Below are positions 1 to 64,000 of a stretch of 64,000 bases of DNA, piece by piece (the first letter of the stretch is position 1; the number at the start of each line of letters is the position of its first letter). The notes below the pieces were generated by a model that saw only the letters and a program-made list of their open reading frames with translations, was not told the origin of the DNA and did not search any database. The position numbers and the translations under genes were made by a program. Origin of the DNA: Planctomycetota bacterium (GTDB lineage Bacteria; Planctomycetota; UBA1135; UBA2386). The DNA lies in assembly GCA_947444055.1 (NCBI GenBank), contig CANEYR010000010.1, positions 1 to 64,000 on the forward strand, given 5' to 3'.

Positions 1-69
1 ATCAACAAACCTCTGCAGGTCCACCAGCTCGGTGACATCCCGGCCGAGCTAGCCTCGGCTGCTCAGTAA
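1..69 (+). CDS. 3' end of an unidentified gene (partial)
   Basis: An open frame enters from the left edge and ends at TAA (67-69), giving 22 residues that end in LGDIPAELASAAQ. Composition is protein-like, but the piece is too short to assign. It could be the true end of a gene beginning upstream of the window or a chance open frame; only the flanking sequence would tell. Confidence 0.35.
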   Translation: MNKPLQVHQLGDIPAELASAAQ

Positions 70-470
70 TCTTCTCTTCCGCGTGTCTCATTCACGTTGA
101 CACGTTCCGACCAACCTGCGCAGCAACGCTGTCCACGAACAGCACAACCGCTGCACTGCAAAGGACACGAGACGAATGGCGAAGCAATCGGTGCATGGTC
201 AAACCCCGCGTGCACTCTGAACACGAAACGACGTTGCTGTCAATCTGCGGACCGCCGAAGGGCCGAAGGTGATCGGGTTCGCCAGCATCGGCATCGTGGT
301 CGTGTTCGAGATCCGGCTGACCTCGGCCGTTCGCCCACGCAACGATCGGGCTCAGAGTTCAGCCACAACGAGGGAGTAGGAAAAACAAGCTGCGGTCCCG
401 AACCTCCCGGATACCCGTCCAGCGCCAGTCCTTTAACTCCGCCCCTAGTGTAGTGGCGGCAGCCGCCGGC
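70..470. other. stretch without a recognisable gene
   Basis: About 400 bases follow the first stop codon. Open frames exist on both strands but none gives a recognisable domain, and their composition (runs of R, P, S) looks like GC-rich non-coding sequence. It lies beside the IS91-type remnant, so it is probably eroded mobile-element or gene debris. I see no promoter, repeat or RNA gene in it. Confidence 0.4.
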
Positions 471-474
471 TTCG

Positions 475-800
475 CCTTCCTCTGCCACACGACGCGGCAC
501 TACCCGCGATCGCAATCCCGACGCCGGTGCCAGCACCCCGTGGTACGTCACCAGTGGAAGTGCACGTTGAGCCGCAGCCCCGAATCGAAGCGCTGCACGA
601 ACGCCACTGCGCCAGCCCGCGGTCGCGGCACGGCCGACCGCTTCGCCATTCGCTCGTAGAAGCCCGACACCGCGCGCACCAGCACACCGCGCACCACAGC
701 GCACGCCGCCGCTGCGTCCTACGCGCACAGCGTCCGCACCCGATACGGCAGCGACAGCACCCATTGCCGCACCGGGAGCCAAGGCTTGGCACCGCTCGGC
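475..800 (-). pseudogene. IS91-type (Y2) transposase remnant
   Basis: Reading the minus strand from about 786 down to 548 in one frame gives VRQWVLSLPYRVRTLCA, a TAG stop (719-721), then VRGVLVRAVSGFYERMAKR and VAFVQRFDSGLRLNVHFH, then TGA. A second frame (about 545 to 490) continues with TYHGVLAPASGLRSRVVP. These are the order and wording of the IS91/ISCR-type transposase: the VRQWVLS-P block, the QRF-S-LNLNVHFH block and the later YHGV-AP block. The roughly 100 or more residues normally between VHFH and YHGVLAP are missing and the frame changes there. The N-terminal zinc-binding domain is not visible. The gene is dead: one nonsense codon, one internal deletion/frameshift and lost ends. Confidence 0.8.
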
Positions 801-894
801 GACGCCGACCTCTCGCGCTTGCGCGCTAAGCGGACAACCCTGAAGCACTCATCACCGACCGCGGCACCGAGGCGCTGCGTTGAGTCGCGTCACT

Positions 895-1118
895 TGCCGG
901 TTTCGTCCTTGGTGTTCTTGTCGGCCTCGGCGCCATTGCCACCCTTAGCGCGGATCTGGCGAGCTGCGACGGTCGCACGGCATCGCGGCTGCGGAACGCT
1001 TCGAAGCGCCGCACCAGTTCCTGGTCAGGCAGACCGTCCTCGATCGGTTCCTTGTTCTCATCCTGGTTCGCTCTGCGCTGGCGAAGGCTCTCGAATTGCT
1101 GCCGTGAGAGTGAGACAG
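895..1118 (-). pseudogene. frameshifted C-terminal gene fragment, unassigned
   Basis: On the minus strand directly after the repeat-protein stop, one frame reads SLSRQQFESLRQRRANQDE and continues through GLPDQELVRRFEAFRSR to about 955. A second frame, one base off, continues with RQIRAKGGNGAEADKNTKDE and ends at a TGA near 897. The joined text is coherent, hydrophilic and protein-like, which suggests one C-terminus broken by a single-base shift. No start codon or family is recognisable. It may be the tail of a gene whose front was replaced when the neighbouring gene arrived. Confidence 0.4.
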
Positions 1119-1120
1119 TG

Positions 1121-3664
1121 TCAGAAGCTGCCGATCGTCAACTGCAGCGCATTGGTGGCCGTCACCGCGACGATCTGCGGGGAGGCATCGAACTCGATCG
1201 GCACCAGCTGCTCGTACACCACCATGCCGGCGAGCGACGGTGTGTTTGGCAGCGCGATCGCGACGTCCGCGACGCCGGCGGAACTCAGCACGAACGACGT
1301 GACGTCCGGCGCGGCGCGCAGCACGCAGCCGCTGCCGGCCTGCGGGAACAGCGACAGTAGCGGCAGCGCAGTTGGCGCAAAGCCGACCACGTGCATGACG
1401 AAGGCCGTCAACGGCAACCCGCTGGCATGCGCGCGATACAACGAACCCGTCCACGGCAGCGTCGTGGCGACCAGCGTGTTGGTGCCGCCGGAGCTCAAAC
1501 AACCTGCCCCGGCACTCGCGATGCTCGCGGGGCAGTCGGTCGTCAGGCGCGCTACACAACGTGACACGGACTTGTCGACAGCGGTGAACTGGCCGCCGAC
1601 CAGCACGTCGCCATCGCCGAGCACCAGCATGGCGTTGACGCGGTCGTCCATGCCGGTGCCGAGCGACGTCCACTGCGTGCCGTTCCAACGCGCGATCCGG
1701 CCACCGAGCTGGGGGCTCGTGGGCGCGATTCGGCTGCCGGCAAGCAGATCCCCGTTCGGCAGCACCGCCAGAGTGTTGACCGAATCGTCGCTGAACATGC
1801 CGAGCGGCGACCATTGCGTGCCGGTCCATCGCACGACACGGCAGGCGCTCCATCCCGCGACGGTGAAGTCGCCGCCAGCAACGAGGTCACCGTTCGTTTG
1901 CTGAGCGAAGGCGCGTACGCCTTGGGAGCCGGTGGTCAGGCCGGGGAGCGGTGACCAGACGGTGCCGTTCCACCGCGCGACGCTGTTTGCCGGCAGCCCA
2001 TCCGCGGTCGTGAAGTTGCCCCCGGCGAGCACGTCGCCGTTTGGCAGCACGTGCAGCGCGAACACGGTCAGGTTGAAGCCGCCGCCGAGTGCGGACCACG
2101 TGCTGCCGTTCCAGCGGGCGATGCAGTTCGCCATGGCGCCGCCGGCCGTCGGCATCACGAAGTTGCCGCCGACGAGCACATCGTCATTCGGCAAACGCGC
2201 CACCGCCCACACGATGCCGTTGGCGCCAGCCCCTAGCGGCGACCAGATCGAGCCATTCCAGCGCGCGACGTGGTTCGCCGGCACGCCGCCGGCCGTCGTG
2301 AACGCGCCGCCCGCGACCACGTCGCCGTTGCTCAGCGTGACCACCGCGCTGACGCCGCCGCCGAGTCCGCTGCCGAGCGGCGACCACAACGAACCGTTCC
2401 AGCGCGCGATGTAGTTCGCGAGGCCGTCAGGAGTGCGCTCGAAGTTGCCGCCGACGATGACGCTGCCGTCGGGATGCGCAGCGAATGCCATCACTTGAGT
2501 CAGTGACAGGCCGCCGCCTTCGAAGCTGTTGGTCAGCGCGGACCACGTGCTGCCGTTCCAGCGCGCGACGTTGCGTGCGGGCACGCCATCCGCGAGCGAA
2601 AAGACGCCACCGACGATCAGGTCGCCATTGGGCAGCGTGGTGAGGGCGCTGGCGTAGCCGTTGAGGCCGGTGCCGTAGCCCGACCACGTGGTGCCGTCCC
2701 AGCGCGCCAGTCGATGGGTCGGGCCAGGGCCGTAGAACGAGAACCAGCCGCCGGTGACGACGTCGCCGTTGGGTAGGGTCAAAAGCGCGAGCACGCCGTT
2801 GGTGAACGGCGCGCCCAGCGGCGTCCACTGGGCACCAGTCCACTGCAGCACGCGGCCCACGATAGGGAGCGGGCTGGAGTTCCACGTCGCGTACAGGTTG
2901 CCGGTCGCGGCGAGCGCGAGCCCAGAGACGTAGCCTCCGCTGAGGCCTGAGCCATGGTCGGTCCAGCTGCTGCCATTCCACAGCGCCGCGCCGGTGGCGA
3001 GTGTCGTTCCTGCGAGCGTGAACGCGCCAGCCACGAGCAGATCACCAGTCGGCAGAGTCAGCAGGTTGCGCACCCACCCATTCGTGCCGCCGCCTAGCGG
3101 CAGCCAATGGTTGCCGTCCCAGCGCGCTAGGTTGTTCGCCGGGAACCCGCCCGCGCTGTCGAATGCTCCGCCGACGACGAGGTCGCCGTTCGGCAGCGTC
3201 GCGAGCGCCGACACGGAGTTGTTCAAGCCGACGCCGAGCGGCGACCACTGCGTGCCGTTCCAGCGGGCGATGCGGTTGGCGGCGATGCCACCCGCGGAAG
3301 TGAAGTCGCCGGCGGCAATCAGGTCGCCATTCGGCAGGCTCAACAGTGCGTTGACACTGCCATCCATGCCGGTGCCCAATCGCGACCAGACACCGCTAGC
3401 CGGATCCCATGCCGCGATGCGATGGGCTTGCACGCTGCCAGCGACGGTGAAGTTGAAACCGGCGAGCACGAGGCGCTGCTGGGCTGGGCCGGCCGCATCT
3501 GGATCCCACATGGTGGCGGCACGGACCTGCCCGTTGGTGCCGCTCAAGGGCGCGCCCGGCAACCAATCGTTCTCGCACTGTGCGGATAGCAACCCTGTGC
3601 TGCAGATCAGCACAACCATGGTGGTGGCGCCCCGGTGAATTGCGATCAGGCGCGTGGCTTTCAT
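1121..3664 (-). CDS. secreted NGD/ARWNG-repeat (propeller-like) protein
   Basis: 847 residues with an N-terminal signal peptide (start MKATRLIAIHRG, hydrophobic stretch ending at LLSAQC). From about residue 60 to 700 there are about 13 repeats of 45-50 residues, each with the pattern LPNGDL-GG-F--AGG--AN-ARWNG--W-PLG, as expected for WD/Kelch-like beta-propeller blades. The last 130 residues form a repeat-free beta-rich domain typical of the ends of secreted planctomycete proteins. The probable role is extracellular or cell-surface binding; no catalytic residues are seen. The many near-identical blades imply recent internal duplication and make the gene prone to assembly collapse. It reads towards the pseudogene debris at 475-1118. 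Confidence 0.88.
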   Translation of the reverse strand: MKATRLIAIHRGATTMVVLICSTGLLSAQCENDWLPGAPLSGTNGQVRAATMWDPDAAGPAQQRLVLAGFNFTVAGSVQAHRIAAWDPASGVWSRLGTGMDGSVNALLSLPNGDLIAAGDFTSAGGIAANRIARWNGTQWSPLGVGLNNSVSALATLPNGDLVVGGAFDSAGGFPANNLARWDGNHWLPLGGGTNGWVRNLLTLPTGDLLVAGAFTLAGTTLATGAALWNGSSWTDHGSGLSGGYVSGLALAATGNLYATWNSSPLPIVGRVLQWTGAQWTPLGAPFTNGVLALLTLPNGDVVTGGWFSFYGPGPTHRLARWDGTTWSGYGTGLNGYASALTTLPNGDLIVGGVFSLADGVPARNVARWNGSTWSALTNSFEGGGLSLTQVMAFAAHPDGSVIVGGNFERTPDGLANYIARWNGSLWSPLGSGLGGGVSAVVTLSNGDVVAGGAFTTAGGVPANHVARWNGSIWSPLGAGANGIVWAVARLPNDDVLVGGNFVMPTAGGAMANCIARWNGSTWSALGGGFNLTVFALHVLPNGDVLAGGNFTTADGLPANSVARWNGTVWSPLPGLTTGSQGVRAFAQQTNGDLVAGGDFTVAGWSACRVVRWTGTQWSPLGMFSDDSVNTLAVLPNGDLLAGSRIAPTSPQLGGRIARWNGTQWTSLGTGMDDRVNAMLVLGDGDVLVGGQFTAVDKSVSRCVARLTTDCPASIASAGAGCLSSGGTNTLVATTLPWTGSLYRAHASGLPLTAFVMHVVGFAPTALPLLSLFPQAGSGCVLRAAPDVTSFVLSSAGVADVAIALPNTPSLAGMVVYEQLVPIEFDASPQIVAVTATNALQLTIGSF

Positions 3665-3719
3665 CGTGAGACCCGAGCAACCACAAGAACAAGTGCGAGC
3701 GCCAAGTGCGAGCGCTGGC

Positions 3720-3840
3720 TCACAGTGTCTTCAAGAACTGCACGAGATCCAAGCGCTGGTCGCCGGTGAGGCCGAGCTTCCTGACCCCGTCGTAGTGGTC
3801 GACAACCGCGGCTTGCGTCGCGGCGCGTTCCCTCGTTGTT
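3720..3840 (-). pseudogene. C-terminal remnant of a cytochrome c gene
   Basis: On the minus strand, between maf and the repeat protein, a frame ends with AAVVDHYDGVRKLGLTGDQR and then LDLVQFLKTL and TGA (3720-3722). This is the usual end of planctomycete cytochrome c peroxidase/DUF1549-neighbour type proteins (VVDHYD-G-, L-LT--E--DLV-FL-TL). Upstream the frame closes at about 3840, and other frames show HDG-like debris up to about 3960 but no intact haem motif. Only the last 35-40 codons survive. A living gene of related type lies at 4668-5789 on the other strand. Confidence 0.65.
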
Positions 3841-3980
3841 CATGCGCGACAGCGGTGCCGACGCGGGCAATGCCGGCATCGTCGGCCGGCGGTTTGTAGA
3901 GAACGCCACCTCGTCGCTGCCGCACGCTCACTTGGCGTGAGATGACGTTTGGCCGAGCCAGCGCGCTGGACAACCGTGAG

Positions 3981-4559
3981 TCACAGAATGGCGAACCCAA
4001 GCCCACGCAATTCCCGGCACAACCGCAACAGCGGTAACCCCACAATCGCCGTCTGATCCTCACTCATCACCCGATCGAACAACGCCACCCCGAGCCCTTC
4101 GATCTTGTAACTACCCGCACAGTCCAGCGGCTGCTCCGCCAGGACATAGCGCTCGATCTCCTCTCCACTCAGCACCCGCATGCACAGCCGCGTCGTATCG
4201 ACCCACTGCACGACCCCTCCCGCATGCGCAATCGCCACCGCCGTCAACAGTTGATGCTCCCGCCCCTGCAGCCGCGCTAGCTGCGCACACGCATTTCCCA
4301 CTGTCCCCGGCTTATCTAGGATCTCACCATCTAGCGTCGCCGCCTGATCACTGCCGATCACCACCGCCCCCGGAAACCGCTGCGCCACCGCCAGCGCCTT
4401 CTGCCGTGCCAATTCCTGCACCACCGCCAGCGGTTCCCGCAACTGCTTCTTCACCAGGTCCTCGTCCACCCCAGGCCGTTCGCACGTGAAGGGAACGCGA
4501 AGACGTTCCAGCAGGTGTCGCCGGTAGGTCGACGTGCTGGCCAGGATCAATGACGCCAT
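3981..4559 (-). CDS. maf: Maf/YceF-type nucleotide pyrophosphatase
   Basis: 192 residues, full family length. The start MASLILASTSTYRR carries the LAS-S--R substrate motif, VIGSDQ (D71) is the catalytic acidic motif, and LDKPGT and YKIEGLG follow in family order. The GSDQ signature, rather than GADT, places it in the YceF branch, which hydrolyses 7-methyl-GTP and related modified nucleotides to the monophosphate. It is cytoplasmic house-cleaning of modified nucleotides. It is divergently oriented from the cytochrome gene at 4668, with about 100 bases between starts. Family assignment is secure; the exact substrate is inferred from the motif. Confidence 0.92.
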   Translation of the reverse strand: MASLILASTSTYRRHLLERLRVPFTCERPGVDEDLVKKQLREPLAVVQELARQKALAVAQRFPGAVVIGSDQAATLDGEILDKPGTVGNACAQLARLQGREHQLLTAVAIAHAGGVVQWVDTTRLCMRVLSGEEIERYVLAEQPLDCAGSYKIEGLGVALFDRVMSEDQTAIVGLPLLRLCRELRGLGFAIL

Positions 4560-4667
4560 GCCGGCATTGCGGCAAAACCGCGTTCCCGCGTCCAGTTTGA
4601 AATCCCGTCCCGACTGCAGGGTTGCACCCTGGTGACGCCGCCATCGTGCGGCCTACTGTCTCCCCGT

Positions 4668-5789
4668 ATGAAGACCGGTCTGCTTCTCTCGTGCGGCGCC
4701 CTGGCGCTGCTGTCCCTCCCGGCCTGCGGTGACAAGCCCGCGCCGACCCCAGCGCCCGTCAACTCGACCCCGGCGCCTGACCTGACCGGCGTCAAGCCAG
4801 CACCTGCCCCAGCCCCGGTGGCTGCACCGGCACCGCAAGACACGGCGCCAAAGCCTTTGCCGCGCGTTCGCCTCGACTACGAGACCGTGCGCCGGCTGTT
4901 CGGCAAGGACCCGTCAGTCGATGACGCGCCGCCCGCGAGCTCGCCTGAGAAGGTCGCGCTCGGCAAGGCCCTCTACCACGAGAAGCACCTGTCGAAGAAC
5001 GGCAACATCAGCTGCGCGTCGTGCCATGACCTCGCCAACTACGGCGTCGACAGCAAGCCGACGTCGCTCGGCGCCGACGGCAAGGACGGCGCCCGCAACA
5101 CGCCGACTGTCGTCAATTCGTTCCGCCAGTTTCGTCAGTTCTGGGATGGCCGGGCAGCGACGGTGGAAGAGCAAGTTCTGCAACACGTGCTGGATGCGAA
5201 CGTGCACGGGCTGACCGACGAGGCGCAGTTGGTCGCCAAGATGAAAGAACAGGACACGCTGGTCGCGGGCTTCAAGGCAGCGTTCCCAGGGGACGCGGAG
5301 CCGGTGTCGGTCGCCAACTTCAAGGTCGCAATCGGCGCCTTCGAGCGCACACTGATCACCAAGTCGAAGTGGGATGAGTACCTCGATGGCAACCAGAAGG
5401 CGCTCAGCAACGATGAACTGTTTGGGCTCAAGACCTTCATGGACATCGGCTGCATGACCTGCCACGTCGGCCGCTTGGTTGGCGGCCACATGTACCAGAA
5501 GACGGGGTTGGTGAAGCCTTACGCGTCGAAGGATGAAGGGCGCATGGCGCTGACGAAGAGCGACGCCGACAAGTTCTTCTTCAAGGTGCCGTCGCTGCTG
5601 AACGTCGAGAAGACGGCGCCGTACTTGCACGACGGCAAGGTCGCGACCTTGGAGGCGACGGTGCGGCAGATGGCCGACATGCAACTGGTGATGGACAAGC
5701 CGATCAGCGACGACCAAGTGCGTGGCCTGGTGGCCTTCCTGAAGTCCTTCACGGGGCCGATGCCGGCCGAGTTTGGATCCGGGAAGTAG
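4668..5789 (+). CDS. di-haem cytochrome c peroxidase family lipoprotein
   Basis: 373 residues from the ATG at 4668. An in-frame start 12 codons earlier is rejected because MKTGLLLSCGALALLSLPAC is a clear lipoprotein signal (LPAC lipobox). A Pro/Ala-rich linker of about 50 residues precedes the catalytic part. Two haem c motifs are visible, CASCH about 110 residues in and CMTCH in the second half, followed by the YLHDGK segment. This is the MauG/CcpA (bacterial cytochrome c peroxidase) fold, which reduces H2O2 or oxidises a partner in the periplasm. It probably sits on a membrane, facing the periplasm. Standing alone, its electron donor is not evident. Confidence 0.9.
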   Translation: MKTGLLLSCGALALLSLPACGDKPAPTPAPVNSTPAPDLTGVKPAPAPAPVAAPAPQDTAPKPLPRVRLDYETVRRLFGKDPSVDDAPPASSPEKVALGKALYHEKHLSKNGNISCASCHDLANYGVDSKPTSLGADGKDGARNTPTVVNSFRQFRQFWDGRAATVEEQVLQHVLDANVHGLTDEAQLVAKMKEQDTLVAGFKAAFPGDAEPVSVANFKVAIGAFERTLITKSKWDEYLDGNQKALSNDELFGLKTFMDIGCMTCHVGRLVGGHMYQKTGLVKPYASKDEGRMALTKSDADKFFFKVPSLLNVEKTAPYLHDGKVATLEATVRQMADMQLVMDKPISDDQVRGLVAFLKSFTGPMPAEFGSGK

Positions 5790-5823
5790 CTTTCTTATAT
5801 AGACTTAGGGATGTTGTATAGGG

Positions 5824-5854
5824 CGCGAGCATTTTTACCGTTAAACTGCTCGCG
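5824..5854 (+). promoter_or_regulatory. inverted repeat abutting the start codon of the ATPase gene
   Basis: CGCGAGCA (5824-5831) and TGCTCGCG (5847-5854) are a perfect 8-bp inverted repeat with a 15-base AT-richer loop, ending exactly before the ATG at 5855. GGGCGCG (5821-5827) and CGCGCCC (just inside the gene) can form an alternative outer pairing. It could be an operator for autoregulation or an mRNA hairpin controlling initiation. Confidence 0.45.
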
Positions 5855-7003
5855 ATGTATACACGCGCCCTGCCGCTGCCGACTGATTCCTTCTTCCTGT
5901 TCGGGCCGCGTGGGACTGGCAAGAGCACTTGGTTGCGTCAGCATCTGCCGCAGGCCGAGTGGTTCGATCTCCTGCGCCTCCCGCTGGTGCTGGAACTGAC
6001 TAGGCAGCCGGCGGCGTTCCGCGCGCGCGTCGAAGCGCTGCCAAAGGGTGCGTGGGTCGTCGTTGACGAGGTCCAGAGGCTGCCGCCGTTGCTCGACGAA
6101 GTGCATGCGTTGATTGCCGAGCACGGCAAGCGGTATCGCTTTGCATTGAGCGGCTCCAGCGCGCGCAAACTGCGCCGACTCGAAGCCAACTTGCTCGCCG
6201 GGCGCGCCATTACGCGTCAGTTTTTCCCGCTCACTGCCGCCGAGGCCGCCTGTGGCGATCTCGACTCCATGCTGTCGATTGGCATGTTGCCACGCGTTCG
6301 CAGTGAGCCTCAGTTGGCGGTGGATCTGCTGGAGGCGTACGCCGGCACCTACTTGCGGGAGGAAGTGCAACAGGAGGCGTTGGTGAAGGACGTGGGGTCT
6401 TTCGCGCGCTTCCTTGAAGTGGCGGCCTTGTGCAATGGGCAGGTCGTCAATGTCAGCGGGGTCTCCCGCGATGCCGGCGTGGCTCGGCCGACGGTTGCCA
6501 GGTACTTCGAAGTTCTCATCGACACCCTGATCGCAACCTGGTTGCCGGCGTGGCGCCCGCGTGCCCGCATCAAGGAAACGCACCATCCGAAGTTCTTCCT
6601 GTTTGATCCGGGTGTGGTGCGCGGGCTCGCGGGGCGCTTGCGCGAGCCATTGGAGGCAGCCGAACGTGGGCCGCTGCTTGAGACACTCGTGCTGCACGAA
6701 TTGCGCGCGGCCATCAGCATCCAAAACATCGGCGGCGACCTCAGTTACTGGCGGACTCCATCGGGTAACGAAGTCGACTTTGTGTGGGAGCGAGGCAAGC
6801 GCAAGGTCGGCATCGAGGTCAAGGCTTCGGGCACTTGGCGGCGTGAGTATGCATCCACGCTTGTGGACTTGCTCGCTGAGGGAGCGATCACCTCAGCCTT
6901 CGTCGTTTATGGCGGGAAGGAACGGTTGGTCGATCGCGGCGTGTCCGTGCTCCCCGTGGCGGAGTTCTTGTCTGAGCTGACGGCGGGCACTGTTCTCGCC
7001 TGA
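5855..7003 (+). CDS. AAA ATPase with DUF4143 nuclease-like C-terminus
   Basis: 382 residues. Walker A is GPRGTGKS (17-24) and Walker B is VVVDEVQ (about 68-74), followed by a sensor-like ALSGSS segment; this is the AAA_14 arrangement. The C-terminal DUF4143 half ends with NEVDFVW and GIEVKAS, the D...E-x-K pattern of a PD-(D/E)XK-like fold. Members are widespread in accessory regions and are often suspected of toxin, defence or mobile-element roles, but no function is established. It starts directly after an 8-bp inverted repeat. A second, divergent member lies at 24827-26272 within the same window. Confidence 0.85.
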   Translation: MYTRALPLPTDSFFLFGPRGTGKSTWLRQHLPQAEWFDLLRLPLVLELTRQPAAFRARVEALPKGAWVVVDEVQRLPPLLDEVHALIAEHGKRYRFALSGSSARKLRRLEANLLAGRAITRQFFPLTAAEAACGDLDSMLSIGMLPRVRSEPQLAVDLLEAYAGTYLREEVQQEALVKDVGSFARFLEVAALCNGQVVNVSGVSRDAGVARPTVARYFEVLIDTLIATWLPAWRPRARIKETHHPKFFLFDPGVVRGLAGRLREPLEAAERGPLLETLVLHELRAAISIQNIGGDLSYWRTPSGNEVDFVWERGKRKVGIEVKASGTWRREYASTLVDLLAEGAITSAFVVYGGKERLVDRGVSVLPVAEFLSELTAGTVLA

Positions 7004-7017
7004 CCTTTGGTTGCAAC

Positions 7018-8814
7018 TCAGTGCGTGCTGACGGACGCAATCATGCTGGCGTAGACGCCCGATTGCGCCACCAGCTCGGCGTGGCGGCCGGCTTCGATGA
7101 TGCGGCCACGTTCGATCACGAGGATGCGATCGGCGTTGCGCACGGTCGACAAGCGGTGCGCCACGACCAGCGCCGTGCGCCCGCGCAGCGACACTTCCAG
7201 CGCTTGCTGTAGTCGGGCTTCGGAGGCGCTGTCGATGCTGGCGGTGGCTTCGTCGAGCACCAGCACATCTGGGTCGGCGACGAGCGCGCGCGCGAACGCC
7301 AGCAGTTGCCGTTCGCCTTGCGAGAAGGTGCCGCCGCGTTCTTCGACCGGTGAGGCGAGGCCCTGAGGCAGCTTGCGCACGAAGTCGGCCGCACCGACGG
7401 TCTCGAGCGCTTGCCAGACGCGCGCTTCGGCGACTTTGGGATCGAACATGCGCACGTTGTCGAGCACGCTGCCGGTGAACAAGAACAGGTCCTGGGCCAC
7501 GTAGGCAATGCGCCGCCGCAGCGACGAAGGGTCGAGTTCGCGCACGTCGATGCCGTCGAGCCGCACGGCCCCTGCCGTCACTTCCCGCAGGCGCGCCACC
7601 AGGGTCAGCACCGTCGTCTTGCCAGCACCGGTCGGGCCGACGATTGCGATCGTCTGTCCGGGCTCGGCGGTGAAGCTGACGTCGAGCAACACCGGCGCGT
7701 TGTCGCCATACGCGAAGGTCACGCGATCGAACTCGACCTTGGCCGCACCGCGGCGCGGCGTCGCTTGCGGGCTCCCGCCGGATGGTGGCGGCGGCGGGAA
7801 GCGCGGCTCGGCCAGCAACTGGAAGACGCGTTCGCAGCTCGCGAACGCCGCTTGCAGCACGTTGTACTTCTCGCCCAGCTCCTTCACTGGCGCCGACAAC
7901 AGGCCGTAGTAGAGCCAGAACTGCACGAATTGGCCGGGCTGCATGGTGCCTTCGAGCACGGCCGCGCCACCAAACCACAACAGCCCCACGGTGGTCGCGC
8001 GCAGCGCGAAATCCACCAACGCGAAGAACACCGAGAAGTGCAGCACGGTGCCGCGCCAGGCTTCCGCGGTCTCGTGGTTGCGTTCGGCGTAGCGGGCGGC
8101 GACGGCGGCTTCGCGGCCAAAGGCACGCGTTGTGCGCACGCCGCCGATGAGTTCGGTCGTGTAGGCGTTCTGCAGCGCCAAGCGGCTGCGCACCGCACGG
8201 TAGGCGCGCTGCGCGTTGCGGCGGAAGACGATGCTGATGATGACGACGATCGGCGTCGTGGCGACGGTGAACACCGCCAGCTTGACGTCGAGGAAGAACA
8301 GCACGATGACGACGCCAACGATCTTGAGCAGGTCGAACGCCGACTGCAGCACGCCGGTGGCGATCAGTTCATTCAGGTTCTCGACGTCGCTGGTGACGCG
8401 CGTCGTCAGCTTGCCGGCGGGGTTCTTCTCGTGGAAGGCGAGGCTGGTGGAGAGCAGGTGATCGAAGAGCTGGCGGCGCACGTCGCGGATGACGCGTTGG
8501 CCGTTCCACGCGGTCAGCAGTCCGTAGACGTAGCCGAGCAGCGCGCCGCCGATCGTCGTGGTGAGGAAGGCGAGGCCAAACCACAACAGCGCTTGCACGC
8601 GGTCGTCGCGCGCGACGCTGGTGTCGCGCATGGGGCCGTCGATGGCGTGGCGCAACAGCCACGGGCCCGCCATTTCCAACAGGAACGACACCAACAGAAT
8701 CGCCAAGCAAGCGACGAAACCGCGTCGATACGGGCGCACGAACGGCCACAGTTGGGCGAGAAAGCCCAGTTGGAAGCGGCCCTCGGGCACGTCGTCGGCG
8801 TAGGGGTCACTCAA
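7018..8814 (-). CDS. ABC exporter half-transporter, consensus ATPase site subunit
   Basis: 598 residues: a six-helix exporter membrane domain (about 25-320), then a nucleotide-binding domain with Walker A GPTGAGKT, the signature FSQGERQ and Walker B LVLDEATASID with the catalytic Glu, plus a switch His (AHRLS). It overlaps the upstream ABC gene by four bases (ATGA), so the two are co-translated and surely form a heterodimer. Such exporters move lipids, drugs or peptides outwards across the inner membrane; the substrate cannot be read from sequence. The first residues (DPYADDVPEGRFQLGFLAQ) are typical of this subunit type. Confidence 0.93.
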   Translation of the reverse strand: MSDPYADDVPEGRFQLGFLAQLWPFVRPYRRGFVACLAILLVSFLLEMAGPWLLRHAIDGPMRDTSVARDDRVQALLWFGLAFLTTTIGGALLGYVYGLLTAWNGQRVIRDVRRQLFDHLLSTSLAFHEKNPAGKLTTRVTSDVENLNELIATGVLQSAFDLLKIVGVVIVLFFLDVKLAVFTVATTPIVVIISIVFRRNAQRAYRAVRSRLALQNAYTTELIGGVRTTRAFGREAAVAARYAERNHETAEAWRGTVLHFSVFFALVDFALRATTVGLLWFGGAAVLEGTMQPGQFVQFWLYYGLLSAPVKELGEKYNVLQAAFASCERVFQLLAEPRFPPPPPSGGSPQATPRRGAAKVEFDRVTFAYGDNAPVLLDVSFTAEPGQTIAIVGPTGAGKTTVLTLVARLREVTAGAVRLDGIDVRELDPSSLRRRIAYVAQDLFLFTGSVLDNVRMFDPKVAEARVWQALETVGAADFVRKLPQGLASPVEERGGTFSQGERQLLAFARALVADPDVLVLDEATASIDSASEARLQQALEVSLRGRTALVVAHRLSTVRNADRILVIERGRIIEAGRHAELVAQSGVYASMIASVSTH

Positions 8815-10577
8815 GGCAGTGGCTCCCGGTCGCTTTCCAGCGCGCGCGATTCACTCTGCCGTTGCCAGGCCGTGGCGTAGATGCCGCCGAGCGCGAGCAG
8901 ACTGCGGTGATCGCCTTGTTCGATGACGCTGCCGCCAGCCAGCACGAGGATGCAGTCGGAGTCAGCAATCACCGACAAACGGTGGGAAGCGACCAGCAAG
9001 GTGCGGGTGCCACGCTGTTGCTTGATGCCTTGCAGGATGCGGCGCTCGGTCAGTGCATCGACGGCCGAGAGCGTGTCGTCGAGCAAGAGGCCACGGCGAT
9101 CGCTCAGCAGGGCGCGCGCCAAGGAGACGCGTTGTTTCTGGCCACCCGACAGGGTGACGCCGCGTTCGCCGACGATGGTGGCCAAACCGTCGCGCAGCTG
9201 TGGCAGATCCTGGTCGAGGGCGGCGGCGGTAACGGCTTGATCGAGTTCGGCGGTCGGGCTTGGTTCACGCGCGAAGGTGACGTTCGCGGCCACGGTGTCG
9301 CTAAACAAGAACGGCTCTTGCGGCGCCAGCGCGAACAGTTGCCGCAGCCCGCTCGGGTGCAGGTCGAGCACGTCGTGCCCATCGACGAAGATGCTGCCGC
9401 GCGGTGGGTCGTAGTAGCGGAGCAGCAGCGCCAGCAGCGTCGACTTGCCGCTGCCGACCGAGCCGACGAGCCCGAGCTTCTGTCCCGGCGCCAACGTGAA
9501 CGACACGTTGCTCAGCGTCGGCGTCGTGGCCCCAGGGTAGGTGAAGGTCAGGTTGGTGACTTGCAAGCTGCCGAGCAGCGGCGGGGTGGCGCCGGTGGCG
9601 GCCTCGGGGTGCACTTCGAACAGCTCGGCAATGCGAATGCCGGCGGCGTAGGCGCGCGGCAACGTCGCCAGGGTCCAGCCGAGGATCTCCAGCGGGAACG
9701 TCATCAGCCCGAGGTATCCCGAGAACTGAAACAGCTGGCCGACGGTGATCTTGCCGTCGATCACTTGGTAGCCGCCGACGGCGAGCACGCCGAGCATGAC
9801 GAGGCCGCTGGTCGAATGCGTCATCGCGTTGAGCAGGGAACGCAGCCGCACGAGGCGCAGGTTGGCGAGCAGGTACCGCCGGTTCTTGGTCGCCATCGCG
9901 GCGCGTTCGCGCGCGACCGCGTCGAACTGGTGCACGACCCGAATGCCGGCGAAGTCTTCCTGCGCGCGTTGCGACACTTCGGCGATCGCTTCCTGCGACT
10001 TCTTGCTCCAGGCGTGCAGTCGCGGCATCAGCACGCGCATCGCGACGAAGAGCACGCCGAAGCCGCCGAGGCTCGCCAACGTGACGGGCACGTCCATGCC
10101 GAGCATCAACCACATGCCCGCGGGCAAGAGGCAGAGCGTGCTGCCGCCGTGCAGCAGCAACGGTCCCATGACGAAGCGCACCAACTCGACGTCTTGGGTC
10201 AGGCGGCTGGTGACGTCGCCGGTCCTAGCGCGGTCGAACCACGCGATCGGCAGGCGCTGCAAGTGCACGATCAGTTCGTTCTTGAGCTCTTGCTCGACAT
10301 GCCGCGAGGCGTCGATCAGGGTCTTGCGCGAGACGTACCGGCTGGCGCTTTCGATCACCGCCAGCACGAGCAAGAGCCAGCACGTGTCGGCCAGCAGTTG
10401 CTTGCTACCGCCTGCACTCAGATGGTCGAGGGTGTCGCCGAGCAGGCGCGGCATCCACAGCGAGACCGCGGCATGCACGGGCACGAAGGCGGAGCCAACG
10501 CAGACGATGCGCCAGTGACGGACGAGCAGTGCCAACGGGCGGCCAAAGGCGCGGCGGAGCGAACGGTTCCAGGACAA
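8811..10577 (-). CDS. ABC exporter half-transporter, degenerate-site subunit
   Basis: About 588 residues from a TTG at 10577 (SWNRSLRRAFGRPLALLVRH). ATGs at 10643 and further upstream are in frame but would add Arg/His-rich sequence unlike the family, so the start is uncertain. A six-helix membrane domain is followed by an ATPase domain: Walker A GSVGSGKS, signature LSGGQKQR, and Walker B LLLDDTLSAVD, where Asp replaces the catalytic Glu. This is the mark of the degenerate site in heterodimeric exporters such as TM287/288 or LmrCD. It is first in the operon; its partner follows with a 4-base overlap. It is divergent from the prepilin operon. Confidence 0.9.
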   Translation of the reverse strand: MSWNRSLRRAFGRPLALLVRHWRIVCVGSAFVPVHAAVSLWMPRLLGDTLDHLSAGGSKQLLADTCWLLLVLAVIESASRYVSRKTLIDASRHVEQELKNELIVHLQRLPIAWFDRARTGDVTSRLTQDVELVRFVMGPLLLHGGSTLCLLPAGMWLMLGMDVPVTLASLGGFGVLFVAMRVLMPRLHAWSKKSQEAIAEVSQRAQEDFAGIRVVHQFDAVARERAAMATKNRRYLLANLRLVRLRSLLNAMTHSTSGLVMLGVLAVGGYQVIDGKITVGQLFQFSGYLGLMTFPLEILGWTLATLPRAYAAGIRIAELFEVHPEAATGATPPLLGSLQVTNLTFTYPGATTPTLSNVSFTLAPGQKLGLVGSVGSGKSTLLALLLRYYDPPRGSIFVDGHDVLDLHPSGLRQLFALAPQEPFLFSDTVAANVTFAREPSPTAELDQAVTAAALDQDLPQLRDGLATIVGERGVTLSGGQKQRVSLARALLSDRRGLLLDDTLSAVDALTERRILQGIKQQRGTRTLLVASHRLSVIADSDCILVLAGGSVIEQGDHRSLLALGGIYATAWQRQSESRALESDREPLP

Positions 10578-10745
10578 GACGACCCAGCATCGGGCCGCGT
10601 GCGCAGTGTTGCAAATGCCGACACGTCGGTGCGGCGGGCGCATTCTCGCTTTGGGACACGCGCCCTGATCGGCATCACGGGGTTGGCCAAGGATGCCGAT
10701 AACCCGCGGACCATGCCGAAGTCCGACCGTCAGGAGATGCGGCTC

Positions 10746-13700
10746 ATGCGCAGCAACCATTGCAACCAAACCGGCTTCACGTTCGCCGAACTCGCCTTCT
10801 CACTGTTGATCATGGTGATCGGGGCGACCGTCTTGATCAACCATCTGTCCGTCAACTACCAGACGACCAACAGTGAACGGGATCGCGTCTTTGCGTTCAG
10901 CAAGGCGCAGGCGATCCTGTCGGAGATTCAGAACTTCGTCGACCGTGGCGATCTCGAAGCGACCGACCTCGACGTGCTCGATGACGGCATCGTCAACAAT
11001 TACCCGCTGTCGATCCAGACCGACACCCTGGGCGCTCTCGTGCTGCCCGACAATGTCGTGTCGGGCAACATGCAGCGCAATGGCGAGTGGCTGTGGGCTC
11101 GTCGCATCACGGTGCAACCGTTCGCGGGCGTCAACAACCGCAACGTGCGCTACGTCACGGTTCGTGTCTATCGGCGTGACAACCTGGGCGTGGAGCGGGC
11201 GCTTGCTGACTTGTCGGCAGTCGTCAACTCTTCGGGCGAAGTGTTCCCGGCGACCCAGGTGCTCGATGTCTATCTGTTGGCGATCGACAACATCCCCGGC
11301 TGGTGGGTGTTCATGGACTCGATGCGACCCTTCATCGAATCGATGATCACGGACCTCGAGACTCGCAACCCGGGCCTGAAGTTCCGTTCGCATTGGATCA
11401 CGAAGGGCAGCCTCGGGCGCAACGCGGGGTATCGGCCGTATACCAACGTCGAGACCGACAGCCTGTCGGTGATTCCGCACGCTTATCACTACCCAGGCGC
11501 CATGCCAGCCGGCAGTGCGTCGGCGTTCTACTACGTGCCGGACAACATCAAGGCGCGCCTCAACGTCGATGGCACGGAACGCAATGGCTATGACGCGGAT
11601 CTGAACCAGCACCCGTACGCGCTCGCCGACTTCTTCAACCATGGCATGCGCTATCCCGACGAGCTCGCTTTGTGGCAGGCGCGCGTGGACGACATCGAGG
11701 ACCGTGAACAGGAGATCCTGGCTGCGATCGCTGGCGGCACGACGCCGCCCGCTGAGCTGACCGACATGTCGAAGGAGCCGACGTTCCGACTCTTCCTCGA
11801 AGACCTCTACAGCGATCCGGACAAGTACAAGAACGCGTTGGTGATGAACCTGCACGGTGAGCTGCTGCCGATGCCGGCGTTGCGCAACTACAGCGATCCG
11901 GCGAAGAGTCAGGTGGCCTATCCCAACCTTCGCGTCGTCACGCACCCGGAGGAGTTGCGCACGAATCGCGCCGTGGCTGGGGTGACGGATCCACTGCGGT
12001 TCCGCATGTATGCGTTCGGCCATCGCACGAGTGCGGCGGCCTACGCTGGCGCTGCAGTGATGAACGATCCGATGGTTGTGGAATTCGTGGGAGTCAAGCT
12101 GACCCATGCCACCCTGCCAACGAAACTCGCCGCGACGTGCACATTGCAGAACATCCCCGGGCTCGGCCCAGCATCACCCTACGCGACCACCTGGCAGACC
12201 GCCAAGCACTCGACGGACAGTCCTGCCGCCAACGAGATGTTCTATACCGCGGAGTGGGTGCCGCCGGTGTCCGGCGACGAAGGGTTCACGCGTGTGTATC
12301 TCTACAATACGCCGACGGCGTGTACGATCGATGGGGCTGGGCGTGGCCTGGCAAACTCAGAGCGCGCCCGCCTCTACCAAATGGAGTACATCCCGTGCCC
12401 CGTGGTTCCGGGTGTGGGCGCAGCCTTCTCGGCTCGCGACCTGACATCTACCGACAACACGCGGCCGAAGAACACGGCGCGCTGGACGTTGGCACTTGAT
12501 CCGGCGGTACTCACCAACAGCTCCTTCGTCGAGACGGACGGGGACCTCTACAACCCGACCGGTGACGTTCAGCTGCAAGTACGCACCCGCATTGCGACTG
12601 GCCTGCTTGGCGGCAGCACGGACTGGCAGAGCAGCGGCACCATGTGGCCGACGCCGGACGATCCCGACAATCTGTCGGTGACCTATGCGTGGTGGGGGGA
12701 CAGCTTGGATGACGTGCCGTTCACCGAGCGGGCGCAGTTCAACGGCGATCCGCGCCACGTGCCCTACAAGGACTGCTTCATCGGCGATTACGCCAACGCC
12801 TACAACTGGTACCACGACGACCTGAACAACAACTCGGAGCCGTCGATCGCCGATTACACCTGCATCAGCGCGGCCCTAGTCAGGGATCGCTGGGCGGGCG
12901 CCATGTCCTGCGACGTGCCGCGCTACTTCCAGTTGTTGCGCGAAGGTCTGGTCAGAAGCCGTTGCGTCTACACCACGTTGACGGGGTGGTCCTACTACTA
13001 CATGGGCATCGGCAACGACATTGGCTACGACTCGGCGAACGGTTACCCGAGTTCGATCCCGAGCAACATGGTGCCACACGGTTCGACCGGCAGCAGCTTC
13101 ATCAACACGATCACCGGCGCGCGTAGGTATGTGAGGGCGGCGGGGGCGAACTACTGGTGGGGTATCCCATGGCTTGGCGAGCTGGTACCCGACACACACA
13201 TGGCATCGCAGTGGCTCGACACGGCGAGCGGCACCTTGCCGCCGCAGGGCAACCTGATTGCGGGCACCAGTGCCAACCAGTTCTACCAAAGCGCCTGCAA
13301 CGGGGTCTACAACAGCAGCAATCGCTCGGCGTACGGGACCCAGATCTACGACCACCAACAACGCACTTCGAGCTACGGCTGCACGACGTTCTTCAACATC
13401 GGCACCTCGGCGTCCACGTTCCAACACTCTGGGGCGGCCACTGATGGCACCCTGACCGCGGTCGGCACCGAACTGGCTGACAACTACAACATGACGGTGC
13501 CGACTACAGCGCCGGTGTCGAGGCCATTCCGCATCAACATGGCGTCCGCGGTCGCCGAGCACTGGAACAATGCGCCATATACCACTCGCTGCACGGCGAC
13601 TGAGTACAAGCAGTACTACTCGCACGCAGGTGGATCGGGGTCTTCTGTAATCAAGTTGGTTGACAGCACCAACGCGAACGCCGCCTACGTCGTCGTGAAC

Positions 13701-14228
13701 GGCATCAGCAACGCCGTCGACAACGGCACGACGTTCATCGCCAAGTACTCGCTGCTGACGCTCGTGCACACATTCTTCGAAGCGGGCAGTACCACGAACT
13801 CACTGCGAATCGAACAACTGCCGCGCATGGAAATCGAGTCGCCGACCGACATCACCGAGCTGGAGGGGTTCACGAACATCATCATCCAATACGGCGTGGA
13901 CTGGACCCGCTGGGATGGGCTGCCGTACGCGGAGACGGGCACCTTCACGGAGAGTGAGACGATGTTGGAGTACGTGATCCAGTACTCCAACGACGGCGGC
14001 ACCTCGTGGCGGTACGTGCAGGATGACACTGCGGCGACGCCCGGTGAGCGCCCGACGGACACCACCTACATCGTGGCCGATGCAGGCGCTGGCACCGAGG
14101 AGTACGACTGGCCCACGCCGATTGGCGCGTTTCCCGAGGGCTCCTACATGCTGCGAGTCGACTGCTACCGGCAAGGGGCGCAAGTGCACTACTCGTACCA
14201 CCAGACTCGGTTGTTCATCCAACGGTGA
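10746..14228 (+). CDS. giant prepilin-like protein (1160 residues)
   Basis: Start ATG 10746, chosen because AGGAG (10732-10736) lies 9 bases upstream; the ATG at 10737 touches it. The N-terminus has the type III signal TGFTFAELAF followed by a hydrophobic helix: cleavage after Gly, methylated Phe, Glu at +5. Pseudopilins normally have 150-350 residues; this one carries over 1100 residues of Tyr/Asn/Thr-rich extracellular sequence with no domain I recognise, ending in a beta-rich segment (EGSYMLRVDCYRQG). It should be processed by prepilin peptidase and be a minor or tip subunit of a type IV-like pilus or type II secretion pseudopilus. The next gene, 11 bases on, is a second prepilin, so the two form an operon. 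Confidence 0.85.
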   Translation: MRSNHCNQTGFTFAELAFSLLIMVIGATVLINHLSVNYQTTNSERDRVFAFSKAQAILSEIQNFVDRGDLEATDLDVLDDGIVNNYPLSIQTDTLGALVLPDNVVSGNMQRNGEWLWARRITVQPFAGVNNRNVRYVTVRVYRRDNLGVERALADLSAVVNSSGEVFPATQVLDVYLLAIDNIPGWWVFMDSMRPFIESMITDLETRNPGLKFRSHWITKGSLGRNAGYRPYTNVETDSLSVIPHAYHYPGAMPAGSASAFYYVPDNIKARLNVDGTERNGYDADLNQHPYALADFFNHGMRYPDELALWQARVDDIEDREQEILAAIAGGTTPPAELTDMSKEPTFRLFLEDLYSDPDKYKNALVMNLHGELLPMPALRNYSDPAKSQVAYPNLRVVTHPEELRTNRAVAGVTDPLRFRMYAFGHRTSAAAYAGAAVMNDPMVVEFVGVKLTHATLPTKLAATCTLQNIPGLGPASPYATTWQTAKHSTDSPAANEMFYTAEWVPPVSGDEGFTRVYLYNTPTACTIDGAGRGLANSERARLYQMEYIPCPVVPGVGAAFSARDLTSTDNTRPKNTARWTLALDPAVLTNSSFVETDGDLYNPTGDVQLQVRTRIATGLLGGSTDWQSSGTMWPTPDDPDNLSVTYAWWGDSLDDVPFTERAQFNGDPRHVPYKDCFIGDYANAYNWYHDDLNNNSEPSIADYTCISAALVRDRWAGAMSCDVPRYFQLLREGLVRSRCVYTTLTGWSYYYMGIGNDIGYDSANGYPSSIPSNMVPHGSTGSSFINTITGARRYVRAAGANYWWGIPWLGELVPDTHMASQWLDTASGTLPPQGNLIAGTSANQFYQSACNGVYNSSNRSAYGTQIYDHQQRTSSYGCTTFFNIGTSASTFQHSGAATDGTLTAVGTELADNYNMTVPTTAPVSRPFRINMASAVAEHWNNAPYTTRCTATEYKQYYSHAGGSGSSVIKLVDSTNANAAYVVVNGISNAVDNGTTFIAKYSLLTLVHTFFEAGSTTNSLRIEQLPRMEIESPTDITELEGFTNIIIQYGVDWTRWDGLPYAETGTFTESETMLEYVIQYSNDGGTSWRYVQDDTAATPGERPTDTTYIVADAGAGTEEYDWPTPIGAFPEGSYMLRVDCYRQGAQVHYSYHQTRLFIQR

Positions 14229-14239
14229 GGACTTGCGTC

Positions 14240-15274
14240 ATGACTACATGCATTCGTTCGCAGCCATCGGGCTTTTCGATGGTCGAGTTGGTGACCGCCT
14301 CGTCGCTGCTCGGCTTGATGGTCTACGCGGTCTCGACGCTTGCGGTCACGGGCGGTGAGTCGCAGGAGTATGCGCGGCGCATCAATCGCGCTACCGAGGT
14401 CACGCACGACCTGTTGGATCAGATGCGCACGGAGATGGTGTCGTGTGTCCGTATCTTCGGGAACGACACCGAAGGTGCTGAGAACCTGGCTTTGCTCGAT
14501 CTGGTGGGGGCGCCGACACCCATCGGCAGCAGCCGGTTGCCGACGCGAGCAACCGGAGAGGCGTTGCGGCCGGACACGGCCGGTAGCGAGATCACTGGCA
14601 ACTCCCTGTTCATCGCCCGCTTGGCTTGGATGGATCGCTTCGTCTGTACGAGTGGCAACGAGTACATGACCGATGTCTATCGGTGGGTGTACTACTACTT
14701 GACGCCGGAGGACGGCGGGCCGACCGACGGCGAGCCCATCGGGCTCAACATTGTGCGCATCGAGAGCGAGCCAATGCTGAATGCAGCTGGGGTCGATCAG
14801 ATCTCGGATCCGGCCGATCAGGCGGAGGTGTTGCTCCACCTGCTCGGGGGCACGCCGGATGCGATGGGGGTGAGTCGAACGCCGTGTGTTGTGGTGTGGG
14901 AGCGCGGCGCCTTGCCATCGGTGGCAGGTACGTTGCGCATGATCGACGGCACAGATGGGTCCCTCAGTGCGGTTCCGATTGGCACTCGGCCCGACCCGTG
15001 GTCGGTCCTGCGCTCGGAAGCGAGCGTCCCGGGCTTGCTGAGCTACCGGCACCACTCGGTGGCCAGCAACTTCGCCGCGGCGAACTTTGGCGTCGGTCGT
15101 TACTCGGTCAGCAGCGCCGCGAGCGGCGGCTTCCCCCACGGTTTCGAAGTGCAGGTGGTCGGCCCGTCGACGGCACGTCAGACGCTGATTCACTTGGTGG
15201 TGGCGAGCACGAACCGCCGCGGCCACTGGGCTTGGAGCGACGAGCAGTTGGTCTTGGACACCCGCGAACAGTGA
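14240..15274 (+). CDS. prepilin-like protein
   Basis: 344 residues. ATG 14240 is preferred because GAGG (14227-14230) sits 9 bases upstream; a GTG-type extension from 14225 is possible. The N-terminus has SGFSMVELVTA and then a hydrophobic helix (SSLLGLMVYAVSTLAV), the class III prepilin signal with Glu at +5. The remainder resembles PulJ/GspJ-like minor pseudopilins in layout, but I cannot assign a subtype. It follows the giant prepilin with no terminator between, so they are co-transcribed. A strong hairpin closes the unit at 15308-15333. Confidence 0.85.
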   Translation: MTTCIRSQPSGFSMVELVTASSLLGLMVYAVSTLAVTGGESQEYARRINRATEVTHDLLDQMRTEMVSCVRIFGNDTEGAENLALLDLVGAPTPIGSSRLPTRATGEALRPDTAGSEITGNSLFIARLAWMDRFVCTSGNEYMTDVYRWVYYYLTPEDGGPTDGEPIGLNIVRIESEPMLNAAGVDQISDPADQAEVLLHLLGGTPDAMGVSRTPCVVVWERGALPSVAGTLRMIDGTDGSLSAVPIGTRPDPWSVLRSEASVPGLLSYRHHSVASNFAAANFGVGRYSVSSAASGGFPHGFEVQVVGPSTARQTLIHLVVASTNRRGHWAWSDEQLVLDTREQ

Positions 15275-15307
15275 CCCCGCGCACGCGCCTCGGCTAGGTT
15301 GAGGGGG

Positions 15308-15333
15308 GGCGCCCCCTTGGCGCGGGGGGTGCC
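15308..15333 (+). terminator. hairpin closing the prepilin operon
   Basis: GGCGCCCCC (15308-15316) pairs with GGGGGTGCC (15325-15333), nine pairs including one G-U, with an 8-base loop. It begins 33 bases after the prepilin stop. There is no T-run after it, so it may be a pause site, mRNA stabiliser or Rho-assisted end. Confidence 0.5.
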
Positions 15334-15351
15334 AACCTGCGGAATCGACCA

Positions 15352-15380
15352 TTGATCGGGGGTGGGGACCTCCCTACTCT
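15352..15380 (+). promoter_or_regulatory. sigma-70-type promoter of rpoZ
   Basis: TTGATC (15352-15357) and TACTCT (15375-15380) are separated by exactly 17 bases. The -10 box lies 41 bases before the rpoZ ATG, which leaves a short leader. Fit to the consensus is good for a GC-rich genome. Confidence 0.55.
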
Positions 15381-15421
15381 GCTCGGCCCTTCCGATCCCA
15401 TCCCTAGCCAGCAGTACATCC

Positions 15422-15646
15422 ATGGAACTGAGCCTCCCCCAGGAGCTCGTCAAGCAGGTCGGTGGTTCGTTCCGACTCACGGCCTTGTTGCAGAAGCGCG
15501 TCCGCGAGTTGGTGCGCGGCCAGAAGCCCTTGTTCGAAACACGGGAACGCAACTACATCAAGATCGCCAGCGAAGAGCTGAAGCGGGGCTTGATTGAGCT
15601 GGTCGCCGACGAAGAGCAGGGCGGCCCGACTCGCGTCGAGGTCTGA
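15422..15646 (+). CDS. rpoZ: DNA-directed RNA polymerase omega subunit
   Basis: 74 residues. The core segment reads FRLTALLQKRVRELVRG, the conserved omega signature (LTALIQKR-REL--G), followed by KPLFE and a helix containing IASEELKRGLIEL. The length matches the short omega of Planctomycetota. Omega folds around the beta-prime C-terminus and helps core assembly. An in-frame start 20 codons earlier is rejected because it would run through the promoter. It stands alone between a hairpin and a convergent gene, with its own promoter. Confidence 0.85.
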   Translation: MELSLPQELVKQVGGSFRLTALLQKRVRELVRGQKPLFETRERNYIKIASEELKRGLIELVADEEQGGPTRVEV

Positions 15647-15664
15647 GACGGGTTCGCGGGAGAA

Positions 15665-17413
15665 TTAGCGCCGTGATTGGCGGCGCTCGCGTTCGATGGA
15701 TTCGATCGCGGCCAGCAGTTCGGTCGGCGTGCGGGCAATGGCCTTCTTCGTGTTGCCGACGGTGAGATGCGCAACGGGCGCCGCCTCAATCGGGAGTCCG
15801 CTGCGAGCGAGCAGCACGGGGTCGTGCCGAGGATCGAGCGTCTGCACGATGCGCGACGGCACATAGGTCGCGAGCGCGGTGCGGCGTAGTTCGATCAACG
15901 CGGCGCAATCGCGGTCGCCGACCAGCGTCAGAAAGAGCGGCTCGTAGAAGATCAAGTCGACGGTTCGGCCAAAGCCAGCGACGTAGTAACCGTACTCCTT
16001 GTAGTCGTCGGCGAACGACTCCAAGGCCGCCACCGCCTCTTGGTAGAACTCGGGGCGGCGCGACAGATACGAGAGGCGAACCAGCGACTCCGCCATGGCG
16101 GCGTTGTCGAGGATCGAGCGGTTGCGCCGACGCATCGAGCCTTGGTTGCTCGGGTCGTGCAGGATGTCGAAGAAGCCGCCGTTCGGCGCCTTGTGCCGTT
16201 CTAGCGCGCGTTCGGCAATCGCCTCGGCCGGCAGCAGCAGGTCGGCGTCGCCGGTGTTTTGTGACGCATCGATCAAGGCGCGCAGCAGATACGCCTGGTC
16301 GCTGAGCATGCCCGGCAGGTGGTAGGTGCCGTCCCAGTAGTGGAAGACGTCTTGCCCGTTCCACAGATGATCGAGCAGGAAGTGCAGCGTCGTCATCGCT
16401 TGCTCGCGCCATTCAGGGCGCGACAACACGGCGGCGGCTTTCAGCAGGGCCGAGACGGCCAGCGCATTGGCGTGGCAGTAGACGGTGCGATCGAGAGCTG
16501 GCGGCTGGCGGCGGGCGCGTTCGCTCGCATCGCCGACGAAGTAGTCGGCGTCGCCGTTCTGACTGCCCCCGAAGGTGGCCGAATGGCCGTCGCGCATCGT
16601 CGTCGTCATCCATCGCGCGATGCCTTCCGCAGCCGCTCGGTAGGCGGGCTTGCCGAACACTTGGAACGCTTCCAGGTAGGCGCGCAGCACCAGCGCGTTC
16701 TGGTCGAGCAGCTTCTCGTAGTTGGGCGTGTGCCAATCCGGCGTGCGTGAGAAGCGGAAGAAGCCGCCGTCGACGATGTCGTGCAACGGGCTCTCCATCA
16801 TGCGATCGAGCGTCAGCGTGACGACTTCGCGCATGCGTTCGTCGTCGCGCTTCATCACCTGCACGAGGGCGAAGTCGAGCGCCTCGGGGTGCGGGAACTT
16901 GATGCCGTCACCGAAGCCACCGTGCCGATGATCGAACTTCTCGTAAATGGCATCCGCGATGTCGTCGACCATCTCGCGGCGCAGGCGACTGCGAGGTGTG
17001 GCGTTGCGTTCGGTGCGGTGCGCCCACAGTTCGCGCACGCCACGCTGGATGTCGTGTTTGCTCGTCTGCCACGTGGCGCGCACGCGTTCGAGGCGTTGAC
17101 GCAGGGCCTCGGCATCGAGCCAGTTGTCGTGCGCGATCAGTTCGCCATCGGGTGTCAACCACGCGATCGTCGGCCAGCTGCCGGTGCCGTAGCGTTGGTT
17201 GACATCAGGTCGCCGTTCGGCGTCAACGTGAACGGGCACGAAGGCGTCGTTGACGAGCGCCATCACTTGCGGGTCGGCAAAACTCGTCGCCAGCAACTCG
17301 CGGCAGTGTTGGCACCACGGTGCGGTGAGCAGCAGCAACACCGGGCGATCGGCAGCGGCGGCGGCCCTCAGGGTCGCCGGCTCGAAGTGCTGCCATCGGA
17401 TCGGGGTGGTCAT
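15665..17413 (-). CDS. DUF255 thioredoxin-fold / six-hairpin glycosidase-like protein
   Basis: 582 residues of the YyaL/SPATA20 (DUF255) family, somewhat shorter than the usual 650-700. The N-terminal thioredoxin-like domain holds APWCQHCRE, a CxxC at a redox-type position, then GSWPTIAWL. The rest is an (alpha/alpha)6 barrel resembling N-acylglucosamine 2-epimerase, with the family phrases KFPHPEALDFAL, GGFFRFS and YEKLLDQNALVLRAYLEA. No signal peptide, so cytoplasmic. No biochemical role is settled for the family. It converges with rpoZ. Confidence 0.88.
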   Translation of the reverse strand: MTTPIRWQHFEPATLRAAAAADRPVLLLLTAPWCQHCRELLATSFADPQVMALVNDAFVPVHVDAERRPDVNQRYGTGSWPTIAWLTPDGELIAHDNWLDAEALRQRLERVRATWQTSKHDIQRGVRELWAHRTERNATPRSRLRREMVDDIADAIYEKFDHRHGGFGDGIKFPHPEALDFALVQVMKRDDERMREVVTLTLDRMMESPLHDIVDGGFFRFSRTPDWHTPNYEKLLDQNALVLRAYLEAFQVFGKPAYRAAAEGIARWMTTTMRDGHSATFGGSQNGDADYFVGDASERARRQPPALDRTVYCHANALAVSALLKAAAVLSRPEWREQAMTTLHFLLDHLWNGQDVFHYWDGTYHLPGMLSDQAYLLRALIDASQNTGDADLLLPAEAIAERALERHKAPNGGFFDILHDPSNQGSMRRRNRSILDNAAMAESLVRLSYLSRRPEFYQEAVAALESFADDYKEYGYYVAGFGRTVDLIFYEPLFLTLVGDRDCAALIELRRTALATYVPSRIVQTLDPRHDPVLLARSGLPIEAAPVAHLTVGNTKKAIARTPTELLAAIESIERERRQSRR

Positions 17414-17515
17414 CGCGCTGTTTGAATGCGAACCTACGAACGCCTCATCGGCGAATTGCAGCTCGAACTCGTGGATTCCTGCGCCGCGGCGCGCCTGCCG
17501 CGGCCGGCGCAGCCG

Positions 17516-18046
17516 CTACTCGTCGCGTGGGCTGTCGCCGGGCTGGAACGCGCCGAACCCATCGAGGGTCGGTTGCCGCACTTCGATGCGCTCGACGACC
17601 TGCTTCTTGGCCGGCGTGAACGGCAATCGCGGCGCGTCCGCCCACAGGTCTTCTAGTGCGTAGTAGGCCCGCGCCTCTGGCAAGAACAGATGCACGATGA
17701 TGTCGTCGAAGTCCAGCAGCACCCAGTTGGAGTTCTCCGTCTCGAGGCCGCCCGTATTGTGGCGACGCCGCCCGCGCAGCGCCTTGTGTTCGACGTCGAG
17801 TTCTTTGGCGAGGGCTTGGCCTTGGCGCGTGCTCTGCACCGTCGCGACCACGAAGTAGTCGGAGATCACCAAGGTGCTGGCTACGTCAAGGATGACGATG
17901 TCCTTGGCTTGGTGTTCGTCGAGGCGCTGCGCGATTTGCAGCGCGAGGGCGCGGGTGGCGGCGGCGGGGGTGCGTTGGAGGCGCTTGGAAGGTGCGGGGG
18001 CAGGAGTGCTCAAATCGAAAGTCTCGGGGCGTGGAATTGGACGCAC
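17516..18046 (-). CDS. rsfS: ribosomal silencing factor RsfS (Iojap)
   Basis: 176 residues. The core (about 30-150) has DIVILDVASTLVISDYFVVA, then STRQGQALAKEL, NWVLLDFDDIIVHLF and YYALEDLW, all diagnostic of the DUF143/RsfS family. It binds ribosomal protein uL14 on the large subunit and blocks subunit joining when nutrients are scarce. The Pro/Ala-rich first 30 residues and a 30-residue C-terminal tail exceed the usual core; the tail has no recognised function. It stands alone. Confidence 0.93.
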   Translation of the reverse strand: MRPIPRPETFDLSTPAPAPSKRLQRTPAAATRALALQIAQRLDEHQAKDIVILDVASTLVISDYFVVATVQSTRQGQALAKELDVEHKALRGRRRHNTGGLETENSNWVLLDFDDIIVHLFLPEARAYYALEDLWADAPRLPFTPAKKQVVERIEVRQPTLDGFGAFQPGDSPRDE

Positions 18047-18207
18047 AAGGTCGCCGACAAGGATAGCCCGGCGACGGGATGTGGTAACCCCCCGCTTACC
18101 GAGGAGTGTGAAGGAGAGACGAAGAACTTCGGCGAGACCGCCAGGCGAGACCGGGGCTCTCGGCAGGTTCGACGGGGTGCGGCGGCCGCCAAGGGCGATC
18201 GGCCGGG

Positions 18208-20280
<2,073 letters not shown>

Positions 20281-20383
20281 GAATTTGATCGCTGCTCGAG
20301 CGTGATCCCGACACGGAAAAGCGGGGCGGCAGGGTAGTGGGCCGAGCTACGTCGGAGCAAGCGCGACGTGCGTGGCGCGCCGT

Positions 20384-21166
20384 TCAATCGGCCGCAGGCG
20401 AGGCTGGTGGTGGCGGTTCACCTGGATCCGTGTTCGTCGGCGCCCCGATCGTCGGTGCAATGTTCGTCGCTGGCCCAATCATCGGTGCCCCGATCGTTGG
20501 TGGCTCTTGCACCGGGCGCTGCGGTTGCACGAACGCCTCCGTTGGGCGTGGCTGCCGCGAGAGCCGACGTTGCCGCCGCCATAACCAGAACCACAGCGCG
20601 AGCACCAAGCCGCCACCGATGGCGCCCCACAAGATGCCGCGTTCGACGCGTTGCACCGTCGCGATCACTTGTTCGATGAACCCAGCACTGTGGAAGCCGA
20701 CCAGCGTCAGGGCGGGCACGAGGATGACGATGCCGAGGCCATCGAGAAACAAGAACCGGCGCCACGGCATCTTCATCGTGCCGCCGGTGAAGAACGCGAC
20801 GACGCGCAACCCGGGCAGGAAGCGCGCGATCAGGATGACGAGGTCGCCGCGGCGGCGAAACCAGCGGTCGAAACTCGCCAGGCGCTGCTTGGTGACGACG
20901 TAGCGCAGCCACCGCAAGCGCAACAGCCGCACGCCAAACACCCGCCCCATCACGAAGGGAACCACGTCGCCGGCCAGGATCGCACCTGCGCACCAGGCCA
21001 TCATCCACGGCAGCTCGGCGTGCTCGGGATACTTGGCGCAGACGTAGCCGCCGGCCAGCAGCACGATTTCTTCGGGCAGCGGCAGCCCAAGGCCGCACAA
21101 CAAGAACAGCACCGCCACCGTCTGGTAGGGGTAGTCCGTGATGAGGGCGACGATCTGGTCGAACAT
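20384..21166 (-). CDS. DedA-family membrane protein with Pro/Gly repeat tail
   Basis: 260 residues. The core has the DedA/SNARE-associated features GLGLPLPEEIVLLAGGY, AGDVVPFVMG, RFLPGLRVVAFFTGG and a long C-terminal helix. DedA proteins are inner-membrane scramblase or transporter-like proteins needed for envelope integrity. The last 50 residues are an unusual low-complexity tail built from TIGAPMIGPAT-like units; the DNA at 20438-20505 is correspondingly repetitive. The tail follows the final helix and a basic stretch (WRRQRRLSR). It lies upstream of hppA on the same strand. Confidence 0.87.
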   Translation of the reverse strand: MFDQIVALITDYPYQTVAVLFLLCGLGLPLPEEIVLLAGGYVCAKYPEHAELPWMMAWCAGAILAGDVVPFVMGRVFGVRLLRLRWLRYVVTKQRLASFDRWFRRRGDLVILIARFLPGLRVVAFFTGGTMKMPWRRFLFLDGLGIVILVPALTLVGFHSAGFIEQVIATVQRVERGILWGAIGGGLVLALWFWLWRRQRRLSRQPRPTEAFVQPQRPVQEPPTIGAPMIGPATNIAPTIGAPTNTDPGEPPPPASPAAD

Positions 21167-21184
21167 CGGCTTGGTGTTCGGGCG

Positions 21185-21967
21185 TCAGCGCAGGAAGGGG
21201 AGGAGGATCGCGAAACGTTCGTCGGCGGTCACCGCGGTGAGATCGATGGTGCGATCCCCGGCGAGCCAACGGGAGACTTCGACCAGCCGTTGGCGCCAGC
21301 GTGTAGCCAGCGCTTGGTCGCGAACGTCGTGACTGCGCGCGATCGCGGCGGCCAGCATTTCCAGGGCGTTGGCGGGGTCGTTCGCGGCTAGCAGGCCAGC
21401 GGCCAGTTTGGGCGCAAAGAAGGTGCGCTGCTCACGCACCGCCGCGGTTGGAAACAGGCGCTCCGCTTCGGCCAGCCAAGCGTCGGTGATCTTGATGGCG
21501 CCGCCGGTCGGCTGCAGCAGTGCTGCGAGCGCTGGCTCGCGCCGGACCGCGACTTCGGGCAGGAAGGCGAGCCCTTGCAGCAGGTCCAGCTCGTGCTTGC
21601 CGGCGCGTTCGCGGGCGCTCTCCATCCACGCCATCGCGAGGTCGAGCCGGGTGCGTGCCCGGGCGCCGCGTTCGGCGTCGGTGCCGCTGCGATCGTCATC
21701 GCTGAGCGCGAAACGATAGGCAAACGCCGAGTGGCCGTCGCTCCATTGCGGCAGCAAGCGCAGCAGGTTTTGGGCGCGCGCGAACGCTTCGAGCGGATCC
21801 CCGCCGCGGTTGGCTTCTTGCAGGCTGTGCCACGCGAACGGCAACATCAGCGGGCGCGCGATCCAGGCGGCGAACTCGGTGACGTCGCGCAAGTTGGGCG
21901 GCACCAGCGCCGTCGCCACGAGCAGGCAGCCGATCGCCAGCGCACCCGACCAGGGGCGACCGTTCAT
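21185..21967 (-). CDS. membrane-anchored protein of the ABC operon
   Basis: 260 residues from ATG 21967, which overlaps the stop of the permease gene (ATGA). One hydrophobic N-terminal segment (SGALAIGCLLVATALVPP) is followed by an alpha-helical, TPR-like soluble region rich in Leu/Ala (FARAQNLLRLLPQWSDGHSA). I recognise no family. Co-translation with the ATPase and permease suggests an accessory subunit facing the periplasm or a regulator of that transporter. A longer in-frame upstream extension is rejected as Arg-rich and inside the permease gene. Confidence 0.65.
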   Translation of the reverse strand: MNGRPWSGALAIGCLLVATALVPPNLRDVTEFAAWIARPLMLPFAWHSLQEANRGGDPLEAFARAQNLLRLLPQWSDGHSAFAYRFALSDDDRSGTDAERGARARTRLDLAMAWMESARERAGKHELDLLQGLAFLPEVAVRREPALAALLQPTGGAIKITDAWLAEAERLFPTAAVREQRTFFAPKLAAGLLAANDPANALEMLAAAIARSHDVRDQALATRWRQRLVEVSRWLAGDRTIDLTAVTADERFAILLPFLR

Positions 21968-23001
21968 CGGCGAACTCTTCGGCGCAGGAGCATCGCCAGG
22001 ATCATGGCCATCGACCCCACGGTGAGGGAAGCCGCGCACGGCTGGAAAACTGCGCTCGTCGCCAGCCAGTGGCCGCGCATCAGCGCCAACATGGTGGGTT
22101 CGAACGGGCCGAGGCCGACGATCGTTTGCACGAAGAGGCCGCTGGCAACGACGGCGATCACGGTTGGCAAACCGGCCAGCAGCCCGCACCACGAGGCGAG
22201 CGCCATCGCCACGAAGCTTGGCAGCAACGCCAGCAGCGCCGCGAGCAAGCCGTTGCTGAGACTCCAGTGCGCGGTCGCTGCGCGCAGCGTCACCGCGCCG
22301 GGCACGAACACCAGCGGCACGGTGCCCGCCTTGTGCACGAGCTCGAGTCGGTGCATCGAACGCGACGAGAACGGCAGCCGCACCAGTTGCCGCGTCTCGG
22401 CGAAGGGCGCTGGCATCGTGCCGAGGGATTCGCCATCGGCGAACACCTCGACGATGGTGGGGACCAGGCTGCTAGTCGGCAGCCCGGCGAGCGGCCGCAG
22501 CCGCAGTTCCGTGAACGGCTGTGGGTCGCGGATGGTGAAGGAGACGGGCGGTCGATCGGCCGCCAACACGGGCTGGCCTTCTGGTTGCAGCTGCAGATGA
22601 GTCACGGCACTGCTCGGCGCGCCAAGGGCCAGCGCCAATGCCGTCGTCAGCGGCACCGTCAGCAGCCACTGCGCCAACAAGGCGCCGGCCATGGCGCCGC
22701 CGCTGCCGCGCAGGGGGCCGCGCTGCAGCCGTTCGACCCATTGTTGTCCCGGGCGGCCGCGCGCGAAGGTTGGCCAAAACACCGCGGCAGTGACCGCGCA
22801 CGTCAGGCTGGCGACCACCATCGGGAAGACCAGCCACGGCGACGCCGCCCCGGGAGCATGCTGCTCGCCGAGCGCTGGCGCGATGGTGAGGTGCAGGGTG
22901 AAGGCCAGCACGGCGGCCAGCAGGGTTGGCAGCCAACCCATGTGCAGGCAGCGGCGGCAGGTGAGCCCGAATGGGCCGCGGGCACTCAGGCCGAACTTCA
23001 C
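21964..23001 (-). CDS. ABC transporter permease-like membrane protein
   Basis: 345 residues with about six predicted hydrophobic helices: two or three near the N-terminus (MGWLPTLLAAVLAFTLHLTI and WLVFPMVVASLTCAVTAAVF), one around 110-130, and two near the C-terminus, separated by a soluble loop of about 100 residues. No family motif is obvious. Its place between an ABC ATPase (4-base overlap upstream) and a membrane-anchored protein (4-base overlap downstream) makes it the permease of an ABC-2 type exporter by inference. Substrate unknown. Confidence 0.7.
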   Translation of the reverse strand: MKFGLSARGPFGLTCRRCLHMGWLPTLLAAVLAFTLHLTIAPALGEQHAPGAASPWLVFPMVVASLTCAVTAAVFWPTFARGRPGQQWVERLQRGPLRGSGGAMAGALLAQWLLTVPLTTALALALGAPSSAVTHLQLQPEGQPVLAADRPPVSFTIRDPQPFTELRLRPLAGLPTSSLVPTIVEVFADGESLGTMPAPFAETRQLVRLPFSSRSMHRLELVHKAGTVPLVFVPGAVTLRAATAHWSLSNGLLAALLALLPSFVAMALASWCGLLAGLPTVIAVVASGLFVQTIVGLGPFEPTMLALMRGHWLATSAVFQPCAASLTVGSMAMILAMLLRRRVRR

Positions 23002-23849
23002 GAGCCCTCGCGACCGCGGGCCGCCAGCCGCCGAAACAGTGCGAACAAGTGTTCGCGCGGGCGCTCGATGCGCACCACTTCGCCGCCGCGCGCACGCGCG
23101 TCGTCAGCGAGCCCGGCCATGGCGGTGGCGTCGAGACCGCGCACCACCATGGCGTGGCTGTCGGTGGCGAGCAGTTCACTCAAGGTGCCGCGCGCGCGCA
23201 CGGCGCCGTTCTGCAGCACCAGCACTTCATCGCAGATTTCCTCGACCTCGAGCAGGTGGTGGCTCGCCATCAGCACCGTGGTGCCGGCGGCCGCGCGTTC
23301 CCGCAGGATCGTGGTCACGACTTCACTGCCGAACGGATCGAGCCCCGCGGTTGGCTCATCGAGCAACAGCAACTCCGGGTCGCCGAGCAGTGCCGCCGCC
23401 AGTGCCAGGCGCTTCTGCATGCCGGTGCTGAACGTACGCACCCATCGCCGCCCGGCGTGACGCAGGTCCAGGCGATCGAGCCAGTGCGCCGCCCGGGCGT
23501 CGGATTCTGGATTCGGCAGTCCGAGCTCGGCGCCGATGTAGGCGAGGAACTCTGGCGCCGACAGCACACCAAGTGGCAGGGCGCCTTCCGGCTGGAACGC
23601 CACGCGCCGCTGCGCAGCGGCGGAGTCCGGCTCGTCCCCGAGCACCGTCACCGCCCCAGCCGTCGGCCGCTGCAACCCAGCCAGCACCCGCAGCAAGGTG
23701 GTCTTGCCGGAGCCGTTCGGCCCGAGCAAACCGACGATGCGCCCGGTCGGCACGTCCAGATCGAGTGGCAACAAGGCGGCGACCGCAGCTTGGTTGCCGC
23801 GTCCGCCAAATGTCACTGCGAGTTGCTTGACCGAGATGGCGGTCGTCAT
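22998..23849 (-). CDS. ABC transporter ATP-binding protein (ABC-2 type)
   Basis: 283 residues from ATG 23849 (MTTAISVKQLAVTFGG). Walker A GPNGSGKT, Q-loop FQPEG, signature FSTGMQKRL, Walker B LLLLDEPTAGLDP and the switch His in SHHLLEVEE are all intact. The STGMQ-type signature is typical of CcmA/NatA-like ATPases of ABC-2 exporters. It heads a three-gene operon with two 4-base overlaps. An in-frame start 8 codons upstream is possible. It is divergent from the FHA gene, 70 bases between starts. Confidence 0.92.
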   Translation of the reverse strand: MTTAISVKQLAVTFGGRGNQAAVAALLPLDLDVPTGRIVGLLGPNGSGKTTLLRVLAGLQRPTAGAVTVLGDEPDSAAAQRRVAFQPEGALPLGVLSAPEFLAYIGAELGLPNPESDARAAHWLDRLDLRHAGRRWVRTFSTGMQKRLALAAALLGDPELLLLDEPTAGLDPFGSEVVTTILRERAAAGTTVLMASHHLLEVEEICDEVLVLQNGAVRARGTLSELLATDSHAMVVRGLDATAMAGLADDARARGGEVVRIERPREHLFALFRRLAARGREGS

Positions 23850-23919
23850 GCGGGCGCGATGGTATACCTGCACGGATGCAGTTTCCCGCAGTGCGCGGAC
23901 TCTCGGCGCGGAGCGAACG

Positions 23920-24735
23920 GTGAGCGGTTATCTGGCCATGACGAACGGCACGCGCGTGCCGATTCACAACGGGTTCGTGTTGGGGCGCGTCGCTGGCGTC
24001 GACTTGGTCGTCGACGACAGCAAGGCGTCGCGGCGCCACGCCAAGATCCACGTCGAGAGCGGCGTCGTCGAGATCGAGGACTTGGCGAGCAGCAACGGCA
24101 CCTTGTTGAACGACAAGCCGGTGACGCGGCGGGTGCTGCGCGATGGCGATCGGGTGCAGATCGGCAAGACGGTGATTGTCTTTCACGAAGGCGAAGTGCC
24201 AGGCGCGCGTGCGGGAGCGGTGAGGGCGACTAGGTCCACCAGCAGTGATTCCACCAGCAGTGATGCAGCTGGCAGTGATGCAGCTGGCAGTGACGCAGCC
24301 GACAACGATCTGTTTGGTGATGACGAGGCCGTTGCGGAGACCGTGATTGCACCAGCAGTGCAGAAGGCTCCGGCCGCGCGCCCGCCGATGGCGTCATCGC
24401 CGCCGTCGGTCCGCCCCGCGCCGCCCGTTCCACCACCCGTTTCCCCGCCGCCGCCCGCCGCGCCGCGCCCTTCGGTGGTCGAGTTCGCGGACGAAGTGGT
24501 GGAGGTGCGCAAGGCGCCGCCCGTGACAGTGGCGGCCAAGGGCGGCAGCGCAGCCGCGCCGGCGGTGGCGGCTTCCCCTTCGCGCGTGCTGCAGTTCAGC
24601 AAGCGCGCGGCCGGCAGCGGCGGCCTGCTCGGCGATGACATGTCGCAGATGAATGCCGGCACGCGCGGCCTGATCGTGGTGCTCGTCTTGGTGTTGGGCG
24701 GCGCGATCGTCTGGTTGGTGCAGAAGTTCGTGTAG
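23920..24735 (+). CDS. FHA-domain protein with C-terminal membrane anchor
   Basis: 271 residues from GTG 23920, chosen because the first FHA strand (GYLAMTNGTRVPIHNG) begins here; ATG 23938 is the alternative. The FHA fold spans about 1-95 with LGR, DSKASRRHAKI and LASSNGTLLND, the phosphothreonine-binding loops. A Ser/Asp/Ala repeat (SDSTSSDAAGSDAAGSDAA) and a long Pro-rich linker follow, then a single hydrophobic helix (GLIVVLVLVLGGAIVWLV) at the very end, which makes it tail-anchored. It probably reads Ser/Thr kinase signals at the inner membrane. Its stop codon lies inside the first 50-bp direct repeat. Confidence 0.87.
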   Translation: MSGYLAMTNGTRVPIHNGFVLGRVAGVDLVVDDSKASRRHAKIHVESGVVEIEDLASSNGTLLNDKPVTRRVLRDGDRVQIGKTVIVFHEGEVPGARAGAVRATRSTSSDSTSSDAAGSDAAGSDAADNDLFGDDEAVAETVIAPAVQKAPAARPPMASSPPSVRPAPPVPPPVSPPPPAAPRPSVVEFADEVVEVRKAPPVTVAAKGGSAAAPAVAASPSRVLQFSKRAAGSGGLLGDDMSQMNAGTRGLIVVLVLVLGGAIVWLVQKFV

Positions 24736-24777
24736 GCAGAACTGGTACGAAGTTGGGCCCGTTGCCAACGGAACCGG
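24728..24777 (+). repeat. 50-bp direct repeat, left copy
   Basis: Matches 26392-26441 at 48 of 50 positions. It begins TCGTGTAGGCAGA, contains CCGTTGCCAACGG (a near-palindrome) and ends GGAACCGG. It overlaps the last codons and stop of the FHA gene. Together with the other copy it brackets the DUF4143 ATPase gene, the picture of an inserted or duplicated cassette. Confidence 0.9.
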
Positions 24778-24826
24778 GTCCATGAGCGTTGCCGTTGCGG
24801 CGCGAGTTCACCTACGCCCTGCCCCC

Positions 24827-26272
24827 TCAGCGACCGCGCTTCCGCGGCTTGCTGCGCGCCGCCGTTTGAGCGCGCGATCGCTTCGGCGCCTTGGTCTTGC
24901 TGGTCCTGGCTTCGTCGATCAGGCGCGGCAGTTCCGGCACCAGATAGAACGGGATCGACAGCAATTGGAAGTCGTGCGGCGCGTGCCCCGGCACGTTCGC
25001 GGTCACCGTCGCCAGCTGCGGCGGGGCGATGCTGACGCGCACCGCGAGCCGCGCCTGCTTCTCGACGACGAATCGGTGCAGGCTGCGCAGCGTTCCGGTG
25101 CTGCCGGCTTTGACTTCGATCGGCACCACCTCGGTGCCGTGCTGCAGCAGGTAGTCGACTTCGGCCTCGGCCCCATGCTGATGGCGCGACCAGTACCAGA
25201 GAGCTGGCTCCACGAAACGCGGCGACAGGTCGGCCAGCAGCTGCCCGACGAGATGTTCGGCGAGCGGCCCTTCATTGGTGAGTTCGCCGGGCGCGGCCCC
25301 TGCTCGCAACAAGAGACCGAGGGAACTCTGCACCAGCCCGGTGTCGACCATCGCGACCTTGAACTGCTTCTCGACGAGATCGGCGCCGAGTGGGATGCCG
25401 TTGCCGTGCGAACACCGAACGAGGTGGCAGACGCGCGCGCGGCACAGCGCCTCGAGCGCCTGCCGAAGTGCTTGTGCCCGTTCTTCGCGGTCGACTGCCG
25501 TCCACATGAACTTGCCGCCGATCTGTCGCGCGATCGAGTCGAGCACGCGTTGCAATCGCGCCGCGGGAATGCGCGTGCCGTAGCGGCTGAAGTCGTCGCG
25601 GAACGTCGCCAACAGGTCTTGCTGCACGCGAGCGGCCGCAACCAGAGATCGCGACGTGCGGAAGCTCTCGACGACGGCCGGCATGCCGCCAACCAGCGAG
25701 TAGTCCCGCATCAACGCCATCAACTTGTCGTGGATCGGGACCGGCGGCGCCTGGCGGAGGCGGACCGTGTGCAGGAACTGCGTCGTGCGCTCGCCCGCGA
25801 TCGCCGTCACAAACTCGGGGAACGACATCGGCCCGAGGTGCAGGTAGCTGATCCGGCCGACGGGCATGCTCGAGATGTGGTCCGCGAGGGCGAAGTCGAG
25901 CAGCGAACCGGCGGCGACGACGTGCAGTTCGGGGATCTCTTCGTGGAAGTAGCGCAGCCGCGCAAGCAGTTCGGGCCAGGCTTGGATCTCGTCGAAGAAC
26001 AGGAGGCAGCGACCCGGCACGATGCGTTTGCCGAGCAGGGCTTCGATTGCGGCGACGTTGGCGCGAGGGGAAGGGTCAGCGAACAGCGAGCGCATCTCGC
26101 GCAGGCGTTCGACGTTGACAGTCGCAACGTCGCCCAGGTGCTCGCGCGCAAAGGCCTCCACAAGCCACGTCTTGCCAACCTGGCGAGCGCCCCGAACGAT
26201 CAGCGGACGGTGCAGGTCGGCGTCGGCCCACTCCCGCAGGTCTTCGAAGGCGGTGCGACGCATCGCAGGCAT
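24827..26272 (-). CDS. AAA ATPase with DUF4143, cassette between direct repeats
   Basis: 481 residues. Walker A is GARQVGKT (28-35) and Walker B is CLLFFDEIQ; the C-terminal half has EAEVDYLL and VVPIEVKAG, the D...E-x-K pattern of the DUF4143 nuclease-like fold. The last 25 residues are Lys/Arg-rich (APKRSRAQTAARSKPRKRGR), suggesting nucleic-acid contact. It is a longer and diverged relative of the ATPase at 5855. A 9-bp inverted repeat lies 32 bases upstream of its start, and the whole unit sits inside a pair of 50-bp direct repeats. Members often travel horizontally; the function is not established. Confidence 0.88.
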   Translation of the reverse strand: MPAMRRTAFEDLREWADADLHRPLIVRGARQVGKTWLVEAFAREHLGDVATVNVERLREMRSLFADPSPRANVAAIEALLGKRIVPGRCLLFFDEIQAWPELLARLRYFHEEIPELHVVAAGSLLDFALADHISSMPVGRISYLHLGPMSFPEFVTAIAGERTTQFLHTVRLRQAPPVPIHDKLMALMRDYSLVGGMPAVVESFRTSRSLVAAARVQQDLLATFRDDFSRYGTRIPAARLQRVLDSIARQIGGKFMWTAVDREERAQALRQALEALCRARVCHLVRCSHGNGIPLGADLVEKQFKVAMVDTGLVQSSLGLLLRAGAAPGELTNEGPLAEHLVGQLLADLSPRFVEPALWYWSRHQHGAEAEVDYLLQHGTEVVPIEVKAGSTGTLRSLHRFVVEKQARLAVRVSIAPPQLATVTANVPGHAPHDFQLLSIPFYLVPELPRLIDEARTSKTKAPKRSRAQTAARSKPRKRGR

Positions 26273-26303
26273 GATGACAATGCCGTCATAAATGTCAATC
26301 GCA

Positions 26304-26331
26304 GTGACAAAAGTGACGGCTGTTTTGTCAC
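26304..26331 (-). promoter_or_regulatory. inverted repeat upstream of the DUF4143 ATPase
   Basis: GTGACAAAA (26304-26312) and TTTTGTCAC (26323-26331) form a perfect 9-bp inverted repeat with a 10-base loop, about 32 bases before the ATPase start at 26272. A third GTGAC occurs in the loop. Size and position fit an operator for a dimeric repressor, or autoregulation. Confidence 0.5.
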
Positions 26332-26391
26332 GGTTGCTGGCAGTTCGGACTGCATCGGCGGCAAGCGCGCCGGGTCAACGCCTCTAGCGAG

Positions 26392-26441
26392 TCGTGTAGG
26401 CAGATCTGGTACGAAGTTGGGTCCGTTGCCAACGGAACCGG
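26392..26441 (+). repeat. 50-bp direct repeat, right copy
   Basis: Second copy of the element at 24728-24777, in the same orientation, differing at two bases (AGATC for AGAAC, GGTCC for GGCCC). The repeat period is 1664 bases. It lies between the ATPase and the DUF932-like gene and ends 31 bases before that gene's ATG. Confidence 0.9.
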
Positions 26442-26472
26442 CGTGGCCGGTGCGTTCGTCCAACCGAGTCTC

Positions 26473-27330
26473 ATGAGATACGCACTCGGCTCGCTCCAAC
26501 CTGATCGCTCCGCCTTCTTGGTTGCCTTTCTCAGTCGACTTCACGTGCAGTTGACGCAGGAGTTGCTGTCGAGGGAGGAGACGCTGTCCCCATTGGGCGC
26601 GGTCTTGGAACGTCACGAGCCGCAGCGGCACGTCGACATCTGCTCGCAACTCGATTCCTACGATCGCGACTGGTCGTGGCTGCAACAGGTTGCGGCCACC
26701 GTCACCGAGATGGCGACCGCTGCGCGGCCGCTCACCTTGATCGACTGCGAGCACACACCCGGCGAGGCAGGTTCCTGCATGGTGTTGCTGCACGATCCGG
26801 CGGTGGCCGCAGCGATCCGCGTGAACGACACCGTCACCGCCGGCGTCGCTCTGCTGCGCGCGCCCAATGCCGAACTCATGGTGATGCCGCGCCTGTTCCG
26901 CAAAGTGTGCAGCAATGGTGCGGTGCTCGATCTTGGCAACGGCATCGAGGACGACGTGGCGCCTTGGGCGGTTGGGGACGCGGTGCGCGCGTGCCTGGGT
27001 GTTGACGCCAACGAGCGAGTCTTCGCGCGCTTGCGGGCGGCGGCCGCGACCGCAGCCGATCCCGACGACCTGCTGGCGCGAGCCACGCTGGCGACGCCGT
27101 CCGACGACGTGGCGGCCGAATGGCGAGCCGGCCACGATCGCTCAGTGTTCGGCGCGATCAATGCGGCCACTGGATTGGCACACGCGGAACGCGATCCGCG
27201 GCGCCGCCTCGAGCTCGAGCGCGATGCCGAACGGTTGTTGGCGGCGGCCGAGTCACGAGCCGAGGAAATGGCGTGCCGTCGGTCTCTGGTCAGTTCGCGG
27301 CCCCGCCATGCGATCGTGAGCCTGCCCTAG
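26473..27330 (+). CDS. DUF932-like protein
   Basis: 285 residues from ATG 26473; a GTG at 26443 is an alternative. The middle holds VNDTVTAGVALLRAPNAELMVMPRLFRKVCSNGAVLD, which matches the hallmark of DUF932 (a strand pair followed by R-VCSNGLV). The C-terminal part is helical and charged (RRRLELERDAERLLAAAESRAEE). DUF932 proteins are mostly known from phages and plasmids (LGT-like, TIGR03299), with unknown function. No phage genes surround it. It begins directly after the right 50-bp repeat. The family call is moderate. Confidence 0.6.
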   Translation: MRYALGSLQPDRSAFLVAFLSRLHVQLTQELLSREETLSPLGAVLERHEPQRHVDICSQLDSYDRDWSWLQQVAATVTEMATAARPLTLIDCEHTPGEAGSCMVLLHDPAVAAAIRVNDTVTAGVALLRAPNAELMVMPRLFRKVCSNGAVLDLGNGIEDDVAPWAVGDAVRACLGVDANERVFARLRAAAATAADPDDLLARATLATPSDDVAAEWRAGHDRSVFGAINAATGLAHAERDPRRRLELERDAERLLAAAESRAEEMACRRSLVSSRPRHAIVSLP

Positions 27331-27343
27331 CGAGACACGTGCT

Positions 27344-29965
27344 TCACAGCCGCACGACGCTGCGCATCAGCGAAACCGGCAACGGGAACGGCGTCGGCGA
27401 CACCGGGTCGAACACCGCGCACTGCACGAAACAGTGCGACCACGGCAACGGCGGGATCGACCAGAACGTCGAGCGCGTGGTGGCGTCGAACAGCTGCAGG
27501 TCGGCGACGATGACGTCGCTGAACTGGTTGCCAAGGTCAAGACTCACCACGCCCGGCGCCACCGACGGCTGGTTGCTCGTGCTGATCACGAGCGCCCCAA
27601 AGCTCAACGTCGGCTGACTGCCAGCACCGCAGTAGACGCGGAACGATTGCCCCGGCGGGACTGTGGGTGGTGCACTCATCGGCACGCCGACGGGCGAGGC
27701 GTTCAGCGAGATGATGGTGCTCGAGCTGCTGCCCACCGGATTCTGGAACGACAGTGCCAGGCCACCTGGCGCCAGCCCCTGCGGTAGATGGAAGTAGAGC
27801 TGCGTCGGGCTCACCACCGTGAAGCCACCGGCATGCCAGTTCGCGTTGTTCAGTGGGCCGACGATCGAAGCGCCCAGCACGGCGGACGTCACCGTGTCGA
27901 GCCGTTCCCCAGTGACCAGGAACGGCGTGTTGAGGACGTTGGGGAGACCGGCCGGCGTGACGGTGGTGACCGCAGGTCGCCGCGGGAACGACGGCAGCCC
28001 GTAGTTCGGGAACAGATCGTGCGTGGGCCACGTCGCGATCTGCTCCACCATGGTGTTGACGTCGTCGAACCCGGCTTCGCTGTCGCCCTGGTTGACGAAC
28101 ACTGCGATGGCGATGCCGTCGGTGCGCCAGACGATGCGCGTCGCCGCGTCCGACAGCGAGCCGCCCTTGTTGTAGGCCCACACCCCATTCGGTCGCTGCC
28201 ACCAGCTGAAGCTGCCCGGGGTCACGTTGCCGGGCCCTTCGCTGAACGCCGGAAAGCTGTGCCGCGTCAGCATGCTGGTCTGTTGCGCCGGCGGCAGCAC
28301 GCTCCAATCTGCGCCGAGGCCGAACACGCCGCTGAGCAAGCGCACGAAGTCGACGGTCGACAGCGCCATGCCGCCCGAGCCGTCGGCGAGGTTGTGGTCT
28401 CCACTCCATTGCCGCGCCCGGCGCCGCTGGTCGGCGTGCACGGTGCTCGTGGCCAGCTCCAACGTCCGCGGGTAGCCCTTGATCTCCCCGGCGGGCAGGT
28501 TCGCTTCGATCGAAGTCGCGACGCGCGGCCGCGTGATCCCGAGCGGGGTGTAGAAGTTCTGCAGCAGGTAAGAGTGCATCGACAGCCCGGTCTGCTGACG
28601 CACGACCTGAGACGCCAGCAAGAACGCGCTGTTGCTGTACTCGCCGTAGGTGCCTGGCACGAACTCCACCGGCTGCGTGCGCAGCCACGCGACACCCAGG
28701 CTGTGCGTCGTCGGCAGCACCGGCGACGTCGAGTTCCACCACGTGGCGATCGTGGCGCCGTCGTAGTTGCGCACCAATCCCGAGGTGTATTCCAGGCAAT
28801 TCAGCAACGTGATGTTGTCGAACCAGCCGCCGGTCGGCGTCAGCCCTAGCACCTGCTGTGGCCGGCTGCCGAGCGTCAACGGTGAGGTCGTGGTCAGCTT
28901 GTGCACCGCCAAAGAAGTCAGCACCTTGGTGAGGCTGGCTGTGCGGAAGTTGCTGGTGGGCTGGGTGGTCATCGTTCCCGCTTCGCCCCACGTGTAGCCG
29001 CGTGCGAACACCAACCTCCCGTCCTTCGCGATGGCCACCGATGCGTTGCGAGCGCCGGTCGTGCTCAGCAGGTTCTGCATGTAGACATCGAACGGACTGA
29101 AGGTGGCATGGGCCTGGCCGGTCGTCGAGAACACGCGCGCCCGCGGCGTGCGTTCGGCGGAGAAGGTGCCGGCCATGCGCAGCGACGCGCCGGCGCCGCC
29201 CGCAGCGATGACGAGCGGCGACAGGCCTTGGCCGGTCAGCGTCGTGACCTGGGTTTGCCAGCCGCTGCTCGTGTAGTTGGCGCGCGCGGCCCAGCTGCCG
29301 AGGCGGTCGTCGTGCCACACCGAGACATAACGCAGGCTCTCCGACAGGCCCAAGGCGGCGATGCGCGCGTCGGCTTCGTAGTACGCACTGAACGTCTCCG
29401 TGAACTCGGTGTTGTTGGCATCGATGACAACGTCCCACACGGTGCCGCTGGGGTTCGGTTCGAACACGGCGCAGTAGAGCGGGGTCGTGCTGGTGCCGTG
29501 GATGTCGACGCTGACCGGACGTCGTCCGGCAGTGAGGGCGCTGTTGACCGCCGTCAAGAACGCCGATTCGCTGCTGGCCGTCAAGTCGGTGGTGCTGGCG
29601 CCATCCGCATGGAACACCGCGGCAAACACGGTGTCGCTGCCGCTGCCAGCCGCCGTCACCAGCTTCGGGCGGTAGCCCTGGCCGATCCACGTCGAACGCT
29701 GGGTGGTGTATTGAGCCTGCGTCATGTTGTGGCTCGCAACCCAACTCGGCCCGCCTTGCACTTCCCAGATGGCGGCGTAGCGCGGGGCCGCAAGACCGCC
29801 GGCGACGGACAATTGTTTCAGGCGGTAGCCCTGACCGGTGAGCGTGTTGAACTGCGATTGGTGCGATGCCGCCGTCGCATCGTGGTAGGTGACGACCTGC
29901 GCAAACGCGGGAACGGCGAGGCCCGTGGCCGCCGCCAGGGCGAGCCGGATAGGGGAGGTCTTCAT
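27344..29965 (-). CDS. secreted BTRD1-repeat / beta-lactamase-fold serine hydrolase
   Basis: 873 residues from ATG 29965 with a signal peptide (IRLALAAATGLAVPAFAQ). Residues about 20-330 hold repeated 60-70-residue units with GQGYR--K and Y-AIWE--GPSW, matching bacterial tandem repeat domain 1. A class C beta-lactamase-like domain follows: ASLTK (SxxK, about 345), YSN (about 440) and KGG (about 600). About 200 C-terminal residues form beta-sandwich modules. The same repeat-plus-hydrolase pairing is known from fungal polyglycine hydrolases, so an extracellular peptidase or esterase acting on peptides is likely. It lies 83 bases after the glycosyltransferase operon. Confidence 0.87.
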   Translation of the reverse strand: MKTSPIRLALAAATGLAVPAFAQVVTYHDATAASHQSQFNTLTGQGYRLKQLSVAGGLAAPRYAAIWEVQGGPSWVASHNMTQAQYTTQRSTWIGQGYRPKLVTAAGSGSDTVFAAVFHADGASTTDLTASSESAFLTAVNSALTAGRRPVSVDIHGTSTTPLYCAVFEPNPSGTVWDVVIDANNTEFTETFSAYYEADARIAALGLSESLRYVSVWHDDRLGSWAARANYTSSGWQTQVTTLTGQGLSPLVIAAGGAGASLRMAGTFSAERTPRARVFSTTGQAHATFSPFDVYMQNLLSTTGARNASVAIAKDGRLVFARGYTWGEAGTMTTQPTSNFRTASLTKVLTSLAVHKLTTTSPLTLGSRPQQVLGLTPTGGWFDNITLLNCLEYTSGLVRNYDGATIATWWNSTSPVLPTTHSLGVAWLRTQPVEFVPGTYGEYSNSAFLLASQVVRQQTGLSMHSYLLQNFYTPLGITRPRVATSIEANLPAGEIKGYPRTLELATSTVHADQRRRARQWSGDHNLADGSGGMALSTVDFVRLLSGVFGLGADWSVLPPAQQTSMLTRHSFPAFSEGPGNVTPGSFSWWQRPNGVWAYNKGGSLSDAATRIVWRTDGIAIAVFVNQGDSEAGFDDVNTMVEQIATWPTHDLFPNYGLPSFPRRPAVTTVTPAGLPNVLNTPFLVTGERLDTVTSAVLGASIVGPLNNANWHAGGFTVVSPTQLYFHLPQGLAPGGLALSFQNPVGSSSSTIISLNASPVGVPMSAPPTVPPGQSFRVYCGAGSQPTLSFGALVISTSNQPSVAPGVVSLDLGNQFSDVIVADLQLFDATTRSTFWSIPPLPWSHCFVQCAVFDPVSPTPFPLPVSLMRSVVRL

Positions 29966-30048
29966 GCAACGAGCGGAGCGATCCGGGGCGGCGTTCCGTT
30001 CGCGGCTTCTACAGAATTTGCCGGCGGCAGGCCGCGCGCGTTGGGCCG

Positions 30049-31119
30049 CTAACGCGAGAGTCGGCGCCAGGTCGCGAGCAGTTCGGCGGCGGCGTCTGGC
30101 CACTGCATCGTGGCGAGGTGTTGGCGGCAGGCGGCTTCGTCCACGACGTGGGTCGTGGTGGCGGCGATGGCCAGTGCCCAGCGCTCGGGGTCGTGCGGTG
30201 GCAAGGTGACGCCGAGCGTGCCCACGACCTCGGGCAGGGCTGTGGTGTTGCACACGAGCACCGGTCGGCGATGCGCCAGACCTTCCAGGGCGGGCAGGCC
30301 AAAGCCTTCGTGCAGCGATGGCATCACGACGGCGCGGGCCTGGCGATACAGACCGGCGAGAGTCAGTTCGTCGACCACACCGAGAACGTGCAGCCGCACC
30401 TGCAGCGCGTTGGCTGTCTGTTGCAGCGATCGCAGGGCCCCGGCGTCACGACCGGCGAGCCACAATTCGGGGCGCTGCGCCGTCGGCAGTTGGGCCACCG
30501 CTTGCACGACGAGCCGCAGGCCCTTGCGTGGCTCGATGTGGCCGACGTGCAGCAGATACCCGTTGGCTGGCAGCGGCATCTGCAACGGTGCGCCCCCAGT
30601 CGCTACTGACTCGACGCCATTCTTGACGACGACGGCGATGGGGGCGGCGGGCACCAGCAAGCGCAGACGACCTGCCGTCCAGTGACTCGGTGCGACGATC
30701 GCGTCGGCGCGTTCACACGAACGTCGCAACACGGCCCGCGCCAGCCAGCGTGGCCAACGCGAGAAGCCGTCGACGGCGCGCAGGTCGTGCACCAGCAAGC
30801 AGGTTGGTACCGGCACTCGCGGCAGTGGCAAGAAGCCGTGGTCGTAGACCGTTGCCGCCAGCTCGCGCAAACAGTCCGGCAGCAGTCGTTGCTCGGCGCG
30901 GGCGCGGGTCCAGCTCGGACCGGCAGGAATGTCGATCGGCAACCACGCGATGCCGCGCCGTGGTGGCGGCGTGAAGTCCCGGCGATGCAGCACGGTGATG
31001 CGTTCACCGGGATGCAGCTGCGTGCCTGTGTGCGTCAGCAGGGCCAGCAGCCGCCGATTGGCGCCCGACGGCGGCCCGAGCAACCAACCCGCAACCACCG
31101 CGTGCAGGGTCACGACCAT
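30049..31119 (-). CDS. GT4-type glycosyltransferase
   Basis: 356 residues from ATG 31119, overlapping the upstream gene by 10 bases. It has the GT-B layout: an acceptor-side N-terminal half, then LLHVGHIEPRKGLRLVVQAV (start of the donor domain) and MPSLHEGFGLPALEGLAHRRPVL with the E-x7-E motif of GT4 retaining enzymes. It should transfer a sugar from a nucleotide donor at the cytoplasmic face. It is third in a tight three-gene glycosyltransferase operon; acceptor and donor are unknown. Confidence 0.9.
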   Translation of the reverse strand: MVVTLHAVVAGWLLGPPSGANRRLLALLTHTGTQLHPGERITVLHRRDFTPPPRRGIAWLPIDIPAGPSWTRARAEQRLLPDCLRELAATVYDHGFLPLPRVPVPTCLLVHDLRAVDGFSRWPRWLARAVLRRSCERADAIVAPSHWTAGRLRLLVPAAPIAVVVKNGVESVATGGAPLQMPLPANGYLLHVGHIEPRKGLRLVVQAVAQLPTAQRPELWLAGRDAGALRSLQQTANALQVRLHVLGVVDELTLAGLYRQARAVVMPSLHEGFGLPALEGLAHRRPVLVCNTTALPEVVGTLGVTLPPHDPERWALAIAATTTHVVDEAACRQHLATMQWPDAAAELLATWRRLSR

Positions 31120-32108
31120 TCCCCGCGGTGTCCCGCCGACCACTCGGCGGCGACGGCTTCGCAGGTCTTCTGCGCGGCGCGTTGGTGGCCAGCTTGGGCG
31201 AGCCGCCAGCGCAGCGCTTCGTCGGTGTGGATCGTGCACAGGCCGTGGGCGATGTCGTGGCTGTTGCGCGGATCCGCGAACAGGGCAGCACCGTTGGTGA
31301 TCTCTTGGTGCGGGGCGAGATCGCTGCACAGCACCGGTGCGCCTTGCGCCATGCCTTCGAGCACCGGCATGCCGAAGCCTTCGAACAAAGAGCAATGCAC
31401 GACCGCGCGGCAGCTGCGCAGCAGACGTTCCTTCTCCGGCTCGTCGACGTAGTCGTGCGGCGGCCCGAGGAAGCGCAGGTCGGGCAGCGTCGGGCATTGC
31501 TGGCGCGCCAACGCATGCGCTTCTCGCACCCGGTCGCGGTTCTTGCGCGGCCGGTCGTCGCCGAGCACGAGCAGCGGCCCATGGCGAGCTGCGGTGCTGG
31601 CCGCCGTCGGGGCGGGACCCAGCGCGGTGCCGTGGGGAATTACGGCGAGCGGCGGCGTGCGGCGGCCGAGCCACGCGCGCGTGTCCATCGCCGTCAGCAG
31701 CGAAGGCGTGATGATCGCCGTCGCGTGCCGCAGCAAGCGCGACAGCATGAAGTGGCGGAACGAGTGCACAGGTTCGCCGACTTCCGGATGCATCCACGGC
31801 AGATCGTGCACGGTGGCGAAGGTGCGGCAGCGAGTCCAGCGTGGGATGGATGCGACCGAGCTGTGCAACACGTCGGCGCGCAGACGCTGCAACAACGACG
31901 GCAACCGCAACTGCCGACGAATGGCACCGCGCGGGGCCAGCTCACATCGCACGCCGGGGATCGAGGGCGCCGCGACGTTCGGCGGCACCAGCAAGATGCA
32001 GTCGGCATAGCCAGCGCGCGCGTATGCCGTGAGCCCGTTCAGGAACGCGCGACCAACGCCGGTGATCGGCCCGTCGCCGAGGCAGATGCCATCGAAGGCG
32101 ACGATCAC
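31110..32108 (-). CDS. GT4-type glycosyltransferase
   Basis: 332 residues. The N-terminus MIVAFDGICLGDGPITGVGR has the glycine-rich opening of GT4 enzymes; GPLLVLGDDRPRKNRDRVREA begins the donor domain, and HCSLFEGFGMPVLEGMAQGAPVL is the E-x7-E motif. ATGA overlap with the gene upstream and a 10-base overlap with the one downstream show co-translation. It is the middle of the three-enzyme set, probably adding one sugar to an exopolysaccharide or glycolipid. Confidence 0.9.
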   Translation of the reverse strand: MIVAFDGICLGDGPITGVGRAFLNGLTAYARAGYADCILLVPPNVAAPSIPGVRCELAPRGAIRRQLRLPSLLQRLRADVLHSSVASIPRWTRCRTFATVHDLPWMHPEVGEPVHSFRHFMLSRLLRHATAIITPSLLTAMDTRAWLGRRTPPLAVIPHGTALGPAPTAASTAARHGPLLVLGDDRPRKNRDRVREAHALARQQCPTLPDLRFLGPPHDYVDEPEKERLLRSCRAVVHCSLFEGFGMPVLEGMAQGAPVLCSDLAPHQEITNGAALFADPRNSHDIAHGLCTIHTDEALRWRLAQAGHQRAAQKTCEAVAAEWSAGHRGEWS

Positions 32109-33184
32109 GGTGCGACCTCGCGATAGAGCGCGGCGTGCGCCGCCGCACAGTGCTGCCAGCGAAAGTCGGCGGCGCGCGCGCGTCCCGCCGCGATGCTTCG
32201 CTGGCGCAAGGGCGAGTCGCGCAGTGTGCGCGCGACGGCGTCGGCGAGGGCTTCGGGGCTGGTGGCATCGGCGAATACGAAGGCGCCATCGCCGAGTTCA
32301 CGCATCGGGGCGCAGTCGTGGGCCACCACCGGCACCCCGAGTTGCATCGCTTCGAGCGGCGGAAACCCAAAGCCTTCCCACAACGAAGGGAACACCAGGG
32401 CCCGAGCGTGCTGCAGCAGCGGCCACAGGCCCTCGTCGTCGACGTTCGTTCGCCACTCGATCAGGCCCTCGGTCACTGCCTGCCGCAAGTCGCGCACGAT
32501 GTCGTCGCATTGCCAGCCGATGCGCCCAACGACCAAGAGTCGCGGGCGCGGCGTCGGCAGCGCGCGCCACGCCGCCAGCAACGTGCGGTGGTTCTTGCGC
32601 GGCTCGATGGTGCCAACGCACAGCACGTAGTCGCCGAGCGTGTTGGGTGGTGGTGGCGAGCTTGGCACGTGATCGACCCCGAAGGGCACGATGTGCACCG
32701 ACGCGGCGCGCGGTGCGAACGCGCGCAGATCAGCGGCGGTGGCAAGCGAAGGCACCACGATCGCCGCGGCCATGCCGATGGCGGCGCGTGTGCGTTCTCG
32801 CAGCACGGTGGCGTTCTCACCATGCCAGCCTGGATCGCGCACGAAGGCGAGGTCGTGCACGGTCAGCACCGCCTTGGCGCGACTCAGCGGTGCATGCACG
32901 TAGTCGGTCCAATGGAACACCCTCACGTTGCCCGCCAGGCGATCGGCGCCGAGCCCCATGCGCGCGAGGGCAGGCAGCGAACGGCCGGGAATCGGCAGCC
33001 GGTGCAGCCGCGCGCGCGCCGGCACTGCGGTCTGGCAGCGCGCGGGCGCCAAGCTGTGGCCGAACAGATGCACGACGACATTGTCGCGTTCCGCGAGGGA
33101 GCGGGCGAGCTCGCGCGTCGCGCGGCCGATGCCAGCGGCGGACAACAGAGCCGGACGGTAGTCGAGAGCGATCGGCAGGCGCAT
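32105..33184 (-). CDS. GT4-type glycosyltransferase, first gene of operon
   Basis: 359 residues from ATG 33184 (MRLPIALDYRPALLSAAGIG). Earlier in-frame starts are rejected as they would run into the divergent gene at 33234. LCVGTIEPRKNHRTLLAAW and FPSLWEGFGFPPLEAMQLGVPV are the GT4 donor-domain motifs. No transporter or polymerase gene accompanies the trio. The start lies 50 bases from that of the divergent gene, so regulation may be shared. Confidence 0.9.
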   Translation of the reverse strand: MRLPIALDYRPALLSAAGIGRATRELARSLAERDNVVVHLFGHSLAPARCQTAVPARARLHRLPIPGRSLPALARMGLGADRLAGNVRVFHWTDYVHAPLSRAKAVLTVHDLAFVRDPGWHGENATVLRERTRAAIGMAAAIVVPSLATAADLRAFAPRAASVHIVPFGVDHVPSSPPPPNTLGDYVLCVGTIEPRKNHRTLLAAWRALPTPRPRLLVVGRIGWQCDDIVRDLRQAVTEGLIEWRTNVDDEGLWPLLQHARALVFPSLWEGFGFPPLEAMQLGVPVVAHDCAPMRELGDGAFVFADATSPEALADAVARTLRDSPLRQRSIAAGRARAADFRWQHCAAAHAALYREVAP

Positions 33185-33233
33185 GCGGCGGTAGGACTGC
33201 GAGCACGCTATCCTCCTTCCCATCGCCACCGGC

Positions 33234-34760
33234 ATGCAACGCCGCACTGTTCTGTTCCTGTCGCTCGCCGTTGGCATCGTCGCCACGCTGGCTTTCGTGC
33301 TTACCGCTGGTGACGAGCAGGCGCCGCCGCCGAGTCCGTCCTCGCTGTCGCCCACGGTGCCGACGGTGTTGGTCGAGCCAAAGGCAGTGCAGGATCCGCA
33401 ACCGGTGCCCCCAGGGCTGCCACGCGTTCATGTCGAGGTCTTCGCCAAGGAACGCTACTTGCCGCCGTCGCCGGTGCGGGTGCAGGGCGTGCGCGTGGTC
33501 GATGGCAGTGCGCTGCCGACGTGGCTGTTGGCCGGGGCCGGGGCCGGTTTCGATGCGTCGCCGCAGGCGGCCGGGGTCGCGTTGGCGGCGATCGAGCACG
33601 AGGAAGGCTTGGTGCTTCGCCAGGCGCCGATCACCTTTGGCGCCGTCGCGCAGGTGGCGTTGGGCACGCGGTTGGTGGTGCGCGGGCACGTGGTCGATGC
33701 GCAGAAGCAGCCGATCGTCGGGGCCTCGGTCTGGTTTGGCGAGTTCGATGCCGATGGCCAGCGCCGCGTGGTTCTGACCGTCGAGGAAGGTGCGTTCGAG
33801 GCGTTGGTGCTCGCCAGCGATGGGGTGCCGTTCGTGGTCAGTGGCGAGGGTTTGGCGACGCAATGGCGGGTCACGTCGATTGCCGCCCCGGTGTTGCCGC
33901 ACGACGCCGTGATGGAACGCGGCTGTGTGTTGGAAGTGCAGATCGCGGCGCTGGCAGTCGCGATGGAAGAGGCGCGCGTGTTCGTCGTGCCGCGGCCGAC
34001 GGTGGCGACCTCGCTGGCGCGTTGGCCGTTCTTTGAGCAAGCGCTGCTCGATGGCTACCCAGTCGACGCCAACGGGCGCGCGGTGATTCCGGCGTTGCCG
34101 ATGACGGGCGAAGTGGGCCTGGTGGTTCGCCATCCGCGGGCGCCATTGGCGACAGCGCAAGCGGTGACGCTGAAGGGCGAGCGGGTGCGAGCCACGGTGC
34201 CGCTGCAGTTCGCGGCCCGTTCCTGGCAGGGCGTGGTCACGGATGCAGCCGGGGCGCGGCTGCTGCGCGCTGCGGTATGGGGCAAGGCTGGTCGCGTCGA
34301 TCTGTCGCCAGGTGCTTCGCAGCGCCTGGTGCCGCCGCACCTGCAAGCTGTGGGGACCTTCGCGAGTTGCACCGACACCGCGGGCGCGTTCACGATCGGT
34401 TTGGCCGAGGCGCCCGATGCCAGCTTGTCGCTGCGTTGCGCGGGTCGCGCGGGTCGCGATCTGCCGTGGTCGAGCCTGGTCGCGGGACAGCCGGTCGTGC
34501 TACCAGAATGGCACGGCGGGGAAGTGGAGTTTCGTCTCCACCCGCCGCGCGCTGGCACGCCGTGGGTTGCGCACTTTGACCTCGATGCGGGGCGCGATGT
34601 GGTGGCCAAAGACCAGCCATGGCGCTGCTCGCTGCCGCACGCCGGTTGCTACGACTTCGTGATCCGCACGTTGGTCGGCGACGAAGAGCGCGGCCGCACG
34701 GTCGTCGAGGGTGTGCACGTCACCGGTGCCATCGAGCTGCACGCGCCCAAGCTGCCCTGA
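33234..34760 (+). CDS. membrane-anchored protein with carboxypeptidase-regulatory-like domains
   Basis: 508 residues. An N-terminal helix (TVLFLSLAVGIVATLAFVL) with no cleavage site suggests an uncleaved anchor; a Pro-rich linker follows. Segments such as LVVRGHVVDAQKQPIVGASVWF and SWQGVVTDAAGARLLRAAVW match the V-G-V-D--G-P--GA-V repeat of carboxypeptidase regulatory-like (Ig/transthyretin) folds, at about 150 and 330. No enzyme motif. It is probably a periplasmic or surface structural protein, divergent from the glycosyltransferase operon. Confidence 0.7.
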   Translation: MQRRTVLFLSLAVGIVATLAFVLTAGDEQAPPPSPSSLSPTVPTVLVEPKAVQDPQPVPPGLPRVHVEVFAKERYLPPSPVRVQGVRVVDGSALPTWLLAGAGAGFDASPQAAGVALAAIEHEEGLVLRQAPITFGAVAQVALGTRLVVRGHVVDAQKQPIVGASVWFGEFDADGQRRVVLTVEEGAFEALVLASDGVPFVVSGEGLATQWRVTSIAAPVLPHDAVMERGCVLEVQIAALAVAMEEARVFVVPRPTVATSLARWPFFEQALLDGYPVDANGRAVIPALPMTGEVGLVVRHPRAPLATAQAVTLKGERVRATVPLQFAARSWQGVVTDAAGARLLRAAVWGKAGRVDLSPGASQRLVPPHLQAVGTFASCTDTAGAFTIGLAEAPDASLSLRCAGRAGRDLPWSSLVAGQPVVLPEWHGGEVEFRLHPPRAGTPWVAHFDLDAGRDVVAKDQPWRCSLPHAGCYDFVIRTLVGDEERGRTVVEGVHVTGAIELHAPKLP

Positions 34761-34958
34761 CGCCAACGTTCGCTGCCAGCGGTGCGACGAGTGTCCCGGC
34801 GCGAGATTGGCGCAACTGGCGATGGTGTCGATCGCACCGCTCCGCCAAGCCGCACGCTCCGGGCCGACGCCGACCGCGACTTCGCCAACGAGGTATTCTG
34901 TCGGTGAGCCGTGCGTGTGAGCGTGCGGCGTACCTCGTGTGGCTTCGTTGTGTGGTGG

Positions 34959-34997
34959 GGGGATCGAACCTTGTAGGTTCGATCCCCACTTTTTTTT
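34959..34997 (+). terminator. intrinsic terminator
   Basis: GGGGATCGAACC (34959-34970) and GGTTCGATCCCC (34976-34987) form a perfect 12-bp stem with a TTGTA loop, followed after two bases by eight T (34990-34997). This is the best intrinsic terminator in the window. It ends transcripts coming from 33234-34760 or a small RNA starting in the 200-base gap, 37 bases before the HD gene. Confidence 0.85.
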
Positions 34998-35034
34998 CCG
35001 CGGTGTGGTTCGCGTTGGCTACGGTCGCCAGCCC

Positions 35035-36375
35035 GTGAGCATTCTGCGCGATCCGGTCCACGGCGACATCGAACTCTCCCGCGACGAGCTGCGGCTCGTC
35101 GACACCGTCGAGTTCCAACGCCTGCGTGGCATCAAGCAACTCGGTAGTGCGGCGTTCGTCTATCCAGGGGCGACCCACACCCGCTTCGAACACTCGCTCG
35201 GCACGCTGCACGTCTGCGAACAGTTGCTGCTCGCTTGCAACAAGAACGCGGCGAAGGCGGCGGACTGCTTGCACGTCAGCGAGGTCGAACGGCGACTGCT
35301 GCGCACGGCGGCGTTGCTGCACGACGTCACCCACATTCCGTTCGGTCACAACATCGAAGACCAGACCGGCCTGCTGCCGCGGCACGATGAACCGGAGCGC
35401 TTCCGAGCGATGTTGGGCGACACCGAACTCGGCGCCGAGTTGCAGCGGCAAGGTCTGCGCGACGACGTGCTGGCGATCCTGACGGGCGAAGGCCGCGCGG
35501 TGCCACCGTTCTGGCGGCAGGTGGTGAGCGACACGATCGATGCGGACCTGCTCGATTACCTGCGTCGCGATGCCCACTACACCGGCCTCGAGTTGCGGTA
35601 CGACCGACGGGTCATCGACTACTTCCGGGTCGATAAGAAGAGCGGGCAGATGTTCGTCGACTGCGAGAAGAACGGCATGCTGCGCGAAGACATCGTGTCG
35701 GAGCTGCTGCGGGTGCTCGAGTGCCGCTACCACTTCAGCGAACGCGTCTACTACCACCACGCGAAGATCGCCGCCGGCGCCTTGCTGTCGCGCATGGTGG
35801 AACTCGCCCTGCAGAGTGGGGCGTTGACGGCGAGCGAGCTGCAATCCCTGACCGACGAGTTGCTGGTGTTCCGTCTCGGCGAGATCGAACTTGGCGATGC
35901 CAAAGCCACCGAGCGGTTGCGTCGCTTCGTCGCCAGGTTTCGTCGGCGCGCGCTGCCGAAGCGAGTGTTGGTGTTGCCGCTCTACCAAAACCACGGCGTG
36001 CAAGACGAGCTGCTGCGCACCTACTTCACGCCGGGGCAGCCCGAGGCGCGCTTTCGCTGGGAGGCTGAGATGGAACGGTTGGCGCAGCGCGAATTCGGCC
36101 AGTCGATCGACGTCATCCTCTATTGCCCCAAGCGCCGCATGCAGTTGAAGGAGGCGAAGACGTTGGTGCGCTTCCCGGGCGTGGGGGATCGCACCCTGCC
36201 GCTGGATGCCTTCGCCGAGCAGATTCCGCGGCTGCGCGACTTGGCCGAGAGTTACCCGCGCATGTGGAAGCTCTACGTGTTCACTTCGCTCGAGGACCGC
36301 GCGCTGCGCCGGCGCTTGCAGACGATGTGTATGGAGGCGCTGCCAGCCGGGTCCCGCAACGCGTTCGTGCTATGA
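35035..36375 (+). CDS. HD-domain phosphohydrolase
   Basis: 446 residues from GTG 35035 (SILRDPVHGDIELS); an upstream in-frame start lies within the terminator and is rejected. The HD fold has FQRLRGIKQLG, THTRFEHSLGTLH, ALLHDVTHIPFGH (about 95, the HD metal pair) and DTIDADLLDYLRRDAHYTG, matching the SAMHD1/dGTPase-like class that hydrolyses (d)NTPs or other phosphoesters. It is longer than minimal members and has a C-terminal region of unknown function (LVFRLGEIELGDAK). It precedes the outer-membrane barrel gene by 55 bases on the same strand and may share a transcript. Confidence 0.88.
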   Translation: MSILRDPVHGDIELSRDELRLVDTVEFQRLRGIKQLGSAAFVYPGATHTRFEHSLGTLHVCEQLLLACNKNAAKAADCLHVSEVERRLLRTAALLHDVTHIPFGHNIEDQTGLLPRHDEPERFRAMLGDTELGAELQRQGLRDDVLAILTGEGRAVPPFWRQVVSDTIDADLLDYLRRDAHYTGLELRYDRRVIDYFRVDKKSGQMFVDCEKNGMLREDIVSELLRVLECRYHFSERVYYHHAKIAAGALLSRMVELALQSGALTASELQSLTDELLVFRLGEIELGDAKATERLRRFVARFRRRALPKRVLVLPLYQNHGVQDELLRTYFTPGQPEARFRWEAEMERLAQREFGQSIDVILYCPKRRMQLKEAKTLVRFPGVGDRTLPLDAFAEQIPRLRDLAESYPRMWKLYVFTSLEDRALRRRLQTMCMEALPAGSRNAFVL

Positions 36376-36430
36376 CGCCTTGCCGTCAAGTCGGATGCCG
36401 GACTGGGGTCAGCTCGGCTATGGTCCGGTG

Positions 36431-37288
36431 ATGCTGCGCGTTCCCCTGATGACCTTGTTGCTGCTGGCGCCGCTGGCCGCGCAACTGGTGACGACGGATG
36501 CGGGAGTGATTTCGCCGGAGCTGCCGACGGTCAAGGAACGGCTCGAATGGTGGTCGCGGGAGCATGCCGACGAACTGCGCGCCATCACGCGCCTGTCGTG
36601 GGCGCCGGAACGGCGCCTGCAGCTCGACCTCGCGGTGCCGTTGGTCGCGCGCACGGTGGCGGTGCCAAGCACCGGCGGCGAATTGCGCGGCCGCCAGGAA
36701 GGACTGGGTGATCTCACGTTCGGCGCCAAGTGGGCGCTCGTGCGTGCCGACGACGTGATGCGTTCGGATCGGCTCTCGGTGCTGGCCGAGGTCTCGCTGC
36801 CGACGGGGGATGACAACGCCTTCGTCGATGGCGTCGATCTGGGACCGCGGGCTGCACTGGGTCTTGGCACGTTCGGTGGCTCGTTGGGTCTTGGCTACAC
36901 GCTCGTGCGCGATCGCCATCGCGCGGCGGTGGCGTTGCGCGGCAGTGCGTTTGCGAGCGACGACGGGTTTGCGCCGGGCGAGGAGCTCGCGCTCGACGTG
37001 GCCTGGTGGGTGCGCTTGTCGCCGCGCGAGTTCTTGCCGGAGCACACGGGCCTCGAATGGCGCGGTGTGCTCGAAGTGCTGTCGCGCTGGCAAACTGATG
37101 ACACGGTGCGTGCAATCGATCAGCAGAACGGTGGTCGCGAGCTGTCGTTCGTGTTCGGTCTGCAAGCCAACCTCAATCTGGCGACCAGTTGTGAAGTGGG
37201 CGTCGTGGTGCCGCTCGACATCACTACGGGTTCACCATTCGGCGAGCCTGACTTCGGGCTGCTCTTCTCGTTCCGGGTGTCCTTCTGA
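36431..37288 (+). CDS. outer-membrane beta-barrel protein (phenol-MetA-like fold)
   Basis: 285 residues from ATG 36431 with a signal peptide (LRVPLMTLLLLAPLAAQL). Alternating hydrophobic and polar strands follow (LQLDLAVPLVARTVAVP, DLTFGAKWALVR, LSVLAEVSLPTGDD, ALGLGTFGGSLGLGYTL), ending in an aromatic C-terminus (FGLLFSFRVSF) as expected for an outer-membrane barrel. The pattern with SLPTGDD resembles the MetA-pathway (PF13557) transporter-like barrels. Its stop TGA shares its last base with the ATG of the selenoprotein gene, so the two are co-translated; it may be the outer-membrane partner of that lipoprotein. Confidence 0.75.
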   Translation: MLRVPLMTLLLLAPLAAQLVTTDAGVISPELPTVKERLEWWSREHADELRAITRLSWAPERRLQLDLAVPLVARTVAVPSTGGELRGRQEGLGDLTFGAKWALVRADDVMRSDRLSVLAEVSLPTGDDNAFVDGVDLGPRAALGLGTFGGSLGLGYTLVRDRHRAAVALRGSAFASDDGFAPGEELALDVAWWVRLSPREFLPEHTGLEWRGVLEVLSRWQTDDTVRAIDQQNGGRELSFVFGLQANLNLATSCEVGVVVPLDITTGSPFGEPDFGLLFSFRVSF

Positions 37289-37767
37289 TGCGTTCCCTCA
37301 GTCTGTTGGTGTGTGCATTGTCTCTCGCGGCCTGTCAGGTCGCGTTGCCCAAGGCCACCGCGGCGCCTGGTCACGGGCTGCAGCGGGTGTGGATCGAAAC
37401 GCTTGGGCTCGAGTGATTGCCTTGAGCAAAGGCCGTGGCCGACGGCCTGCGGCGCCTGGATGGCGTCGCCAATGTGGAAGTGGACCTGCAAGCGAACGTG
37501 TGCACGGTGACGCCGACTCCGGATCGCTTGCCAGACTTGGCTGGGTTCCCTGCGGCCGTGCACGCCGCTGGCTATCGCCCAGCTCGGATGTGGGTGCAGG
37601 TGGTGGGCACGGCATCGGCAGCACCGGATGGGGGCCGACAGTTTCAGATCCAAGGGTCCCCGCTGTGGGTGCGGCTCGTCGGTGATGGGGACGTGACGAA
37701 GGCCTTCGTGGTGCGTTTGGAACACGCTCCGCAGTTGACGTTCGTGCCTGACCGCGCACCGCGCTGA
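37288..37767 (+). CDS. predicted UxxU selenoprotein: HMA-domain lipoprotein
   Basis: A single frame of 159 codons with two in-frame TGA codons, 37414-37416 (codon 43) and 37423-37425 (codon 46). Residues 1-16 are a lipoprotein signal (LSLAAC, C16). From about 36 to 100 the text follows MerP/HMA domains: RVWIETLGLE-U-LP-U-AKAVADGLRRLDGVANVEV, then a strand and an AAVHAAGYRPARM segment. In MerP the site is GMTCAAC followed by the same number of residues to the EGV-KV-V strand, so both TGA codons fall exactly on the two metal-binding cysteines. The frame stays open afterwards to a TGA at 37765. The C-terminal 50 residues form an extra beta-rich part. It is co-translated with the barrel gene. Standard annotation would split it. 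Selenocysteine is inferred. Confidence 0.75.
37430..37448 (+). promoter_or_regulatory. candidate bacterial SECIS stem-loop 1
   Basis: AGGCCGT (37430-37436), loop GGCCG (37437-37441), ACGGCCT (37442-37448): a perfect 7-bp stem with a 5-base loop beginning with G. The loop starts 20 bases after the first TGA and 11 after the second. Spacing and loop G fit the usual bacterial SECIS criteria for the first TGA. In a GC-rich gene, stems arise by chance, so this alone is weak. Confidence 0.5.
37450..37468 (+). promoter_or_regulatory. candidate bacterial SECIS stem-loop 2
   Basis: CGGCGCC (37450-37456), loop TGGAT (37457-37461), GGCGTCG (37462-37468): seven pairs including one G-U, with G at the second loop position. 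The loop starts 31 bases after the second TGA, within the usual 16-37 range. It could serve the second selenocysteine. Confidence 0.45.
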
Positions 37768-37775
37768 CCTTGCCT

Positions 37776-38291
37776 TCAGGTCTGTTTGCTAGTGAGCAGA
37801 CCCATGCCGACCAACACGAACGACGCGAGCCAGAGGTAGTAGCCGGCGGCGTAGCTCTCGAACGGGTTCGTGTCGCCGAGGTACAGCCAGCTGGCGTTGA
37901 CGCCAGCGGCGAGCAGGACGCAGAGGCCGAGCAACACGCTGCGGCGTTTTGCTAGGGTGCAGACGATCGCCACGAGCATCACGAGGTTCGTTAAGCAAGT
38001 CGAACCGACCACTCGCTGTTTCCATTCCTCGCCGGTACCGGGTGTCTTGGCCTCGATGAGCAAATGCCAGGCAAAGTCGCACGCCGTCCAGCCAGGCAAC
38101 CAATCAGGACCGCTGGCGCCGAGTGCGGCGGGTGCGGAGCCAAACCGGCCTGCGATGTTGCCAAGCCCACCGAAGATCTCTTGGCCGCGCACGACGGGCA
38201 CAAACCACGAGACGACGTAGAGCACGATGCCGAGCAGCAACAGGTGGCTGCCGACACCGCGATCCCCGCCGCCTTTGCCCTGCTTGCCCAT
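37776..38291 (-). CDS. small multi-pass membrane protein, unknown
   Basis: 171 residues with about four hydrophobic segments: HLLLLGIVLYVVSWFVPVV, LVMLVAIVCTLA, VLLGLCVLLAAGVNASWLYL and YYLWLASFVLVGMGLLTS. A Gly/Lys-rich start precedes them. No family recognised. It is convergent with the selenoprotein gene (9 bases between stops) and follows the exonuclease gene on the same strand, four bases apart, so it is probably the tail of that operon. Confidence 0.7.
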   Translation of the reverse strand: MGKQGKGGGDRGVGSHLLLLGIVLYVVSWFVPVVRGQEIFGGLGNIAGRFGSAPAALGASGPDWLPGWTACDFAWHLLIEAKTPGTGEEWKQRVVGSTCLTNLVMLVAIVCTLAKRRSVLLGLCVLLAAGVNASWLYLGDTNPFESYAAGYYLWLASFVLVGMGLLTSKQT

Positions 38292-38295
38292 GCCG

Positions 38296-39384
38296 TTACT
38301 TGCGACTCGGCGCCCAGTCGGCGCGGTAGCGCAAGACCAGGTCGCGGCACTTGCGATAGACCTCGCTGGTCGCGCGCACGTCGTGCGCGTTGTATTCGGC
38401 GATCTTGAGGATCTCGCCGCGTTCGTAGGCCGGCGCCACCATCGAACCGTCCATCACTTCCTTTGGACTCACGATGCCGAGCGCCCAGCAGATGACGTCG
38501 AGCTTGCTGGGGCCGCGCCCGCGCTGCGTCAGCAGCTCGAACAGATCGAGATGCGGCCGCAGGGCCCAACGCTGCGACATCAAGTCGACGCGGGCCGGGA
38601 TGCCGTGGATCAGGCTGCGGGTCACCAAGAACGGCACGTCGAAGCCACGACCGTTGAACGACACCACCGTCTCGGCGCGACTCGCGAGCGCCCAGAACGC
38701 GCGCAGCAACTCCGGCTCGCTCATCGGCCGCAGCCACTTCGGGCAGTTTTCGATCGTGATGCCGGGCGGCGGCACCGCCAGCACGGTGACTTCATCCTCA
38801 CCGGGTTCGGCATCGCCATCGCCAATCGCCAGCGACACGATCTTGCCGAAGAACGGCGACATGCCCATCACGGCGGCAGGCTCCATCTCCTTGCGCGTGG
38901 CGTTGTCCGACAGCGCTTCGGCGACGGTTGGCGGCAGTTCGCGGCGATCGAAGGCGGGCACCGTCTCGATGTCGAAGACGAGCGTCTTGCAGCAAAGGTC
39001 TTCGACTTGCGCCAGCGCCGGATCGACCAGTTGATCGAGCGTGAAGCCGGGCGGTGCTTCGCCTGGATCGATCGCCTTCAAGCGCTCAATGACGAGCTGC
39101 GGCCGACCTTGCCATTCTTTGACGCGGCCGCGCACCTTCACCGGACCGAGTGGCGGCGCGGCCTTGGCCGCCTCCATCGCCTCCTTGCAGTCGTCCCAGA
39201 TTTTGGCTTCGACGACCGCATGCACGTCGGCGAGTTCGAGCACGAGGAACGGCCGGCTGTCCTTCGTCTGCAGTTCTTTCAGCGAGCGCAGCTGGGCGTA
39301 TACGTCCCAGTCGTGGTCGGCCGCGTGCAGCGCCGCCAGATTCTCCGCCTGCACGACACGCACCTTGTTTTCGTCAGCGTTCAC
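38296..39384 (-). CDS. OB-fold plus PolB-like 3'-5' exonuclease
   Basis: 362 residues from GTG 39384, which overlaps the aminotransferase stop (GTGA). Residues about 20-115 form an OB-like domain (DVHAVVEAKIWDD, PVKVRGRVKEWQGRPQLVIE), similar in place to the tRNA_anti fold of YhaM. The second half is a DnaQ-fold exonuclease: VFDIETVP (DxE), VVSFNGRGFDVPFL, and YNAHDVRAT (YxxxD), the PolB-type exonuclease signature. It should degrade single-stranded nucleic acid from the 3' end with two metals. OB plus exonuclease implies an RNA or ssDNA substrate. Confidence 0.85.
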   Translation of the reverse strand: MNADENKVRVVQAENLAALHAADHDWDVYAQLRSLKELQTKDSRPFLVLELADVHAVVEAKIWDDCKEAMEAAKAAPPLGPVKVRGRVKEWQGRPQLVIERLKAIDPGEAPPGFTLDQLVDPALAQVEDLCCKTLVFDIETVPAFDRRELPPTVAEALSDNATRKEMEPAAVMGMSPFFGKIVSLAIGDGDAEPGEDEVTVLAVPPPGITIENCPKWLRPMSEPELLRAFWALASRAETVVSFNGRGFDVPFLVTRSLIHGIPARVDLMSQRWALRPHLDLFELLTQRGRGPSKLDVICWALGIVSPKEVMDGSMVAPAYERGEILKIAEYNAHDVRATSEVYRKCRDLVLRYRADWAPSRK

Positions 39385-40568
39385 TTGGACTGCCCAAACG
39401 CGGTTAGGCGAACGACGGCAGCGCGCAGCTGATCCATCGCCGCGGCATAGCTCAGACGCAGGAAGCCGGGAATCGCGAACGCGCTGCCGGGCACGGTCGC
39501 CAGCAGGTGGCGTTCGAGCAGGATCTCAGCCAGCGCCACGTCGTCGATGCCGCGCTGCTTGCACCACGCGCGCGCATCGACCAGGGCATAGAAGGCGCCG
39601 CGTGGGGCTGTGAGCGAGAGCCCGGGGATCTGGTTGATCTGCTCGACGAGGTAGCGGCGGCGTTCGTCGAACGCGCGCATGCGGCGTTCTTGTTCTTGCG
39701 GCAGCGCCTGCTCGCAGGCCGCGAGGGTGGCGGCTTGGCTGATGGTGCACGCGTTGCCCAGCACTTGGCTCTGAATGCGGCAGGCGGCGTCGACGACGGC
39801 GCGCGGGCCCGCCAGGAAGCTGGTGCGCCAGCCGGTCAGCGTGTGGCTCTTGGTGAAGCCGTTGACGACGATGGTGCGTTCGCGGCCACCCGGCAGTGAC
39901 GCCGGCGAGATGTGCGTCGCGTCGTCGTAGAGCAGCGTCGCGTAGATCTCGTCCGAGACGATCCACAGATCGTGCCGCGTGCAGACATCGACGATTGCTT
40001 GCACTTGCGCCCGCGTCGGCACCGACCCCGACGGGTTATTGGGGAAGTTGACGAGCATGCCCTTCGGCTTGTGCGTGCGGATCGCGGCTTCGATGGTGGC
40101 GGCGTCGTGGATGAAGCCGTGCTCGGGAACGGCTGGCAGCACCACCGCATTGCCGTCTGCCATCGTGACCAGGGCCGGGTAGGAGACCCAGTACGGCGCC
40201 AAGATCAGCACGGCATCGCCGGGTTCGACGATCGCGTTCAGCGCCATGTGCAATGCCGCCTTGGCGCCGGCCGTGACCATCACCTCTTCGGCGGCGTAGG
40301 ACAGGCCGAACGTCGACGACAGCCAGCGGGCGCCAGCGGCTCGCAACTCGGGCACGCCGGCGGCGGGCGTGTAGCGCGTATTGCCCTGTTCGATGGCGCG
40401 GATGCCCGCTTCTGCGATCGGGGCGGGGGTCGCAAAGTCGGGTTCGCCGGCGCCGAGTGAGACCACGTCCTGGCCCTGCGCCTTCATGCGGGCGGCCCTC
40501 GCGGTGATCGCGAGAGTTGCCGATTCCACGATGCGGCGAGAACGGGCATTGGGAACGAGGCCAGCCAT
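39381..40568 (-). CDS. class I/II aminotransferase, aspartate aminotransferase type
   Basis: 395 residues from ATG 40568 (MAGLVPNARSRRIVES). Fold type I PLP enzyme: GAGEPDFATPAPI, YTPAAGVPELR, NFPNNPSGSV (Asn contact), SDEIYATLLYD, and the PLP lysine in VNGFTKSHTLTGWR (about 238), with a C-terminal RLSYA Arg for the alpha-carboxylate. The sequence is of subgroup Ib aspartate/prephenate aminotransferases that act in aspartate and aromatic amino-acid metabolism. It is first in a three-gene unit with the exonuclease (GTGA overlap). Confidence 0.93.
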   Translation of the reverse strand: MAGLVPNARSRRIVESATLAITARAARMKAQGQDVVSLGAGEPDFATPAPIAEAGIRAIEQGNTRYTPAAGVPELRAAGARWLSSTFGLSYAAEEVMVTAGAKAALHMALNAIVEPGDAVLILAPYWVSYPALVTMADGNAVVLPAVPEHGFIHDAATIEAAIRTHKPKGMLVNFPNNPSGSVPTRAQVQAIVDVCTRHDLWIVSDEIYATLLYDDATHISPASLPGGRERTIVVNGFTKSHTLTGWRTSFLAGPRAVVDAACRIQSQVLGNACTISQAATLAACEQALPQEQERRMRAFDERRRYLVEQINQIPGLSLTAPRGAFYALVDARAWCKQRGIDDVALAEILLERHLLATVPGSAFAIPGFLRLSYAAAMDQLRAAVVRLTAFGQSK

Positions 40569-40723
40569 GACGGCCAGTAGACCGTTGGCGCGCAGTGAAG
40601 GCAACGCGCCGGTTCGCCGCGGCCGCGACGGACGCACGGCATGTTGGAAGTTCGCGCCACGGTTCGCGTCGAAGCGAAGTCTCACTGCCAGCTGGCGGCT
40701 GTCGCCGCTACGTTCCTCTGCGA

Positions 40724-42850
40724 ATGGCCAAACCGAAGCAAAATCGCGGGCGCCGCATCCTGCGCAAGTTGGGCATCACGGCACTCGTGCTCGTGGTGTT
40801 CTTGTTGATGTTCGTCGCCGCGTTCATCTTCAATCCATTCGAAGGTTCCGTCGTGGAGCTGCGCGATGCGGTGCCGCGCGGCGTCAACTTCTTTGCGCGC
40901 AAGGAACGACTTGCCGAAGACTTCGAGGCCTTCCCGGAGCCGAAGTTCTGGAGCAAGCTGAGCGAAACGCGCGGCTTCACGGAATTGGTGAAAGGCAGCC
41001 TCGGGCAGAGTTGGCGGCGGGCTGGGCTCGATCGGGCGTTGCTGCAAGTGAGCGACTCGCTGGACCGCGTGCGCAATGACTCGGGCGGGTTTGTCGACGT
41101 GATGCGCGACGTACTCGGCACCGAGGTGCTGATAGCGGGGAACCAACTGAACCACCGCACCTCACCGCCTGAGCCGTTGGCGGAGCCGTATTGGTGTTTG
41201 TATGCGCGGGTGTCCTGGCGCGTGAAGGCGCTGCATGGGCTCGCCGGCTTTGGTCTCGTGCAGGGTCAGTTGCGCCAGAACGGCGTCGATGTCAGCAACG
41301 ACGGCGAGGATCTGCTGGTCAAACTGTCGGGGGCATCGCAGCCTCTGTACGTGCGGCGCTACCTCGACCTGCTGATGGTCAGCAACCACAAGCCGCTGAT
41401 CGAGCAGTCGCAGCGGTTGTTGGATGGCAACCGCGATGAAGAACCGATCGGCCAGATGGCGGCCTACACGGACGGTGCCGAGAAGCGCATTCAGCGTTGG
41501 GCCAGCGCCAATGCGCAGGATCCGGTCAACGTGCTGGAGTTCGTCATCGAGCCCAACACGTTCGACAGTTTCCGCCGGCTCGCCACCAGTTGGCCCAACC
41601 CACAGAACCGCGACAGCATGAACGAGCGTGTGCTCGCCAGCTTCGTCAACCTCAAGGGCTGGCAGCAAATCACCGGTGGGTTGATGTTCGCCGATGGGGT
41701 GTTGGCGGCGACGGGCCAAGTCGGGCTCAACAGCAAGCAACACACGCCATTCCAGAGCAGCTTCTATCGCGCCGAGCAGGAGTCGCGGGCGAAGTGGCTC
41801 GACCCGTTCTTGCGCATGGTGCCGGAGACGGCGTGTGCGGCGGCCGCTTTGCGCATGCCGGCCGGCGAGTTCTTGCACGCGATGTTCGGCGCGCTTGAGG
41901 ATGCCGAGAAGGAACTCGTCAACGACGCCATGCGGCGCACGACCTTTCAAGGCACCAACGTCGTCGACACCAACGACTTGATCGAACGCATGAAGGTGGC
42001 GTTCTTGCCGCGCACCGGGTTTGTGTTCCGTCAGAACGATCCCGACATGTCGCGCGACGACAAGGGCGAACTGATGGTGCCCGTGGCCGCCAAGTCGCCG
42101 ATGCCGCAGGTGGCGTGGGTGTTTTGGCTGCGGCCTGGTGGGGCGGCGATCGCTGAAGAGTTGGTGACGATGCTGCGCACGTACTTCAGCACGTTCCGCT
42201 TCCAGAAGGTGTGGCACCTCCCGGTGCCGACGGCGACCGGCAAGCTGCAAGAGAACGTCACGGAGTTCACCAACGCCCGCATTCCAGGGACCGGCGAGAT
42301 CGCGATGATCGTCTTCCGCGACTTCTTCGTGATCTCCAACTCGGGGCCGTTGATTCGCGACATCCTGCGCACGCGCTACCCAGGCATGACCGGCGCCAGG
42401 TCGATGCGGGACCTGCCCGAGTTTCCCGCGATCGAGAATGAGCTGCCGAGCGAGATGAACGCGTTGGTGTGGCTGCACGGCGAGAACCTGCTGCCGATGT
42501 TCGAGGACTACTTGGCGTTTGCCGAAGCCGACAGCGATCAGGCGGATCCCGAGTGGTTGATGCAGAATCGTCCGACGGCCGAGGAGCAAGTGCGGCGCTC
42601 GCAGTTCCCGCGGTACCCGAGCAAGGCGAGCATGCCGAAAACCATGGTCGATGAGGGCGGTGAGTTCGAGGTGGCGGTGATGGCTTACCTGCGTGACCTG
42701 TGGCGGCGCGAGCGCACCAACTTCACCACCGAAGACCGCCAACAGCTCGAACAGTGGAAGGCGATGGCGCAGATGCTGCGGGTGGGTTGCGTTCAACTGG
42801 AGCTGGAGAACAACTTCATCCGCTACCAAGCCCGGCTGATGGTCCGCTGA
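40724..42850 (+). CDS. large membrane-anchored protein, unknown
   Basis: 708 residues from ATG 40724 (MAKPKQNRGRRILRKLG). Basic residues precede one hydrophobic helix (ITALVLVVFLLMFVAAFIF), so it is anchored with the bulk outside. The long soluble part has mixed alpha/beta features, DUF3352-like in feel (per-residue repeat-free, many FRRL and LLMVSNHKPLIEQS segments) but I cannot assign a family. There is no cysteine pair or catalytic motif. It stands alone, followed by tRNA-Leu. A GTG at 40595 is a less likely start. Confidence 0.7.
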   Translation: MAKPKQNRGRRILRKLGITALVLVVFLLMFVAAFIFNPFEGSVVELRDAVPRGVNFFARKERLAEDFEAFPEPKFWSKLSETRGFTELVKGSLGQSWRRAGLDRALLQVSDSLDRVRNDSGGFVDVMRDVLGTEVLIAGNQLNHRTSPPEPLAEPYWCLYARVSWRVKALHGLAGFGLVQGQLRQNGVDVSNDGEDLLVKLSGASQPLYVRRYLDLLMVSNHKPLIEQSQRLLDGNRDEEPIGQMAAYTDGAEKRIQRWASANAQDPVNVLEFVIEPNTFDSFRRLATSWPNPQNRDSMNERVLASFVNLKGWQQITGGLMFADGVLAATGQVGLNSKQHTPFQSSFYRAEQESRAKWLDPFLRMVPETACAAAALRMPAGEFLHAMFGALEDAEKELVNDAMRRTTFQGTNVVDTNDLIERMKVAFLPRTGFVFRQNDPDMSRDDKGELMVPVAAKSPMPQVAWVFWLRPGGAAIAEELVTMLRTYFSTFRFQKVWHLPVPTATGKLQENVTEFTNARIPGTGEIAMIVFRDFFVISNSGPLIRDILRTRYPGMTGARSMRDLPEFPAIENELPSEMNALVWLHGENLLPMFEDYLAFAEADSDQADPEWLMQNRPTAEEQVRRSQFPRYPSKASMPKTMVDEGGEFEVAVMAYLRDLWRRERTNFTTEDRQQLEQWKAMAQMLRVGCVQLELENNFIRYQARLMVR

Positions 42851-42934
42851 CCGCGCCATGGGGGGTAGCGAGCCCCTTCCTGCCCAGGGTTGAAAACTGG
42901 ATTCCTCCCGCTACTGTGCCCGCCCTCGCTGCAC

Positions 42935-43022
42935 GCCCAGGTGGCGGAATTGGCAGACGCACTAGCTTGAGGTGCTAGCGCCCGTAATAGGCTTGCAGGT
43001 TCAAGTCCTGTCCTGGGCACCA
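42935..43022 (+). tRNA. tRNA-Leu(GAG)
   Basis: 88 bases folding as a class II tRNA. GCCCAGG pairs with CCTGGGC, the anticodon loop TTGAGGT between CTAGC and GCTAG gives GAG, there is a long variable arm, the T-loop is TTCAAGT, and CCA is encoded. GAG reads CTC and CTT leucine codons. Confidence 0.95.
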
Positions 43023-43134
43023 CATTCAGCGAGTTGGCCAGTGAACGCCGAGGATGGCTCGCAACCGCGACCATTCTCGGCCCGGCCGTTGGGCCGGAGG
43101 GGGGGCCGGCGGGCGTGGCCGCGACCTGAGGGCG

Positions 43135-44577
43135 TCAGCGAACGCACGCTTGCAGCAGCTGCCAAAGGTCGGCGACGTGTTCGTGTTCGGTGGCCAGGGC
43201 GCCGATCGAGATGCGCACTGCCCAACGGCCGTCGAGCTGCGTCGGTGTCAGCCACGCTTGCCCTGATTGGTGCACTTGTTCGAGCCATGCCAAGGTGTGG
43301 CGGTCGAGCTGCTCGGCCGACATGCCGGTGGGTTCGTGGCGCACGACCAGGGTCTGCAGTTGCAGCGGGGCCAGCAAGCGCCACGGTGCGGTGCCGGTGA
43401 TTTGGGTCGCCAACCAACGAGCGTTCGCCAAGTCGCGACGCAAGCGTGCGCGCAGCGCGGCGACGCCGTGGGTGCGAATGAGGCTCCAGAGTTTGAGCGC
43501 GCGAAAGCGGCGGCCGAGCGCGATGCCCCAGTCGCGGTAGTTGCGCACGCGGCCGTCGACGGCCGTGCGTAGGTAGCTCGGGTTGGTGCTCATCACGCGC
43601 ACCAAGTGCTCTTCGTCGCGAACGTAGTAGACGGAGCAATCGAAGGCGGCCCCGAGCCACTTGTGTGGGTTGACGACCAGGGAGTCAGCGCCCTCGACGC
43701 CTTCCCACAGCGCGCGGCATTCCGGCAGGATCATCGCCGAGCCAGCCATCGCCGCATCGACGTGCAGCCATACCGCGTGTTCGGCGGCAAGGCGGGCGCA
43801 AGCGGTCAGGGGGTCCATCGCGGTCGTCGCCGTGGTGCCGGTGGTGGCGACGATGGCACATGGGCGCAGGCCCGCCGCGCGGTCAGCGCGGATCGCGAGA
43901 TCGAGGGCGGCGGGGTCGAGGGCGCGCGCCGCGTCGACGGCGATGCGGCGAACGTGCGCGCGGCCGAACCCCGCCAGCAGAGCCGCTTTCTCCACCGAGC
44001 TGTGGGCCTCGGTGCTGGTGTAGACGATCAGCGGTGGTCCGCCGTGTTGCATGCCAGTGGTCGCGGCGCCGTGGTTGGTGCTGCGTTCGCGCGCCGACAG
44101 CAGTGCTAGCAACGTGCACGTCGAGGCGGTGTCTTGGATCACGCCGCGAAAGGCTGGCGATAGCCCTGACATTTGCGCCAACCACTCCGTGACGCGCTGT
44201 TCGAGTTCGGTGAGCGCGGGTGCGGATTGCCAGGACAGCCCCAGTACGCCAAGTCCCGTGCTGAGGAAGTCGCCGAGCACCGAGGCCAAGTCGCCGTTCG
44301 AGGGGAAGTAGGCGAAGAAGCGTGGGTGTTGCCAGTGCGACAACGCCGGCACCAGCAGGGCATCGAGATCGTGCAGCACGGCTTCGAAACCTTCCGGCTC
44401 TTCGGGAGGACTCGTTGGCAGGGCGGCGAGCAAGTCGCCAGGCGCCGTTCGCGTTTGCACCGGGAGGCTGCTGACGCGGGTGCGGTAGTCAGCGATCCAA
44501 TCGACGACGCGGTGGCCCAGACGCCGGAATTCCTCAGGCTGCATCGAGGATGGAGAATCGGCAGCGGACTCGTTCAT
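43135..44577 (-). CDS. group II PLP-dependent amino-acid decarboxylase
   Basis: 480 residues from ATG 44577 (MNESAADSPSSMQPEEFRRL). The N-terminal swap domain (RLGHRVVDWIADY), SHWQHPRFFAYFP, VIQDTASTCTLLALLSARE, WLHVDAAMAGSAM and the PLP lysine NPHKWLGAAFD (about 304) match aromatic-L-amino-acid decarboxylases (tyrosine, tryptophan, DOPA). It makes amines and CO2 in the cytoplasm. The exact substrate is not decided by these motifs. It is divergent from the SirB1-like gene. Confidence 0.92.
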   Translation of the reverse strand: MNESAADSPSSMQPEEFRRLGHRVVDWIADYRTRVSSLPVQTRTAPGDLLAALPTSPPEEPEGFEAVLHDLDALLVPALSHWQHPRFFAYFPSNGDLASVLGDFLSTGLGVLGLSWQSAPALTELEQRVTEWLAQMSGLSPAFRGVIQDTASTCTLLALLSARERSTNHGAATTGMQHGGPPLIVYTSTEAHSSVEKAALLAGFGRAHVRRIAVDAARALDPAALDLAIRADRAAGLRPCAIVATTGTTATTAMDPLTACARLAAEHAVWLHVDAAMAGSAMILPECRALWEGVEGADSLVVNPHKWLGAAFDCSVYYVRDEEHLVRVMSTNPSYLRTAVDGRVRNYRDWGIALGRRFRALKLWSLIRTHGVAALRARLRRDLANARWLATQITGTAPWRLLAPLQLQTLVVRHEPTGMSAEQLDRHTLAWLEQVHQSGQAWLTPTQLDGRWAVRISIGALATEHEHVADLWQLLQACVR

Positions 44578-44798
44578 GGGGCGCTCACGGCGAGGGTGCT
44601 GGCTCGCGAAGATGTCAGGGTGCGATGCGACCGACGCTTTGAGGACGGTTGCTGACGCGAGCGTTTCGCGCAAGCACTTGCATGACCATCCGGCGCGCGT
44701 GCACACGTCGTGGCGCCCGTTGAAAGCGAGTGACGGCGTGGCCTTCGTGTGTATGCTCGCGCCTCGTCCCGCGTCGTCCGCGCAGCCCCACTCAGCCG

Positions 44799-45677
44799 AT
44801 GAATGAACCGTCCGGAAGCGCTCCGCTAGGCCCGACACCGGCTCAAATTGCCGCGACGATCGACCTGCTTGGCGACGACCACGCGCCGATCGTGACCGCG
44901 GCGCGCGAACGCTTGCTGCGCTGGGGCGGGCTGGCGGCGGCGCCGCTGCGCGAAGGTGCGGAGGCGGAGTCGCTGCGGGTGCGGTCCCGCTGCCGGGCGC
45001 TGCTGCGCACGATCGAAGTGCGAGGTTGCTTGCGGCAATTCGGTTCGTTGCGGTTGGGGCGCACCGGGCGCAGTGCGGCGCCGCCGCTGTTGGAGGGCGC
45101 GGTGTTGCTGTCGCAGATGGTGCGCACCTTCGTGCCAGCCGCGGCCGAGCTGACGGCGATGCTGCGGCGCGAAGCCGCGGAGTTGCGTTCGGCGTGCGGT
45201 GGCCGCAGCCTGCCGACGTGCGCGCGGCTATTGGCGGAACGGTTGCACGATCGCTTGGGCTTGCGCGGTGGCGAGGCGAATGCGCTCGATCTCGATCACG
45301 TGCTGATCGATCGCGTGCTGACGCAGCGCATCGGCGTGCCGGTCACGCTGTCGCTGATCTACCTGCTGGTCGCCCGCTGGGCCGGCTTGTCGGTGGCCGG
45401 GGTCGCGATGCCCGATCACTTCCTGGTGCGTTTGCACGGTGTGCGCCCGGTCCTGGTCGATCCGTACCACGCCGGCCGAACGATCACGAAGACGGATTGC
45501 GCGCGGCATCTGCGCGCCCACGGCTACGACCCGGTGCGCGATCACCTGCGCGATCTCACCGATCGCGAAGTGCTCATTCACTACCTGCGCTGCCTTCGGC
45601 GCGCGGCCAGCCATCGTCCGGTCGCTGAGACGCAAGCGACGTTGGGGCAGGCCATGGCCTTGCTCGAGATCGGCTGA
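44799..45677 (+). CDS. SirB1/transglutaminase-like protein
   Basis: 292 residues from ATG 44799 (MNEPSGSAPLGPTPAQ). The second half reads LDHVLIDRVLTQRIGVPVTLSLIYLLVARWAGL and GVAMPDHFLVRLHG with DPYHAGR, the SirB1 (Transglut_core2) signature; in this family the transglutaminase cysteine is usually lost, as here. The first half has TPR/armadillo-like helices. Its role is unclear; relatives are linked to stress or regulatory functions. It stops one base before the ceramidase-like GTG start. Confidence 0.8.
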   Translation: MNEPSGSAPLGPTPAQIAATIDLLGDDHAPIVTAARERLLRWGGLAAAPLREGAEAESLRVRSRCRALLRTIEVRGCLRQFGSLRLGRTGRSAAPPLLEGAVLLSQMVRTFVPAAAELTAMLRREAAELRSACGGRSLPTCARLLAERLHDRLGLRGGEANALDLDHVLIDRVLTQRIGVPVTLSLIYLLVARWAGLSVAGVAMPDHFLVRLHGVRPVLVDPYHAGRTITKTDCARHLRAHGYDPVRDHLRDLTDREVLIHYLRCLRRAASHRPVAETQATLGQAMALLEIG

Positions 45678-45678
45678 C

Positions 45679-46953
45679 GTGCGCTGGCCCGCGGCGTGGT
45701 CGGGACTCTTAGTCGTCGGCCTGCTGTTGCTTGTCAGTTGCGCCGGAGTCTTCCAACACAGTCGATCGGCCGAGCCGCTGCGCTATGCGATCGAGACTGA
45801 CGCACGTTCCCTCGCCGTTGGCAGTGCGGAACGCGACATCACGCCGGCGGTTGGTGGCTATCTGGCGGGCTTCAGCCTGGCGCGCACCAGTACGCACGTG
45901 GCGTTGCCCCTGAAGGTGCGGGTGCTGGTGCTCGCAACCCCAACGCGCAACGTCGCCATTGTCGGCATCGACAATCTCGGCGTGATGCGGGAAGACGTGG
46001 ATTGGATCAAGCGCGGCCTCGTCGGCTTCGCCAACGGCGATGTGTTCGTCTGTTCGAGCCACACCCATGCTGGCCCAGATCTGATCGGGATGTGGGGTTG
46101 GTACTTCATGTCGTCTGGGCGCGACCGTGAGTACTTGGTGACGGTGCGCGAGGCGGTGGTCGCCGCGGTGGCGGCGGCGCGCGCCAAGGCTGTGCCTGCG
46201 CGCTTGCAACTCGGGCAAGCCATGCTGCCACCGATCGGTTTGGTGAAGAACGCCAACCGCCCCGGAGTCTTCGATCGCCGCGTCACCGTGCTGCAGGCGG
46301 TGTCGATGGCGGACGACAGCCCGCTCGGCACCCTGCTGCATCTCGCTTGCCACCCGGAGGTCTTGCCGCGCCGCAACACCGCGATCAGTTCTGATTTCGT
46401 GGGGGCATTGTGTGAGGGCTGGCGAGAACGTGGCCACGGCCAAGCCGTGTTCGTGAACGGCGCGCTTGGCGCGATGATCTCGCCAGAAGGCCTGACGCGC
46501 GATGACGCTGGCGTGACCGCATTTGGGCAGCGGGCCTGTGACGTCTGCGAGCAGGCGTTGGCGTCGTCGAGCACCTTGCCGGTGGCATCGCTCGAGGTGC
46601 GGCGCACGGACGTGTATTTGCCGATGGTGTCCGCAGGCTTTCGTCTAGGTCGGTTGACGACGACCTTGCAGCGCGAACTGTTCGATGGTGCCGCGCGCAG
46701 TTCGGTCGGCTACCTGCGGCTGGGAGCGTTCGAAGCGATCGCCGTGCCTGGTGAGATGGAGCCCGCGTTGGCGGAACAAGTGCGCGCCGAGTTGCGGCGG
46801 CCCGACCTCGTGGTGTTTGGTCTTTGCGATGACGAGGTGGGTTACCTGCTGCGGGAACAGGACGCGTCGGACCCTGAGTTTGCCTACGAGCGCTCGATGA
46901 GTCCGTGTCGCTTGGCTGGTGAGATCGTGCGCGCGGCGTTGACTGGGCGTTGA
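45679..46953 (+). CDS. neutral ceramidase-like lipoprotein hydrolase
   Basis: 424 residues from GTG 45679. The lipoprotein signal SGLLVVGLLLLVSC precedes the domain. SAERDITPAVGGYLAGF, the nearby NVAIVGIDNLGV, FVCSSHTHAGPDLIG and LHLACHPEVLP are the metal ligands of the neutral/alkaline ceramidase N-terminal domain, a zinc amidase fold. Many planctomycete members act on unknown amides in the envelope rather than ceramide. It appears to lack the C-terminal ceramidase domain. The gene ends inside a 16-bp tandem repeat. Confidence 0.87.
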   Translation: MRWPAAWSGLLVVGLLLLVSCAGVFQHSRSAEPLRYAIETDARSLAVGSAERDITPAVGGYLAGFSLARTSTHVALPLKVRVLVLATPTRNVAIVGIDNLGVMREDVDWIKRGLVGFANGDVFVCSSHTHAGPDLIGMWGWYFMSSGRDREYLVTVREAVVAAVAAARAKAVPARLQLGQAMLPPIGLVKNANRPGVFDRRVTVLQAVSMADDSPLGTLLHLACHPEVLPRRNTAISSDFVGALCEGWRERGHGQAVFVNGALGAMISPEGLTRDDAGVTAFGQRACDVCEQALASSSTLPVASLEVRRTDVYLPMVSAGFRLGRLTTTLQRELFDGAARSSVGYLRLGAFEAIAVPGEMEPALAEQVRAELRRPDLVVFGLCDDEVGYLLREQDASDPEFAYERSMSPCRLAGEIVRAALTGR

Positions 46954-46988
46954 CGCGACTGGGCGTTGACGCGACTGGCCGGTGACGC
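46941..46988 (+). repeat. tandem 16-bp repeat, three copies
   Basis: GACTGGGCGTTGACGC at 46941-46956 and 46957-46972, then a diverged copy GACTGGCCGGTGACGC at 46973-46988. The first copy contains the stop codon of the ceramidase-like gene (46951-46953), so copy number can change without altering the protein end. Confidence 0.85.
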
Positions 46989-47004
46989 GGCTGGCCCGCG
47001 CGCG

Positions 47005-47649
47005 CTAGCCGAAGATCGTCGGATACGGCAACCAGCGATCGACGGTGAAGAACACCGGCCAGAAGAGGTCGCCGAGGTATCGCGAGAGCAGCACGATCAC
47101 GACGAGGGTGCTGTACGGAATGGCGAGGATCGCATCGAACAGGCGTCCCGATGGCGGGTACAGGCCGCGCACGACGCCGGCCCCATCGAGCGGCGGTAGT
47201 GGCACGAGGTTGAACATCGCGAGCAGCAGGTTGAGGCGCAGGAATTGCGCGGCGATGTCGCGAATGGCCTGCTCGCTGCCGCCAGTGGGGCGGGCGATGT
47301 ACCACAACACGGCGAACGCGATGGCTGCGAGCAACACGTTGGCCAGCGGTCCCGCGAGCGACATCAGCGCCGCGCGGAGTGGATAGCGAGTGGCCCAGTC
47401 AGGGTTGTAGGGTGCGTGCGCAAAGCCAAAGCAGTACTTGCCGCCGGAGGCATAGAGCGTCAGCAGCGGCAGCACGACCATCCCGAACGGCTCGCGCCGT
47501 ATGTGCGGGATGGGGTTCAACGTCACTTGGCCAGTGCCATAGGCCGTGCGGTCGCCGCCGAGCATGGCGACCCATGCGTGCGCCGCCTCGTGCACCGTGA
47601 GGCTGATGATCAGTGTCACGAACGGCAGCAGCAGTTCGACCCAGTTCAC
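47005..47649 (-). CDS. site-2-type zinc metalloprotease (M50)
   Basis: 214 residues from GTG 47649, overlapping the xseB stop (GTGA). The membrane helix contains the zinc motif HEAAH, and the second ligand lies in LVPLPPLDGAGV (the D). Several hydrophobic segments surround them. The small M50B form, lacking a PDZ domain, resembles the short SpoIVFB-like or rhomboid-neighbour members. It cleaves membrane-embedded substrates, but no anti-sigma partner is adjacent. It is last in the lipB-xseA-xseB-protease group. Confidence 0.9.
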   Translation of the reverse strand: MNWVELLLPFVTLIISLTVHEAAHAWVAMLGGDRTAYGTGQVTLNPIPHIRREPFGMVVLPLLTLYASGGKYCFGFAHAPYNPDWATRYPLRAALMSLAGPLANVLLAAIAFAVLWYIARPTGGSEQAIRDIAAQFLRLNLLLAMFNLVPLPPLDGAGVVRGLYPPSGRLFDAILAIPYSTLVVIVLLSRYLGDLFWPVFFTVDRWLPYPTIFG

Positions 47650-47915
47650 GCGTCCACCTCGTCGTCGGTGGCGGCAGGCGGTGCGGCGTCGTTTTGCATC
47701 GACGCACTCACTTCGGAGGTGATCTTCTTCACCTTCGTCTCCGTGGCGGCCAACCGCTGGCGGCACAACGCCAGCAAGGCGGCGGCGCGCTCGACCTTCT
47801 CGGTGAGCACATCGAGATCGATTTGGCCCGTCTCGATGTCCTGCAGGATCTGCTCCAGCTCCGAACTGGCGGCAGCGTAGGTGGGCTCATCGCCCTTCTT
47901 CTTTTTGTCGCTCAT
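47646..47915 (-). CDS. xseB: exonuclease VII small subunit
   Basis: 89 residues. EPTYAAASSELEQILQDIETG and LDVLTEKVERAAALLALCRQRL match the helical XseB family: about 70 residues, a pair of helices that coat the large subunit. It overlaps xseA by 4 bases and the protease by 4. With XseA it degrades ssDNA in both directions into short oligonucleotides. Confidence 0.92.
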   Translation of the reverse strand: MSDKKKKGDEPTYAAASSELEQILQDIETGQIDLDVLTEKVERAAALLALCRQRLAATETKVKKITSEVSASMQNDAAPPAATDDEVDA

Positions 47916-49543
47916 GGCGAGTTCTCGTGAACGTGGTCGACGCGGGTGTCGGCGTGGCCGTCGCGCCAGTGCACGCGGATGATCTGGTCTTTCTGGATGC
48001 GGGTGACGGAAGGGGCCACGCGACCGTCGGCAAGACGGACGATGGCGAAGCCGCGCGCCAGCACGCGCGCCGGATCGAGCAGCCGCACCTTGGTCGCGTG
48101 TTGTTCGAGGCGCGCAGCGGCCCGCTCAAGCTGGCGTTCGCTGGCGTTGTGGGCGCGCACCGTTGCCTGCTGCAAGGTCTGCTGTTCGTGGCGCAGCCGC
48201 AAGCGCGTCGCGGTGTGCAGTTCGTTGCCGGCTCTTGCCAGCTCGGCGTGCGCGCGCACGAGGCGCAGGGTGGTAGCGCGCTGCAGAGAACGCGCGAGCG
48301 CCGCGAGCGAATCGCGCTGGTCGGCGAGGGCGGCACTGGCGGCGGCGTGCAGACGGCGGGTGCGGTCCACGACATCGCCGCGCGCGTCCTCGACCCCGCG
48401 CACCAGCAGTTCGGCCACTGCGGTCGGCGTCTTCTCCGAGTGCGCGATCGCATCCAGCACCGATTGGTCGCGCTGGTGGCCGATGCCGACGATCACCTTG
48501 AGCGGGTGCTTGGCGACTGCGAACGCCACGTCGCGATCGTCGAACCACGCCAGATCGGTGCGCGACCCACCGCCGCGCATGATGCAGAGCACGTCGAAGT
48601 GCTCGGCGTGGTCGGCAAACCAAGCCAGGCCTGCGAGCAAGGTGGGCTTCAGGTCGAGGCCCTGCACCTTGATCGGAAACAGCGTGATGTCGAGTCCGAC
48701 CTTGGCCTCCTCGACATGGCGGCGAAAGTCGTTCCAGCCGTCGGCATCCGGGCTCGTCAGCACACCGATGCGCAGGGCTGGCACGGCAAAGCCAAGGGAC
48801 CGATTGCGCTCGATGAGGCCCAGCTGGGCGAGCTCACGCAGGATTTGTTCTTTCGTCAGCGCCAACTTGCCGAGCGTGAAGCTCGGATCGATGTCCTGCA
48901 CAACGATCTGGAAGCGGCCGGTGGCGACGTAGAGATCCACGCGCACGAGAACGCGCACTTCAATGCCGTCGCGCAGAGTCAGCGGCGGGTCGTGGGCGGC
49001 GAGAGTTGGCAGCAGGCGGTCGCCGGTGGCGGCGAACAGCGCGACTTCGACGGCCGCCATCGGTCGCGCTTCGCCGCGGGCCTTCTCGATCAGTTGGAAG
49101 AAGCGATGCTGACGGCCTGCATTCTTGTCGAAGTCGATGACTTCGCCAATGACCCAGAACGTCTCGGGAAACTGCCGCCGCAGGCCGTCGCGCACCTGCG
49201 CATTGAGCGCGGAGACGGTCAGCGCTTCGGTCGTCGCCGTCGTCGCCGCGTTCGCCGCCGCCGCGTCGAGCGTTGGCAGGGCCTTGCCCGCTGGTCGTGT
49301 GGCCGGCATGGCGCGCAAGGTGCCGGCCATCAACGACGGGATCTCTGGCGCGAAGTCGAAGAGATGCCGCGACAGCGCGTTGAACACCTGTTCGACGGCG
49401 GTAGCAGGAACTCGCCACAGCTTTTGCTTGGGGTCCCAACGGCGGCCCGGCAACTCCTTCACGATCGCGACCAAGTCCTCGCGATATTGAAAGCGGATCA
49501 GCAGCTGCGTGCCGTCCTGATCGAGCTCGACGGTGCCGGTCAT
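47912..49543 (-). CDS. xseA: exonuclease VII large subunit with N-terminal HARP-like domain
   Basis: 543 residues from ATG 49543. Residues about 1-65 read GTQLLIRFQYREDLVAIVKE then RRWDPKQKLWRVPA, which resembles the HARP domain of SMARCAL1-type annealing helicases (RRWDP--K-WRVP). From about 105 comes classic XseA: OB fold (LTVSALNAQVRDGLRRQFP), IGVLTSPDADGWNDF, VLCIMRGGGSRTDLAWFDD, IVGIGHQRDQSVLDAIAHSEKTPTAVAELL, then the long coiled-coil and the VLARGFAIVR C-terminus. E. coli XseA is about 455 residues; the difference is mainly this extra N-terminal domain. It is followed by xseB. Confidence 0.92.
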   Translation of the reverse strand: MTGTVELDQDGTQLLIRFQYREDLVAIVKELPGRRWDPKQKLWRVPATAVEQVFNALSRHLFDFAPEIPSLMAGTLRAMPATRPAGKALPTLDAAAANAATTATTEALTVSALNAQVRDGLRRQFPETFWVIGEVIDFDKNAGRQHRFFQLIEKARGEARPMAAVEVALFAATGDRLLPTLAAHDPPLTLRDGIEVRVLVRVDLYVATGRFQIVVQDIDPSFTLGKLALTKEQILRELAQLGLIERNRSLGFAVPALRIGVLTSPDADGWNDFRRHVEEAKVGLDITLFPIKVQGLDLKPTLLAGLAWFADHAEHFDVLCIMRGGGSRTDLAWFDDRDVAFAVAKHPLKVIVGIGHQRDQSVLDAIAHSEKTPTAVAELLVRGVEDARGDVVDRTRRLHAAASAALADQRDSLAALARSLQRATTLRLVRAHAELARAGNELHTATRLRLRHEQQTLQQATVRAHNASERQLERAAARLEQHATKVRLLDPARVLARGFAIVRLADGRVAPSVTRIQKDQIIRVHWRDGHADTRVDHVHENSP

Positions 49544-49553
49544 CGGCGCGCGT

Positions 49554-50162
49554 TCATAGTGGAAGGGGAGGATCGGTGAGCACGGAAACCGCCGCGGTGG
49601 CCGCGGCGATGGCATCGGCCATCGTCAGCGCCCGGCCGCTCGCTGTCGCCAAGTCGGTCATGATGTCGGGCGACAGGCCGCATGGGCGCACGGCTTGCCA
49701 ACAGCGCAGGTCCATCGCGACGTTGATGCCGATGCCGTGCAGGTTGATCCAGTGCTTCACGGCAACACCGATCGATGCGAACTTGCGGCCAGCCACGAAG
49801 ACACCGGTGCCGTCGATGGAGGGTTCGGCGGTGAGCCCGAAGGCCGCCGCGACCTGTATGCCGAAGGCTTCCAGGCGTCGCAGCCAGTCGCGCACATCGT
49901 TTTTGGGCAGTCGCACGATCGGATAGACGACGAGCTGGCCGGGGCCATGGAACGTGATCTTGCCGCCGCGTTCGATCGGCACGATGCCAGGCCGCAGCTC
50001 GGTCGGCGGCGTGGCGCGGCCGGCGGTGTAGACCGCCTCATGCTCAACCAAGATCACTCGCCCCGCACTGTCGCCACGATGCACGGCGGCGTGCACTTCG
50101 CGCATGTGCGCGAGCACCGGCTCGTAGGCGGCGCGACCGAGGTTCTCGATTTCCGGGAGCAA
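49554..50162 (-). CDS. lipB: octanoyltransferase LipB
   Basis: 202 residues. EHEAVYTAGR, ERGGKITFHGPGQLVVYPI, the catalytic Lys127 in GRKFASIGVAVK and the catalytic Cys161 in RPCGLSP identify LipB, which moves octanoyl from acyl carrier protein to lipoyl domains. Normal length. It is divergent from a small membrane protein, with 18 bases between starts, and lies 10 bases upstream of xseA's start. Confidence 0.95.
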   Translation of the reverse strand: MLPEIENLGRAAYEPVLAHMREVHAAVHRGDSAGRVILVEHEAVYTAGRATPPTELRPGIVPIERGGKITFHGPGQLVVYPIVRLPKNDVRDWLRRLEAFGIQVAAAFGLTAEPSIDGTGVFVAGRKFASIGVAVKHWINLHGIGINVAMDLRCWQAVRPCGLSPDIMTDLATASGRALTMADAIAAATAAVSVLTDPPLPL

Positions 50163-50180
50163 GGCGGCAGACTAGCGCCC

Positions 50181-50564
50181 GTGGCGCTTGCCGTGATCGT
50201 CCTGTGTGGCCTTGGCCTGCAACAACTGCAGGTGACGCCGTTCCCCGCGTTCGTTGGCCAAGAGGTCACCGTGCGGGCTCATCGCGCCGACGTTGGCCTT
50301 GGTGGCGTGGCGCTGGCGGTGGAAGTGCTTGGCGCCGCGGCCACGCCGTGTGGCACGACGGCATCCGATGGGGTGCTGCACTTCGTCCCGACGCAGTCTG
50401 GTCAGCACGTGTTTGTGGCGACGATCGACGGTGTGCGCACCTTGGCACTGCTAGCCGTCGTCGCCGCCGAAGTTCGCTGGCCCTTGGCGCTCGGCAGTGT
50501 GCCGCTCGGGCTTGCGTTGCTGTGGTGGAACCTCAGCCGATCACGCGGTCGACGTGCCCCTTGA
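50181..50564 (+). CDS. small membrane-anchored Ig-like protein
   Basis: 127 residues from GTG 50181. An N-terminal helix (ALAVIVLCGLGLQQL) precedes an Ig-like beta region (FVGQEVTVRAHRADVGLGGV, GVLHFVPTQSGQHVFVA) and a C-terminal helix (WPLALGSVPLGLALLWWNL) with a basic end. This looks like a tethered bacterial Ig fold. No family is recognised. It overlaps trxA tail to tail by 32 bases. Confidence 0.6.
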   Translation: MALAVIVLCGLGLQQLQVTPFPAFVGQEVTVRAHRADVGLGGVALAVEVLGAAATPCGTTASDGVLHFVPTQSGQHVFVATIDGVRTLALLAVVAAEVRWPLALGSVPLGLALLWWNLSRSRGRRAP

Positions 50565-50853
50565 CCGTGCGTAGGTCGGCGTTGCCCATGAAGCGGTCGA
50601 CCTCCTTGCCGTCGCGAAAGAAGATGCAGGTTGGCACGCTCATGATGCCAAAGCTCGCGGCTGCTTCTTGCGCGTTGTCGATGTCGACCTTGTAGACGTC
50701 CATCTTGCCTTTGTACTCGCCGGCGACCTTGTCGATCGTCGGGGCGAGTGCCTTGCAGGGCTGGCACCAGCTGGCGGAAAAGTCGACGAGCACGGGGACC
50801 TTCGCGGTCTGCAGCGTGCTCTGAAAGTTCTTGTCGTTGAGTTCAGTGACCAT
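50533..50853 (-). CDS. trxA: thioredoxin
   Basis: 106 residues from ATG 50853. VLVDFSASWCQPCKALAPTI with C30 and C33, and the cis-Pro in MSVPTCIFF, are diagnostic. The active site WCQPC has Gln instead of the common Gly at the first x, which should alter redox potential. It is a cytoplasmic disulfide reductant. An in-frame extension of 23 residues is rejected. Its tail overlaps the Ig-like gene by 32 bases. Confidence 0.93.
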   Translation of the reverse strand: MVTELNDKNFQSTLQTAKVPVLVDFSASWCQPCKALAPTIDKVAGEYKGKMDVYKVDIDNAQEAAASFGIMSVPTCIFFRDGKEVDRFMGNADLRTVKGHVDRVIG

Positions 50854-50987
50854 GGTGATTGAGGGGTGCCCCTGGCTGGGCGGGGGAGCGCCGGATTTTG
50901 GCCAATGCGGTCGTCGGCGCAAGGGTTCTGCTCAAGTGTCCGCGATCGCGACGTCGATTCTCGCCACAGCGAGGTGCGGCGAATCGA

Positions 50988-51863
50988 ATGAAGTTGGTCT
51001 CGATTTCGATGGTGAAGAACGAGGAGTACTGGATTTGGTACGCCTTGACTTCGGTTGCACCGCACGTCGACGAGATCCTCGTCTTCGACAACCATTCGCA
51101 GGATCGCACGCCCGAGATCGTTCGAGCCATGCGGCACCTCGGCGACAAGTTGGTGTTGTTTGAGAACTTCGGCGGCTCCGACGAGCAGGAAAACCGCGAG
51201 GCGACGCTGGCAGAAGCGCGGCGCCGCGGTGCCACGCACGTGCTGACGCTCGATGGCGATGAGGTCTATCCGGATGACGGACTGGCGTTGTGTCGGCGCC
51301 TGCTGGAAGTGCACGAGCATGTGCCTGGCCTCAGCGACCCGCCGCGCAACCACGGCCGCGCCCTCGACCCACTGCCGACCGACGGCGTCTTGATCAAGAA
51401 CATCGCTCTGCGGCCGATTTGCCCGGGCTTTGACGGGCCGCACACATGTCGTCCGATTGACTACCTGTGCCCCGACACCGACCACTCCGCCTACAACTAC
51501 CTGACGCGGATCACGTCGTTGGCCAACCTGCGTGGCAACGGCCTTGGCTGGGGCAAGCACGGCTTCGTTGAGACCGGCGACGTCTACATCCAGTCGTCAC
51601 CGCACACGCTGTGGTTGCCTGGCTTGTGGTTCTTGCACTTCTCGTTCCATCCACGATCGAGCATGCGCAAGCCTGGGTCGATGGAATGGCTGCGCCGACC
51701 GATGGATCTAGGCAGTGTGCCGATCCACGCACATGTGGCCCTGCCAAGTGCGTTGCTGCGTCCCGATGGGCCGGGCAACCCGACGCTCGAGGCGTGGGGG
51801 CTTTGCGAGCCGCCGCCGGGGCGGCTGCGCGTTCGACTGCACGACTTGATCGCTTCGCTCTAG
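50988..51863 (+). CDS. GT2-like glycosyltransferase
   Basis: 291 residues from ATG 50988. The N-terminus KLVSISMVKNEEYWIWYALTS followed by VDEILVFDNHSQDRTPEIV is the GT-A fold of family 2-like transferases (SMVKNE, D-SQD-T), with HVLTLDGDEVYPDD as the DxD-type metal motif. It probably transfers a sugar from a nucleotide donor. It has no membrane segment. It is divergent from trxA and convergent with the DUF1858 gene. Confidence 0.85.
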   Translation: MKLVSISMVKNEEYWIWYALTSVAPHVDEILVFDNHSQDRTPEIVRAMRHLGDKLVLFENFGGSDEQENREATLAEARRRGATHVLTLDGDEVYPDDGLALCRRLLEVHEHVPGLSDPPRNHGRALDPLPTDGVLIKNIALRPICPGFDGPHTCRPIDYLCPDTDHSAYNYLTRITSLANLRGNGLGWGKHGFVETGDVYIQSSPHTLWLPGLWFLHFSFHPRSSMRKPGSMEWLRRPMDLGSVPIHAHVALPSALLRPDGPGNPTLEAWGLCEPPPGRLRVRLHDLIASL

Positions 51864-51878
51864 GCGAGGCGAGTGGTC

Positions 51879-52124
51879 TCAGCCCTCGCGATTCATCGCT
51901 GCCAGCAGGCGCTCGGTCGGGATGCCGTTCTGCGCGGCGACGTGTTCGATCGAATCGTGCGGGTTGAAGCCGCAGTTGCGGCAGCCACCCAGGTGGAAGT
52001 CGCGCATCAGTACCATGCCGAGCGATGGATCGGCCGTGAGGCAGTCCAACATGGTCGACTGGGGGGTGAAGCGGCTCGTGTTCGGGGTGTTGGTTGGGTT
52101 GTTCATGTTCGTTCTCGGGTTCAT
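51879..52124 (-). CDS. DUF1858-type small CxxC protein
   Basis: 81 residues. TMLDCLTADPSLGMVLMRDF, then HLGGCRNCGFNPHDSIEHVAAQNGI, matches the DUF1858 / hybrid-cluster-associated domain (C--C after GG, then a helix). It overlaps the apbC stop by 4 bases, so the two are co-translated. Domain members are thought to handle disulfides, metals or Fe-S clusters. A role with ApbC in Fe-S metabolism is inference. Confidence 0.75.
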   Translation of the reverse strand: MNPRTNMNNPTNTPNTSRFTPQSTMLDCLTADPSLGMVLMRDFHLGGCRNCGFNPHDSIEHVAAQNGIPTERLLAAMNREG

Positions 52125-53185
52125 TCCGCGTTGAGGATGCTCACGCGCTGCGCGACCTTGCCAGCGACGCCAATGAGGGCGCGCGCGCTGGCGGATTCGG
52201 GAAAGGCCACGACGATCGGGTTGCCGTTGTCGCCGCCTTCACGGACCGCGACTTCAAGCGGCACTTGGCCGAGCAAGGGCACTCCGAACTCGCGCTCGAT
52301 CTTGTGGCCGCCACCTTGGCCAAACAGGTAGTAGCGCTCGGTTTGGCCGGGGGGCGTGAACCAAGCCATGTTTTCGACGATGCCGAGGATCGGCACGTTC
52401 ACGGTTTGGAACATGCGGATCGCCTTCCTCACGTCGAGCACGGAGACGTCCTGGGGAGTGGTCACGATGACAGCTCCCATCAGGTGCGCTTGCTGGCTCA
52501 GCGACAGTTGCGCATCGCCCGTACCCGGTGGCAGGTCGACGACCAAGTAGTCGAGATCGTGCCAAGCGACATCGAACAAGAATTGCCTTACCGCGGAGTG
52601 CAGCATCGGGCCGCGCCAGATGACCGGTTGGTCATCAGCGACCAAGAGCGCCATCGACATCACCTGCAGGCCGTGTCGTTCGAACGGCACGATCTTCTTG
52701 TCGACGACCATGGGCTGGCCGGTCACACCAAGCATCAGCGGCACGTTCGGGCCGTAGACGTCGGCGTCAAGAATGCCCACCTTGGCGCCGGTCTGGCGCA
52801 GGGCGCAAGCGAGGTTGACAGCGACGGTTGACTTGCCAACGCCACCCTTGCCCGACGACACGGCGATGACGTTCTTGACACCCGGGATGAGCCCCTTGTT
52901 GCCCAGCACCGGCCGACTCGACGTGACGCGGGCCGTCATTTCGATGCTGACTTTGGCGACGCCTGGCAGGGCCCGCACCGCGCGTTCAGCCTGGCTCTTC
53001 ATCAGGTCCTTGACCGGACAGGCGGGGGTCGTCAGCTCGATTGCGAAGGCGATGCTGTCACCGCAGATGCGCAGGTCTTTAATGAAACCGAGGGCGACGA
53101 TGTCTTGGTGAAGGTCTGGATCTTGGACCGCGCGCAGGGCGTCGAGGACGGCGGCTTCAGTAGGGGCGACGAGCGGAACGGCCAT
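52121..53185 (-). CDS. apbC: Mrp/ApbC Fe-S cluster carrier ATPase
   Basis: 354 residues. An N-terminal MIP18-like domain (about 10-85, VQDPDLHQDIVALGFIKDL) precedes the P-loop: SGKGGVGKS (about 111-119), DADVYGPNVP, and DYLVVDLPPGTGD. These proteins bind and deliver Fe-S clusters. The usual C-x-x-C after ENM is missing: it reads ENMAWFTPPGQTERYY, a type also found in other phyla. The overlapping downstream gene carries a CxxC. It is first in that pair. Confidence 0.92.
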   Translation of the reverse strand: MAVPLVAPTEAAVLDALRAVQDPDLHQDIVALGFIKDLRICGDSIAFAIELTTPACPVKDLMKSQAERAVRALPGVAKVSIEMTARVTSSRPVLGNKGLIPGVKNVIAVSSGKGGVGKSTVAVNLACALRQTGAKVGILDADVYGPNVPLMLGVTGQPMVVDKKIVPFERHGLQVMSMALLVADDQPVIWRGPMLHSAVRQFLFDVAWHDLDYLVVDLPPGTGDAQLSLSQQAHLMGAVIVTTPQDVSVLDVRKAIRMFQTVNVPILGIVENMAWFTPPGQTERYYLFGQGGGHKIEREFGVPLLGQVPLEVAVREGGDNGNPIVVAFPESASARALIGVAGKVAQRVSILNAE

Positions 53186-53388
53186 TGGGGCGGCCTAAAT
53201 AGCCTTGGAACGGGGCCATTTTCAAGCGGCTTGTTCGAGGCGGCCACGCCACGGGGCCACAGTTCTCGTCGGCGGTGGCTCACGAAGGGAAGACAACAGC
53301 CCTCATCTCGTCTCAGGCCCCTGGAAACGTCGGGCTTGAGCTAGCATTCTCCGCCGTTGCCCTTCTTCCTTTGCACCCTGGAACTCTG

Positions 53389-54297
53389 ATGTTGTTGCGA
53401 CTTGTCGTTGGGATCGTCTGTTTCGCCGCGCTCTTGCCTTGCCAGACCGGGGAAGTGGAAGTGGAGGCTGAGGGCCTGCGAACGCGCCAAAAAGGCGAGA
53501 AGGGGCAGACCGGTGAGGTCGACAAAGAAGCTGCCGACGAGCGCCTGACACCGGAGCAGCGGCTGGCGCGCAACATCACGAGCGGCGCCTCCGCGTACTG
53601 TCAGTTTGTGGCGACCGTCAAGCCCGCGAAGTTGATGCCCGGCCAATCTGGCACTTTGCGCATTGTGGCGACTCTGCAGGGCGACGCGGTCATCCCGTCG
53701 CCTGCCCCACTCGAACTGACGCCAGCACCTTCGCAAGGGCCGGTGCAGTTGGGGACGCATACGCTGCGCCCTGCCGAAGCCGGTCGCTTGGCGAAGGGTT
53801 ACCTCGGCCGTCCGGTCTACGACAACTTCGCCGTGCTGGAAGTGCCGGTGACGATGGCCGCTGACGCCTTGCTTGGCAGCAAGCATGTGGTCGCCGTCGA
53901 CCTCAAGTTCGACCTCTACGATGGCAGCTCGGCGCAAGTGATTGGCCGCTTTCTCGATCGTGCCGCGACCGAAGTCGAGGTGGGCCTGACTCCAGATCCT
54001 GCCGTGCAGGGGGGGCGTCGCCGCGACCAGCAGCCGTCTGGCGCCAGCGAACCGGCTCCTGTGGTCACGAGCCAAGCAGCGCCTGCCACGCTCCCGGAGA
54101 CGCCGCTGACTGGAAACGTCCTGGTCGCCCGCGAGCCTGTGCCAGTCGCGCCGGCCGAGACGGAGTCGGCGCCGCGATCGAATGCAGCCAACACCCTGCC
54201 GTCGGCAGCGGAAGACGAGTCGTTCCCCCCGTTCTTGCTGGTGGGTGGTGGCGTGCTAGTGCTAGGCCTCGTGGTGCTGCTGGCCCGCAAGAAGTGA
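53389..54297 (+). CDS. membrane-anchored protein with DsbD-alpha-like domain
   Basis: 302 residues from ATG 53389 with a signal peptide (LVVGIVCFAALLPCQTG). A charged repeat-like stretch follows, then a beta-rich domain (about 90-205: ATVKPAKLMPGQSGTLRIVATL, YDNFAVLEVPVTMAADALLG) resembling the N-terminal domain of DsbD-type proteins, a Pro-rich linker and a C-terminal helix (PPFLLVGGGVLVLGLVVLLARKK). Orientation: domain outside, anchored at the end. The DsbD resemblance is weak (no cysteine pair), so treat as tentative. Confidence 0.6.
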   Translation: MLLRLVVGIVCFAALLPCQTGEVEVEAEGLRTRQKGEKGQTGEVDKEAADERLTPEQRLARNITSGASAYCQFVATVKPAKLMPGQSGTLRIVATLQGDAVIPSPAPLELTPAPSQGPVQLGTHTLRPAEAGRLAKGYLGRPVYDNFAVLEVPVTMAADALLGSKHVVAVDLKFDLYDGSSAQVIGRFLDRAATEVEVGLTPDPAVQGGRRRDQQPSGASEPAPVVTSQAAPATLPETPLTGNVLVAREPVPVAPAETESAPRSNAANTLPSAAEDESFPPFLLVGGGVLVLGLVVLLARKK

Positions 54298-54464
54298 GTC
54301 GAGCCTTACCGATGGTCGACCAGGGAATGTCGCCCGATGAGGTTGGCATGCGGGTTGATTGTGGGGGAGTGAAGGTGTCGAGGTTTGTTGGCTCGAGGCC
54401 GTGAAGGCTTCGAGTTGCAACGAACGTCGTATCACTGGCTCCCCCTCTGAACCCTGGAGTCACC

Positions 54465-55670
54465 ATGGTGCTCGCAAGACTGCTCTCAGCCGTAGTTCAA
54501 AAGAAGCTGCAACCTAAGCAGGTTTTTAGTCTTACCGATCTCGATCAGCGGCTCGACGTGACCACAGACCGGTTCGCGGCCACGATCGCAAAGCTCGGCA
54601 AGCAGTTCGCGACGGCAAGGGCGACGCTCGATCTAGCTGGGTTCAGGGCGAGCCGCAGGCCTGCTGCCAATACGGCAGCACTGCCAGAATTGCCAGGTGG
54701 ACGGGATGCGTATCAGCATGAGCTGCACCGCATCGAGCCCATGGATCGAGCCGAGGAGTTCCGCATGGCGCGGCGGCACGAATTCATGGCGACCCTCATT
54801 CGGTCGGTTCTCGTTCGCGCCGGACGCCAGGAGAGTGACGCATTCGATCTCTGCAAGCGGCCTGCTCGCGAACTGCGGATCGCGGTCGAAACGCTGCCGC
54901 CCGTGCGAGGCATTGACCGGTCGTGGTTGTTAGCGATCGTCGATCAGTTCGATGAATTGCGCCAGCTGTATGTCGAAGGCTCGCTGTCGATCGTGCTGGG
55001 CACGGTCAATCGTTACCGCGGCCTCGGTGTGGATACCGCGGACCTGATCCAAGAAGGCAACGCGTCGCTGTTCCAGGCCGTCGATGGCTTTGATTGGCGC
55101 CGCGACGTTCGCTTTCGTACCTACGCGCAGTTCTGGGTGCACCAGGCTGTGCTGAAGATGCTCTACAACAGTTCTCGCACGGTGCGCGTGCCGATCTGGG
55201 TGCAGAAGATCCTCGGCAAGATCCGGCGCGCGCAAGAAGAGGGGCGGCGGGCTGGCCACGAACTGACCCACGACGAGATTGCCGCGAAGATCGGTGTGGC
55301 GGCGAGCAAGGTTGCGTGGGTGCTGTCGACTCGTCGCTACGCCGTGAGCATCGATGCGGAGTTTGGTGGCGACGACGGCGCCACCTTGGCGCAGTCGTTG
55401 CCGGATGAGCATGCGGTTTCGATTCCCGAGTCGATCCCGGCTGGCGATCTGCGCGAGGCGCTGGGTGCAGCCATGGCGGACTTGCCAGATCGCGAACAGC
55501 GCATTCTGCGTGGTCGCTTCGGCCTCGACGGGCAAGAGCCGCAGACGCTTGGTGAGATCGCGGTCGATCTTGGCATCTCGGCGGAACGTGTCCGCCAACT
55601 GCAGAACGCCGCGCTGTTGCGCATGCAGCGGCCGGGCAAGCTGCGGCAGCTGCAAGCATTCGTGGAATGA
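54465..55670 (+). CDS. sigma-70 family RNA polymerase sigma factor
   Basis: 401 residues from ATG 54465 with a good ribosome site (GGAG, 6 bases away). Region 2 is at about 165-240 (VNRYRGLGVDTADLIQEGNASLFQAVDGFDW, then FRTYAQFWVHQAVLKML), region 3 follows (ELTHDEIAAKIGVAASKV) and region 4 is at the end (LPDREQRILRGRFGLDGQ and LGISAERVRQLQNAAL). The first 160 residues are not typical and may hold an inhibitory or unique region. It is a group 2/3-like non-ECF sigma. A 167-base gap precedes it with no clear promoter. Confidence 0.9.
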   Translation: MVLARLLSAVVQKKLQPKQVFSLTDLDQRLDVTTDRFAATIAKLGKQFATARATLDLAGFRASRRPAANTAALPELPGGRDAYQHELHRIEPMDRAEEFRMARRHEFMATLIRSVLVRAGRQESDAFDLCKRPARELRIAVETLPPVRGIDRSWLLAIVDQFDELRQLYVEGSLSIVLGTVNRYRGLGVDTADLIQEGNASLFQAVDGFDWRRDVRFRTYAQFWVHQAVLKMLYNSSRTVRVPIWVQKILGKIRRAQEEGRRAGHELTHDEIAAKIGVAASKVAWVLSTRRYAVSIDAEFGGDDGATLAQSLPDEHAVSIPESIPAGDLREALGAAMADLPDREQRILRGRFGLDGQEPQTLGEIAVDLGISAERVRQLQNAALLRMQRPGKLRQLQAFVE

Positions 55671-55710
55671 GGTGCGTGCAGCGGCCCGCGGCGGCAACGA
55701 GTCCTTCTGC

Positions 55711-56607
55711 TCAGTCGTCGTCGTCGACGTCGTTGCCGGGCGCCGACTCGCGACTGAGGGCCTCCATCAGCGGCAACGTTTCGGCGAACAGCTCGCGATA
55801 GACGCTTGGTCGTTGGTCGCGTTGGATTGGCAGAATGCGCCGCATCGTGCGCACTTTGCGAATCTCGATCGACGCCACGATCGCACCCGCGTCGCCCGAA
55901 CCTGCCGCCAGGATCTCACCGGTTGGATCCACGATGCGGCCATCACCGGGGAACGGCATCGCTTCCCCATTGCGTTGCGATGGCTCTTGGCCAGTGCGGT
56001 TGCATCCCAGCACGAACATCTCGTTCTCGATGGCTCGCGCGCGCAGCAGCGTGCGCCAGTGCTGGGCTCGAGCTTCTGGCCATTGACCCGGAACCGCGAG
56101 GATCTCAGCACCGCGGTGAAAGTAGTACCGGGCCAGTTCGGGAAATCGCAGGTCGTAGCAGATCATCACGCCAATGCGACCCAGCGACGTCTCGACCAGG
56201 CACGGGGTGTTGCCGCGACCGTGCCGACGGTGCTCAAGGTTGGGCGAGAACAGGTGGATCTTGCGATAGGCGCCGATGCGCTCACCCTGGTCGTAGACGT
56301 AGGCCGTGTTGTAGACCACGTCGTCGACGACCTCGATCGTGCTGGCGACTGTCACCAAGCCATGCACGCGCGAAAGTTCGGCCAGTTCGCGTTCCGCCTC
56401 GTCGGCTTGGCGCACGAGGCTGTCGTCGAAGTGCGGATGGAACGACGTCGACCAGAGCTCTGGCAACACGCACAGTTTGGCGCCAGCTCCGACTGCCTCC
56501 TCAACGCCGGCACGCATGGCAGCGCAGTTGTTGGCGACGTCACCTGGCTGCACGTCGAACTGCACGCACGCCGCAAGAAAGTCTCGGTCAGAAGCGGAGG
56601 AGGTCAC
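55711..56607 (-). CDS. nitrilase-superfamily amidohydrolase
   Basis: 298 residues. The catalytic triad is E50 (LPELWSTS), K116 (YRKIHLF) and C150 (MICYDLRFPE), all in place, and FSPNLEHRRHGRG is the omega-amidase/Nit2-like loop. It hydrolyses a carbon-nitrogen bond of a small amide (such as alpha-ketoglutaramate) in the cytoplasm. It is convergent with the sigma gene and followed by the HU gene on the same strand in the opposite order. Confidence 0.92.
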   Translation of the reverse strand: MTSSASDRDFLAACVQFDVQPGDVANNCAAMRAGVEEAVGAGAKLCVLPELWSTSFHPHFDDSLVRQADEAERELAELSRVHGLVTVASTIEVVDDVVYNTAYVYDQGERIGAYRKIHLFSPNLEHRRHGRGNTPCLVETSLGRIGVMICYDLRFPELARYYFHRGAEILAVPGQWPEARAQHWRTLLRARAIENEMFVLGCNRTGQEPSQRNGEAMPFPGDGRIVDPTGEILAAGSGDAGAIVASIEIRKVRTMRRILPIQRDQRPSVYRELFAETLPLMEALSRESAPGNDVDDDD

Positions 56608-56676
56608 GGCTCTGGAACATAGTCAGTTGGGCGAGCGCGGTCACGCAATGCGCGAGGCCGCCGCCCGAAAGCGACA

Positions 56677-56708
56677 CGGGGAGGCGTCGCGAGTGCGAAG
56701 CCTCCCCG
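56677..56708 (-). terminator. hairpin after the HU gene
   Basis: CGGGGAGGC (56677-56685) and GCCTCCCCG (56700-56708): a perfect 9-bp stem with a 14-base loop, 30 bases after the HU stop on the minus strand. No T-run follows, so it ends or stabilises the transcript rather than acting as a classic intrinsic terminator. Confidence 0.5.
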
Positions 56709-56737
56709 TTCGTCTCGCCGGTGCGAGGTCGAATCGA

Positions 56738-57169
56738 TCAGCCCTTGAAGAGGATGTCGTCGGTTGGCAATCCCGGCGCCTTCTTCGCTCGTGGCGCGGC
56801 ATTCGTCCGCGTCTCGATGATCAGTTGGTCACTCGGTTTGAAGATGATGGTCTCCTTGTTGGCGACCTCAATGCTCTCACCGGTGAGTGGGTGCTTGTAG
56901 GCGCGGCCCTTGCGGATGCGGCGTTCGAAGGTGCCGAAGCCCTTCACCGCAACCTTGCCGCGACCTCGCAACAGATCGCTGACCGCGTCCAGAACCGCGT
57001 CGAGAACGCGCGCCGCGGTTCGTCGCGGCACGTTGAGTTCCTCGGCGACCTGGTCGGCCAGAATCCCCTTGTTGGCTTGGCGGCCGAAGGCTTCCTCGGC
57101 TGCTGCCGAGGCCTTAACAGTCACCTGATCCATGCGATCAGTCGCATCTTGCTTCGTCGTGCGGGTCAT
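56738..57169 (-). CDS. HU/IHF-family DNA-binding protein with long tails
   Basis: 143 residues, longer than the 90 of typical HU. The core (about 45-125) reads LADQVAEELNVPRRTAARVLDAVLDAVSDLLRGRGKVAVKGFGTF and RKGRAYKHPLTGESIEV, with ETIIFKPSDQL at the C-terminal arm. Extra basic/acidic sequence flanks both ends, perhaps a chromatin-like tail. It bends DNA and organises the nucleoid. A hairpin follows its stop. The start at 57169 is supported by the GAT-free 70-base gap to the MinD stop. Confidence 0.9.
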   Translation of the reverse strand: MTRTTKQDATDRMDQVTVKASAAAEEAFGRQANKGILADQVAEELNVPRRTAARVLDAVLDAVSDLLRGRGKVAVKGFGTFERRIRKGRAYKHPLTGESIEVANKETIIFKPSDQLIIETRTNAAPRAKKAPGLPTDDILFKG

Positions 57170-57239
57170 CCCTGAAATCCCCTGTTTGCCGTTATCGATA
57201 TGAAGAGCGCAAGCTCGTCATTCCCCTAGATTCTCCCCA

Positions 57240-58055
57240 TCAGCTCTTCGCGGCTTGCGGAACTGGTTTGTTGTCTCCAACGTATCGTTCGAGACCTGAC
57301 ACCAGTTTCGCGAGGTAGCGCGCGGCGACACTGCCGGGGAAGACTTCGCTGAATGGCGCGCGCTTCAAAACGGCGCCCTCAACGGAGCTATCTTCCGGCA
57401 GCAGTCCGAGCCAGTTGAGGTCGAACCCCAAAAAGCGCTCGGTGCATCCCTTCAACTTGAGGAACACCTGTTCGGCTTCCTCTGGTGAACGGACGCGATT
57501 GACGACGCAGTGGATGGGCCTGTTGTAGCCATCCTGTACGAGGACCTTGACGATGCCGTACGCATCGGCGATCGCCGCGAAGTTGCTCGTTGTGACCAGA
57601 ATCGCGTGGTCCGCGATGGAGACGAAGTCGGTGACACCCTTCGAGACACCGGCACCGGTGTCGAGGATGATCACATCGCAAAACGGGCTGAGCTCGTCGA
57701 TCGCGACGCAGAGCCGGGCGCGACCATTGTCGTCGAGGTTGGCCATTTCCTTCACGCCGCTGCCGCCGCTGATGAACTTCACCTTGCACGGCCCTTGCTC
57801 GATGATGTCCGAGAGTTCGGCCTTACCTTCGATGTAGTCCGACAGCGTGCGCGTCGGCTTGATGCCGGCCAGAATGTGGGCGTTGGCCAAGCCAAGGTCC
57901 GCATCGACGATGATCGTGCGGTGCCCGCGGCGACTGAACTCGCAGGCGAGGTTGACCGACAGCGAGGTCTTGCCAACGCCGCCCTTGCCAGAGGTGACGG
58001 CGAAGATCGTGGCCTTCTTGCCAGACTTCGGCGGCTGATTCGTTTGCTCGGCCAT
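57240..58055 (-). CDS. MinD/FlhG-type ParA ATPase
   Basis: 271 residues. Deviant Walker A KGGVGKT (24-30), then VDADLGLANAHILAGIKP, IILDTGAGVSKGV and LVTTSNFAAIADAYGIVKV place it among FlhG/YlxH-MinD-like ATPases that set the number or position of flagella or pili. The N-terminal tail is Gln/Lys-rich and there is no clear MinD membrane helix at the end. No flagellar gene is nearby; the adjacent membrane operon (58242-60186) may be its client, which is inference. Confidence 0.87.
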   Translation of the reverse strand: MAEQTNQPPKSGKKATIFAVTSGKGGVGKTSLSVNLACEFSRRGHRTIIVDADLGLANAHILAGIKPTRTLSDYIEGKAELSDIIEQGPCKVKFISGGSGVKEMANLDDNGRARLCVAIDELSPFCDVIILDTGAGVSKGVTDFVSIADHAILVTTSNFAAIADAYGIVKVLVQDGYNRPIHCVVNRVRSPEEAEQVFLKLKGCTERFLGFDLNWLGLLPEDSSVEGAVLKRAPFSEVFPGSVAARYLAKLVSGLERYVGDNKPVPQAAKS

Positions 58056-58241
58056 GGTTTGTCTTGGTCCGTTCCCAGCGGATCTCGCCGATCATCGGCA
58101 TCCGACTCGGTGCGTCTTGCGTCCAACTGCGGGACGACCGCGAACGCATAACTTCACGACCTGCCTACGAATGTCGATCTCGGCTGCGCTGGCGGATTCG
58201 GAATAGGCCGAACCCCAAGGCACGAGGGCGATCACGCGGCC

Positions 58242-58733
58242 ATGGCTACGGCAACTCGACGATCTAGCGAGCATTGCACGAGTGCGCTCGTCGTGAAGGG
58301 GCGGTTGCTGCGTTTGGCGGTGCTGGTCCCGGGGCTAGCCATGATCGCTAGTCTCGTCGGGCTCGCCTGCTATTGCCGTTCGCTGTTGCAGGACGCAGTC
58401 GCTGGCCGCGCGGCGGTGGTTGGTGGTGTTGGCTTTTGGTGCGCGATGGGTTGCTTCCTGGCGGCGTGCGGTGGCGTCATTGTGCTGCAGTCGGTGCGGT
58501 TGGCGCTGCGGGTTGCCGGGCCCGAATACCGGTTGCGTCGTGTCTTGCAACGCATCCGCACCAACGATGTCGGGTTTCGCGTCACGCTGCGGCGCGGGGA
58601 CTTGCTGACCGGCCTCGCTGGCGAATGCAACGAACTGCTGGACTGGCTCAGCGTGCATCCACCAGTAGGCGCGCGCACCGGCAGTGATGTCGTCGAGGTC
58701 GCGCCGGCCATTCCCGGGGGCGCTCGATCATGA
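58242..58733 (+). CDS. HAMP-like small membrane protein
   Basis: 163 residues with two hydrophobic helices (LLRLAVLVPGLAMIASLVGLAC and AAVVGGVGFWCAMGCFLAACGGVIVL), followed by a HAMP-like region (RVAGPEYRLRRVLQRIRTNDVGFRVTLRRGDLLTGLAGECNELLDW). Such TM-HAMP stubs recur in planctomycetes beside envelope genes. It overlaps the next gene by 4 bases, so it is the first of a three-gene operon, divergent from the MinD-like gene. Confidence 0.75.
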   Translation: MATATRRSSEHCTSALVVKGRLLRLAVLVPGLAMIASLVGLACYCRSLLQDAVAGRAAVVGGVGFWCAMGCFLAACGGVIVLQSVRLALRVAGPEYRLRRVLQRIRTNDVGFRVTLRRGDLLTGLAGECNELLDWLSVHPPVGARTGSDVVEVAPAIPGGARS

Positions 58734-59011
58734 ACCTGCGCCGAGCCGAGTGGGTGGAACGAGTGTCAGCCTTGGCGTTGCTCGGAGTCAGCGTGATCTG
58801 CGCTCGTTGGTCGCATGCGCAGGTTGGGTTGGCGGAGGTTGCTTTGACCGAACGTGAGCAACAACTTGAGTCCTTGGCGGTGTGGCCACGGTCGGCCGCT
58901 TCGGGAGGCAAGGATTTCGCGCGGCTCTTCGCGGACGAAGAAGTGGTCGCGGTGGCGACGACCCTTGGCCCAGCGCTGCAGTTGCGAGCCGTTGCGGAGG
59001 GCGAGCGATGA
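58730..59011 (+). CDS. small single-helix protein of the operon
   Basis: 93 residues. One N-terminal hydrophobic segment (VSALALLGVSVICARWSHAQ) precedes a short soluble tail (FARLFADEEVVAVATTLGPALQL). No family recognised. ATGA overlaps at both ends tie it to the HAMP-like and the larger third gene, so it acts with them. Loosely pilin-like in size, but without the GF--E prepilin motif. Confidence 0.65.
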   Translation: MNLRRAEWVERVSALALLGVSVICARWSHAQVGLAEVALTEREQQLESLAVWPRSAASGGKDFARLFADEEVVAVATTLGPALQLRAVAEGER

Positions 59012-60186
59012 AGGGTCGTCGCGCGCCGCGATGGATGGGTTGGAGCGTGCTCTGCTCGCCGATGATGATCGCGGTTGGCGCTGCCTTCGTGGTGGGAATG
59101 AGCATGGTGCATGACGCGGCTAAGGTGTTGCGACGTTCGTCGGACGTGAACGCGAGGCTTCAAGTCGCCCGCGCCCGGTTGGTGGCCGACATGGCGGCGG
59201 TGGCCGCGTTCCGTTCTCCTGGCCTGGAACAGCAAGAGTTCGTTCCTCTCGACTGTGTGGCGTCGGTGGAACGTCAGCGCGGCGGGCTCTTGATCGAGGT
59301 GCGTTCGCCCGGCACCGCGTGCCACGTGTTTTCGGCGCCGGAGCTACCGGGCGCGAGCCCGGGGGCGTTTGCGTTCGCCCTTGCCTCGCCGAACGCACTG
59401 GCGCTGGCCGCTGGGGGCACGCGCGTTGATGCGAAGGCGATGCCGACCCTGTCCGCCCGCGAACTGCGCGAGGCGCCGCGCGCGGACGCTCTGGCGATGC
59501 TGCGGCGCGACCCTGGGCTCGCTTTGGCGCATTGGGATGCCGGGACCGAGCAGGACGACTTCGTCTTCAACGACTTGCCACCCCGTGGCGAGCTGTCGAC
59601 TAGTGCGGACCTGGTCGTCGTTCCTGGGCATCTTTGGATCGAACCCGGGGCGGCAGCTCTGCAGATCATCCTGGCCCGCGATCTGGTGATGGTCGTCTAC
59701 GGCAATGTGTACATCGGCCGTTCCCTGCGAGTCGGCGGCACGGGGCGCCTGTTGTTGGTCACCGCGGCGGCTGCGGACTCGACCGCGTTCCTCGATGCAG
59801 ACGCCAACGGCCGCTGGTCGCCGGGCGAGGCCGTGCTTGAGAACGCCACGTTCCAAGGGCCGATCGAAGGTGCGGGGAACGTCTATCTCGGGCTCGGTGC
59901 GACCCGAGCGCGCATCGAGTGCGGCGCCGGTCTGTGCGTCGCTGGCCAGTTGCATGTGCTGGCCGACAGCCGCGTCGCCGGCCCCGTCAGCTTGGCGCAT
60001 GGCGTCACCCAGCTCGGCACCGCCCGTTTGCAAGCGGCGGGGGAGTGGTTGTTTCTTCCCGAACGCGAACGGGTGCCGGGGTTCCTCACCTCCGGGCCGC
60101 CGCGCCCAGGTCTCTTGCAGCACATCGGTGGAGGTCGAACGACGATGGCAAAGCAGCCCCTTTACCTCGCCGCGATCGTTCGCTAG
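59008..60186 (+). CDS. membrane-anchored beta-rich protein
   Basis: 392 residues from ATG 59008. A hydrophobic helix (SVLCSPMMIAVGAAFVVGMSM) near the N-terminus resembles a PilX-like or pseudopilin-like anchor but without the Gly-Phe cleavage motif. A repeat-like beta section (LVVVPGHLWIEPGAAALQIILARDLVMVVYGNVYIG and GAGNVYLGLGATRARIECG) resembles a right-handed beta-helix. It is third in the three-gene operon, before tRNA-Ala. Function unknown; an envelope assembly role is inferred from the operon. Confidence 0.65.
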   Translation: MKGRRAPRWMGWSVLCSPMMIAVGAAFVVGMSMVHDAAKVLRRSSDVNARLQVARARLVADMAAVAAFRSPGLEQQEFVPLDCVASVERQRGGLLIEVRSPGTACHVFSAPELPGASPGAFAFALASPNALALAAGGTRVDAKAMPTLSARELREAPRADALAMLRRDPGLALAHWDAGTEQDDFVFNDLPPRGELSTSADLVVVPGHLWIEPGAAALQIILARDLVMVVYGNVYIGRSLRVGGTGRLLLVTAAAADSTAFLDADANGRWSPGEAVLENATFQGPIEGAGNVYLGLGATRARIECGAGLCVAGQLHVLADSRVAGPVSLAHGVTQLGTARLQAAGEWLFLPERERVPGFLTSGPPRPGLLQHIGGGRTTMAKQPLYLAAIVR

Positions 60187-60207
60187 CTTCTCGCGCCCAA
60201 ATACTGC

Positions 60208-60283
60208 GGGGTCGTAGCTCAGTTGGTAGAGCGACGCGTTCGCAATGCGTAGGTCAGGGGTTCGAGTCCCCTCGACTCCACCA
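60208..60283 (+). tRNA. tRNA-Ala(CGC)
   Basis: 76 bases with encoded CCA. GGGGTCG pairs with CGACTCC (one G-U), the D-arm is GCTC-AGTTGGTAG-AGC, the anticodon loop TTCGCAA in stem ACGCG/TGCGT gives CGC (reads GCG), the T-arm is AGGGG-TTCGAGT-CCCCT and the discriminator is A. Confidence 0.95.
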
Positions 60284-60287
60284 GTTT

Positions 60288-60306
60288 GGTGACTGCAAAG
60301 GTCACC
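60288..60306 (+). terminator. small hairpin directly after tRNA-Ala
   Basis: GGTGAC (60288-60293) and GTCACC (60301-60306): a perfect 6-bp stem with a 7-base loop, starting 5 bases after the tRNA CCA. It may help 3' processing. Confidence 0.4.
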
Positions 60307-60309
60307 CCA

Positions 60310-60345
60310 GCGGCCTACCGGATGCGCAAGTGTCCGGTAGGCCGC
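60310..60345 (+). terminator. strong hairpin terminator after tRNA-Ala
   Basis: GCGGCCTACCGGA (60310-60322) and TCCGGTAGGCCGC (60333-60345): a perfect 13-bp stem with a 10-base loop. No T-run follows. It most likely ends the tRNA transcript and insulates the thiolase operon. Confidence 0.65.
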
Positions 60346-60549
60346 ATCCGTTCCGGCAGCGCGTTCGGACCCAAACGCTCGGTCTTTCCCCCTGGGCAGC
60401 CTAGCGAACGAGGTCGGCATGGCGAGTGCCCAGCCCGGCCCCTAGGATCTTCGCCCCGACTGCTGGCCGAATGACATTCCGCGTCCCGCCAAGTGTTGTC
60501 GTCCTCGTCCCTTCACGTCCTTCCACCCGCACACGAAGAGCACAACTCG

Positions 60550-61734
60550 ATGGGCCGTCCCGTGATCGTGTCCGCTTGCCGCACCGCAATTGGCAAGTTT
60601 CAAGGAGCCTTGGCTTCATTCACAGCACCCCAACTTGGCGGCTTGGCGGTCGCCGAGGCCCTGCGCCGTGCGAACGTTCCCGCCGACCAAGTGGAAGAGG
60701 TGCTGATGGGGAACGTGTTGCAAGCCGGCCTCGGTCAGAACCCGGCGCGGCAAGCGCTGCGTGCGGCTGGCATTCCCGATGCGGCGGCGGCGGTCACCAT
60801 CAACATGGTCTGTGGATCGGGCCTCAAGTCCGTGATGTTGGCTGCCCAAGCGATCAAGGCCGGCGACATCAAGGTCGCGGTCGTCGGCGGCATGGAGTCG
60901 ATGTCGAACACGCCGTACTACCTACCAACGGCGCGCAGCGGGTCGCGGCTTGGCCACACGCAGGCCCTCGACGGCATCGTGTGGGACGGTCTGTGGGACC
61001 ACTACAACAACTTCCACATGGGTAGCACCGCGGAGCTGGTGGCTGCGAAGTACAGCATCACCCGCGCCGAGCAAGATGCCTACGCCACCGAGAGCCATCG
61101 GCGCGCCACCGTGGCGCAGCAGGGCGGGGCCTTTGCTGCCGAAATCTTCGGCGTCGAGATCAAGCAGAAGAAGGGCGATGCAATCGTCGTCAAGGCCGAC
61201 GAAGGACCGCGTGCGGACACCACTGCCGAAGCGCTAGCGAAGTTGCGGCCTGCGTTCCAACCCCAAGGTGGCACCGTCACCGCCGGCAACTCCAGCACGA
61301 TCAACGATGGCGCCGCCGCGCTGGTCGTCTGCGACGAAGACTGGGCGAAGGCGCATGGTCTGACGCCGCTGGCGCGCATCACCGGCTACGCGACCGGCGG
61401 CCTGGCACCCGAGTGGGTGATGATGGCGCCCGAAGTCGCGACCAAAAAACTGTGCGCGTTGCTGCGCGTCTCCCCGCGCGACTTCGACCTCGTCGAGATG
61501 AACGAAGCGTTCTCGGTGCAGATGGTGGCGCTGCAGCGCCAACTCGAAATCGATCCTGCCAAGTGGAACGTGCATGGTGGCGCCGTTGCTCTTGGCCACC
61601 CGATCGGCTGCTCCGGCGCGCGCGTTCTCGTCACCTTGCTGCACGCGCTGCAGCGGCACGGCAAGTCACGCGGCATCGCGGGGCTGTGTCTTGGCGGCGG
61701 CAACGCTGTCGCCATGAGCGTCGAGCGCCTCTGA
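60550..61734 (+). CDS. acetyl-CoA acetyltransferase (thiolase)
   Basis: 394 residues from ATG 60550 ([17 protein letters not shown]). The active-site Cys lies in [10 protein letters not shown] (about 88), the acyl-binding GGMESMSN, then NEAFSVQ, the His in [11 protein letters not shown] and the second Cys in [10 protein letters not shown]. It condenses or cleaves acetoacetyl-CoA. It heads an operon with 3-hydroxyacyl-CoA dehydrogenase and acyl-CoA dehydrogenase, as in butyrate/PHB or short-chain fatty-acid metabolism. Confidence 0.95.
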
Positions 61735-61760
61735 GCCAAGAGCCAACGAATCACCTACTC

Positions 61761-62624
<864 letters not shown>

Positions 62625-62637
62625 TCAGGTCTCAGAG

Positions 62638-63813
62638 ATGACGCGCACCGTCACCCAGTCGCCGCCGCAAGTGCCCGACTTCCAGTTGTCGCCCGCCCTG
62701 CAGGAGTTTCGTGCCTACGTGCGCGACTACGCGCAGAAGCACCTCGGCAACGCCGCCTACTACGACGCCGAAACCAAGTTTCCGCGCGAGCCCGTACAGG
62801 TGGCGGCCAAGCTCGGTTTGCTGCGCACAACGGTCGCCAAGGAATACGGCGGCTCGGCGATGGGCAACCTCGCCAGCTGCGTGATGCTCGAAGAGATCAA
62901 CGCGGTGTGCGTGTCGACCGGCGTCACCATCAGCGTGCACAATTCGCTGGTCAACTCGCTGCTCGGCAAGTGGTGCAACGAAGCGCAAAAGAAGCGCTGG
63001 TTCCCGAAGCTGGTGACCGGCGAGTGGCTCGGCGCCTACTGCTTGTCCGAAGCGTTCTCCGGCTCGGATGCGGCAGCACTGCGTTGTGAAGCCAAGAAGC
63101 AAGGCGACCACTACGTGATGGACGGCGCCAAGCTGTGGATCACGACCGGCAGCGAAGCGCAATTGTTCGTCATCTTCGCGCGCACCGGCGCCGACCGCGT
63201 CAAGGGCATCTCGGCGTTCGTGGTGGAGCGCGATTGGCCCGGCGTCAGCGTCGGCAAGAAAGAACGCAAGCTCGGCCTGCGCGGCTCGCCGACCACCGAG
63301 ATCGTTTGCGAGAACGTCAAGGTGCCCGCCGATTGCCTGATCGCGACCGAGGGCCTTGGGTTCACGATCGCCCTCGACACGCTCGACGGTGGGCGCCTTG
63401 GCATCGCCTCGCAATCGCTCGGCATCGCTCGCGCCTCGATCGAGCTGATTCGCAGCCACCTCGCTGGCCAAGTGGACGCGAAGGGCCGGCCGAGTGCGTC
63501 CCAGCCCGACCAATGGACGCTCGCCGATCTGGCGGCCGAACTCGACGCCTACCGGTTCTTGACGTGGCGTGCGGCGATCCTGCGCGACCAAGGGGTGCGC
63601 TGCAGCATCGAAGCCGCGATGGCAAAGCTGTGTGCGTCGCGCTTGGCGAATCGGGCGGCGCGCGCGGCCGTATCGGTGCTCGGGCAAGCGGGCGTCGATG
63701 GCAGCAACGCCGCCGAACGGCTGTTGCGCGATGCGCGCATCACCGAGATCTACGAAGGGGCGACCGACATCCAACGCCTGGTCATCGCGCGTGGTTTGGT
63801 GGCTCCCGCATGA
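62638..63813 (+). CDS. acyl-CoA dehydrogenase
   Basis: 391 residues from ATG 62638. FAD-binding segments AYCLSEAFSGSDAAALRC and LWITTGSEAQLFVIF, RKLGLRGSPTTEIVCENV, and the catalytic base E about 371 in RITEIYEGATDIQRLVIAR identify a short/medium-chain dehydrogenase (butyryl-type). It makes the alpha-beta double bond and passes electrons to ETF. Last of the three-enzyme set, but it overlaps the next gene by four bases. Confidence 0.94.
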   Translation: MTRTVTQSPPQVPDFQLSPALQEFRAYVRDYAQKHLGNAAYYDAETKFPREPVQVAAKLGLLRTTVAKEYGGSAMGNLASCVMLEEINAVCVSTGVTISVHNSLVNSLLGKWCNEAQKKRWFPKLVTGEWLGAYCLSEAFSGSDAAALRCEAKKQGDHYVMDGAKLWITTGSEAQLFVIFARTGADRVKGISAFVVERDWPGVSVGKKERKLGLRGSPTTEIVCENVKVPADCLIATEGLGFTIALDTLDGGRLGIASQSLGIARASIELIRSHLAGQVDAKGRPSASQPDQWTLADLAAELDAYRFLTWRAAILRDQGVRCSIEAAMAKLCASRLANRAARAAVSVLGQAGVDGSNAAERLLRDARITEIYEGATDIQRLVIARGLVAPA

Positions 63814-64000
63814 GCTCGATACCGCCTTCCTCGTCAGGTGGACCGTCAGGTGTACCGCCAGGTGTACCGCCAGCGGGCGTGCCACCGCAGACACCGCATT
63901 GGCCAGGTTGGCCGTCGCCGACGCCACCGCCGCGTGAGTCGCGCGGGGTCGCCTTCTTCGTCGCGATCTTCCTTGGCCTCCTGCTCGTTGCTTCGGGCGG
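63810..64000 (+). CDS. Pro/Gly-rich membrane protein (partial)
   Basis: The ATG at 63810 overlaps the acyl-CoA dehydrogenase stop (ATGA). About 63 codons are visible: a Ser/Pro/Gly-rich cytoplasmic tail (SGVPPGVPPAGVPPQ, the DNA is an imperfect short tandem repeat) and then a hydrophobic helix (GVAFFVAIFLGLLLVASG) running to the window edge. The layout recalls the N-terminal anchor of SppA-type peptidases, but nothing here proves that. Confidence 0.6.
   Translation, partial: MSSIPPSSSGGPSGVPPGVPPAGVPPQTPHWPGWPSPTPPPRESRGVAFFVAIFLGLLLVASG

Follow-up and report, generated by a model that had tools for sequence, protein, structure and literature searches.

Broken pieces of a transposase lie near the left end of a contig from a Planctomycetota bacterium, and the question that they raise is what kind of mobile element left them, how much of it is still present and whether it has shaped the DNA around it. 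The window that we analysed comprises the initial 64 kb of contig C10 (81,101 bp), from an assembly of 5.35 Mb in 237 contigs. Positions 372 to 775 on the minus strand are very probably the dead remnant of an ISCR-like element of the IS91 superfamily, once inserted by rolling-circle (HUH) transposition and with its oriIS pointing left.

Extent and composition of the remnant

The following pieces can be recognised in and next to the remnant:

372-414 (minus strand): oriIS (3′) end, matching the 3′ termini of other copies
372-385 (minus strand): conserved tail within the oriIS end, TTTTTCCTACTCCC, matching the 3′ termini of other copies
386-389 (minus strand): CTTG within the oriIS end
394-414 (minus strand): worn hairpin within the oriIS end; 6 of 7 consensus hairpin pairs are kept in the window's row of the alignment
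415-453 (minus strand): degraded joint, placed by the positions of the flanking matches in L045
454-554 (minus strand): transposase C-terminal piece, reading LVTYHGVLAPASGLRSRVVPRR onward (DNA identity, tblastn)
554-775 (minus strand): transposase middle piece, PVRQWVLSLPYR...VHFH, with the HUH motif (DNA identity, NCBIfam NF052416, tblastn)
776-826 (minus strand): possible worn continuation toward the transposase N-terminus, uncertain, aligning with L044 only

The middle piece starts with PVRQWVLSLPYRVRTLCA, crosses a single TAG stop codon at 719-721, contains one 3-nt insertion and reaches LRLNVHFH. The C-terminal piece (554-454) is read in a different frame beyond a deletion junction at 554, and both the HUH block and the YHGVLAP block are retained. 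This agrees with the earlier note on this DNA, which described three blocks in two frames with one stop and a deletion: the first two share the minus-strand frame interrupted by the TAG, and the third lies past the 554 junction. The span given there, 475 to 800, does hold fossil sequence but needs correction on both sides, with the oriIS end, which had gone unreported, starting at 372 and homology stopping on the 5′ side at 775 in most copies (826 against L044 alone). To the left of 372, comparison with the other copies reveals a flank unrelated to the element.

The claim in the same note that a broken IS91-superfamily transposase is present also stands. An 82-aa piece, with X at the stop, matches NCBIfam NF052416 (ISCR clade Ia transposase) with an E-value of 8.7e-14. 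When the proteins of six relatives were searched against the 64-kb window by tblastn, similarity rose well above background, with E-values down to 7e-31 for 784-554 and of 1.6e-14 for 554-429 (L048 protein). The best match of these proteins elsewhere in the window has an E-value of 0.030. As previously stated, no intact element is seen there. At the DNA level the pieces are homologous to other copies, with order and strand preserved, at 79-91% identity: 84-86% to L045 and L053 for 554-775 (80-86% depending on the copy compared) and 79-91% to L045, L066, L048 and L051 for 454-554. Together with an oriIS end common to transposase-carrying copies and an open transposase frame in a same-genus genome (L044, in G006:C83) that matches PF14319 and PF04986, these matches are the reason for reading the stretch as a remnant. 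Chance similarity was considered and is ruled out by the NF052416 match, the tblastn scores and the DNA identity to copies. Counted against the remnant reading are that Pfam leaves the short transposase pieces unmatched, that the relatives score well under the NF052416 and NF033538 cut-offs, that the window hairpin folds no better than shuffled sequences, and that no terIS boundary was found in relatives.

Relative to the near-full copy L045 (G022:C54), window positions 775-554 align with 94-312 and positions 553-454 with 896-995 of its reverse complement. The 583 bp lost at 554 account for the change of frame between the pieces, and a further ~490 bp of L045, covering the transposase C-terminus and 3′ non-coding sequence, are absent between 454 and 404. 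We infer the nick site and the route of transposition from living relatives, in which a single-tyrosine HUH transposase would nick oriIS near the hairpin and CTTG, and one strand would be displaced toward terIS and then copied into a new site. The window copy has been destroyed by the stop codon, the two internal deletions and the loss of its 5′ end, that is, the zinc-binding N-terminus and terIS.

Alternative explanations and class of the element

It is improbable that the assembly joined different repeat copies wrongly at 554 and 415-453 and that no single fossil of this shape exists. Misjoins might be expected in a 237-contig assembly in which many contigs end in repeats of this family, the fossil lies 372 bp from the contig end, and no other copy with the 554 junction was seen in 41 genomes (at most 15 candidates scored in each), but both pieces differ from every copy found (best identity 86% and 91%), they are collinear with the oriIS end on a single strand, and the piece has a stop codon of its own. 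The lack of a second copy across the 554 junction, with the absence of the 5′/terIS end, also speaks against a derivative with internal deletions that, although non-autonomous, was mobilised by a transposase acting in trans, an explanation that the oriIS end kept beside shortened transposase pieces would suit and that we regard as highly unlikely.

ISCRs have a single catalytic tyrosine, and IS91 inserts beside a fixed tetranucleotide target. There is very little to be said for deriving the remnant from a canonical IS91 element with two tyrosines, even though PF04986 and PF14319 match the relatives and the genome has a protein with two tyrosines (KYLARY) on contig C11. In place of the two catalytic tyrosines, four residues apart, of IS91 proper, the closest relatives keep a single one (ALCRY or KLCRY in the three that were aligned), and the ISCR clade Ia model gives them higher scores than the IS91 model does; the fossil has lost that region. 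According to PMC5714925, IS91 requires both tyrosines. As a separate observation, the two-tyrosine IS91-type transposase frame of the own genome (L001, G000:C11:44472-48029) matches PF04986 with 214.9 bits, over the cut-off.

Returning to the ISCR-like remnant, the relatives share with IS91 the zinc-binding and Y2_Tnp domains (above both Pfam cut-offs in L044 and L057, above one of them in L045) and a polar layout with oriIS at the 3′ side. They differ from it in the single tyrosine, in NF033538 scores (22-72 bits) under the cut-off of 125, and apparently in the DNA beside oriIS, where the bases past the conserved tail vary among ten identical ends and no constant tetranucleotide is found. With ISCRs they share the HUH transposase, an oriIS located 3′ of the transposase and the single tyrosine, and NF052416 is their best curated model (E = 3e-76 for L057), although they are distant from it by score (165-257 bits, far below the curated cut-off of 925). 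Given this single tyrosine in the transposase of the relatives, at the place of the two in IS91, the element appears better called ISCR-like than IS91 proper, with the tyrosine count of the fossil presumably that of its relatives; the original label "IS91-type" is thus right at the level of the superfamily but not for the closest relatives. Helitrons resemble the element as rolling-circle HUH elements with a hairpin near the 3′ end (PMC4778049), but they are eukaryotic, and the relatives studied here gave no match to a helicase domain.

The oriIS end

The transposase-carrying copies L066, L045 and L048 have a common 3′ terminus ~150-170 bp beyond the stop codon, of which a worn version is found in the window at 372-414. 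It is composed of a hairpin (GGTTCCGG-loop-CCGGGACC), GCWGCTTG, three variable bases and TTCCTAYNCSC, after which unrelated sequence begins. An oriIS end with a hairpin 3′ of the transposase gene is thus a trait of the superfamily present in the copies and in the window alike. Across 32 aligned ends the hairpin positions pair in 98.6% of cells, against 68-69% when the partner is slid by one base, and two of the seven pairs show changes on both sides, counts that are suggestive only, as the ends are related sequences. The 32 rows were drawn from 52 distinct matches, with nine of the ten identical ends of the own genome entered as one row; matches without the CCT tail were omitted, and none of those counted against the hairpin. 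Single-strand folding of the window hairpin is no better than that of shuffled sequences (z 0.36), nor are the ends of L111, L066 and L048 above shuffles, and those of L124 and L088 are modestly so.

A promoter-like stretch precedes the hairpin in unworn copies of oriIS. The promoter-like score of the ends is 6.76 vs 5.35 for shuffles, in copies that are related and so not independent evidence, and the spacing, as read from the alignment, is not retained in the window copy. In intact copies this sequence may act as a promoter. The direction of the ends relative to genes showed no clear bias among the 41 scored (24 sense, 16 antisense, 1 undecided), by a crude codon-position score on ends chosen by hand from those fetched. 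In the literature, oriIS and terIS ends that differ from each other and contain secondary structure are described for IS91 and ISCR (PMC13393415) and outward promoters for the oriIS region of ISCR1 (PMC6218425), and the conserved oriIS end with its promoter-like stretch fits this picture. No published account of the present element was found among titles and the beginnings of abstracts, which does not prove that there is none.

The earlier proposal to look in relatives for an intact copy and both of its ends was successful in part: the open transposase frame in G006 and the oriIS end were located, but on the 5′ side of relatives a search and two scripts gave a common start of similarity and no clear boundary for terIS.

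Other copies and signs of movement

Matches to window positions 360-860 were obtained in 23 of 41 genomes (the own genome and 40 relatives), nearly all of the same family. The own genome has 20 matches at E ≤ 0.001 including the window itself (query 1-1120; 40 of 129 first-look candidates scored). Ten of its oriIS ends are 100% identical over 71-140 bp and sit at contig ends (G000 contigs C235, C212, C183, C122, C237, C229, C221, C218, C180 and C214; for example L111:1-147), with unique sequence beginning directly past the conserved tail and no element interior assembled with them. These ten identical ends at contig ends suggest that a sister element in the same genome probably moved recently, this being the effect that a recently amplified element is expected to have on a short-read assembly. 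Planctomycetes are listed among the insertion-sequence-rich phyla (PMC9208149).

Relatives of one such transposase among named records include a Planctomycetota MAG (JAEUHP) at 83-100% and, at 38-55%, MAGs labelled Planctomycetota, Gemmatimonadetes, Deltaproteobacteria, Myxococcota and others. It is conceivable, if rather doubtful, that an ISCR-like family still active in a Planctomycetota genus spreads its oriIS ends as portable units of promoter plus hairpin, many of which have no transposase found next to them, and that the window fossil is a worn example.

The fossil is a real but ordinary genome fossil that adds little itself; its value is as a pointer to an oriIS end conserved throughout a bacterial family and to indications that a single-tyrosine ISCR-like element, probably in Planctomycetota, has moved recently. 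Of greater interest is this sister element beyond the window, which seems to have been active not long ago. According to PMC6218425, no ISCR had been shown to transpose as of 2018, and an apparently active relative could for that reason be a useful test system.

Surroundings of the remnant

To the left, the fossil is preceded by a truncated reading frame, of which the 3′ end is present (1-69, plus strand). To the right, an intact beta-propeller gene of 847 aa (1121-3664, minus strand) with Rax2/DUF5122 matches faces the fossil with its 3′ end and is followed by maf and then a mauG-like gene. The idea in the earlier note that the element explains an eroded region at 1-4 kb does not hold in view of this intact gene and of an element footprint in the window of ~0.4 kb. 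At eight maf places in seven relatives, the mauG-like gene is alongside maf in four and the beta-propeller gene in none of the DNA fetched, in which several contigs ended too soon. As the beta-propeller gene is missing beside maf in all of this fetched DNA, the stretch at 1-3.7 kb may be peculiar to the present lineage.

Several minor observations were made along the way. The beta-propeller (delta-60/DUF5122) family is large: at E ≤ 1e-20 the own genome gives 44 matching stretches and the relative G005 gives 108. A short frame at 3725-3840 (minus strand), ending in RERAATQAAVVDHYDGVRKLGLTGDQRLDLVQFLKTL and a stop, looks, when inspected by eye, like a di-haem cytochrome C-terminus and gave no match to the mauG-like protein of the window. 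Positions 173-191, left of the fossil, and 634-652, in the transposase piece, form a 19-nt inverted repeat (89%), which may be due to chance or to a second tiny fragment. Among the other copies, one of the ten identical oriIS ends adjoins the frame of an older copy of the transposase in L050 (G000:C212, ~135-150), which looks like one element inserted into another, and in L124 (130-200, G001:C81) the final 20 bases of the oriIS end, TGCTTGGACTTCCTACGCGC, are present as a tandem duplicate, the arrangement that insertion of an element at the end of another would give.

Follow-up and report, generated by a model that had tools for sequence, protein, structure and literature searches.

Selenocysteine (Sec)-containing HMA proteins, among them family NF041115 (UxxU_metal_bind), are tabulated as known kinds of selenoprotein, and they exist as scattered predictions only, with neither partner nor cell location described (PMC13188914). 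The NF041115 model covers 74 residues, lacks a lipoprotein anchor or C-terminal domain, and has no described barrel partner. Another Sec-containing metal-transport protein of the HMA type, MerT_CopZ_Se (NF045683), represents a MerT/CopZ fusion family. Among outer-membrane proteins, uptake of hydrophobic molecules has been proposed as the role of the COG4313/PF13557 channels (Pput2725, structure 4rl8; SphA) (PMC4493636). FapF (5o65-5o68), a channel for amyloid subunits, has a common barrel fold with them, and no HMA partner accompanies either kind. The Cus/Czc efflux systems follow a related logic, in which a periplasmic metal binder stands beside an outer-membrane protein.

The window, which is the whole 64,000-nucleotide stretch of a Planctomycetota contig analyzed here, contains a two-gene unit whose component parts, an HMA selenoprotein and a COG4313 channel, are of known kinds. 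We found no description of a barrel paired with a Sec-HMA protein in the literature searched (mostly without subscription papers), in agreement with an earlier sequence-only reading that thought the pair might be a small undescribed system. The features of the locus are as follows.

34959-34987, + strand: perfect 13-bp hairpin followed by a T run, terminator-like, upstream of the HD gene
35035-36375, + strand: HD-domain phosphohydrolase gene (HD and HD_assoc_2), upstream of the barrel gene
36431-37288, + strand: gene for a 285-aa outer-membrane β-barrel with signal peptide (COG4313/PF13557 type)
37288-37767, + strand: Sec-containing HMA lipoprotein gene, 159 aa with UxxU motif
37333-37335, + strand: lipobox Cys16, invariant in 35/35 homologues
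37378-37578, + strand: HMA domain (β-α-β-β-α-β), CopZ/MerP fold
37414-37416, + strand: UGA codon for Sec43, a metal-loop position with Sec or Cys in 35/35 homologues
37423-37425, + strand: UGA codon for Sec46, Cys (TGT) in genome G011
37430-37448, + strand: candidate SECIS of Sec43 (hairpin 1), with stem AGGCCGT/ACGGCCT and loop GGCCG 20 nt past the first UGA
37449-37469, + strand: candidate SECIS of Sec46 (hairpin 2), with stem GCGGCGCC/GGCGTCGC and loop TGGAT 31 nt past the second UGA
37579-37764, + strand: C-terminal β domain of the lipoprotein, without Pfam match

The barrel stop codon (TGA, 37286-37288) and the lipoprotein start codon (ATG, 37288-37290) overlap as TGATG. The proposal that the two proteins are translated together was built on this overlap, whose coordinates are confirmed on the sequence, and it is supported. 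The hairpin at 34959-34987 is the probable 5′ boundary of the unit; its T run has eight residues and its right arm resembles a tRNA T-arm, so that it may be a terminator or a tRNA remnant. The HD gene, which had been thought to share the transcript, is probably its first gene, and only within the window's family. There its position is kept in four relatives, with an ATG overlap between the HD and barrel genes in G011 and G004 and a gap of ~60-80 nt in G001 and G006. Outside the family the HD gene does not adjoin the pair, and we rejected the idea that the phosphohydrolase belongs to the module in general.

With TGA translated as Sec, the lipoprotein reads MRSLSLLVCALSLAACQ...GLE-U-LP-U-AKAVADGLRRLDGV..., and its metal loop, GLE-U-LP-U-AKAV, carries Sec at U43 and U46. 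The Pfam HMA domain (PF00403) is matched at 33.7 bits (4.8e-8; gathering cut-off 24.8). The residue at position -1 of the lipobox is Gly, Ala or Ser in 34 of 35 homologues and none of the 35 has Asp at +2 after the lipobox Cys; the protein would be anchored in the envelope, probably in the outer membrane. The AlphaFold2 model has an overall pLDDT of 85.4, with values of 96-98 in the HMA core, and foldseek places the HMA domain nearest to CopZ and MerP (TM by target 0.8-0.9). The predicted fold and the conserved ligand positions suggest two thiol(ate) or selenol(ate) ligands by which the protein may bind a soft metal.

None of the NCBIfam HMA families that the window lipoprotein matches is matched above its cut-off. 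It shares the HMA domain and UxxU motif with NF041115, but membership in that family, which has a cut-off of 95 bits, was rejected at a score of 22.9. MerP (TIGR02052) and CopZ (NF047957) are among the closest solved structures and share the HMA fold and the position of the metal loop, but both are soluble proteins with Cys ligands, whereas the window protein is a lipoprotein with two Sec residues and an extra β domain. Membership was rejected for MerP (25.5 bits against 92.55), for CopZ (well below cut-off) and for MerT_CopZ_Se (17.4 bits against 375).

Recoding of the two UGA codons to Sec is well supported by the Sec machinery in the genome, by relatives with UxxC and CxxU loops and by conserved, compensated hairpins downstream. 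The machinery comprises SelA (380.7 bits), SelB, SelD and tRNA-Sec (74 bits), and the SelD gene itself carries an in-frame TGA. Relatives hold both Sec and Cys forms, in support of the sequence-only reading: UxxU in G001 and G006, UxxC in G011 and G122, CxxU in G039 and G171, and Cys-only CxxC forms beside the barrel in G348 and G495. The four features by which bacterial selenoproteins are recognized (an in-frame UGA, a downstream hairpin, Sec machinery and Cys homologues) are all present.

The loop of hairpin 1 lies 20-21 nt past the first UGA and that of hairpin 2 lies 31-32 nt past the second, a spacing preserved in nearly all UxxU relatives. Among 19 distinct UxxU hairpin sequences, 90% of the cells pair and 38 cells are changed on both sides. 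The covariation is 0.397, compared with at most 0.148 in slid controls and 0.20 in shuffled ones (0/500 shuffles). Hairpins of the UxU classes described below have a like arrangement with slightly different spacing, and their covariation is 0.288 against at most 0.156. Across codons 48-59, synonymous sites are identical wherever the residue is kept in four relatives with ~55% protein identity. The natural reading is that each UGA is served by one hairpin; in G011 the second UGA is lost and hairpin 2 is nevertheless retained. At gathering thresholds, Rfam detects only tRNAs in the window and no SECIS family.

The barrel protein matches Pfam PF13557 at 29.6 bits (9.4e-7; gathering cut-off 22), and its AlphaFold2 model is a β-barrel with a pLDDT of 90.8. 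DSSP assigns 13 strands to the model, which we counted as agreeing with the 12-stranded fold of COG4313/PF13557. The nearest solved structures are FapF and 4rl8, a Pseudomonas putida F1 channel from COG4313 (TM ~0.7-0.8), and identity to the COG4313 channels and FapF is 13-15%. Neither Cys nor Met is conserved among the planctomycete barrels. The barrel is not a TolC-type factor and the unit itself has no pump subunit, unlike Cus/Czc, although RND genes adjoin some pairs. The sequence-only reading would have fallen with a barrel that was a known, unrelated transporter; the family assignment points to uptake of hydrophobic molecules (PMC4493636), and a metal role is neither proven nor excluded by it.

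The two genes stay together throughout the phylum. Among 61 relatives searched for barrel orthologues with >50% identity, exactly five genomes have one, each adjoining a lipoprotein gene (one pair is cut by a contig end). Searches with profiles derived from the pair (A2 for the barrel, A3 for the lipoprotein) then covered 154 genomes from the order and 392 from the phylum. In the order, 27/27 testable barrels of this clade, a count that leaves out one further barrel ending at a contig edge, have a Sec-HMA lipoprotein gene after them on the same strand; the distance is no more than 75 nt in 26 cases and 863 nt in the other. Across the phylum, a barrel adjoins 27 of the best 30 HMA matches, typically with a gap of <100 nt. 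The barrel and HMA sets have seven loci in common, which gives ~47 distinct planctomycete loci with the pair. The weaker PF13557 barrels of the same superfamily, used as controls, have no HMA neighbour in any of 27 cases and were rejected as members of the system. Over 34 pairs, the divergence of the barrel tracks that of the lipoprotein (Mantel r of their identities 0.87, at most 0.33 on permutation). The pairing counts, the control barrels and this co-divergence argue against free separation of the two genes, which would have counted against the sequence-only reading.

Exceptions are found in G039, G214 and G345, in which a Sec-HMA protein occurs unaccompanied by this barrel. Five genomes (G040, G104, G137, G015 and G028) have the reversed order, with a Cys-type HMA gene preceding the barrel gene. 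In a plasmid collection the barrel has no match and the lipoprotein has only two weak matches, to P-type ATPases. A scan outside the phylum returned other matches of 29-46% identity and partial coverage, mostly to the HMA region; its patterns were Cys-based and probably missed UGA-coded relatives.

The pair is real and more than chance, and the system is wider than the single two-gene module first proposed. The metal loops fall into several classes: A, to which the window belongs (G[LM]E-U-xP-U); B (GG[IV]T-U-PI-U); C (S-U-I-U-NDKAFGL); and D (G-U-T-U-[NS]EELLG). In classes C and D, a second large group with the UxU motif, the second Sec aligns with Sec43 and the first replaces the residue two positions before it, so that the usual second metal ligand is lost. 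No UxU motif was found in the literature searched, again mostly without subscription papers. A second pair, of class D, is encoded in the window's own genome (G000:C4:13919-15351, L125; motif GUTUSEELLG), and this arrangement recurs in ~ten other genomes of the window's family. Locus L214 is a tandem barrel-HMA-ArsR-barrel-HMA array with one class A and one class D lipoprotein.

Metal genes are absent near the pair at the window locus and in its family. The observation that no MerR regulator or P-type ATPase is nearby therefore holds for the window itself; it does not extend to several relatives, in which such genes adjoin the pair. The richest locus, in G055, contains MerA (504 bits; cut-off 454), CusA/CzcA, a heavy-metal ATPase, MerR-like and CsoR-like regulators and a tandem Sec-HMA-thioredoxin protein. 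MerR-like genes lie upstream of the pair in G196, G449, G204 and G189, an RND gene lies 168 nt upstream in G341, and in G178 an ArsR-type gene separates two tandem pairs. The MerR-like proteins score best against Hg-MerR, yet below equivalog cut-offs, and 4/5 keep three Cys at the positions that we take to be those of Hg-type MerR. Counting MerR, MerA, CusA/CzcA RND and P-type ATPase genes within 2 kb, 6/29 pairs have one compared with 1/27 control barrels (p 0.06), a count favoured at G055 and G178 by query genes drawn partly from these two genomes. In a post-hoc subset, the UxxU classes outside the window's family, the proportion is 6/16 (p 0.007). The metal link of the pair is good, but it comes from a minority of loci.

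The domains, folds, recoding and pairing support an envelope two-gene module with a di-selenol HMA lipoprotein, as the sequence-only reading had it. On balance, we consider that this is probably a conserved envelope unit for soft-metal defence. Such a role is likely, if unproven; the neighbouring genes in some relatives suggest resistance, and MerR-type regulators, MerA and selenium chemistry point to mercury as the likeliest metal. The lipoprotein would hold a soft metal ion between the two selenolates of its HMA loop, and the co-translated COG4313-type barrel would be an outer-membrane channel working with it. Metal would be caught at its crossing of the outer membrane and either passed out of the cell or kept away from thiols. 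Several observations oppose the defence reading. The barrel lacks conserved Cys or Met and belongs to a family whose proposed substrates are hydrophobic, the window's family has no metal genes and few pairs elsewhere have one, the MerR-like scores are below cut-off, and three genomes hold a Sec-HMA protein without the barrel. Sec is also readily oxidized outside the cytoplasm.

The barrel may instead retain its family function and pass, inward or outward, a neutral or hydrophobic metal compound (for example HgCl2 or an alkylmercury), which the lipoprotein would trap at the periplasmic mouth; here the selenols would do the chemistry. We regard this as unlikely, though it agrees with the proposed substrates of COG4313 channels (PMC4493636), with the structural proximity to FapF and 4rl8 and with a barrel free of conserved soft-metal ligands. 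A MerC-like/DF-family protein adjoining the G449 pair also favours it, but the MerC match is below cut-off.

It is still less probable that the lipoprotein is a redox protein, reusing the HMA fold without metal and keeping the barrel or another envelope protein reduced by diselenide or selenenylsulfide exchange. Redox proteins are frequent among bacterial selenoproteins (PMC13188914), the UxU classes lack the second ligand position of canonical CxxC, and Sec-bearing HMA-thioredoxin fusions occur in the same phylum. The UxxU loops nevertheless keep metal-ligand spacing, the informative neighbours are metal genes, and no Cys that could be reduced is conserved in the barrel. It is improbable that the pair acquires copper as a nutrient across the outer membrane: the HMA fold is nearest to copper chaperones and a CopA-like ATPase lies near the G196 pair, but 4/5 adjoining regulators resemble the three-Cys Hg/Zn/Cd type and not CueR, and G055 has MerA. 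That the UGAs are true stops, from a pseudogene or sequencing error, with the pairing incidental, can be dismissed, since the annotation default alone favours it and the frame, Sec positions, spacing and hairpins are conserved across dozens of genomes.

Returning to soft-metal defence, a wider proposal, to which we give somewhat less than even credence, is that these loci form an undescribed class of outer-membrane metal handling across Planctomycetota. It would pair a dedicated channel with an obligate di-selenolate lipoprotein, have mercury or organomercury as its likeliest substrate, comprise two UxxU and two UxU classes and use one hairpin per UGA. A dedicated channel would give Sec-HMA proteins a location, a partner and a testable pathway, and would assign COG4313 channels a metal-related role. 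The family would also supply natural double-Sec proteins with one hairpin for each UGA, and would show that a whole phylum relies on selenium for envelope roles in which thiols are the rule. UxU is itself a new candidate motif for metal loops.

Other HMA lipoproteins were also seen. The window's genome has two adjacent small HMA-like lipoproteins with UxxC loops (DVUGGC and PSUAGC; G000:C146:3125-3573, L264). At L132, L133, L115:11360-12502, L212 and L217, a thioredoxin domain is fused to an HMA lipoprotein or comes after it, with UMGU or ULGU motifs at L132, L133 and L115. Loci L134-L139 encode CopZ-like lipoproteins with one Sec in a GMTUxxxC loop, where Sec and Cys are separated by three residues rather than two. 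At L144 (G151), a Cys-type HMA lipoprotein gene precedes genes for a TolC-type outer-membrane factor and a membrane-fusion protein, ABC-type genes and a barrel-like ORF. At L038:10001-11275 (G039), a CxxU HMA lipoprotein gene follows, in place of the usual barrel gene, a different gene whose 424-aa product has no Pfam match and is porin-like by eye.

Follow-up and report, generated by a model that had tools for sequence, protein, structure and literature searches.

Paired hairpins behind two close UGA codons in HMA-domain selenoprotein genes of Planctomycetota

A gene from a member of the Planctomycetota appears to encode a secreted, lipid-anchored HMA metal-binding protein in which both metal ligands are predicted selenocysteines (UxxU), and its two UGA codons are followed by two adjacent hairpins which, on comparative sequence evidence, are selected as RNA structure in the UGA-bearing genes of the family. 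That the hairpins serve UGA recoding is supported by compensatory change in the UGA genes, by absence of the pair from 43 CxxC controls and by the presence of the selenocysteine (Sec) machinery. We propose, with a probability of about 0.5, that the two hairpins make up a composite SECIS element, in which hairpin 2 would bind SelB and hairpin 1 would act as a spacer that is folded at the first UGA (UGA1) and melted at the second (UGA2). Such an element would be a conserved and compact RNA answer to the recoding of two close UGAs, and the arrangement extends to 44 genes (23 aligned and 21 found with a model). The gene lies in the window, by which we mean the whole stretch of 64,000 nucleotides that was analysed (Table 1).

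Table 1. Features of the selenoprotein gene and its upstream neighbour, in window coordinates
Feature	Coordinates	Strand	Remarks
Upstream gene, outer-membrane beta-barrel type (Phenol_MetA_deg)	36431..37288	+	Pfam PF13557, 29.5 bits, cut-off 22
Selenoprotein gene	37288..37767	+	ULPU instead of CxxC in HMA domain; stop TGA 37765-37767
UGA1, predicted first selenocysteine codon	37414..37416	+	in frame
UGA2, predicted second selenocysteine codon	37423..37425	+	in frame
Hairpin 1	37430..37448	+	stem 37430-37436 with 37442-37448, 7 bp; loop GGCCG 37437-37441
Hairpin 2	37449..37469	+	stem 37449-37456 with 37462-37469, 8 bp; loop UGGAU 37457-37461

The gene, its product and its homologues

Translated with TGA as Sec, the gene gives a 159-residue lipoprotein made up, in order, of a lipoprotein signal (LAACQ), an HMA domain with the motif ULPU and, at the C-terminus, a beta domain of some 60 residues. 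The Pfam HMA profile (PF00403) matches over the ULPU motif with an E-value of 4.8e-8 and 33.7 bits, above its gathering cut-off of 24.8, while the CopZ, MerP and UxxU_metal_bind (NF041115) profiles of NCBIfam all score far under their own cut-offs on the window protein. An AlphaFold2 prediction from 16 aligned sequences (pLDDT 90.2) has the HMA fold with both ligands in the usual loop, followed by the C-terminal beta domain; the PDB structures nearest to the predicted fold are HMA7, MerP and CopZ domains, with TM-scores of 0.8 to 0.9 on the target. The stop TGA of the upstream beta-barrel gene and the ATG of the selenoprotein gene overlap by one base, and by eye a similar beta-barrel gene is present at the corresponding position in 18 of 22 loci; the two genes may form a metal or metalloid handling unit. 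Neighbours of the outer-membrane beta-barrel type occur with both subfamilies of the selenoprotein gene.

The gene could be a broken one, with TGA codons that are genuine stops or errors of sequencing. We consider this very improbable, as 23 homologues carry both TGAs, protein similarity continues past them to the gene end and the genome holds the full Sec machinery: a tRNA-Sec with anticodon TCA (74 bits, cut-off 47), SelB (349.5), SelA (458.3) and, near SelA, SelD (290.3, cut-off 125).

Homologues were collected by searches of 101, 154, 154 and 392 genomes, of two neighbourhoods of 149, and of the 392 with the second subfamily, together with a pattern scan of contigs. The result is 28 distinct rows (23 UxxU, 3 UxxC and 2 CxxU), the 23 double-UGA homologues all being Planctomycetota. 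The first site is UGA in the UxxU and the UxxC homologues and a Cys codon in the two CxxU ones; the second is UGA in the UxxU and CxxU homologues and a Cys codon in the three UxxC ones. The contig scan, with a TGN pattern, gave 19 stretches, namely 13 homologues and 6 chance matches; 11 of these 13 belong to Planctomycetota, Phycisphaerales or Brocadiia, and the other two are genes of genomes G178 and G151, of the window's phylum. Wider sampling round G178 and G263 yielded few new genes, and with NF041115 no double-UGA gene was found in six named genomes outside Planctomycetota. Copies are excluded from the 23 (L085, which is the same gene as L125, as well as L018-L021, L025 and L062-L069), and double-UGA rows of other layout (L176, L179, L074 and L075) are kept apart from them. 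In a tree of the 28 rows and five more, which has many weak forks, the single-UGA rows fall among the UxxU rows, with 5 changes; this nesting suggests that the single-UGA rows arose by loss of one UGA.

Two hairpins selected as RNA structure

The first-pass annotation had described two 7-bp hairpins separated by one base directly after the second TGA. Both hairpins are present, except that the stem of hairpin 2 has 8 bp and that there is no base between the two. The distances that the annotation gave agree with the coordinates, loop 1 lying 20 nt after UGA1 and loop 2 lying 31 nt after UGA2; the converse distances, which it did not mention, are 11 nt from UGA2 to loop 1 and 40 nt from UGA1 to loop 2. 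Hairpin 1 begins 13 nt past UGA1 and 4 nt past UGA2. Because GC-rich sequence folds easily, the annotation had also called for chance to be tested, and the hairpins beat shuffles and recodings in the window gene and, on average, recodings in the 23 homologues. Folded alone, the 48 nt reach -29.2 kcal/mol (z -3.34), which none of 200 dinucleotide shuffles equalled. Against recodings of the window gene that preserve the amino acids, hairpin 1 has a z of -2.21 (p 0.035) and hairpin 2 of -2.81 (p 0.005), and the fraction of 1000 such recodings with both hairpins together is 0.000.

Across the 23 UxxU genes the same kind of recoding gives mean z values of -2.20 (hairpin 1) and -2.31 (hairpin 2), with p below 0.05 in 17 and 19 genes respectively. 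A strict count, which admits only stems of 6 bp or more in a single fixed register and, for hairpin 2, also requires a SelB-type loop, finds hairpin 1 in 17/23 genes where 2.21 are expected after synonymous recoding, hairpin 2 in 21/23 (0.52 expected) and both stems in 16/23 (0.08 expected). As controls, 43 CxxC HMA domains were picked by pattern from fetched loci. Here the mean z is only -0.64 and -0.49, p falls below 0.05 in 5 and 1 of them, and 2.88 of the 7 pairs of hairpin 2 are formed, as against 6.70 of 7 in the double-UGA genes; the two hairpins were not found as a group feature of these 43 controls. One control, L104, has a single SelB-type hairpin at +40.

Pairing and covariation in the alignment point the same way. 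Over 15 pairs and 23 sequences, 91.9% of the 345 cells are paired, compared with at most 45.5% for slid partners, and the covariation score is 0.441, compared with at most 0.108 for slid partners and a shuffle mean of 0.219, one control of this test being blind to kinship. Hairpin 1 is paired in 95.0% of cells with double-sided changes at 4 of its 7 pairs, and hairpin 2 in 89.1% with such changes at 5 of 8; the search for compensatory changes in homologues that the annotation had recommended thus ends with double-sided changes at 9 of the 15 stem pairs. Neither of the outcomes that it had named as refuting, TGA-bearing homologues that lack both hairpins or shuffled controls that fold equally well, was seen in the main family. 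RNAalifold, unprompted, returned the same two hairpins. A measure of further pair types did no better than shuffles, 104 of 500 being as high. Clearest of all is the pair between the second position of codon 13 and the wobble base of a Val/Ala codon, which is formed in 21/23 sequences (GC 9, AU 6, UG 3, UA 2, CG 1, unpaired 2); none of 100000 permutations, which likewise ignore kinship, scored as high.

These results bear on the objection that the hairpins are a by-product of GC-rich codons and a conserved RLDGV motif, with no selection on the RNA. Hairpin 2 does overlap the conserved R-L-D/E-G-V of HMA domains, and for one gene (L035) recoding alone forms the stem of hairpin 1, with 6 bp or more, in up to 31% of cases. 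Such an origin is contradicted by the recoding controls, the CxxC controls and the covariation, and hairpin 2 is present also where the protein sequence is RQVGV or RRSGV; we hold it to be extremely unlikely.

The loop motif and its distance from the UGAs

The bacterial SECIS model of bSECISearch, as given in the available part of PMC13188914, calls for a G in the loop, usually as N-G-[G/U], a stem of 4-16 bp, an energy of -7.5 kcal/mol or lower and a distance of 16-37 nt from the UGA, a range that holds for most but not all bacterial SECIS elements. Hairpin 2, with 8 bp and -16.1 kcal/mol, lies within the limits of stem and energy; as to distance, it falls in the range from UGA2 (31 nt) and beyond it from UGA1 (40 nt), while hairpin 1 falls in the range from UGA1 (20 nt) and short of it from UGA2 (11 nt). 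The loop of hairpin 2 reads N-G-[G/U]-N-N in all 23 double-UGA genes and in 3/43 controls (p 7e-15), whereas loop 1 carries this motif in 1/23. A G in the first two positions of both loops, to which the annotation had drawn attention, holds for the window; in the family, loop 1 has it in only 11/23 genes, compared with 28/43 controls. Even so, hairpin 1, whose loop varies, has a stem no less firmly kept than the stem of hairpin 2.

A scan for SelB-type hairpins places one at +40 from UGA1 (+31 from UGA2) in 23/23 double-UGA genes, and one anywhere in 3/43 CxxC controls. The constant +31 is not independent evidence, because the protein fold fixes the distance from the second ligand to the GV motif. 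Among HMA genes of this phylum with one UGA, in a UxxxC motif, 12/16 have a SelB-type hairpin at +24 or +25; the remaining four comprise one gene with the hairpin at +18, another with it at +46 and two in which the criterion detects none. From these loops it seems that the local SelB wants an N-G-[G/U] loop, which hairpin 1 does not offer. The single-UGA proteins with U-x-x-x-C (L050, L052, L059, L083, L168-L175 and L177) are mostly MerP-like, and the three of the UxxxC kind that were scanned passed no NCBIfam cut-off.

A proposed composite SECIS and its rivals

The entry to the mRNA channel of the ribosome lies about 10 nt past the A-site codon. As hairpin 1 starts 13 nt downstream of UGA1 and 4 nt downstream of UGA2, it would be folded at the one and melted at the other. 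While UGA1 occupies the A site, hairpin 1 would sit just outside the ribosome and remain folded, hiding 19 nt, so that the loop of hairpin 2, which would carry the complex of SelB and Sec-tRNA, would be effectively 21 nt away and not 40. The ribosome's advance of 9 nt, to UGA2, would draw the 5' arm of that hairpin into the channel and melt it, leaving loop 2 at 31 nt and again in range; a single SelB site would thereby be within reach at both UGAs. The 16-37 nt range is not absolute. When the A site is set on UGA2, equilibrium folding forms hairpin 2 with P of at least 0.8 in only 15/23 genes, which counts against the composite model; set on UGA1, it likewise does so in 15/23.

The first-pass annotation had favoured one SECIS per UGA, and this is the main rival: hairpin 1 would recruit SelB for UGA1 (+20) and hairpin 2 for UGA2 (+31), hairpin 1 at +11 from UGA2 being melted there. 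What has stood of this proposal is the tie between the hairpins and UGA recoding, and both loops do lie 16-37 nt from their own UGA, with the UxxxC hairpins at +24 or +25 near where hairpin 1 stands. The division of labour fares less well, since the motif is all but missing from loop 1, while hairpin 2 and most of the UxxxC hairpins retain it, and a G at the head of loop 1 is no more frequent than in the controls. We rate this reading as possible but doubtful.

A third reading lets hairpin 2 alone serve both UGAs, from 31 and 40 nt, and makes hairpin 1 a pause at UGA1 or a guard against mispairing. It would account for a hairpin 1 whose stem is conserved and whose loop is free, and when that hairpin's 5' arm is occluded, the probability of hairpin 2 drops under 0.8 in 8/23 genes. 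One gene of other layout, L176 (UMGU), lacks hairpin 1 and has a single SelB-type hairpin, +31 from UGA1 and +22 from UGA2; this favours the third reading too and may be an alternative means of serving two UGAs. Against it, hairpin 1 would lie only by chance just beyond the ribosome at UGA1 and just within it at UGA2, and 40 nt exceeds the published range; we think it improbable.

The natural single-UGA variants make the mechanism open to reporter testing and already separate the readings in part. L037 (UMSC, UGA1 only) keeps both hairpins (z -2.29 and -2.44), its branch being 0.63 changes per site long, and favours the composite SECIS over one element per UGA. L036 (ULPC), also with UGA1 only, keeps both hairpins as well, but its stems and loops are identical to those of the window, so that it may have lost UGA2 recently. 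L153 (CPIU) retains hairpin 2 (z -2.24) with a hairpin 1 not above chance (z -0.62), which fits the composite and the one-per-UGA readings alike. L038 (CLFU, no UGA1) is awkward for both: its hairpin 2 is complete (7 of 7 pairs, z -1.18), and near the place of hairpin 1 it has a hairpin of another register (z -2.14). L095 (UAVC) has neither hairpin and a SelB-type hairpin at +17 instead, an arrangement apparently its own, which without hairpin 2 and by means of a different hairpin agrees loosely with one element per UGA. Five single-UGA rows are too few to decide, and we therefore leave the composite SECIS at the even odds given above and one element per UGA well below them. Counted against the composite SECIS are the L038 hairpin, the L095 layout, the small number of deciding rows and, among the genes described below, L215, L226 and L227 as well as L211 and L214.

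Two HMA-like lipoproteins, L074 and L075, have U-x-U and then NDKA, with a first hairpin that is longer and bulged. In L075 loop 2 lies 46 nt from UGA1 and hairpin 1 takes up 28 nt, for an effective distance of 18; in L074 no SelB-type hairpin was found by the criterion. The two genes agree loosely with the spacer model.

Further genes found with a covariance model

When a covariance model of the hairpin pair was run on 392 genomes, 53 of them yielded a total of 65 matches with E up to 0.001. In every one of the 35 best, UGA occupies ligand sites of an HMA-like stretch; these genes comprise 18 training rows, 15 further double-UGA genes and 2 single-UGA genes (L037 and L153). Of the next 30, 17 were examined and 6 of these are double-UGA, for a total of 21 further double-UGA genes, UxxxU motifs among them. 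As these were chosen by a model with the loop of hairpin 2 built in, their loops are not independent evidence. Hairpin 2 of SelB type is absent by the criterion in 3/21 (L215, L226, L227), and a hairpin 1 of 5 bp or more in 2/21 (L211, L214). When ten of the further proteins were scanned with Pfam HMA, five were above the cut-off, three below and two without a match; none of the ten passed an NCBIfam cut-off. The covariance model also finds unannotated genes for double-Sec metal-binding proteins in Planctomycetota. That a SECIS of this kind, a folding ruler with one SelB hairpin for UGAs 6 or 9 nt apart, is general in the double-Sec HMA genes of the phylum has, in our estimate, a little less than an even chance.

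Several genomes of the phylum have UGQU HMA domains behind a Pro/Glu-rich linker (L204, L206, L208, L209, L222, L226, L227). Proteins with U-x-x-x-U (L202, L205, L213, L214, L216, L231, L201, L210, L211) have the loop of hairpin 2 at +31 from UGA2; this spacing of two Sec was not seen in the accessible portion of a review table. In genome G196, contig C223, two double-UGA genes (L212 and L088) stand 1.6 kb apart, near 106652 and 108223.

Comparison with known systems

HMA selenoproteins with UxxU are already known: the available text of PMC13188914 has NF041115 (UxxU_metal_bind, "metal-binding (seleno)protein"), with the motif UxxU and two Sec. The window protein has the HMA fold with UxxU in common with this family, whose profile matches its residues 32-81, but at 22.9 bits against a cut-off of 95 it is not a member by NCBI's rule, and it differs in its lipoprotein signal and its C-terminal beta domain. 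UxxU also occurs, according to the accessible parts of the sources, in a putative mercuric reductase (PMC9312934) and in a peroxiredoxin-like family (PMC2398784). The selenoproteins of two planctomycetes have been described (PMC4807772), and the term "heavy metal" was not found in the main text of that paper. Reviews, in the parts available, list bacterial proteins with two Sec and do not explain how two close UGAs are decoded. No description of a tandem or composite bacterial SECIS was found in the literature searched, in so far as it was accessible, subscription journals being mostly outside it.

Compared with the CxxC domains of MerP, CopZ and other HMA proteins, the window protein has the same fold and the same place for the two ligands; it differs in having predicted Sec for both Cys, and the CxxC genes tested are without the paired hairpins. 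In eukaryotes, SelL has more than one Sec per protein, with SECIS elements in the 3' UTR that act at a distance. Selenoprotein P, whose mRNA carries two SECIS elements (PMC8659212, available in part), is like the window protein in having more than one Sec; unlike the hairpins of the window, its SECIS elements lie in the 3' UTR and act at a distance. As to the RNA, the comparison is with the bacterial SECIS, with E. coli fdhF as its type: hairpin 2 shares the short loop with G and then G/U, the GC stem and the site within the coding region, and it stands 31 nt after UGA2. The window departs from that type in placing hairpin 2 40 nt from UGA1 and in adding an adjacent hairpin with a conserved stem and no loop motif.
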